Origin: a virus
Reading direction: 5' to 3' (one strand)
IMG/VR virus record: IMGVR_UViG_3300036860_000164
Coordinates: 1 to 22,554 of that record
Length of the DNA: 22,554 nucleotides
Translations under genes and position numbers: made by a program
Shown: in pieces, positions 1-22,554 of the stretch
Layout of the letters: each line of letters opens with the position of its first letter
Position numbering within the stretch: the stretch's first letter is position 1
Notes under the pieces: model-generated
Databases searched by the model: none
What the model was told of the DNA's origin: nothing
The model's input: only the letters and a program-made list of their open reading frames with translations

Positions 1-681
1 GACACCGGTGTGGATGTGGATGGGGATGCCGAGCGACCCGGCCCGGAGGCAGAACGACAGGTCCTCACCGATCAGCTGCCCGTTGGTGGTGTTCGGCACC
101 CGGTCATACCAGGCCCGGCCGAACTTCTCCTCCAGCTGCTCGAACACGCTGCGGTGGATGAGGATGCAACCACAGCCGGTCCCTGCGACTCGGGTGAGGG
201 TGTTGACCGGGTAGTCCCAGCGGACCACCCAGCCCATCTCCCCATTGTCGAGCTTCACCCAGTCGTACACGGTTGGGGTTGCGGCGCACCGCCACCCGCC
301 AGACCCGTCGGCCTCGTCCTCATGCTGGGAGAAGCAGAGCGCCCCGACGATCGGGCGGAGCTCCGGGTCGGCGGCGTGGAAGAGCCGGTCGACCGTGTCA
401 GGAGCGAAGCCCATGTCGGTGTCGATCCACAGCAGCCAGTCGGCCTTGCCCTCCTCGAGGAATCCTTGGATGGCCTTGTTGCGCGCCTCGACCAGCCCGC
501 TGGTCCCACACCGCATCCCGACGTACCCGCCGGCGAGAACCCGCCCATTGTTGGCGAGGTCGTAGCCGATCAGCTCGACCATCGAGTGGTACCAGGAGTA
601 GGCGACCTGGTTTTGGTGGACGTAGGCGACCACGACCGCCTGTGTCCGGTCAGGGATCTGCTCCGCCTCGGTGGTGCTCAC
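1..681 (-). CDS. Glycosyltransferase, GT-A-like (partial, C-terminus outside window)
   Basis: The reading frame is open from a GTG start at 681 to the window edge, giving 227 codons without a stop. The start overlaps the preceding stop as GTGA. The protein begins with a beta-strand-like stretch (VVVAYVHQ) and has LLWIDTDMGF near residue 84, which matches the DxD metal/nucleotide-sugar motif of GT-A glycosyltransferases. Further on are GTGCGCILIHRSVF and GEDLSFCLRA, typical of the acceptor-side part of GT2-like enzymes. Phages use such enzymes to glycosylate virion proteins or DNA; the position downstream of the head genes favours a virion target, which is inference. The 3' end is missing. Confidence 0.8.
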   Translation of the reverse strand, partial: MSTTEAEQIPDRTQAVVVAYVHQNQVAYSWYHSMVELIGYDLANNGRVLAGGYVGMRCGTSGLVEARNKAIQGFLEEGKADWLLWIDTDMGFAPDTVDRLFHAADPELRPIVGALCFSQHEDEADGSGGWRCAATPTVYDWVKLDNGEMGWVVRWDYPVNTLTRVAGTGCGCILIHRSVFEQLEEKFGRAWYDRVPNTTNGQLIGEDLSFCLRAGSLGIPIHIHTGV

Positions 682-1037
682 CGGCCGACCTTGCTCATCT
701 CGTCGCGGAGCCGCCCAAGACTCCAGCGACCGTCGACCTTCACGCCGAGCCGGCCGAGTTCGGCGCGGAGCCCCTCCGCCTCGTCGGACGCGTCGTCAAC
801 ATGCGGGCGGGTCATCCGCAGCTCGCCGGGTGCGGCGGTGGCCTGCTCGACTGGCGCGTCGTAGCCGGCCGGCTGGCGGCTGAAGCTCAGCCCATACCGA
901 GGGTCGGATGAGAACGCCTCTGGGTGCGCCTGCACGACCGGGTCGTCGGCGGGCCAGTGGGTGCCCTGGTGGATGACCCCGGTCATGCCCTCCTGCGACA
1001 TGTGCCGAAACGTCGTCACCGCATAGACGATGTTCAC
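678..1037 (-). CDS. Small head-region protein with LEM/SAP-like C-terminal motif
   Basis: A 119-residue protein starting at GTG 1037, which overlaps the upstream stop as GTGA; its own stop overlaps the glycosyltransferase start. The last 30 residues (LRAELGRLGVKVDGRW, then SLGRLRDEM) resemble the short two-helix LEM/SAP/HeH-like motif seen at the ends of several phage head-region proteins. The rest of the sequence is not recognised. Being translationally coupled between small genes downstream of the capsid suggests a late, virion-related role, which is inference. Confidence 0.65.
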   Translation of the reverse strand: MNIVYAVTTFRHMSQEGMTGVIHQGTHWPADDPVVQAHPEAFSSDPRYGLSFSRQPAGYDAPVEQATAAPGELRMTRPHVDDASDEAEGLRAELGRLGVKVDGRWSLGRLRDEMSKVGR

Positions 1038-1234
1038 GAGGAGAACCCCAGGGCGGCGAGCGCGTCCCGGGCAGCCTTGACGGCGTCGCCGTCGCCGTTG
1101 CTGCGGGCGGTCTCAAGATCCGCCAGGAGCTTGTGAACCGCTGGGTCGCCGGACTCGCCTGCGGGACCGAGCGGTGATGCAGATGGAGCGGCCGCCTTCA
1201 CGGCGGCCTGGGTGGACTGCTTCGGGTCGGGCAT
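1034..1234 (-). CDS. Small Ala-rich hypothetical protein
   Basis: A 66-residue protein. The frame is open further upstream, but ATG at 1234 has a strong ribosome-binding site (GAGGAGGGG) about 5 nt before it, so I choose that start. The N-terminal half is Ala/Pro/Ser-rich and probably disordered; the C-terminal half (HKLLADLETARSNGDGDAVK) looks like a short helical hairpin. The stop overlaps the next start as GTGA. The function is unknown. Its place just after the capsid gene would fit a small accessory head protein, but nothing in the sequence proves this. Confidence 0.6.
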   Translation of the reverse strand: MPDPKQSTQAAVKAAAPSASPLGPAGESGDPAVHKLLADLETARSNGDGDAVKAARDALAALGFSS

Positions 1235-1247
1235 AGCCCCTCCTCTC

Positions 1248-1421
1248 TCAGACGCGACGGCGGAGCAGCGCCGAAAAGACATACGGCGCAGCGCCACCGC
1301 CTATCCAAAGCTGCGTGTAGCCGATGACTTCCCAACCAGCCGCATCGTCGGTCGCCAACGTGGCGACGAAGTTCGCGGCGTTGCCATCACTCACCGTCAG
1401 ATACTCATACGCCTGGGCCAT
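1248..1421 (-). CDS. Small DUF4177-like protein
   Basis: A 57-residue reading frame from ATG 1421 with AGAGGAG 6 nt upstream; its stop lies in the ribosome-binding region of the next gene. It begins AQAYEYLTVSDG, has AAGWEVIGYTQ in the middle and ends ALLRRRV. This order (YEY strand, then GWEVIG, then a final strand ending in basic residues) is the pattern of the short DUF4177 fold found in many phages and bacteria. Good third-position GC and two-sided tight packing support it as a real gene. The function of the family is unknown. Confidence 0.65.
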   Translation of the reverse strand: MAQAYEYLTVSDGNAANFVATLATDDAAGWEVIGYTQLWIGGGAAPYVFSALLRRRV

Positions 1422-1431
1422 GAATCTCCTC

Positions 1432-2217
1432 TCAGATCAGTCGTAGCTGGTCGTTCGCGCCTCGCGCGCCCTTCTCGCGGTTGCAGCGCCAATGCGCCGT
1501 GGCCACGTTCGACGGTGCGTCGATGCCGCCGAGCGACAACGGGATGATGTGGTCAATCGAGGCGCCATCCGAGTGCGTCCGGGGAACGTTTCGGTCCACC
1601 AACTTGTGGCAACGGTGACAGCGCCAGCCGTCCCGCTCGAAGATCTCTCGGTCGGTATAGAACACTGCGCCAGTACCTGCGCCACGGCGGCGGCTGGCAT
1701 CACGGCCACTCGTCAGAATGCGACACCGCTTCGAGCACCACTTCGCGTTCGCCTTGTGGGCGATGAACTCCTTGCCGCACTCCACGCAGCGCCGCTGGAA
1801 CTCGCCGCCTTGGCGCCGGGGCTCGCCTGCCGCCTTCCGAGCGTAGTACGCAGCCTGCGCGCACCATCCTGTCTGGCAGTACACCTGATCACGGCGCTTC
1901 GGGATGAATGCCGTCCCACAATGCGCGCAGGGGCGCTGCTCAGCGGCTGGTACAGGAAGCCGTCGGCGCCGTAGCGCCCGGTTGCTCGCCCGCTGCTTGC
2001 ATCTGTCCGAGCAGAACCGGCGGGGTCGGCCAGTCGCCATCGACTGGATGACGGGGGTGCCGCATTCAGCGCAGGTCGTCGCCCGGACGGGGCGGTTGCG
2101 GTCCATCCATGCATGCTGCGCCGTCCGCTTCCGGCACTTAGCGCTACAGAACTTCTGCAGCTTTCCACCGTTGGCTCGGGGCTGGAACTCAGCACCGCAG
2201 GCCGTACACTCGGCCAT
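1432..2217 (-). CDS. HNH endonuclease with four N-terminal zinc ribbons
   Basis: A 261-residue protein. Four short zinc-ribbon repeats come first: CTACGAEF...FCSAKC, CAECGTPV...FCSDRC, CAHCGTAF...YCQTGWC and CVECGKEF...WCSKRC, spanning residues 4 to 170. The C-terminal HNH domain follows, with WRCHRCHKLVD, SIDHIIPLSLGG and ATAHWRCNREKG. This is a free-standing homing-type or phage nuclease that cuts DNA; the zinc ribbons probably bind DNA. It sits alone behind the capsid terminator, and its ribosome-binding site is inside a small hairpin. The end (NDQLRLI) resembles that of the HNH protein at 8457-9008, so the two are probably paralogues. Confidence 0.88.
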   Translation of the reverse strand: MAECTACGAEFQPRANGGKLQKFCSAKCRKRTAQHAWMDRNRPVRATTCAECGTPVIQSMATGRPRRFCSDRCKQRASNRALRRRRLPVPAAEQRPCAHCGTAFIPKRRDQVYCQTGWCAQAAYYARKAAGEPRRQGGEFQRRCVECGKEFIAHKANAKWCSKRCRILTSGRDASRRRGAGTGAVFYTDREIFERDGWRCHRCHKLVDRNVPRTHSDGASIDHIIPLSLGGIDAPSNVATAHWRCNREKGARGANDQLRLI

Positions 2218-2223
2218 GTCGGG

Positions 2224-2242
2224 ACACCTCTCTACTAGGTGT
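2224..2242 (-). promoter_or_regulatory. Hairpin over the HNH ribosome-binding site
   Basis: On the minus strand ACACCT is followed by 7 nt and then AGGTGT, a perfect 6-bp stem. The right arm covers the AGAGGTG Shine-Dalgarno sequence of the HNH gene that starts at 2217. Pairing would hide the site and lower translation. Hairpins that sequester ribosome-binding sites are known for phage homing endonucleases; that this one works so is inference. Confidence 0.4.
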
Positions 2243-2250
2243 TTCCGGCT

Positions 2251-2282
2251 GGTGCCGGGGAGGCCTTAATCTCCCCGGCACC
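2251..2282 (-). terminator. Hairpin terminator after the capsid gene
   Basis: A perfect 12-bp inverted repeat (GGTGCCGGGGAG and CTCCCCGGCACC) encloses an 8-nt loop, in the gap between the capsid stop (2334) and the HNH start (2217). There is no clear U-tract, as is common for actinobacterial terminators. The DNA between it and the capsid stop is markedly AT-richer than the rest of the window and contains CTAGT/ACTAG arms (about 2294-2312). Confidence 0.75.
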
Positions 2283-2333
2283 GCTTCTTACCTGCTAGTT
2301 TACCACACTAGATTCGGACAGAAGGTATAAAGT

Positions 2334-3917
2334 TCACGTATTGACCAACAGACGGAAGCCCAAGTCATTCACGCTGCCTCCGCCAATCCTCGCATATGCG
2401 AACCAGCCTCTTTGTCCGGTTGGTCTGTTGAAGGTCACGTCGACCAGGTTTTGGATGAGTTCGACCGACATGCCGCCGCGGCGGGCGATCAGGTAGTTCT
2501 GGAAGTTCCCGACGACCGCCAGGCCGTCAGGGGCGGCGGTGGAGGTCGTGGTCGACGGCATGTAGGGGGACTCGTAGGTGGCCTTGTTGAACAGGATGCC
2601 GAGCCATTCGGCCTGGAGGTTCTCGGTGAACGCGTGGAACACGTTCGCGGCGCCGAGCTGCCGGATCGCGTTGTTCACGTCCACGCCCATCAGCCAGGAC
2701 GAGCCGCGGCGGTACTTCTGCGGCAGCGCGGCCCACACCCGGTACGGGTCGCCCGGGTTGACCTGCCCAGCGGTGGACACCCGCACGCGGACGTTGGTGT
2801 TGGCCGACAGGGCGGTGAGGATCCCCTGCGGCTCCCCGGACCCGCTGCCGCGGGTGAACTTGTCGACCAGCAGCTCGTCATAGCCGGCGGCCAGCAGTCC
2901 CGCCATCTCCGACGCGAAGTTCGGGTAGTCCATCCCCACTTCAATGCTGAAGCTAATGAATCCGCGGGCCATGTGGACGGTGACGGCCGGCTGCGCGAGG
3001 ACCGGGCTGACATCGGTGACAGTCGCCGCTTCCGTCTGGAACGCCCACGTCATGCCAGCGCTCGAGACGCCCTTCCAGATGTTGGTGTTGACGTTGACCT
3101 GCCGGGCCAGGGTCAGGAACGGGTTGTCGCTCTCCTGCGCGGTCAGGATGATACTGGGGTCGATGTAGACGGGGATCCCGAACCCGCCGGCGGTCGAGGT
3201 GATCTCGCCCATGGCCCGGTACTCGTCCCAGGCCCGCATCGCGGCGCGTTCGTCGTCGGTCCACAGGGCGGGGCCGTGCGGGTCGGTGACGGCCTTCTGC
3301 CAGGCGGTGCGGTAGTCCTCGTTCTCAGTGACGATGACCCGTCGGGCGATGTCGGGGTCGCGGCGGATCTGCCGCTCGACCTCGGTGCGCTGCGCGTCCG
3401 ACATTGGCGCGGTCCGATCGGCGTCCAGGTTGCGCAGCGCCCGCTCGCGAGCTTCGGGGTTGGTGAGCCGACGCACGTCGCTGGCGGTGTCGTCCAGGCC
3501 GTGGCGGATGTTGGCGTACACCCGCTCGACCGCCTTGGGGCGGCGGCGGAAGATCGCGGAGATCCGCTCGTGCTCCTCGATCATGTCGATGGCGGTCTCG
3601 CGGACCTTGCAGCCCAGGTCGAACGCCTTGCGGGTGTCGGTGTCCATGTCGCGGAGCTCGCCGGTCTCGGTCTGGTGCATGTCACGCAGGTGCGCGTCCA
3701 GCACCTCGACGATGTTGCGGAGCTCCTCGGGGGTCTTGCCCTTCAGGTCCTCGAGGGTGTGGGGGAGCAGGTTCGACGTGGGGTCCTGCTCGGGGGCGGT
3801 GGTCGACCCGCCGGCGATCAGCGGCAGGGGACGACCGTGCCGGTCGTGGCCAGCGAGGGGGAGCCCATGCTTGCGGGCGAGTGCCGCAGCGATGGCGGCC
3901 TTGTAGCTAGTGGACAT
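2334..3917 (-). CDS. Major capsid protein, HK97 fold, with N-terminal scaffold-like domain
   Basis: A 527-residue protein. ATG 3917 is preceded by AGGAGA at 7 nt and is chosen over upstream in-frame codons; it overlaps the protease end by 11 nt. The first 230 or so residues are charged and helical (HTLEDLKGKTPEELRNIVEV, RDMHQTETGELRDMDTDTRK), as expected for the delta/scaffold region removed by the protease. The rest is typical HK97 capsid: GGFGIPVYIDPSIILT, NPFLTLARQVNVNTN, LLVDKFTRGSGSGEPQGILT, NNAIRQLG, GNFQNYLIARRGGMSVEL and a final FRLLVNT. It forms the icosahedral shell. The length is greater than HK97 gp5 (about 385 residues), the excess being in the N-terminal part. Confidence 0.95.
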   Translation of the reverse strand: MSTSYKAAIAAALARKHGLPLAGHDRHGRPLPLIAGGSTTAPEQDPTSNLLPHTLEDLKGKTPEELRNIVEVLDAHLRDMHQTETGELRDMDTDTRKAFDLGCKVRETAIDMIEEHERISAIFRRRPKAVERVYANIRHGLDDTASDVRRLTNPEARERALRNLDADRTAPMSDAQRTEVERQIRRDPDIARRVIVTENEDYRTAWQKAVTDPHGPALWTDDERAAMRAWDEYRAMGEITSTAGGFGIPVYIDPSIILTAQESDNPFLTLARQVNVNTNIWKGVSSAGMTWAFQTEAATVTDVSPVLAQPAVTVHMARGFISFSIEVGMDYPNFASEMAGLLAAGYDELLVDKFTRGSGSGEPQGILTALSANTNVRVRVSTAGQVNPGDPYRVWAALPQKYRRGSSWLMGVDVNNAIRQLGAANVFHAFTENLQAEWLGILFNKATYESPYMPSTTTSTAAPDGLAVVGNFQNYLIARRGGMSVELIQNLVDVTFNRPTGQRGWFAYARIGGGSVNDLGFRLLVNT

Positions 3918-5136
3918 GCAAGGTTCTCCTGAGACGCCACGTCCGGTCGCGGGCGTGGAGGGCTTCCTGGATGGCCGCCTCGTCGTGTCCTGACGGGTCG
4001 GCATGGTCACCGCCAGGAGCCATCCGCTGGTCTCCTCGCCCGGTGAAATCATGATCTTCGAGGCCGAGGAACCGGTCGGTCAGCGACCGGACCCCCGCGG
4101 TCGCGCCCGAGTAGGCCGGGAACGTCACCGGCCCGAACTCGAGCACGCGGGCCTGCATGATCGTCCGTTCCGGCAGACCCTCAGGGTTGTAGTCGCTGCG
4201 TTCCGGCTTCTTGACCCAGTTCTCCTCCTCGACCTGGAACCGGTAGGAGGAGCCGTACAGGCCGGCCCGGAGGCCGGGGAGCAGATCGCGGTTGTAGCTG
4301 GTATCCAGAAGCGGCACTTCCGCGTAGGTGCTCTTTCGCTGTGCCTCCAGCTGGTCGATCGGGCCGAGGGGCTTGTCGGCGGCCTGTGGGTCGCGGCCGT
4401 GCTGGAACAGCACCCGCATCGCATCCCGGTCCTCCGCGATGGTCCGGTCCATCGACTTGGGATGGTTCCGTTCCAGGAACCGGCCCTCGAAGAAGCTGTT
4501 GATCTCCGTCCAGGTGTTGAACACCGCCCACCGCAGCAGCAGCGTCGGCATTCCCCCGGCGCCGTCCTCGCGGAGCTCGTAGGCACCATCAGCGCGGGCC
4601 AGCGCACGGAACAGGTTGTCCCGCGGCGGCTCCGCGGAGTTGGCCCCGGCGTTGATCGACGCCTGGTGAGCCTCTAGGTGACGACGGGCCGCAGCCTTGT
4701 CGATCCCATCGGTCCGGCCCAGATAGCCAAGCGCGGAGCTGACGCCCTTGGCATTGGGCGGGGAACCAGGGTTCTTGTGGTGGGGCAGCGCCCAGCCGGC
4801 TTGGGTCGCGGCGTCGTTGGCATTGACGCGTGCCGCGCAGATCGCCCGGAAACAGGTGGCTGGCGTATCCGAATTGGAGCAACGGCCCATGGCCGCTTGG
4901 CCATCCCACGCGCTGTTGTCGACGGCACGGGTGCCGTCCTGATGTTCCCGTGCACCGCAGCCGCAGTCCGTGCTTGCCGATGCCATGCTTGACTCCTTCG
5001 CGTACAACGCCGCCATCTGCTTTTGCGCGGCCGCCTTTGTCGGGTGGCAACCCTCGACCTTCCCGTCCGCCTGTTTGACGACCGCCCACGGCTTGGCAGT
5101 TGGGCAGCCATGACCCTTACTGACCGACCAGGGCAT
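3907..5136 (-). CDS. HK97-family prohead protease (S78) with extended N-terminus
   Basis: A 409-residue protein. I choose ATG 5136 (MPWSVSK, a common start of this N-terminal module) over ATG 5151, because GGGGGC lies just before it. Residues 1-50 form a small module ending KQMAALYAKE; residues about 75-165 form another with two Cys pairs, WALPHHKNPGSPPNAKGV and RRHLEAHQAS. The S78 protease follows: LLRWAVFNTW, the histidine in VLFQHG (about residue 246), the serine in LYGSSYRF (about 296), and VLEFGPVTFPAYSGA. It cleaves the capsid scaffold region during maturation. Most S78 proteases are about 200 residues, so roughly half of this protein is extra. Confidence 0.9.
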   Translation of the reverse strand: MPWSVSKGHGCPTAKPWAVVKQADGKVEGCHPTKAAAQKQMAALYAKESSMASASTDCGCGAREHQDGTRAVDNSAWDGQAAMGRCSNSDTPATCFRAICAARVNANDAATQAGWALPHHKNPGSPPNAKGVSSALGYLGRTDGIDKAAARRHLEAHQASINAGANSAEPPRDNLFRALARADGAYELREDGAGGMPTLLLRWAVFNTWTEINSFFEGRFLERNHPKSMDRTIAEDRDAMRVLFQHGRDPQAADKPLGPIDQLEAQRKSTYAEVPLLDTSYNRDLLPGLRAGLYGSSYRFQVEEENWVKKPERSDYNPEGLPERTIMQARVLEFGPVTFPAYSGATAGVRSLTDRFLGLEDHDFTGRGDQRMAPGGDHADPSGHDEAAIQEALHARDRTWRLRRTLHVH

Positions 5137-6538
5137 TCGGCTTGCCCCCATTCGATGATGGCTGCTGCGCCGTCCCAGGCGGGTTTAGCTGCACGCTCAC
5201 CAATCCCGAATGCTGGAGTTGCTGGAGGCTCTGCCCGGTCACCGACGCGACCGCCGAGGCCGGGTCGAACCCGCCGTCCACCAGCTGCCGGATCGCCTGC
5301 GCCTGCACGAACACGATGTCGGCGGCGTCTTTGGCGTCCTCCCGCAGCAGCGGGATATCAACGACGTCGTACCAGAGCTCCGCGTCCGAGGGGACCGGCA
5401 CCAGCGACGCCAGCGACGCGGCCAAGTTCTGCAACATCGGGTACACGAACGCGTCGGCGTAGATCCGCCGCGCCATCCCGAAGTTCCCCGCGTTCAACGC
5501 CGAACCTTGGAGGCCCTCCGCGCTGCCCAAGATGACTGGGTGGACCCGAGAAAGCTCCGCGATCCGGGTCTCGCTGGCGCCCTGCACGCCCTTCAGGTCC
5601 AGGTCGGCAAGGTTGGCACCGACGACCGTAACGTCCGCGCCCTGGCTTAGGTACAGCGTCTTGTACGCGTTGGCGACTCCGGCGTGCTCCTCCTCGAGCA
5701 GCTCCACGATCTCCTTGAACTGGGCGAGGTCGGTCGGGAGGCCCTTGACGACCATGTTCGGCGTCGCGCCCTGCCGGAAGAACGCGAGCTTGTGGTCGGT
5801 GACCGCCCGGTCCGCCTGGATCTCCCGGATCGCGGGGGTGATCCACGACATCCCGATCCCCGCGCATTCGGGGTCGGGGATCGGCGCCCAGTGCGCCACC
5901 GTGTCCGGCAGCAACGTCTCAATCCGGCTCGGATTCGAGAATCCACCGTTGGCGTACACGTAGCCGAGCAGCTCACCGTCCAACGCATGCTCAGGATGGT
6001 CCGGTTCCAGGTCGGAGCCATACAGCAGCCCCACCCAGTCGGGCCGCAGAACCCGCAGGCGGATTCCGGCTGGCGCGGCCGGGTTGGCGCGGCCGTGCAC
6101 ATAGGAGTTGCCGGCCAAGCCCTCATGCCATTCCATCCGCCCGACCAGATCCCCGGTCACGGCGTTCCGCCATGGCCGCTCCAGCGGCGCCAACGCGCTC
6201 GACCCGAACGTGCGCCGCGGCGTGGACGGATGCCACGGCGGGTTCCGGAACACAAACCGCACCCCCGCTAGCGTCAACGCGCGGACCAGTTGCGCCGCGA
6301 ACGCTGGCGGACACATCCTCAGCGCCGCGGTGTACCCGGGCAGCGAGGTGGTGATCTCCTGGATCCGCTGCCCCGCCAAGGTCTGGTTCAGGCCGAACGG
6401 GTAGACGTTGCCCTGGTAGGTGAACTGGCTGCCCGCCGGGATCAGATAGTCGACCAGCCACGAGTCGATCGAGGATCGCTGCTCGGCACGGCGGCGTGGA
6501 AGTCGCGCTTCCTCAGCGACGCGTTCCAGAAGCCCCAC
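5117..6538 (-). CDS. Portal protein
   Basis: A 473-residue protein with a GTG start at 6538; its end overlaps the protease start by 20 nt. Features of phage portal proteins are an N-terminal region with WLVDYLIPAG, a middle with MEWHEGLAGNSYVHG and RVLRPDWVGLLYG, then ADRAVTDHKLAFFRQGATPN, KTLYLSQGADVTVVG and ASETRIAELSRVHPVIL, with SALNAGNFGMARRIYADAFV before a Pro/Gln-rich tail. It forms the dodecameric ring at the unique capsid vertex through which DNA is packaged and ejected. The order terminase, portal, protease, capsid is standard for HK97-type heads. Confidence 0.93.
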   Translation of the reverse strand: MGLLERVAEEARLPRRRAEQRSSIDSWLVDYLIPAGSQFTYQGNVYPFGLNQTLAGQRIQEITTSLPGYTAALRMCPPAFAAQLVRALTLAGVRFVFRNPPWHPSTPRRTFGSSALAPLERPWRNAVTGDLVGRMEWHEGLAGNSYVHGRANPAAPAGIRLRVLRPDWVGLLYGSDLEPDHPEHALDGELLGYVYANGGFSNPSRIETLLPDTVAHWAPIPDPECAGIGMSWITPAIREIQADRAVTDHKLAFFRQGATPNMVVKGLPTDLAQFKEIVELLEEEHAGVANAYKTLYLSQGADVTVVGANLADLDLKGVQGASETRIAELSRVHPVILGSAEGLQGSALNAGNFGMARRIYADAFVYPMLQNLAASLASLVPVPSDAELWYDVVDIPLLREDAKDAADIVFVQAQAIRQLVDGGFDPASAVASVTGQSLQQLQHSGLVSVQLNPPGTAQQPSSNGGKPNALVGQ

Positions 6539-6560
6539 CGCTCACCCCGTCCTCGCATCG

Positions 6561-6785
6561 CTAGCGTCCGCCACGTGGCACGTCCAAGCCGGCGCGCGCG
6601 TCCTTCCAGCCGCGGCGGATGCCCGCCATCGCCAGCCGGCCACCGACGCTGACCTTCCCCGCCGTCCACCCGATCGCATAGAACACGCCGATCAGCAGCG
6701 TGCGCAGTCCCCGGCTAGGCTGGATCTGAGCAGCTTCGGTTTCGATCTGGTCGACGGGGACGCGCTCCAGCGCTCGTATTGCCAT
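6561..6785 (-). CDS. Small one-helix membrane protein between terminase and portal
   Basis: A 74-residue protein starting at ATG 6785, with AGGAGA 6 nt upstream. A hydrophobic segment (LRTLLIGVFYAIGWTAGKV, residues 27-45) is probably a transmembrane helix, and the C-terminus is basic and soluble (RRGWKDARAGLDVPRGGR). Genes of this kind are found between terminase and portal in other actinophages, but I know of no proven function. The gaps to the two neighbours are 9 and 22 nt. Confidence 0.7.
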   Translation of the reverse strand: MAIRALERVPVDQIETEAAQIQPSRGLRTLLIGVFYAIGWTAGKVSVGGRLAMAGIRRGWKDARAGLDVPRGGR

Positions 6786-6794
6786 CGCTATCTC

Positions 6795-8264
6795 CTATCG
6801 CCACGCGGCGAGGAACGGCTGCCCGACGGCCTCATGTGCTTTGGCGGCATGCCCCCACGCGGCCTCTGTCACCGCAACCAGCGGGGAGATATCAACCGTC
6901 AGACCCTTCCGAGCCCACAGCCAGCCCTCGCCCAAATCCCGCCGCTGTGCGCCGGCCAGCGCCGCGTTCAGTTCCGGCTGATCCAGATGCCGCAGCCATG
7001 CCGGGGTATCCACCAGCGGGTTGGCGCCGGTCGCGTCATACAGCGCGCCACAGCCATGCGCGATGTCCCGCACCGACGCCTTCAAGATATCCAGCCCGGC
7101 AGCTTCCGCCTCACCGATCAGCGACCCGGCCGGCCCGCCAGGGGCAATCACGTTCGCGCACGGCCGCCACCGCTCATTCAGTTCCTTCAACCGCGGGATC
7201 GCCCAGGCGGTGCCGCGGTGATGCTCCACCACCTCGACATGCCGCAGCCCATCCGCACGGAGACCGGACGCCCCGATCGCCGTCCACGTCCGATCCGGGG
7301 TGGTGTCCACCGCGAACGCCGGCCGGTCGGTGATCTGCGACCGCGGGTCGGCCAGCGCCGCCCATACCTGCTGGCCGATCACCTGCCACTCCGCGGGGGT
7401 GTCCGAGGGCCACCAGTTCAGGTATGCGCGGCAGAACTCCTCCAGCTCCATCGTCTGGAAGTCCGCCCGGATTGCGCCCACCCGGGCTGTCCGCCCCAGC
7501 GCCGGCATGCACCCATACCACGTATCAGGACTGCCGGGATCAGCGCCGACCGGGGCGGACCACTCGAATGCGGCAGCCCCAGAGGTAATCCCCGCCTGGA
7601 CCGCCAACCGTCCGGCGTCCACCTTCTTACGCAGATAGATGCTCTTGCGGGTCCCCGCAGTCGAGACCACCCACAGCTGCGGCTGTGGACGGGTCACCAT
7701 CGCCGGTTTCATGCCCTGCTCGACCCGGTCATCCTCCCGAGCGAACGCCTCGTCGATCACGCCAAGGTCGAGCGTCTCCCCATGAACGGCTTTCTCACTG
7801 GGGGCGGTCAGACCATGCAGGGAACCGTTGTGCCAGCGGATCGCCTCCTGGCCGATCTGCCGACGCACACCGAACATCGACCGCAGCGGCGATGATTCAA
7901 GCTGGAGGACATGCTCGTCTTCCCACTTCTTGCGGGCGCTCAGCCGATCTTGGGCGGTATAGACGATCCGCTGGCGAGCACCGAATCCCAGCGCCCGATG
8001 CGCCATCACCGTCAGCAAAAGAGTAGTTTTGCCGGATTGTCTAGGTACTGTCAGCACGACCTCACGGTAGGCCAGCAGCCCCGTGTCCGGGTCAACCTCC
8101 AGTGCGACGTCGGCGACGTGCCGCTGCCACGGCATCAGTGGCGTCCCCAGCAGCTCCGCCACCTCCGCGACCCTGCCGCCCAGCGTCCGACGCTCGGGAG
8201 ACCTCGGCGTCGTGTACCGGGGAGGACAATCGAGCGAGCAGCTCTCGTCCAGCAGCACTGCCAT
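6795..8264 (-). CDS. Terminase large subunit
   Basis: A 489-residue DNA-packaging motor. The ATPase domain has Walker A VPRQSGKTT (residues 73-81), a coupling-like IVYTAQDRLSARKKWEDE, and Walker B LDLGVIDEAF with acidic residues at 171-172, followed by VSTAGTRKS (motif III region). The nuclease domain begins with FAVDTTPDRTWTAIG (Asp near 320). ATG 8264 has GGGAGA upstream. The first 57 codons overlap the small-subunit gene by 173 nt, which is unusual; no later start codon would leave the conserved TPLMPWQRHVADVALEVDP region intact. Confidence 0.95.
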   Translation of the reverse strand: MAVLLDESCSLDCPPRYTTPRSPERRTLGGRVAEVAELLGTPLMPWQRHVADVALEVDPDTGLLAYREVVLTVPRQSGKTTLLLTVMAHRALGFGARQRIVYTAQDRLSARKKWEDEHVLQLESSPLRSMFGVRRQIGQEAIRWHNGSLHGLTAPSEKAVHGETLDLGVIDEAFAREDDRVEQGMKPAMVTRPQPQLWVVSTAGTRKSIYLRKKVDAGRLAVQAGITSGAAAFEWSAPVGADPGSPDTWYGCMPALGRTARVGAIRADFQTMELEEFCRAYLNWWPSDTPAEWQVIGQQVWAALADPRSQITDRPAFAVDTTPDRTWTAIGASGLRADGLRHVEVVEHHRGTAWAIPRLKELNERWRPCANVIAPGGPAGSLIGEAEAAGLDILKASVRDIAHGCGALYDATGANPLVDTPAWLRHLDQPELNAALAGAQRRDLGEGWLWARKGLTVDISPLVAVTEAAWGHAAKAHEAVGQPFLAAWR

Positions 8265-8460
8265 CGCCCATCTCCCGAAGCGTCACCAGCGTCGCCCGAA
8301 GCTCCCGCGCCACCGCCGCCGTAGCCAGGCCAGCACCCTCATCCAGCGTCTGAGCGAGTCGGTAGGCGGTCTCCGCCAGCGACCGCTGTACGCCTTGAAG
8401 TTCCCCGAGGGCCTTCACGTCGCGGCGGGTCGCCCGCTCCACCGGTCCGCGTGAGGTCAT
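8092..8460 (-). CDS. Putative terminase small subunit
   Basis: A 122-residue protein between an HNH gene and the large terminase, the usual place of the small subunit. ATG 8460 overlaps the HNH stop as ATGA. Residues 15-65 (LQGVQRSLAETAYRLAQTLD, ATAAVARELRATLVTLREM) are helical and resemble the short terminase small subunits of actinophages, which recognise the packaging site and load the large subunit. The last 55 or so residues are read in a different frame over the start of the large subunit and are Gly/Ala/Arg-rich, so the true protein may be less conserved there. The family assignment is from context and pattern, not a sure domain hit. Confidence 0.6.
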   Translation of the reverse strand: MTSRGPVERATRRDVKALGELQGVQRSLAETAYRLAQTLDEGAGLATAAVARELRATLVTLREMGDGSAAGRELLARLSSPVHDAEVSRASDAGRQGRGGGGAAGDATDAVAAARRRRRTGG

Positions 8461-9008
8461 CCGACCAGCCGAAGTTGCTGCGGCGTTCCTCGCTTGCCCT
8501 TGCGGAGATTGCAGATGCGATGGGCCAGCTGGACATTCGCTTTCGTGTCGGTGCCGCCTTCACTGATCGGAATCACATGGTCGACCGTCGGCGCCATCGG
8601 CAACCGGCCGTCGATCAAACGCATATCGACCTTCTTCCGGCACAGCCCGCAGCGGTACCGATCACGAGCAGCGATCTCCGCCAGCGTGTAAGGCTCCGTG
8701 CTCGCCCGCTGGAGCACCCGCCGTCGCCGACACTTGCTCCGATACCGCTCACGTTCGGCCGCCATGCGCTCAGCTGGCGGCAAGCGCTTCGCGTCGTTCG
8801 TGTTCCGGTTCGCGCAAGCCCGAGAACAGAACCGAGCTGAGCTAGATGGTTTGCTGATGGCAAACGTGGCGCCGCAGCGGACGCACTGTCGGGTGTTGCG
8901 TCCCTGTCGGCATGCCCTGCACACAATCGCAGGACGAGAGCTTCTACCTCGGTGAACGGGCTTACCGCAGGCCGAGCAGTTGTCCCAATGCTTAAGGCTT
9001 GTGCACAC
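8457..9008 (-). CDS. HNH endonuclease with zinc ribbons, beside terminase
   Basis: A 183-residue protein with a GTG start at 9008. Two zinc ribbons (CSACGKPV...VCRAC and CVRCGATF...FCSRAC) come first, then an HNH domain with YRCGLCRKKVD, TVDHVIPISEGG and QLAHRICNLRKG. It ends PQQLRLVG, close to the end of the HNH protein at 1432-2217. HNH nucleases next to terminase are known to take part in cos cleavage in HK97-like phages; that role is possible here, but it may also be a homing nuclease that inserted between the packaging site and the small subunit. Its stop overlaps the next start as ATGA. Confidence 0.87.
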   Translation of the reverse strand: MCTSLKHWDNCSACGKPVHRGRSSRPAIVCRACRQGRNTRQCVRCGATFAISKPSSSARFCSRACANRNTNDAKRLPPAERMAAERERYRSKCRRRRVLQRASTEPYTLAEIAARDRYRCGLCRKKVDMRLIDGRLPMAPTVDHVIPISEGGTDTKANVQLAHRICNLRKGKRGTPQQLRLVG

Positions 9009-9134
9009 CTATGGATTGTATGTCGACCCTGCGACAGCCCCCCTCGTCGCGTACCCACCTTTTGGGACGCTGGCGCGGGGTCGTCCGAGTATGTCCCGGT
9101 TTGGTCGCCGACCCTCCCCCCTACCCTCCGCTTG
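9009..9134. other. Non-coding, G-rich gap between two HNH genes; possible packaging site
   Basis: This 126-nt stretch is the longest gap inside the left block that codes for nothing I can see. On the minus strand it holds GGAGGGTAGGGGGGAGGG, GGTCGGCGACC (a short palindrome), and GCGAC with GTCGC around a run of six G. GACATAC occurs twice. Its place, just upstream of the terminase cassette between HNH genes, is where cos sites lie in many actinophages. No cos sequence can be proved from the sequence alone. Confidence 0.35.
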
Positions 9135-9410
9135 CTACCAGCGTCGTGACCTGCGGGATTGGCTGGGCAGGTCAAGCTTGGCACCGGCTTCCTGATTGCA
9201 GCGGCGACCGCAGGTCGGGCAGCCTTCGACGCCGTGTTCGGGTCGGAGGTTGGCTGGGTCGAGCCGCAGTTCGGGGTCGAGTGATGCGGGGATGATGTGG
9301 CCGACGCTCTGGGATCCTTCGTGGCCGCATCGCCAGCAGGTGGTGGAGGTGGCTAGCACTTGGGCGTGGACCCTGCGCCAAGGTCGGCCTCGGCCGCTGT
9401 GCCGGCTCAT
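9135..9410 (-). CDS. HNH endonuclease, short
   Basis: A 91-residue protein if it starts at ATG 9410. An upstream in-frame ATG (9485) lies at the other end of the promoter and would start before the predicted transcript, so I prefer 9410. It shows RPWRRVHAQVL, CWRCGHEGSQSVGHIIP, LDPANLRPEH and CPTCGRRCNQ, the full HNH pattern with two zinc-binding Cys pairs. It is the first gene after the promoter and lies before the possible packaging site, as small HNH genes do in many cos phages, where they assist terminase. A role in packaging is inference. Confidence 0.85.
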   Translation of the reverse strand: MSRHSGRGRPWRRVHAQVLATSTTCWRCGHEGSQSVGHIIPASLDPELRLDPANLRPEHGVEGCPTCGRRCNQEAGAKLDLPSQSRRSRRW

Positions 9411-9452
9411 GGGCGACCCGAATCCGCGCCAGGGCGCACTACTCCGCGCAGG

Positions 9453-9481
9453 AAAGTACCGTGCTTTTCGCCAGAATGCAA
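9453..9481 (-). promoter_or_regulatory. Putative sigma70-type promoter for the packaging and head genes
   Basis: On the minus strand TTGCAT (9481-9476) and TACTTT (9458-9453) are separated by exactly 17 nt (TCTGGCGAAAAGCACGG). The -10 keeps the TA...T frame and the -35 keeps TTG. It sits in the 148-nt gap between the early operon (stop at 9559) and the first late gene (start 9410), one of the few places where a promoter could be. The rest of the gap (9482-9558) shows no gene and no strong hairpin. Confidence 0.45.
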
Positions 9482-9558
9482 CCATGACCAGCGATGATGG
9501 CCGTCAGCACCGAGCACTGGACTGTTCCCGGTCCTTGCGCATATCGGGCATCAACGAT

Positions 9559-9852
9559 CTATCCACCGGCTAGGACCGACGCTTCGATGTCCTGCCACTC
9601 CTGCTCGTCCGCATAGCCGTTCTGCTTCCAGTGATCAAAGCGTTGCCGGTAGTACGGCAGCCGCTGCTGTGGGGTGAACTCGGCCCAGCACTTCTCGCAG
9701 AGCACGAAGATGCCACGGTCAGACCGGTAGTCGGTGTCGTGGTGAGCGACGAACAGCCATGGGGTCTCGCAGTGGGCACACCAGCTATAGCCGGGCGCGA
9801 GCCGCTGGGACCATGTGCCGAGCCGGACGTTCAGTTTCTCAAGCTCGATCAT
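9559..9852 (-). CDS. Small zinc-ribbon-like protein
   Basis: A 97-residue protein starting at ATG 9852, which overlaps the preceding stop as ATGA; GAGGCAGG provides the ribosome-binding site. It has YSWCAHCETPWLFV, a His pair (VAHHD), and FVLCEKCWAEFTP, so four Cys placed as a zinc ribbon, followed by a basic/aromatic helix (YYRQRFDHWKQNG) and an acidic end. Similar small proteins are seen in actinophages without known function. It is the last gene of the long early operon before the promoter gap. Confidence 0.75.
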   Translation of the reverse strand: MIELEKLNVRLGTWSQRLAPGYSWCAHCETPWLFVAHHDTDYRSDRGIFVLCEKCWAEFTPQQRLPYYRQRFDHWKQNGYADEQEWQDIEASVLAGG

Positions 9853-10286
9853 CCTGCCTCCCGCTCCGGTTTGGGCTTGGGTGGTTCGAGTTCCCGTTCG
9901 AACCTGGCGAGGTCGTAGGCGAGCGAGTCGCACATCCGATCGCGGAGTTTGCGGAGCAGCTTGGTCTCGGTGTCCCCGTTGCGGTCTCTGGTGTCGGCGA
10001 TCTGTGGTGGCCTGTCTTCGGGGCGGCCGAGCCATTCACCTTCGTCGGGTCCCCAGTCGAGCCGGCCGACAACGGGGTCACCGCCACGCTGGTAGGTGCG
10101 CAGGTCCGCCTGCCCGTTGCCGTAGGGCGCGTCGGCCTCGGCTTGGTTGAGGCGGGCGACGAGGATCGCGAAGCATTGCGCCCACCGTTCGAGCAGGGCG
10201 TAGGCGCGTCCGTCGACCAGTGGCTGGGTGGGCCAGTGGTCCCGGCTCGGGTCGAGCGGGCCACGGTAGCCAGGCGGTTGGGTCAA
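9849..10286 (-). CDS. Hypothetical phage protein (TTG start)
   Basis: A 145-residue protein. I choose TTG at 10286 because it overlaps the previous stop (TTGA) and has GAGGAG at 5 nt; the longer frame has no such site. The sequence begins with a Pro-rich part (YRGPLDPSRDHWPTQPLVDG), has a helical middle (AYALLERWAQCFAILVARLN), and ends in a charged helix (LLRKLRDRMCDSLAYDLARF) and a Lys/Pro/Glu tail. No domain is recognised. It belongs to the coupled early operon. Confidence 0.6.
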   Translation of the reverse strand: MTQPPGYRGPLDPSRDHWPTQPLVDGRAYALLERWAQCFAILVARLNQAEADAPYGNGQADLRTYQRGGDPVVGRLDWGPDEGEWLGRPEDRPPQIADTRDRNGDTETKLLRKLRDRMCDSLAYDLARFERELEPPKPKPEREAG

Positions 10287-10555
10287 CGGGACTCCTCGAA
10301 CACGTGCAATACCCACGTGCCATCGTCGACCAGGATCGTGCCGACATGCTGTGCAGGGTCGAAGTCCTCCACGTGGCCGGTGCCGACGATCCGGAAGGTG
10401 CGTTTCTCGGTTTGCTGCTGATCGGGATCGTGAGCTTCCCAGAGGCGCAGCCATCCATCTTGTATGTCGACGTGGAGCACGACCGCGCCGACCGCGAGGT
10501 CGAGGGTAGTTAACACGTTCCGCTGGAGCGGGTGCTTCCAGATGACGTGGGTCAA
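10283..10555 (-). CDS. DUF7352-like protein
   Basis: A 90-residue protein with a TTG start at 10555 (TTGA overlap, GAGGAGG upstream). It opens THVIWKHPL, continues with LAVGAVVLHVDIQDG and LRLWEAHDPDQQQTEKRTFR, then IVGTGHVEDFD, YIG-like VGTILVDDGTWVLHVFE. This order matches the small phage family DUF7352 (VIWKYPL, VLHV, RTFRIVGTGH, WHVFE). The function of the family is unknown. It looks full-length. Confidence 0.8.
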   Translation of the reverse strand: MTHVIWKHPLQRNVLTTLDLAVGAVVLHVDIQDGWLRLWEAHDPDQQQTEKRTFRIVGTGHVEDFDPAQHVGTILVDDGTWVLHVFEESR

Positions 10556-10737
10556 TCTGCCTCCTCGGGACCGGACGGGGAAGGCGCGGTGATGACCAAG
10601 TTGCCCTGCGTTTGAGACTCGTGGATAGCGATGCGGTAGACCTCGCAGTCCAGGGCGTGCGGCTTGATCGTGAACGTCTGATCGTCGGTCCGCTCAGTCA
10701 CGCAGCCACATGGCCATTCGATCCGGTTCTGGCTCAT
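10552..10737 (-). CDS. Small Cys-containing hypothetical protein
   Basis: A 61-residue protein from ATG 10737; the start overlaps the upstream stop as ATGA and has AGGAGC before it. It contains WPCGCVTERTDD and HALDCEVYRIAIHESQ, so three Cys and a His that could hold a metal, and an acidic end. I do not recognise the family. The start region belongs to a direct repeat shared with the start of the next gene upstream (10964-10993). Confidence 0.65.
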   Translation of the reverse strand: MSQNRIEWPCGCVTERTDDQTFTIKPHALDCEVYRIAIHESQTQGNLVITAPSPSGPEEAD

Positions 10738-10760
10738 GGCCGCTCCTGCGGGTCGGGGTC
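10731..10760. repeat. Gene-junction direct repeat J1, copy 1
   Basis: 30 nt that match 10964-10993 at 29 positions. Each copy covers the end of one gene, the ATGA overlap, and the ribosome-binding site and start of the next. As a result two adjacent, otherwise different genes both end in DPDPQERP. Confidence 0.85.
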
Positions 10761-10970
10761 GGCCGGCGGACGCAACTGCTGCTCGAGCCGTGCATGCAGG
10801 CAACTGGCGGAGCAGAAGTAGCGGGTCTCGGCCCACCAGTCGTCTATGCGCCTGTAGCGAACGCCGGTCGGGCGTTCGACCTCGAACCAGCCGTTGTGGA
10901 TGGGGTCTTCTTGGCTGGTGCCGCACCGGTCGCAGACGTACATGTCGGCTGCGGTCTGCCTTGGGCTCAT
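10734..10970 (-). CDS. Small zinc-ribbon protein
   Basis: A 78-residue protein from ATG 10970 (ATGA overlap, AGGAGC ribosome-binding site). MYVCDRCGTSQ and TRYFCSASCLHARLEQQL give two Cys pairs about 35 residues apart, as in a treble-clef or zinc ribbon with the strand-rich WFEVERPTGVRYRRIDDWW between them. It ends DPDPQERP, as does the next gene upstream. Function unknown; DNA, RNA or protein binding is possible. Confidence 0.7.
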   Translation of the reverse strand: MSPRQTAADMYVCDRCGTSQEDPIHNGWFEVERPTGVRYRRIDDWWAETRYFCSASCLHARLEQQLRPPADPDPQERP

Positions 10971-10993
10971 GGGCGCTCCTGCGGGTCGGGGTC
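10964..10993. repeat. Gene-junction direct repeat J1, copy 2
   Basis: The second copy of J1 (29 of 30 identical to 10731-10760), at the junction of the genes 10967-11155 and 10734-10970. The 233-nt distance spans exactly one gene, which suggests that the gene between the copies was gained by duplication of, or recombination at, the junction. Confidence 0.85.
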
Positions 10994-11155
10994 CGCCATG
11001 AGCCCGCGGAGCCGCTGCTCCAGCTGTAGGCCGAACTCGCAGCGCCACTGTTCGTCATCGACCTTGGTCATCGGTTCGTCGTGGCAGGGGCAGCAGGGAA
11101 CCCCGTCACGAACGTTGACGGATACCCAGTGGGCATACTTGACGACGTCAACCAC
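10967..11155 (-). CDS. Small Cys-rich hypothetical protein
   Basis: A 62-residue protein with GTG start 11155 and AAGGAGG at 6 nt; it overlaps the upstream gene by 8 nt. DGVPCCPCHDEPMTK and EQWRCEFGLQLEQRL give a CCxC cluster and one further Cys plus a His. The end is DPDPQERP, encoded in the J1 repeat. The function is unknown. Confidence 0.65.
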   Translation of the reverse strand: MVDVVKYAHWVSVNVRDGVPCCPCHDEPMTKVDDEQWRCEFGLQLEQRLRGLMADPDPQERP

Positions 11156-11258
11156 ACTTGGCCTCCTTGACGTTGCCGGCGCACGCCCCGCACTGGTCCC
11201 CTCGCCAGATAGGACGCTGGCAGGTGGCGCAGGGGTGGCTGGCGGGAACGTCAGGCAT
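11148..11258 (-). CDS. Very small zinc-ribbon protein (36 aa)
   Basis: A 36-residue frame from ATG 11258, overlapping its upstream neighbour by 8 nt and its downstream neighbour by 8 nt. It is nearly all one zinc knuckle: HPCATCQRPIWRGDQCGACAGN. No good ribosome-binding site is seen, so it probably depends on coupling to the gene before it. It fills the space between two better supported genes and uses GC-rich third positions, but is short. Confidence 0.5.
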   Translation of the reverse strand: MPDVPASHPCATCQRPIWRGDQCGACAGNVKEAKCG

Positions 11259-11508
11259 CGGACCGCATCTGCAACTCGGCGACCGCGGGTAGCGCCCAGG
11301 ACTCAGGCACGCGACGCCATACGTCACCATCGCTGATCCACTCGTCGGCAAGAGCAGCAGCGTCGCGGTCCCACCAGACGTGCCGCCCGATCGTTCGGGC
11401 TCCCGGACATTCGGCCATGAACGCGATGCCGTCATGGGCGCCCCAGGTGTCGTAGCCCCAGATGGCCATGTGCACTTGCCAGTCCGCTAGCGGTTCCAGG
11501 TCGGGCAT
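11251..11508 (-). CDS. Hypothetical protein, Trp-rich
   Basis: An 85-residue protein from ATG 11508 with GAGGAGC at 6 nt. Sequence highlights are LADWQVHMAIWGYDTWGAHD, PGARTIGRHVWWDRDAAAL and DEWISDGDVWRRVPESW; six or more Trp in 85 residues suggest a compact fold. No zinc pattern and no recognised domain. A 27-nt gap separates it from the gene before. Confidence 0.6.
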   Translation of the reverse strand: MPDLEPLADWQVHMAIWGYDTWGAHDGIAFMAECPGARTIGRHVWWDRDAAALADEWISDGDVWRRVPESWALPAVAELQMRSDA

Positions 11509-11535
11509 GGGGTGCTCCTCGGGTCACGGGGAAGG

Positions 11536-11940
11536 TCAGGCATGGCGCTTCACCTGGTCCCGCCACTTCGCCAGCACCAGCCGCAGCGACGCGCCAAGGT
11601 GGGTCCGGCTTCTGCCGCGGGCCACTGTGCGCCAGGTGTTCGTCAGCGCTTCCGCTGGGGTGGCGTGGTAGAGCTCCCAGTTGTATGGGCCCTTACCACC
11701 GATCTCGGCGTCGTAGCCGGGGTGGTAGGCGAGTGGGGTGGCTTCGGTCCACGTGCCGTCGGGGTTCTGCTGCATGGCTGGCATGGGTGCTCCTTGGGGT
11801 AGCGTCGTGTGCCATAGCGCGTGTCGGTCGAGACTTTCCGGCGCGACCTGTACCCCGCAGACATCGCATGGTGTGAGCATGGCGACGGGAAGGGCCAGCG
11901 GCTCAAAGCCGGTGGGTTCTTCGAAGATCGGATCGCTCAT
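11536..11940 (-). CDS. Phage protein with C2H2-like N-terminal zinc motif
   Basis: A 134-residue protein from ATG 11940 with GGAGG upstream, overlapping its predecessor as ATGA. Near residue 25 is TPCDVCGVQVAPESLDRHALWH, a Cys2-His2 arrangement common in small actinophage proteins. The rest is PDGTWTEATPLAYHPGYD, YNWELYHATPAEALTNTWRT and a basic end. An in-frame ATG at about 11785 with AGGAGC upstream could also start a shorter form. The function is unknown. Confidence 0.65.
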   Translation of the reverse strand: MSDPIFEEPTGFEPLALPVAMLTPCDVCGVQVAPESLDRHALWHTTLPQGAPMPAMQQNPDGTWTEATPLAYHPGYDAEIGGKGPYNWELYHATPAEALTNTWRTVARGRSRTHLGASLRLVLAKWRDQVKRHA

Positions 11941-12167
11941 GGCCCGCCTCCGTCCTTGAGCGGTAGTAGCCCTGCTGCCCTCGCTTTCACGAATCTGTCG
12001 TTATGCGCGGGGATCACCCTGCTTCGCAGGTTTCGGCAGGGTTCACCGGGCTGAGCGCCACAGTATTCACAGGCGAACTGGCGCTGGACCTGTTCTACCG
12101 CGCTTATCGGGTAGGGCATTAGATGCTCCTCAGGGTCGATGGTGATGTTGCCGTTGGTCGCGTACAC
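11937..12167 (-). CDS. Phage zinc-binding protein (CxxC...C...H type)
   Basis: FACEYCGAQPGEPCRNL, followed by VIPAHNDRFVKARAAGLLP, is the CxxC-x-GexC...H..R pattern of the small zinc-binding domains common in actinophages and their hosts. Two starts are possible: GTG 12167 (76 residues, GGGAGC upstream, strong third-position GC from the first codon) and ATG 12119 (60 residues, GAGGAGC at 6 nt). Codon use favours the first, the ribosome-binding site the second. Probably DNA- or RNA-binding. Confidence 0.7.
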   Translation of the reverse strand: MYATNGNITIDPEEHLMPYPISAVEQVQRQFACEYCGAQPGEPCRNLRSRVIPAHNDRFVKARAAGLLPLKDGGGP

Positions 12168-12204
12168 GGGCGGGCTCCCTTGGGGGTAGGTGGGGCGGGT
12201 GGGG

Positions 12205-12387
12205 TCACGGGGCAGCCTCTTTCACGGGACCGCCGCACTGTGGGCACGGCTTGCGGGTGGGTTCCTCTCGGAAGGTGCGGCCGCGGTAGGTGGTGATGAG
12301 CCGGCCGGCTCTGATGCCCTTCCATGTGCAGGGGCCGGCCAGGGTCAGCTGCGGGTTGGCGCACTGGACCTTCACTTGGTCGGTCAT
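12205..12387 (-). CDS. Small zinc-ribbon-like protein
   Basis: A 60-residue protein from ATG 12387, overlapping the initiator stop as ATGA. Cys at VQCANP and GPCTWKG and a CPQCGGPVKEA near the end can form one zinc site around a beta hairpin (RAGRLITTYRGRTF). The ribosome-binding site is weak, so it is probably coupled to the gene before it. Function unknown. Confidence 0.65.
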   Translation of the reverse strand: MTDQVKVQCANPQLTLAGPCTWKGIRAGRLITTYRGRTFREEPTRKPCPQCGGPVKEAAP

Positions 12388-13205
12388 GGTGGACTCTCGT
12401 CCGCTTGATCTTCGGGCTCAACTTCGCTCAGTTCTTGCGCGAACTTCTCTCGAAACTTGATCAGTTCCTGCTCACGTTTCGCTTCAAACTCACGCGGATC
12501 CTGATCGGTTTCCGATGGGATCCGGCGTCGCCAGCCGGCCCCGAGGGCAGCGTCAAGCTCGGCGGAGACGTGGGGTGGCAGAGCGCCATTGGGTGCGCCG
12601 ATCAGCTCGGGTGGCGGGTCACCGGGATCAGCATCAGCCCTGATCAGGCCAAGTGGGGGCTGGGGATTGCCTGCCGAGTCGGCGTCGCCGCTTGGCGTCG
12701 CAGACGGCGGCGAGGCAGGACGGCTGTCCGAGCGGACAGCCGTGGGGTCGGGGAGGACAGAGCGCGCCGTAGGCGCTCTGTCCTGGGGATGGGGAGTGCT
12801 CGGACTGTCTGCGGACGTCCTTTTTTTGTCCGCTCGGACATTCGGCGGACGGGCGCGTTCGTTGCGCTTGCGCTGGCGGTCGGCCTCGCGGCGTTGCTCG
12901 GTCTGCGCTCGCGCATCCTTGCGCTGTGCGGCGCTCGGGTTGTAGGCCAGGAAGTCGTGGATCTGCCAGCCACCCGGCACCTGTTCCCACCGGCCGACCT
13001 CCACCAGCTTGGCCGCAGCAGCCAGCGCCTTGGCCTTGGGCAGAAATGGCGCGGCCACGAGCAGGGAGCTGGTGGGGAGGTGCCCATCGGTCTCATGGCG
13101 TGCAGCATGGCACATGCCGGCGACGTCCAGGGCCATGGCGAGGGGACCCGCGGCGAGGATCTTGGGGTGATGGGCGTAGCGGTCGTCGATCTTCACCCAG
13201 CTCAC
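12384..13205 (-). CDS. Replication initiator / replisome organizer-like protein
   Basis: A 273-residue protein with GTG 13205 and GGGAGGTGCC upstream. Residues 1-95 (SWVKIDDRYAHHPKILAAGP, GMCHAARHETDGHLP, LVEVGRWEQVPGGWQIHDFL, YNPS) match the winged-helix N-terminal domain of actinophage replisome-organizer-like proteins. A long basic then Pro/Ser-rich linker follows (residues about 100-195), then a charged helical C-terminus. Such proteins bind the phage origin and recruit host helicase. The linker DNA contains several perfect inverted repeats and a T7 tract, discussed separately. The exact function is inferred from family likeness; plain HTH regulator is the alternative. Confidence 0.65.
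   Translation of the reverse strand: MSWVKIDDRYAHHPKILAAGPLAMALDVAGMCHAARHETDGHLPTSSLLVAAPFLPKAKALAAAAKLVEVGRWEQVPGGWQIHDFLAYNPSAAQRKDARAQTEQRREADRQRKRNERARPPNVRADKKRTSADSPSTPHPQDRAPTARSVLPDPTAVRSDSRPASPPSATPSGDADSAGNPQPPLGLIRADADPGDPPPELIGAPNGALPPHVSAELDAALGAGWRRRIPSETDQDPREFEAKREQELIKFREKFAQELSEVEPEDQADESPP
12720..12743. repeat. Perfect 10-bp inverted repeat in initiator linker DNA
   Basis: ACGGCTGTCC and GGACAGCCGT around GAGC. Its core TGTCCGAGCGGACA (12725-12738) appears again in reverse complement at 12827-12840. Confidence 0.85.
12754..12784. repeat. Perfect 12-bp inverted repeat in initiator linker DNA
   Basis: AGGACAGAGCGC and GCGCTCTGTCCT around a 7-nt loop, lying between the two copies of the TGTCCGAGCGGACA element. 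Confidence 0.85.
12798..12851. repeat. T7 tract, second 14-bp palindromic element and paired 20-nt direct repeats
   Basis: Imperfect 20-nt direct repeats, 17 of 20 alike, occupy 12798-12817 and 12832-12851. TGTCCG-CT-CGGACA is at 12827-12840, next to a run of seven T (12821-12827), which is rare in this GC-rich sequence. Iteron-like sites next to an AT tract are typical of phage origins; function here is inference. Confidence 0.6.
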
Positions 13206-13230
13206 GGCACCTCCCTGGACCGGTCGAGGT

Positions 13231-13878
13231 TCATCCGAGCAGCTCCCGGAGCCGGTCGAGCGCGGCAGGAGAGAGCCGGCGGCGCAGCGTTGCGGCCAAG
13301 CGGTCAGGGTCGTCGATGGGGACGGTGGCAGTCCGGGGGACGAAACCGGCGGCGATGCCGGCGGCGCGGGCGGTCACCTTGCCATCGAGGACCAGTTCGG
13401 CGAGGTCGGGGCGGTCACGCTTCAGCCGGCGGACGATGTAGGTCTCGCTGTTACCCCGCCCCTTCACCGGGGTTACATCGTCACTCGGGATGAATCGGCC
13501 AGTCTCTGAATCTCGATTCGTGTTCGTGGTCGCCAACTCATCGGCCAGCAGTCCCTTGACTGCCGCCCGCATTGCTTCCATGCGCTCATGGATCTGCGTC
13601 GAACGCTCATGCGGGTGGTGGAGGCTGATGATCTTGCGCAACTCGGGCTCGTCGATACCAAGCCCGAACGGTGGCCGCGCCTCAACGAACGCTCGGAACG
13701 ACGGGAACGGCTTGCCGTCCAGGCCGGCGACGCGGCGCCATGTGTCGTCCTCGACGATGGCCGCGAGGCCTTCCAGCGCGCCGCCGGGAGTGGCGCCGTC
13801 CCGGTGGAGCGTCTCTCGCACGCGGTGGATGCGGGCCTGCTCCGGCGTCGGTCCCTCGAGCGAGACAGTGCGGCTCAT
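13231..13878 (-). CDS. Conserved actinophage-type protein, possibly DNA-binding
   Basis: A 215-residue protein from ATG 13878 (ATGA overlap), ending 25 nt before the initiator gene. The N-terminal part includes WRRVAGLDGKPFPSFRAFVE and a region of charged helices; the C-terminal part has NSETYIVRRLKRDRPDLAEL, VLDGKVTARAAGIAAGF and a helical end. The C-terminal segment resembles ParB-like HTH helices in spacing and is common in Streptomyces-type phages and plasmids, but no function is established that I know of. Placement suggests a role in replication or its control. Confidence 0.6.
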   Translation of the reverse strand: MSRTVSLEGPTPEQARIHRVRETLHRDGATPGGALEGLAAIVEDDTWRRVAGLDGKPFPSFRAFVEARPPFGLGIDEPELRKIISLHHPHERSTQIHERMEAMRAAVKGLLADELATTNTNRDSETGRFIPSDDVTPVKGRGNSETYIVRRLKRDRPDLAELVLDGKVTARAAGIAAGFVPRTATVPIDDPDRLAATLRRRLSPAALDRLRELLG

Positions 13879-14615
13879 AGCGTGAACTCCGCTGCGTCTT
13901 CGCGGAGCTTCTGGATCGCGCGGAGCCGAGCGTTAGCCTGGTCGAGCGTGCGGACCTGCTTGGCGGTCACGCGGGCGCGCTTGTTCACCTCGACGGTGAC
14001 CGCAGTGGCGGAGCCGCTGTAGTTCGGGTTTCCGGGATAGACGCCACGCATGGCGAGATAGGACGTGATCGCATCGCGGACCTGCCTGTTGACCTGTTCG
14101 ACCTCCTCCTTTTCCGTCAGCGGTGCCTTGGTTGGGCGCAGCGACGCTGGCGGCTCCGTCGGAGGCTGGGCGGCAGGCTTCTTGCCCATCAGGTCCAGGA
14201 ACTGTCGCAGGGCGGTGGCGTCATCGACGAGGCCGAGGTGATGCTTGGCCTCGTCGATGACCAGGAGTTCCTCGGGCTCCAGCTCGATGTCATTGCTGAC
14301 CGCTCGAACGTCGGTGATCATGGCCGACTCGACATAGCCGAGCGGGTCCTGCCCACCCTCAGTCCAATCCTCTCGCGGCGTCTGCTCGCGGCGTTCCCGT
14401 TCCCGTAGGCCGTCTTCGAGTTTGCCTTGCAGGTAGGCGACGAACTCCTGCATGTCCGGGTCGTCGGGGGCGATGATCCGACAGGACTGCTCACGCCACG
14501 GCAGATCCTTCGGCGCCCGAAGGCCGCGGCCGATGATCGTCGCGTATGGCGGCGATAGCCCTTGCCACCGCTCGACCTGGGCTGGCGGGATGATGCGCCG
14601 CGAATCGGGGGTCAT
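13875..14615 (-). CDS. Hypothetical protein
   Basis: A 246-residue protein from ATG 14615, overlapping both neighbours as ATGA. The N-terminus has IIPPAQVERWQGLSPPYATI and PWREQSCRIIAPDDPDMQEF; the middle is very acidic (NDIELEPEELLVIDEAKHHL); a Pro/Thr-rich linker leads to a basic helical C-terminus (RQVRDAITSYLAMRGV, VNKRARVTAKQVRTLDQANA). The layout looks like two domains joined by a linker. I do not recognise the family. Confidence 0.6.
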   Translation of the reverse strand: MTPDSRRIIPPAQVERWQGLSPPYATIIGRGLRAPKDLPWREQSCRIIAPDDPDMQEFVAYLQGKLEDGLRERERREQTPREDWTEGGQDPLGYVESAMITDVRAVSNDIELEPEELLVIDEAKHHLGLVDDATALRQFLDLMGKKPAAQPPTEPPASLRPTKAPLTEKEEVEQVNRQVRDAITSYLAMRGVYPGNPNYSGSATAVTVEVNKRARVTAKQVRTLDQANARLRAIQKLREDAAEFTL

Positions 14616-15181
14616 GTCCGGATCTCTCCGCCGAACGCGTCGCTGATTTCGCAGGGCGAGTTATGGTTGGGTCGGTGCCCGTAACAGGCACGGCAGTATT
14701 CATCCTGTTCAGCGCCGAAGTCGGCCACCCAAATGATCTGGTCGATTCCGCTCTGAAGCCGCTCAATCTTGGCTTGCGCGTCGCGGAGTTGGGCTTCCAG
14801 CAGCTGCCATGCTGCTTCCACCGCAATGCGAGCGACCTCAGAGACGTAGTCCACCCGCCACCAGGTACCTGCTTGGCGATGCTGCTCGGCGGTCAGGTCG
14901 AGCGCTCGTCTAGCCGCCTGGATGGCCTGGTGGAGGTCGGTGGTCTGGTCGAGGTCGGTGGTCTGGTCGACCGTGGGGTCGGCCTGCTCGATCTCTACTG
15001 GTTGCCAGGCCATGCATTTCCCGGTGAGCAGACCGGTAACCAGGCCGCGGTCTGTGACGCCGCACACGTTGCAGGGGAGGCCGGCGACGCCGCTGCCAGA
15101 ATGGTCGTCCAGGCCGTGGCCGCAGCGGCACAGCACCGGGTCGAGGTCCCCCTCGACCTTGGGGTTGGGCATGCCGGTCAT
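14612..15181 (-). CDS. Cys-rich phage protein, paralogue of 15971-16771
   Basis: A 189-residue protein from ATG 15181 (ATGA overlap). The N-terminus has LCRCGHGLDDHSG and LPCNVCGV, a zinc-binding start; the middle has DLHQAIQAARRALD, WWRVDYVSEVARIAVEAAWQ and a long helix (LEAQLRDAQAKIERL); the end has YCRACYGHRPNHNSPCEIS. The gene at 15971-16771 has the same order of motifs (CGH...H, DLHQAIQAA, VARIAVEAA, CPVCDAS...GHRADC). An 18-nt tandem repeat doubles the codons DQTTDL. Function unknown; zinc and coiled-coil parts suggest nucleic acid or protein binding. Confidence 0.7.
   Translation of the reverse strand: MTGMPNPKVEGDLDPVLCRCGHGLDDHSGSGVAGLPCNVCGVTDRGLVTGLLTGKCMAWQPVEIEQADPTVDQTTDLDQTTDLHQAIQAARRALDLTAEQHRQAGTWWRVDYVSEVARIAVEAAWQLLEAQLRDAQAKIERLQSGIDQIIWVADFGAEQDEYCRACYGHRPNHNSPCEISDAFGGEIRT
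14913..14940. repeat. 28-nt direct repeat shared by two paralogous genes, copy 1
   Basis: Identical over 28 nt to 16488-16515. Encodes DLHQAIQAA in both genes. Confidence 0.9.
14934..14969. repeat. Tandem 18-nt duplication
   Basis: The unit AGGTCGGTGGTCTGGTCG occurs twice head to tail (14934-14951 and 14952-14969), keeping the frame and adding six residues to the linker of the 14612-15181 gene. Confidence 0.9.
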
Positions 15182-15360
15182 GGCTCGCCGTCCTCGTCGT
15201 CCAGGGCGATGTCGCCGAGGTCGTAACCCTCGTCGCAGCAGCAGGTGAGCGACACGCGGTCGCCGGCGTCCCATCCCATCGGGTTGGTGCACAGCCAGTC
15301 CTGTCCTTGGAGGCAGGAAAGGCAGGTGCCGTCGTCGACCATCCAGCCCTGGTCGGTCAT
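15178..15360 (-). CDS. Small Cys-rich acidic protein
   Basis: A 60-residue protein from ATG 15360 with GGGGAGGG upstream and ATGA overlaps on both sides. GTCLSCLQGQDWLCTNP and SLTCCCDEGYDLGD give six Cys, enough for one or two metal sites, and the tail is very acidic (DIALDDEDGEP). The pattern GTCLSC...DWLC...CC is seen in other actinophage small proteins; function unknown. Confidence 0.65.
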   Translation of the reverse strand: MTDQGWMVDDGTCLSCLQGQDWLCTNPMGWDAGDRVSLTCCCDEGYDLGDIALDDEDGEP

Positions 15361-15569
15361 GACCCTCCCCTGAGCGGTTCCCCAGCGGGGCACCAGCGGT
15401 CGCTGATGACGGTCTGGAACGGCTCGACGAGTGTCTGTTGCTTGTGGCGGACGGGTTTGCGGATCCCGGGGATGGCGCCGGATAGGCCTCGGTCGACGCG
15501 TTCCGTTCGAACGAACCGGAACCCGACTTGCCGGCCACACGTCGGACAGGTCATCCGGTCGGGTTTCAT
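15357..15569 (-). CDS. Small zinc-ribbon-like protein
   Basis: A 70-residue protein from ATG 15569, which overlaps the stop of the 26-residue gene before it (ATGA). DRMTCPTCGRQVGFRFVRTE provides one Cys pair; SDRWCPAGEPL supplies a third Cys. The ribosome-binding site is weak. Function unknown. Confidence 0.6.
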   Translation of the reverse strand: MKPDRMTCPTCGRQVGFRFVRTERVDRGLSGAIPGIRKPVRHKQQTLVEPFQTVISDRWCPAGEPLRGGS

Positions 15570-15646
15570 CGGCGGACCGCCGTGATGGCGAGGGCGGCGA
15601 CGTAGCCGCAGAGGAACCCGAACAGCCACCAGCCGAGGCCGCTCAC
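15566..15646 (-). CDS. 26-residue single-helix membrane protein
   Basis: A very short frame from GTG 15646, which overlaps the preceding stop (GTGA) and ends overlapping the next start (ATGA). It reads SGLGWWLFGFLCGYVAAL then AITAVRR, a hydrophobic helix of about 20 residues with a basic end, as expected of a membrane-anchored small protein. Perfect coupling on both sides and clean codon use support it. Role unknown; a superinfection, holin-like or membrane-stress role would be speculation. Confidence 0.6.
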   Translation of the reverse strand: MSGLGWWLFGFLCGYVAALAITAVRR

Positions 15647-15673
15647 CGGTCGTCCTCTCGCTGTGCCGGGCCT
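15642..15673. repeat. Gene-junction repeat J2, copy 1
   Basis: Begins CTCACCGG and continues through the codons for AQRED. Similar to 15797-15830 and, in part, to 15994-16015. All three lie at the stop end of consecutive genes. Confidence 0.7.
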
Positions 15674-15801
15674 GGGCAGGCCTTATCGTCTGATGGCCAT
15701 GTCTCGAATCGTTGGCCGCAGTCCTTGCACCACCAGCGTTGGCTGTCGGGGAGCCAGGAGATTTGGTGGCGGTATCCGGGGCGCCACTGGTAGGTGCTCA
15801 C
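15643..15801 (-). CDS. Small zinc-knuckle protein (52 aa)
   Basis: A 52-residue protein from GTG 15801, which overlaps the preceding stop as GTGA. SQRWWCKDCGQRFETWPSDD followed by ACPGP gives three Cys and aromatic residues in a rubredoxin-knuckle-like order. The last residues (AQREDDR) repeat those of the next gene upstream. Function unknown. Confidence 0.65.
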   Translation of the reverse strand: MSTYQWRPGYRHQISWLPDSQRWWCKDCGQRFETWPSDDKACPGPAQREDDR

Positions 15802-15830
15802 CGGCCGTCCTCCCGCTGTGCCGCCTGGTC
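15797..15830. repeat. Gene-junction repeat J2, copy 2
   Basis: The part 15809-15830 matches 15994-16015 at 21 of 22 positions, and 15797-15821 resembles 15642-15666. It encodes the shared protein end QAAQRED. Confidence 0.8.
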
Positions 15831-15974
15831 GCCCCATTGGCACGGCCCGGCGTGGCCGTATGGCAAGAAGCACTGCTTCAGGTAATCGGTCTCCAGCCAC
15901 GGCCCTTGGAGGATTTGGGCGATAGAGTCGTAACCCGCTGGAAGGGTGAGGTTGCGCTTGCCGCAGATCCTCAT
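15798..15974 (-). CDS. Small Cys/His protein (58 aa)
   Basis: A 58-residue protein from ATG 15974, overlapping the 15971 stop as ATGA. It begins RICGKRNLTLPAGYDSIAQ and continues YLKQCFLPYGHAGPCQW, so three Cys and a His in a likely metal site. The CGKRN...CFLPYGHAGPC pattern occurs in small actinophage proteins. It ends AQREDGR, part of repeat J2. Function unknown. Confidence 0.65.
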   Translation of the reverse strand: MRICGKRNLTLPAGYDSIAQILQGPWLETDYLKQCFLPYGHAGPCQWGDQAAQREDGR

Positions 15975-16771
15975 GTGTCGCCACTCCCGTCGGCCTCCCG
16001 CTGTGCGGCCTGGTCATCCTGCGGGTGGTCCCTGAGCCATACTTCGAGCTGGTAGAGGGCGTCGGCTTGGGTGTAGGTGCTGTACTCGCCGTCGAGGTAA
16101 GGGTTGCAGCAGCGCTCGGTGAGCCGGCGGAGCCGGCGGAGCTGCCGGAGCTCGTCGAGGATTGCGTGGCCTCTGGCGGGCCCGTCGACCTGGAGCATGT
16201 GGGCGAGCCGGCAGTCAGCGCGGTGTCCCTCGTCTTGCGAGGCGTCGCAGACAGGGCAGACTTCCTCATCCTCGCAGCCGGCGATGTCGACGTTGCAGCG
16301 TGTCCCGTACCACTCCATTGACTGGATGAGGTCGCGGAGTTCGGCGGCGTACACCTTGAGGTCGGCGAGCCGGTCCCGGATGGCCTGGAGCAGGACCGAG
16401 GCTGCGGCCTCTACCGCGATGCGGGCGACCTGGGCCCATGGGTCGGACAGGCCGATGGCTGGGTGCTGATCGCAGAGCGCCGTGGTTGCCGCCTGGATGG
16501 CCTGGTGGAGGTCGGGTGGGCCGGCCACGGCGCCCGTGGGGTCGGACGGTGGGCCGGTGGCACCCTTGGAACCCGCCTCGAATGCCGCCACGATTTTCTC
16601 GACGGGCTCGTCGGGCTCAAAGCTGATGGCGACCGGTGGCGGGCCGGTGTTGCCGGCCGGTTCGAACTTGGGGCAGGTGCAGTAGTCGATCAGATGGCAC
16701 CGGTCAGCCGCGCCGACGGCGTTCTGGTGAAAAGCTCGGCCATGCCCGCAGGTCAGGCAGGGCTCATTCAT
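15971..16771 (-). CDS. Larger Cys-rich phage protein, paralogue of 14612-15181
   Basis: A 266-residue protein from ATG 16771, overlapping its predecessor by 8 nt. It starts with PCLTCGHGRAFHQ and CHLIDYCTCPKFEP, a zinc-type N-terminus; the middle has DLHQAIQAATTAL, VARIAVEAAASVLLQAI and a helical LADLKVYAAELRDLI; then CEDEEVCPVCDASQDEGHRA and DCRLAHMLQVDG; the end is a helical LYQLEVWLRDHPQDDQAAQR. The motif order equals that of the 14612-15181 product, with about 77 more residues. Function unknown. Confidence 0.7.
   Translation of the reverse strand: MNEPCLTCGHGRAFHQNAVGAADRCHLIDYCTCPKFEPAGNTGPPPVAISFEPDEPVEKIVAAFEAGSKGATGPPSDPTGAVAGPPDLHQAIQAATTALCDQHPAIGLSDPWAQVARIAVEAAASVLLQAIRDRLADLKVYAAELRDLIQSMEWYGTRCNVDIAGCEDEEVCPVCDASQDEGHRADCRLAHMLQVDGPARGHAILDELRQLRRLRRLTERCCNPYLDGEYSTYTQADALYQLEVWLRDHPQDDQAAQREADGSGDT
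15994..16015. repeat. Gene-junction repeat J2, copy 3
   Basis: 22 nt, one mismatch to 15809-15830, at the 3' end of the 15971-16771 gene. Confidence 0.8.
16488..16515. repeat. 28-nt direct repeat shared by two paralogous genes, copy 2
   Basis: Identical to 14913-14940, about 1.6 kb away, in the matching place of the paralogous gene. Confidence 0.9.
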
Positions 16772-16982
16772 TGCGATCACGCTCGGAGGCCAGATACGTC
16801 CGGAGCAGGGTGAGATCCAGCCCGGCCATGTCATGGATGACCCACACCAGTAAGGGAATGATGGTGTCGGCGACCCGGTCGACCTCGGCGCGTATGCGGT
16901 GAAGCTCCGCCGCGCCGGGGTCGTGGGTCCACACCAGCCGGCCGGTGTCTGTCCAGGTGATGGCGGCGGATCGTTCAGGCAT
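16764..16982 (-). CDS. Small helical hypothetical protein
   Basis: A 72-residue protein from ATG 16982, overlapping the gene before by 8 nt. A strand-rich start (SAAITWTDTGRLVWTHDP) is followed by a long helix (LHRIRAEVDRVADTIIPLLV) with a hydrophobic stretch IIPLLVWVIHDMAGL, perhaps membrane-associated. No known domain. Confidence 0.6.
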   Translation of the reverse strand: MPERSAAITWTDTGRLVWTHDPGAAELHRIRAEVDRVADTIIPLLVWVIHDMAGLDLTLLRTYLASERDRNE

Positions 16983-17169
16983 CGGCCCCACCTTCTTTGT
17001 GCCCGCATGGGCAGTAGCAGCGAACGGCGGTGAAGAGATAGCGGATCCAGCCGTCAATACCTTTGCGCCAGAGGGCAGTGCATCGGGAGCCGTGCCAGGA
17101 GAAATGCACGATCTCGCCGTCGATGACGTAGTCGAACTCCCTGCAACGGTCGTATCTGATGGCGGGCAT
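16975..17169 (-). CDS. Small Cys/His protein
   Basis: A 64-residue protein from ATG 17169; the start overlaps the preceding stop as TGATG. The sequence has YDRCREFDYVIDGEIVHFSW in the first half and VRCYCPCGHKEGG near the end, a C-C-C-H cluster. The beta-rich first half and late metal site resemble other small actinophage proteins. Function unknown. Confidence 0.65.
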   Translation of the reverse strand: MPAIRYDRCREFDYVIDGEIVHFSWHGSRCTALWRKGIDGWIRYLFTAVRCYCPCGHKEGGADA

Positions 17170-18098
17170 CAGTCCTCACCGCCGCTGTCGTGCTCGTCCA
17201 GCCCGGGAGTCGTCGCGGACTCTTGGGACCCTTCCCCGTTCTCGTCCCGTCGGTCTGCTCGTCCCGGGCTGGACGTCTGGTCGGCACCGGGGCGGGGGGG
17301 GTGCCCCGGTGCCGACGTGTTGGCACCGGCCGGCCGGCCAGGGTCGCCGTCGTCACTGGCCGGCCGGCTGGATGCGGTCTCACGTTCGATCGCGCGCTGG
17401 AGCTGCCGCAGCTGCCCTTTGGCGAGGGGCCGCTCGTAGCCCTTGGACTCGAGCCACGTGGCGACCCAGTCCCGCAGGCCGCGCTGCTGGATGAGCTCGC
17501 CGAGGTCGGCGTGGGCGCGCTGCTGCTCGGCGAGGTCCTTCCAGCCCGGCGCGACACCTTTGCCACCCGACACGGTTTCCCCGCGGGCGGCGGCCGCCTC
17601 CATCTCCTCGGCGGGAGTGGTGTCGTAGCCGGCGAGCTTCATGACGAACCCGAGCGGCATCCGCAACGCCTTCGAGCTCGCCCTTGTCTGCGCCATGGAC
17701 AACAACTGGAACGCGGGGGCGCGTTCCCACTTGCGGATCGGCTTGCCGGTCTTGGGGTCGGTGCCGACCTCCTCGTTGCGCATGACGACCGCGTCGGCGC
17801 GGCCGACGAGCGCGCCGGCCAGGGTGCGGGCCTCGGCGGTGGCGCCGTACCCGTCGTCGTCGCCGATCTCCCAGGTTCGTGCGGTGGTCGCGAACACCCC
17901 GAGCATGGTGCCGGCCAGCGTCCATCCTTCGAGGTAGACGTGTTCGGACTGGTGGATCCGCTTGACGAGCTGACGGTCGCGGATGAGGGGTGCGATCACG
18001 TCGGCGATGGCGGTGGCACGGGCAACGATGACGTGTGGGGTCGCGTCGCCGAATAGGGTCAACGCCTGCCGGTCGGCGCCAAGCTCAAGTTCGCTCAT
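17169..18098 (-). CDS. Phage protein, possible ssDNA-annealing/recombination protein
   Basis: A 309-residue protein from ATG 18098 with GGAGAGGGCGG upstream; TAATG overlap with the gene before. The conserved core (residues about 10-175) has VIVARATAIADVIAPLI, HVYLEGWTLAGTMLGVFATT, RTLAGALVGRADAVVMRNEE, and SMAQTRASSKALRMPLGFVM followed by KLAGYDTTPAEEM. This AQTRA..KA...GFV..LAGY.ATPAEEM pattern is common in actinophages, near replication genes; annotations vary and likeness to Erf/RecT-type annealing proteins is only suggested. A helical region and a long polar tail follow (residues about 235-309), whose DNA holds two 14-bp inverted repeats. Confidence 0.55.
   Translation of the reverse strand: MSELELGADRQALTLFGDATPHVIVARATAIADVIAPLIRDRQLVKRIHQSEHVYLEGWTLAGTMLGVFATTARTWEIGDDDGYGATAEARTLAGALVGRADAVVMRNEEVGTDPKTGKPIRKWERAPAFQLLSMAQTRASSKALRMPLGFVMKLAGYDTTPAEEMEAAAARGETVSGGKGVAPGWKDLAEQQRAHADLGELIQQRGLRDWVATWLESKGYERPLAKGQLRQLQRAIERETASSRPASDDGDPGRPAGANTSAPGHPPRPGADQTSSPGRADRRDENGEGSQESATTPGLDEHDSGGED
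17195..17275. repeat. 14-bp perfect inverted repeat, 53-nt spacer
   Basis: CGTCCAGCCCGGGA (17195-17208) and TCCCGGGCTGGACG (17262-17275), in the tail-coding end of the 17169-18098 gene. Confidence 0.85.
17280..17316. repeat. 14-bp perfect hairpin with G8T loop
   Basis: GTCGGCACCGGGGC (17280-17293) and GCCCCGGTGCCGAC (17303-17316) around GGGGGGGGT. It begins 4 nt after the repeat 17195-17275 ends. Confidence 0.88.
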
Positions 18099-18292
18099 TA
18101 GCCGCCCTCTCCGTAGCTCTCGGCACATGCCTGGATCAGCGCCGACTGAGCGAGGTAGCGGATGACCCGTTCGCGCGCGACTTGGGACGGCTGGTTCTCG
18201 CGGTCAAGCGCGATGCTGACTCGCATGCCCTGCTCGCCCGGATGTTCGTCGCGGTGGGTGATGCGCTCTCGCTTGTTGAGCGGGTGGACCAT
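18098..18292 (-). CDS. Small hypothetical protein
   Basis: A 64-residue protein from ATG 18292 with TAGGAG at 7 nt; the TAG in it is the stop of the frameshifted gene before. It has a charged start (HPLNKRERITHRDEHPGEQG), a strand (MRVSIALDRE) and a helix (VIRYLAQSALIQACAESYGE). No recognised family. It directly precedes, and is coupled to, the 17169-18098 gene. Confidence 0.6.
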   Translation of the reverse strand: MVHPLNKRERITHRDEHPGEQGMRVSIALDRENQPSQVARERVIRYLAQSALIQACAESYGEGG

Positions 18293-18301
18293 CAGGGACT
18301 C

Positions 18302-18539
18302 CTAATTCATGTCGGGCCAGTAGCCGGCTGGCGGGTGCGCCAGCGCGGCGTCCATGGTGGCGGGGTCGTCGTCGGGGTCGTCGTGAGCAAGGTGATCGAA
18401 CAGGTCGTCGGAGAGGTGCGCGGTCGCGCGCGCGAGGAATTAGGCGAACCAGGCGGATCTGGCGTTGCTGCCGCCGGTACATCCACAGCGCGCCGAGGAG
18501 GAACGCGCCGGTCAGCTGCGCCGCCAGGTCCCAGGTCAT
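18302..18539 (-). pseudogene. Small membrane-anchored protein gene with one-base frameshift
   Basis: ATG 18539 (ATGA overlap, GGGGGTG upstream) opens a frame with a likely membrane helix and basic stop-transfer (TWDLAAQLTGAFLLGALWMY, RRQQRQIRLVR). From about 18440 on this frame loses good codon use, and the +1 frame continues FLARATAHLSDDLFDHLAHD, PDDDPATMDAALAHPPAGYW and ends at TAG 18302, 10 nt before the next gene. The joined product would be about 79 residues. The span of 238 nt is 3n+1. No usable start codon begins the second half. It is a mutation, a sequencing error, or less likely +1 recoding. Confidence 0.65.
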
Positions 18540-18549
18540 GCGGCACCCC
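18536..18549. repeat. Direct repeat J3 flanking the HNH gene, copy 1
   Basis: TCATGCGGCACCCC, which covers the stop of the HNH gene and the start of the next gene. Same 14 nt at 18958-18971. Confidence 0.85.
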
Positions 18550-18961
18550 CGAAGCGGCGCAGGTCACGCCAACGACGCGCCCGCTCTATAGCACATATGC
18601 GGCACCGTCGATGCCGCCCTTCAAGGCGCAAATTCTCTCCGGAGAGAGGATGGCCATTCACGCAGTGGGTCTTCCGCGCCTGTAGTGCCGCTGGCGCACT
18701 GCCGCGCAATATGTTCTCGCGGTGCGTAACCGGCTCCAGATGGGCAGGGTTGATGCACTCGGGGCGTCGGCATACATGGTCGAGTTCCAGCCCGGCAGGC
18801 ACCGGTCCGATAAATTCCTCGTAGGAGACCCGGTAGGCTTTCCGCCATTTGCGGCTGATGCGGATCTGACCATAGCCATGCCATTGCGAGCCTGTCCAGA
18901 GCCAGCAGTCGCCCTCGATTTTGATCTTCGCGAGCAGCCGTTCCGAGATTGACCTTCTCAT
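18536..18961 (-). CDS. HNH homing-type endonuclease
   Basis: A 141-residue protein from ATG 18961. CWLWTGSQWHGYGQIRI, YRVSYEEFIGPVPAGLELDH, VCRRPECINPAHLEPVT and RENILRG form the HNH_3-type nuclease core; a C-terminal zinc part follows (THCVNGHPLSGENL, RRCRICAIERARRW), typical of free-standing phage homing nucleases. It is a DNA endonuclease expected to promote its own spread. Both ends lie in identical 14-nt direct repeats that include the stop/start overlaps, so removing the gene would restore a normal WhiB to membrane-protein junction. Confidence 0.93.
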   Translation of the reverse strand: MRRSISERLLAKIKIEGDCWLWTGSQWHGYGQIRISRKWRKAYRVSYEEFIGPVPAGLELDHVCRRPECINPAHLEPVTHRENILRGSAPAALQARKTHCVNGHPLSGENLRLEGRHRRCRICAIERARRWRDLRRFGGAA

Positions 18962-18971
18962 GCGGCACCCC
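18958..18971. repeat. Direct repeat J3 flanking the HNH gene, copy 2
   Basis: The same 14 nt as 18536-18549, at the junction of the WhiB stop and the HNH start. Eleven of these nt also occur at 21374-21384, at the end of the methyltransferase gene. Confidence 0.85.
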
Positions 18972-19296
18972 GCTTGAGTCGGCGCCGGTCAAGTTCGGAC
19001 AGTCCGCCCCAAATCCCGTGAGGCTCCTGGTGGACGACCCCCCACGCTAGGCACTCGTGCAGCGCGGGGCAGTGGTCCCGGCAGATCCGCTTCGCCTCGG
19101 CGGCGTCATCCAGCGTGAGGCCTAGGTCCCGGTCTGGCGCGAACCAGATGTTGGGGTCGTGGTTACGGTGGTCTTGGCATGCCAGCCCAGCGCCGAAGTT
19201 TGGGGCGGGCCTGCCGAGTGGCAGGTTGACACCGGGGGGGCGGTGGAGGTTCCCGACCGGCTTGGCGAGGCTGCCGAGACTGGTCGCGCGGGTCAT
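18958..19296 (-). CDS. WhiB-family Fe-S transcription factor
   Basis: A 112-residue protein from ATG 19296 (ATGA overlap). The four Fe-S cysteines are C40, C72, C76 and C82 (C-x3-C-x5-C for the last three), followed by GIWGG (94-98) and a basic tail (LDRRRLKRG) that binds DNA; WFAPDRD stands where WhiB proteins have WFP. WhiB proteins are known only from actinobacteria and their phages, where they bind sigma factor and change host transcription; phage copies can also act in superinfection control. It looks full-length and intact. Confidence 0.93.
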   Translation of the reverse strand: MTRATSLGSLAKPVGNLHRPPGVNLPLGRPAPNFGAGLACQDHRNHDPNIWFAPDRDLGLTLDDAAEAKRICRDHCPALHECLAWGVVHQEPHGIWGGLSELDRRRLKRGAA

Positions 19297-19499
19297 GACG
19301 CACCGTCCCGGTGGAGTTCGGGGAAACAGCGCTTGCACCAGCGATAGCTGAGCCGCAGCCGAGTCGCTTGCATGCGGATCTCCGCGACGGTCCTGCCGTC
19401 GGCCCAGTGCCAAGGGACACCGAACGGTGGAAGGCTGTACGTGCAGGAACCTGTGCGGTGGACGGTGCCGCCATCGCGGCTGCGCACGTACGTGGTCAT
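19293..19499 (-). CDS. Small Cys/His phage protein
   Basis: A 68-residue protein from ATG 19499, overlapping both neighbours as ATGA. It has TVHRTGSCTYSLPPFGVPWH, then WADGRTVAEIRM and SYRWCKRCFPELH: one Cys and His in the first half and a Cys pair near the end, as in small actinophage proteins that may bind zinc. Directly upstream of WhiB and probably made with it. Function unknown. Confidence 0.7.
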   Translation of the reverse strand: MTTYVRSRDGGTVHRTGSCTYSLPPFGVPWHWADGRTVAEIRMQATRLRLSYRWCKRCFPELHRDGAS

Positions 19500-19729
19500 G
19501 GCCCACCGTCCAGGTCGACCTCGGCTGGTGGCCGCCAGCCGTCCTTCTTGGCGAGGGTGACGCCTGCCTCGAGGATGGCCAGCGCGGCCTCGTCGGTGGC
19601 CCATTCCTGGTCGGGGAGCTCGGCGAGCTGCTGGAGGGTCTGGCGGCTGGCGAACCGGCCGACGAACCGGCCCGTTCGGGGGTCGCGGCGACGATTGCCA
19701 TATGGTGATGGCGTTCTCCTTGTGACCAT
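19496..19729 (-). CDS. Hypothetical protein
   Basis: A 77-residue protein from ATG 19729 (TGATG overlap, GGGGGG upstream); GTG 19732 is the codon just before and equally possible. The start is basic (VTRRTPSPYGNRRRDPRTGR, FVGRFASR), the rest is acidic and helical (LQQLAELPDQEWATDEAALA, ILEAGVTLAKKDGWRPP). The basic arm could bind nucleic acid. No family recognised. Confidence 0.6.
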   Translation of the reverse strand: MVTRRTPSPYGNRRRDPRTGRFVGRFASRQTLQQLAELPDQEWATDEAALAILEAGVTLAKKDGWRPPAEVDLDGGP

Positions 19730-19983
19730 CACTTGCCCCCCATGGCCTTGTCGTAGGTCTCGCCGGCGCGATCGGCAATCAACAGGCCCTGATTCCAGGC
19801 GGCGGCGTGCCAGCGGTATGGACTCCCGTGGTGACGAAGGATCTCGACCGCATCACGCAAGCGGGAGACTGCCTGCCGTGCGGCGTCAAGTTCGGCACGG
19901 AGCCGGTCGACCGCCTCACGGAGCAGGATCTCGTTGCGGGTGGCCGGGGGTGGCCCGCCAGCGTTTCCGAGCACATGCGGCAT
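19729..19983 (-). CDS. Small coiled-coil protein
   Basis: An 84-residue protein from ATG 19983 (TGATG overlap). Residues 17-50 are a long helix with heptad-like hydrophobics (LREAVDRLRAELDAARQAVS, RLRDAVEILRHH). The end YDKAMGGK resembles the YDKATGEASR end of the next gene upstream, which also has a helical body, so the two may be distant duplicates. Function unknown. Confidence 0.65.
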   Translation of the reverse strand: MPHVLGNAGGPPPATRNEILLREAVDRLRAELDAARQAVSRLRDAVEILRHHGSPYRWHAAAWNQGLLIADRAGETYDKAMGGK

Positions 19984-20261
19984 CAGCGGCTCGCCTCCCC
20001 GGTGGCCTTGTCATAGGCGGCGATACGCTCGCGGACGTCAAGGGCCGAAGCGGTTCGCCCGTGCCATCCCACTTGGGGCGGAAGGAGAAAATCGCGGGTT
20101 ACTTCCACGACCTCCCGCGCGGCGCTCAGCTCGGCGACCAGGGCGAGCGCGAATTGTTCCAACTCAGCTATCGGTGCCCGGTACTGCACCGGGACGTAGA
20201 CGTTGTCCACCTCATAGGCCAAGTCCTGGATATGTCCCTGCGCCCGGTCAAGGTCGATCAT
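19983..20261 (-). CDS. Small helical hypothetical protein
   Basis: A 92-residue protein from ATG 20261 (ATGA overlap, GGAGGTCGCC upstream). Helices are LDRAQGHIQDLAYEVDNVYV, IAELEQFALALVAELSAARE and LDVRERIAAYDKATGEASR. Compare the YDKA end of the downstream neighbour. No recognised domain. Confidence 0.65.
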   Translation of the reverse strand: MIDLDRAQGHIQDLAYEVDNVYVPVQYRAPIAELEQFALALVAELSAAREVVEVTRDFLLPPQVGWHGRTASALDVRERIAAYDKATGEASR

Positions 20262-20449
20262 TCGGCGACCTCCTGGTGGAGCAGATCCTGCCGGCACGAG
20301 TCCAGGTCGCGGGTGAGTTCGTCCGCCAGCCGCCGGTACTTCTCCCGCAACTGGCGGGGCAACTGGGGGTCATCGCACATGGCGACCCGGCGGAGCCACC
20401 GGGCGGGGATGATCAGGTCACGATGGGTGACCCGGGTCGCGGAGGTCAT
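20258..20449 (-). CDS. Small hypothetical protein
   Basis: A 63-residue protein from ATG 20449, overlapping both neighbours as ATGA; GAGGAATCCTC lies upstream. The start (TSATRVTHRDLIIPARWLRR) is strand-like, the rest helical and charged (LREKYRRLADELTRDLDSCR). No recognised domain. Confidence 0.6.
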   Translation of the reverse strand: MTSATRVTHRDLIIPARWLRRVAMCDDPQLPRQLREKYRRLADELTRDLDSCRQDLLHQEVAE

Positions 20450-20676
20450 GAGGATTCCTCCCCGGGGTCGCTGTTCATCTCCAGTTCGGCGGCGGTCATC
20501 GCTCGGTGATGCGCGCGTATCGTCTCCAGCGTCTTTAGCCGTTTGCGTGCTCTCCAGGTCTGGTAGACCCGCTGTTGCGTGGGCCGGCTCACCCGCGCCC
20601 AGTGCTTTGGGCAGGCGAGCTTGTCCATCGCGACTTCGATCTCGCATCCGTTTGCTGGGCAGACATGTGTGGCCAT
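20446..20676 (-). CDS. Small zinc-binding phage protein (C-x4-C...C..HW type)
   Basis: A 76-residue protein from ATG 20676 (TGATG overlap). HVCPANGCEIEVAMDKLACP, then KHWARVSRPTQQRVYQTWRA is the pattern of a small actinophage family with CP..GC, then C..HW and a basic helix, probably one zinc site and a nucleic-acid-facing helix. Function unknown. Confidence 0.75.
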   Translation of the reverse strand: MATHVCPANGCEIEVAMDKLACPKHWARVSRPTQQRVYQTWRARKRLKTLETIRAHHRAMTAAELEMNSDPGEESS

Positions 20677-20876
20677 CAGCCCACCTCCCCGTGGCGACGC
20701 TGATGGGTACGAACCGCGGCATAGATCGCCTGGAGGTCGTCGAGGTTGGCGTGCCGCTCGGTCTCGTTGCGGCCGAGCGCGCGGCTGGCGCCAATCCGCA
20801 GGGCGAGCTCATCGAGCCGGGCCATGGCGATGTCGAGTTCGACGATGCTCGGCAGCGGCGGCGCAGCGGCGGCCAT
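20676..20876 (-). CDS. Small helical hypothetical protein
   Basis: A 66-residue protein from ATG 20876, joined on both sides by TGATG overlaps. It is helical: LPSIVELDIAMARLDELALR, NLDDLQAIYAAVRTHQRRHG. Found between an HTH protein and a zinc protein. No recognised family. Confidence 0.6.
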   Translation of the reverse strand: MAAAAPPLPSIVELDIAMARLDELALRIGASRALGRNETERHANLDDLQAIYAAVRTHQRRHGEVG

Positions 20877-21115
20877 CAGCGCACCTCTTCGCCGGTGAGT
20901 TCGTTGCGGGCCACCAGCAAACCCCGGATCGCGGACTCCGGGATGCGGCGGTGCCCACCGGGCGTGACAATGCTGGGGAGCTTGCCGGCCTTGCACCAGG
21001 CGAGCACCGCCCGATGTGACACGTTCAGCCGGAGGGCGACCTCGCTGGGCTTCAGCAGGGGTTCCTGGTCGCCTACCTCCGGGGGGCGTCGCCAGGGACG
21101 CTGGGTCTGTGCCAT
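20876..21115 (-). CDS. Excisionase/MerR-like helix-turn-helix DNA-binding protein
   Basis: A 79-residue protein from ATG 21115 with AGGAGG at 8 nt, the strongest ribosome-binding site of this part. LLKPSEVALRLNVSHRAVLA, WCKAGKLPSIVTPGGHRRIP is a clear HTH_17 (BldC/excisionase/MerR-like) winged HTH, with HRRI as the wing. It could be an excisionase, a repressor or an activator; no integrase lies in the window to favour excision. A 67-nt gap with an inverted repeat precedes it. Confidence 0.88.
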   Translation of the reverse strand: MAQTQRPWRRPPEVGDQEPLLKPSEVALRLNVSHRAVLAWCKAGKLPSIVTPGGHRRIPESAIRGLLVARNELTGEEVR

Positions 21116-21142
21116 ATACTGTCCTCCTGGGGTTCCAGTTGG

Positions 21143-21175
21143 CGGCGCCGGGTTTGGATAGGGGGCTCGGCGCCG
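21143..21175. promoter_or_regulatory. Paired CGGCGCCG palindromes upstream of the HTH gene
   Basis: CGGCGCCG occurs at 21143-21150 and 21168-21175, itself palindromic, with 17 nt between. The centres are 25 bp apart. It lies in the only sizeable gap (21116-21182) of the right-hand operon. It may be an operator (self-control by the HTH protein) or an RNA hairpin that ends or slows transcription. Confidence 0.45.
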
Positions 21176-21182
21176 TTGGCGT

Positions 21183-21377
21183 TCACGGATTGGCTGTCCT
21201 CCCGGTCGTCGTGGCGGGCCTCTCGGACCCTGAGCAGCGCCGTTTCACCGTGCCGGCGCCGACCGAGGTGACCGCGCGGGCGGAGACCTTGAGGACGAGG
21301 TAGTGGACGGCGAGGGTGCCGTCGGAACGGACCTGCGCCTTCTGTTGGCAGTGGTTGCAGGTGACGGTCGCGGTCAT
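21183..21377 (-). CDS. Small zinc-ribbon-like protein
   Basis: A 64-residue protein from ATG 21377 (ATGA overlap with the methyltransferase). It has VTCNHCQQKAQVRSDGTLAV, HYLVLKVSARAVTS and KRRCSGSERPA: a Cys pair, a His and a later Cys-x-Gly-Ser, as in small actinophage proteins with a C..C...H...C.GS pattern. Function unknown. Confidence 0.65.
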   Translation of the reverse strand: MTATVTCNHCQQKAQVRSDGTLAVHYLVLKVSARAVTSVGAGTVKRRCSGSERPATTTGRTANP

Positions 21378-22036
21378 GCGGCACGCTCCCGGACAGCGCC
21401 GAGCAAGAACTCCCCAATGAGGGTTGTGTAAGCAGGCGGGATCGCCTGGGAGAGCTCGTCCACGGTCATCCAGTCGATGCCCATCGCCTCACGCCAGCTG
21501 GCGACCGGCTGCCCGGCCTGGCCGCCGCCGAACACGTAGCAGAATGCCGTGGCGATCTCCCGGCCGTGTTGGCGGATGCGGTATCGCTTGGCGTGCGCGC
21601 CGTGGGCGCAGCCAGGGGACATGAGCGGAATGGTCGCCTCGAACAGCCGATGTCGCTTCAGGGGCAGGCCGAAGGCCGAGCCGCAGAGCATGACGGGGTC
21701 GCGGAGATACGGCCGGGCCTCCATGATGTTCTCGATCACCCAGGGGACGCCGGCCTCCTGGAGCCGCTGGCGAATCGCGGGGATCAGGTTGAGGTGGTTA
21801 CCCTGCGACCCGCTGACGTTGGTCAGCTTGGCGTGGAACTGGCAGGGCGGGCTAGCGTGGATCGCGGCGAACCCGTCCAGCGGGTAGGTGAGCGCGTCGG
21901 CCTGGTGGAACTCGTCGCCGGCGTAGCGGGGTTGCGGCTCTAGGTCGACCCCGGTGACGTGGAACCCGGCGAGTTGGTATCCGCGGGCACTGCCTCCGGC
22001 CCCGGAAAAGAGATCCAGTAAGCGGGGCCGGCTCAT
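21374..22036 (-). CDS. C5-cytosine DNA methyltransferase, short phage type
   Basis: A 220-residue protein from ATG 22036 (ATGA overlap). Motif I is LLDLFSGAGGSARGYQLAGF (SAM binding), motif IV is HASPPCQ with the catalytic Cys near residue 65, motif VI WVIENIMEA (ENI in place of ENV), motif VIII KRHRLFE, and near the end QAIPPAYTTLIGEFLLGAV (motif X-like). It would methylate cytosine at C5 in phage DNA, probably against host restriction. It is far shorter than bacterial enzymes (over 300 residues) and has almost no target-recognition domain; no partner restriction gene is seen. Confidence 0.88.
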   Translation of the reverse strand: MSRPRLLDLFSGAGGSARGYQLAGFHVTGVDLEPQPRYAGDEFHQADALTYPLDGFAAIHASPPCQFHAKLTNVSGSQGNHLNLIPAIRQRLQEAGVPWVIENIMEARPYLRDPVMLCGSAFGLPLKRHRLFEATIPLMSPGCAHGAHAKRYRIRQHGREIATAFCYVFGGGQAGQPVASWREAMGIDWMTVDELSQAIPPAYTTLIGEFLLGAVRERAA

Positions 22037-22188
22037 CGGTGGGCCCTGCGGTAGGTGGTGGGGTCGCCGACCCGGTACGGCGGCGTGGGCGGGGTGGGGC
22101 GGTGGCCGGCGTGGATGAGCCTGCCGTCCCCGACCGCCAGCAGCAGCGACCCGGCCAGGTAGCCGACGACGATGAGCACGACGGTCAT
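22033..22188 (-). CDS. Small membrane protein (51 aa)
   Basis: A 51-residue protein from ATG 22188 (TAATG overlap, GGGGGGATC upstream). The first 20 residues (TVVLIVVGYLAGSLLLAVGD) form one transmembrane helix or signal anchor; the rest is basic and Pro-rich (AGHRPTPPTPPYRVGD). Function unknown. Confidence 0.65.
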   Translation of the reverse strand: MTVVLIVVGYLAGSLLLAVGDGRLIHAGHRPTPPTPPYRVGDPTTYRRAHR

Positions 22189-22554
22189 TACAAGATCCCC
22201 CCTGGGATGTTGATGTTGGTGATGGGGCCGGAGAGGCGGAACTCGGTCCACTCGTCAATGACGATGGGCTGATGGTCCGAGGCGGAGGCGATCCACCTAC
22301 CAAAGGGCGCGGCCGTCGCCGGTCCCGCCACCTCCGCCTCGGACGTGGAAACCGGGCGGGTCTCGGACCGCTCACCGTCGGGAGCCCTCTCCCTAGGGCT
22401 GCAACCGTTGGTGGGGTCGGCACCATTGGCCATGGCGCCGTCCGAGACCCGCCCGGGAACCGGCGGGGCGACATGGGCGGAGCAGTACTCGAGCGCTTCC
22501 CCGTCGATGACAAGGACGTTGGTGGTGGGTTCGCCGCACTGGAGGCAGGTGCTG
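22188..22554 (-). CDS. Zinc-ribbon protein with disordered linker (partial, N-terminus outside window)
   Basis: The frame is open to the window edge, so the start is not seen. At the visible N-terminal end, TCLQCGEPTTNVLVIDGEAL, then EYCSAHVAPP is a zinc ribbon (CxxC...C..H). A polar linker rich in Pro, Ser, Asp and Glu follows (about 50 residues), then a strand-rich end (IVIDEWTEFRLSGPITNINI). ATG 22433 inside could start a shorter form, but it would lose the zinc part. The linker DNA holds two long inverted repeats. Function unknown. Confidence 0.6.
   Translation of the reverse strand, partial: STCLQCGEPTTNVLVIDGEALEYCSAHVAPPVPGRVSDGAMANGADPTNGCSPRERAPDGERSETRPVSTSEAEVAGPATAAPFGRWIASASDHQPIVIDEWTEFRLSGPITNINIPGGIL
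22275..22344. repeat. 14-bp perfect inverted repeat, 42-nt spacer
   Basis: GTCCGAGGCGGAGG (22275-22288) and CCTCCGCCTCGGAC (22331-22344), inside the linker-coding part of the last gene. Confidence 0.88.
22352..22456. repeat. 17-bp perfect inverted repeat, 71-nt spacer
   Basis: CCGGGCGGGTCTCGGAC (22352-22368) and GTCCGAGACCCGCCCGG (22440-22456). The spacer holds a smaller one, AGCCCT (22383-22388) with AGGGCT (22395-22400). Confidence 0.88.

Follow-up and report, generated by a model that had tools for sequence, protein, structure and literature searches.

A probable phage replication origin in the linker-coding part of the initiator gene, and a proposed origin class of actinobacterial phages

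Replication origins that lie inside the gene for their own initiator are already known from lambda O, SPP1 gene 38 and TP901-1. In phage lambda and its Stx-phage relatives the origin is in the middle of gene O, where the iterons are themselves inverted repeats and are followed by an opening element; extra iterons merely lengthen the linker of the encoded protein (PMC7466680). In SPP1 the direct repeats of oriL are located within gene 38 and are bound by gp38, with gp39 as the loader and gp40 as the DnaB-type helicase (PMC6316719). The initiators of the lactococcal P335 phages TP901-1 (ORF13) and Tuc2009 (Rep2009) bind direct repeats in their own genes, and these repeats are the origin (PMC8965321). 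The RepA proteins of the mycobacteriophages Miko and Jeeves (320-350 aa, HTH at residues 95-132, related to RepA of the pMSC262 plasmid family) are phage-encoded initiators that are sufficient for replication, and the origin is presumed to lie within or next to repA (PMC7157519). In the open-access papers searched, most actinobacterial phages have no mapped origin.

The locus described here was compared with these systems. It lies in a 22,554-nucleotide stretch of viral DNA (IMG/VR record IMGVR_UViG_3300036860_000164), the whole of which is called the window below. Positions 12720-12851 very probably form the core of the phage replication origin, placed among the codons for the linker of the initiator. 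An earlier note on this DNA had proposed the same segment, and comparison with relatives supported that proposal, with replication presumed to start there. As in lambda, the putative origin sits well inside the initiator gene and has inverted-repeat iterons followed by a candidate opening element. Lambda has an AT-rich tract and one iteron family, whereas the family of the window gene has a C-rich tandem tract, a C(TAC)G hairpin and many lineage-specific iterons. The gp38-gp39-gp40 order of SPP1 is paralleled in Microbacterium phage Dropshot, in which the genes after the initiator carry the annotations helicase loader and DnaB-like helicase; beside the window initiator gene, neither kind of gene was recognised. 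SPP1 differs from the window in its AT-rich unwinding element and its second origin, oriR. Replisome organizers, to which the initiators of TP901-1 and Tuc2009 belong, were among the structural matches of the N domain of the window protein; TP901-1 and Tuc2009 are Firmicute phages, however, and neither the tract and hairpin module nor a helix-iteron correspondence was found described there. Miko and Jeeves share with the window an actinobacteriophage-encoded initiator, but their RepA is set apart by the described position of its HTH, compared with the N-terminal winged helix of the window protein, and no repeats were identified there, in contrast to the linker repeats of the window. Neither the arrangement in three parts nor the correspondence between helix and iterons reported below was found in the open-access full texts searched, which does not in itself prove novelty.

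The 12384-13205 gene is a member of a phage replication-initiation family. Its product gave a profile match to PHROG 2447 'replication initiation protein' (E=1.4e-27, residues 1-257), and its relatives, the closest of which (L003) has an overall identity of 60%, carry the annotation RepA-like replication initiator. No Pfam match was obtained for the protein itself, either to the DnaD / Phage_rep_org_N winged-helix initiators or to any other family; the only one among the relatives was a weak match to DUF7302 (4/73). The protein consists of a winged-helix N domain, a long helix (H5), a low-complexity linker and a short C-terminal part. An AlphaFold2 model based on a 73-sequence alignment placed residues 1-115 in a winged helix followed by the single long helix H5, with a mean pLDDT of 96.8. 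The top matches in a structure search with the N domain were phage HTH and replisome-organizer proteins (E down to 5e-6). In the PDB, the fold search returned only weakly similar winged-helix proteins, among them the DnaD N domain (2vn2, E 0.3, TM 0.5), and neither sequence nor fold searches found a confident solved relative. Profile searches gave no match to an HUH endonuclease or other nuclease family, in line with the predicted winged helix and basic helix; a rolling-circle nick site was rejected because the initiator has no nuclease. The features of the gene and of its linker-coding DNA are as follows.

12384..13205, minus strand: replication-initiator gene, 273 aa, GTG start
12912..13205, minus strand: winged-helix domain, residues 1-98 (AlphaFold2 prediction)
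12864..12932, minus strand: helix H5, residues 92-114 (AlphaFold2 prediction)
12876-12902, minus strand: H5 residues 102/105/106/109/110, proposed iteron-reading face (co-variation with iteron class; held-out prediction)
12798..12851, minus strand: iteron cluster with two 20-nt direct repeats, the dyad TGTCCGAGCGGACA (12827-12840) and GGACGTCC (12813-12820)
12821..12827, strand not assigned: T7 run within the iteron cluster, read as A7 on the gene strand
12785..12794, minus strand: first half of the C-rich tract (gene strand CCCCATCCCC), directly next to the hairpin
12754..12784, minus strand: 12-bp hairpin, gene-strand centre CCTACGG, 2-nt bulge
12744..12753, minus strand: second half of the C-rich tract (gene strand CCCCGACCCC)
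12720..12743, minus strand: dyad with 11-bp arms in which the iteron core TGTCCGCTCGGACA occurs for the second time
12667..12717, minus strand: further imperfect stem (single-strand fold and sequence comparison)

The repeats were as the earlier note had described them, with small corrections: the T7 run is at 12821-12827, and the palindrome at 12720, given there as 10 bp, is ACGGCTGTCCG-AG-CGGACAGCCGT (12720-12743), with arms of 11 bp and a 2-nt loop. The 12-bp hairpin was present at 12754-12784 (arms AGGACAGAGCGC/GCGCTCTGTCCT) and, as the note had not remarked, is bounded exactly by GGGGTCGGGG (12744-12753) and GGGGATGGGG (12785-12794) on the plus strand. The 14-bp element TGTCCGAGCGGACA occurs at 12725-12738 and again, as its reverse complement, at 12827-12840; TGTCCGNNCGGACA has two perfect copies in the whole window and no others. 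The 20-nt direct repeats (12798-12817 and 12832-12851, 17/20 alike) have a spacing of 34 bp.

Synonymous shuffling, in which codons were permuted within the gene so that the protein and its codon usage were held fixed, was used as the null for these repeats. In 12720-12851 the inverted 8-mer count was 18 (mean 1.5 in the shuffles) and the summed hairpin stem was 29 (mean 1.9), values that were reached by none of 5000 shuffles; a 12-bp stem was reached in 2/5000. When hairpin stem per 132 bp was scored over the whole 22.5-kb window, all of the top stretches started between 12651 and 12717, and as single-stranded DNA the 12660-12860 segment folded 6.9 SD better than dinucleotide shuffles. The window repeats are therefore real and beyond chance. 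The TGTCCG hexamer was not enriched across the window (20 compared to 19.4 expected), and the unusual feature is its clustered, symmetric arrangement, not its count. The DNA of the 12667-12717 stem was largely conserved in L003 too, a conservation that could have a protein-level cause (PASPxSATPxGDADSAG).

To extend the comparison beyond the window, 104 relatives below 70% identity, which are not statistically independent, were collected from single-protein scans, and each gene was divided into the N domain, the linker (the 75 codons after the N domain) and the rest. Direct and inverted 7-mer repeats in the linker were at 3.03 times the synonymous expectation, with 59/104 genes at p<=0.01. The same measure gave 1.40 times in the N domain (7/104 genes at p<=0.01) and 1.42 times in the C part (11/97); these flank values of about 1.4 indicate that the synonymous null has a modest general bias, which the linker signal exceeds by a wide margin. 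The linker DNA is under family-wide selection at the DNA level. The protein sequence of the linker is Pro/Arg-rich and poorly conserved, and the repeats are lineage-specific (GTAACG, GTCACG/GTGACG, GAAGCA, GCGAAC, TGTCCC/G, GAATCG, GTAGACG and CCCGAT). On comparison of the relatives, as the earlier note had suggested, repeats were kept in the linker while both their sequence and the linker residues varied.

The linkers usually share one order of elements: lineage-specific iterons, then a tandem C-rich tract, then an AT-richer perfect hairpin directly after the tract. Tandem tracts with 4-6-nt units, mostly (CCCGA)n or (CCCGT)n, were present in 52/104 linkers compared to 4.3 expected. They were strand-polar: 62 genes, compared to 21 expected, had CCCx4 on the coding strand, and 4 genes had GGGx4. 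Perfect hairpins (stem of at least 8, loop of 3-8) numbered 62 in the linker region, where 8.5 were expected; in the flanks there were 4 (3.1 expected) and 3 (4.8 expected). Hairpins of at least 8 bp of the C(T..)G type, in which a loop of 3-4 nt begins with T and is closed by C-G, occurred in 33 genes compared to 0.35 expected, with TAC and TAAC as the commonest loops. The stem sequences of these 33 hairpins differed widely, yet they had no non-Watson-Crick pairs; such perfect pairing, free of G-U, argues for a DNA-level element. The C(T..)G hairpins mostly started -2 to +9 nt from the end of the tract. The tract was 5' of the hairpin in 27 of these 33 genes, and iterons were 5' of the tract in 22 of these 27. 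No classic AT-rich block was found beside the iterons, the window having the T7 run only. In the family as a whole, the 20 nt that directly follow the tract had a GC content lower by 16 points, compared to 4 in the synonymous null, and are a candidate opening site. At least one of iterons, tract and hairpin was present in 96/104 genes. The earlier note had named relatives with the same protein but no linker repeats as the case that would count against the origin; all three elements were missing from a minority only, 8/104 genes (about 8%).

The window fits this layout, in the order iterons (12798-12851), CCCCATCCCC, hairpin, CCCCGACCCC and then a second iteron dyad (12743-12720). Its C-tract is short and split around the hairpin, and the CCTACGG at the hairpin centre is the commonest loop sequence among the relatives, the window copy having a 2-nt bulge. 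The plus strand of 12744-12794 has four G4 runs that flank the hairpin and could form a quadruplex, one loop of which would hold a duplex stem. In four linkers (L011, L012, L013 and L014) GAGACA tandem repeats on the coding strand, coding for ETETETE, replace the C-rich tract at the same place, which indicates that the tract can vary in base composition. The CCCx4 excess (62 genes compared to 21 expected) makes a G-quadruplex possible on the non-coding strand, but this idea is unproven, since some lineages have GAGACA- or GAAGTA-type tracts instead.

The earlier note had also supposed that the 12384-13205 protein binds these sites, a view that was supported indirectly by co-variation between iteron sequence and one face of H5. 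Iteron classes were defined by the analysts in 69 genes from the DNA 3' of the H5 codons only, and each residue was scored for how well it tracked class when genes were paired at matched N-domain identity. The highest scores were those of R106 (0.43), R105 (0.40), T102 (0.32), R110 (0.29) and D109 (0.18), compared to a maximum of 0.176 over all columns in 40 label shuffles. These positions (i, i+3, i+4, i+7, i+8) form one face of the helix. A Mantel-type partial correlation between the five positions and unsupervised iteron similarity, given residues 1-98, was 0.295, and none of 500 gene-label permutations gave more than 0.077; the winged-helix recognition helix (57-69) had a value of 0.046. 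Examples of the proposed correspondence are listed below.

Iteron GTAACG: H5 ARQQAWR
Iteron GTCACG: H5 ERQRKAR
Iteron GAAGCA: H5 EAGRxGG
Iteron GCGAAC: H5 ERMRxxR
Iteron TGTCCC/G: H5 xRKAxxR

Leave-one-out prediction of iteron class, with neighbours restricted to at most 45% N-domain identity, was correct for 45/69 genes from residues 100-110 and for 55/69 from the five positions, which had been chosen on the same data; residues 1-98 and 57-69 gave 9/69 and 8/69, respectively. A small held-out set of 20 further relatives (15 phage isolates, one plasmid and four contigs) was then used. With counts tallied by hand and a class called at three or more copies, 11/20 were assignable, including one tie (L281). 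The five H5 positions predicted 9/11 correctly, with the tie counted, and residues 1-98 predicted 4/11; both misses (Jinkies and Zucker) had poor H5 matches. Since no more than about 100 bp separates the H5 codons from the iterons, joint transfer or linkage could contribute to the co-variation, but the helical periodicity of the positions is not expected from linkage alone. These results point, indirectly, to binding of the iterons by the protein whose gene contains them, and H5 is likely to be the main determinant of specificity.

The module is not dependent on being linker codons. In Propionibacterium phage B22 (L294:901-1456) the initiator has 121 aa and ends just after H5, and the non-coding DNA before the next gene carries GTAAGCAA-type iterons and (CCCGTA)n. 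The H5 sequence of B22, EAGRRGG, is in line with these iterons. Mycobacterium phage Dori has a similarly short initiator gene that is followed by a different repeat cluster. Further Propionibacterium phage records match the initiator family.

Binding of an initiator to iterons is often autoregulatory as well, and the repeats might be operators for self-repression of the initiator gene or a transcription roadblock, with the true origin elsewhere. The co-variation with H5 indicates co-evolution of a protein with its binding sites, not replication. However, the sites are in the middle of the gene, far from its start, and are accompanied by a strand-polar tract and a hairpin, each of which was enriched separately. 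In B22 the sites are 3' of the stop codon, where nothing of the initiator gene is left to block, and the equivalent arrangement is the origin in lambda, SPP1 and TP901-1 (PMC7466680, PMC6316719, PMC8965321). We consider the operator explanation improbable. The earlier note had also named GC skew as something that might place the origin elsewhere. There was no origin mark in the skew at 12720-12851, and the check was uninformative, as the skew is driven by gene direction and its extremes are mostly at the record ends.

Two further explanations were judged less probable still. If the hairpins acted in RNA, as terminators, attenuators or regulatory structures of the rep mRNA, their frequency among the initiator relatives would be accounted for, and the C(UACG)G loop is a stable RNA tetraloop; but the 33 C(T..)G stems lack G-U pairs and other mismatches although their sequences differ widely, no T-run follows the hairpins, Rfam gave no matches in the window at the gathering threshold, and the iterons and tract would still need a separate explanation. 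This reading is very unlikely. An intrinsic terminator was rejected, since the hairpin is mid-gene and has no T-run, and a packaging site was considered and rejected. It is just as hard to credit that the linker is neutral low-complexity DNA, encoding a disordered segment that drifts or expands by replication slippage or recombination. The poor conservation of the Pro/Arg-rich linker protein would fit, as would the tracts that are simple tandem repeats. Neutral drift is opposed by the inverted repeats, the fixed order and strand polarity, the hairpins adjoining the tract, the excess over synonymous shuffles and the co-variation with H5, and in B22 the iterons and tract persist outside the coding frame.

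For 12720-12851 as an origin, the following mechanism is envisaged. The initiator would bind the iterons through its winged-helix domain and the long basic helix H5, with residues 102/105/106/109/110 setting the iteron sequence that is read; in the window the iterons would be those built on GTCCG, namely TGTCCG-NN-CGGACA and the GTCCG direct repeats. The nucleoprotein complex would then open the adjacent region of C-rich tract and hairpin, which has asymmetric strands and an AT-richer hairpin start. A DnaB-type helicase would be loaded by a phage loader where one is encoded and by host factors otherwise, and synthesis would start at 12720-12851. Binding, opening and helicase loading are inferred from the established systems of lambda, SPP1 and TP901-1/Tuc2009. 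The chances that the tract and hairpin are the opening or loading site are about even.

On balance we favour a widespread class of actinobacterial-phage origins, in which the three-part module lies in linker codons, or just downstream if the protein is truncated, specificity comes from a short face of H5 and not from the recognition helix, and origins are readable from the protein. Relatives of one family member are encoded by 433 isolate genomes. If this is true, origins would be predictable from sequence in hundreds of isolates of Mycobacterium, Gordonia, Microbacterium, Streptomyces, Arthrobacter and Propionibacterium phages, origin-initiator specificity could be read from five residues, and matched origin/initiator pairs would be available for compatible plasmid vectors. 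The family would also be a clear case of a single DNA stretch selected for a DNA function while encoding a tolerant linker, with B22 as a natural example in which iterons and tract have become non-coding. The rep linker was outscored by other segments when a plain repeat score was applied to complete isolates, so that the origin would be missed by a search for repeats only. In the window, the highest plain 7-mer repeat score, above that of the rep linker, was at 17151-17550.

Relatives also occur on plasmids. The phage-like Saccharopolyspora pogona plasmid NZ_CP031143.1 (L203:5998-6969) has a C-rich tract, CCCCCTCCCCTCCCCTCC, and a hairpin, TGTAGTTCCTAACGGAACTACA; its initiator relative sits near recT, exonuclease and WhiB genes, and this replicon is possibly a phage-plasmid. 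By eye, the linker DNA of the Streptomyces plasmid NZ_CP108596.1 (L202:6001-6837) and that of Streptomyces phage SF3 (L019:3001-3777) had no clear iterons, tract or hairpin.

No near-identical phage DNA was found for the window, and a tRNA scan of it found none. To the left of the initiator gene are HNH, terminase large subunit, portal and head genes, and to the right is a WhiB-like gene. The genes at 1432-2217 and 8457-9008 (minus strand), which flank the head and terminase genes, matched the same HNH endonuclease families. The 247-aa protein encoded at 18958-19701 (minus strand) has a C-terminal WhiB-like domain and an N-terminal extension that is unusually long for the WhiB-like family.
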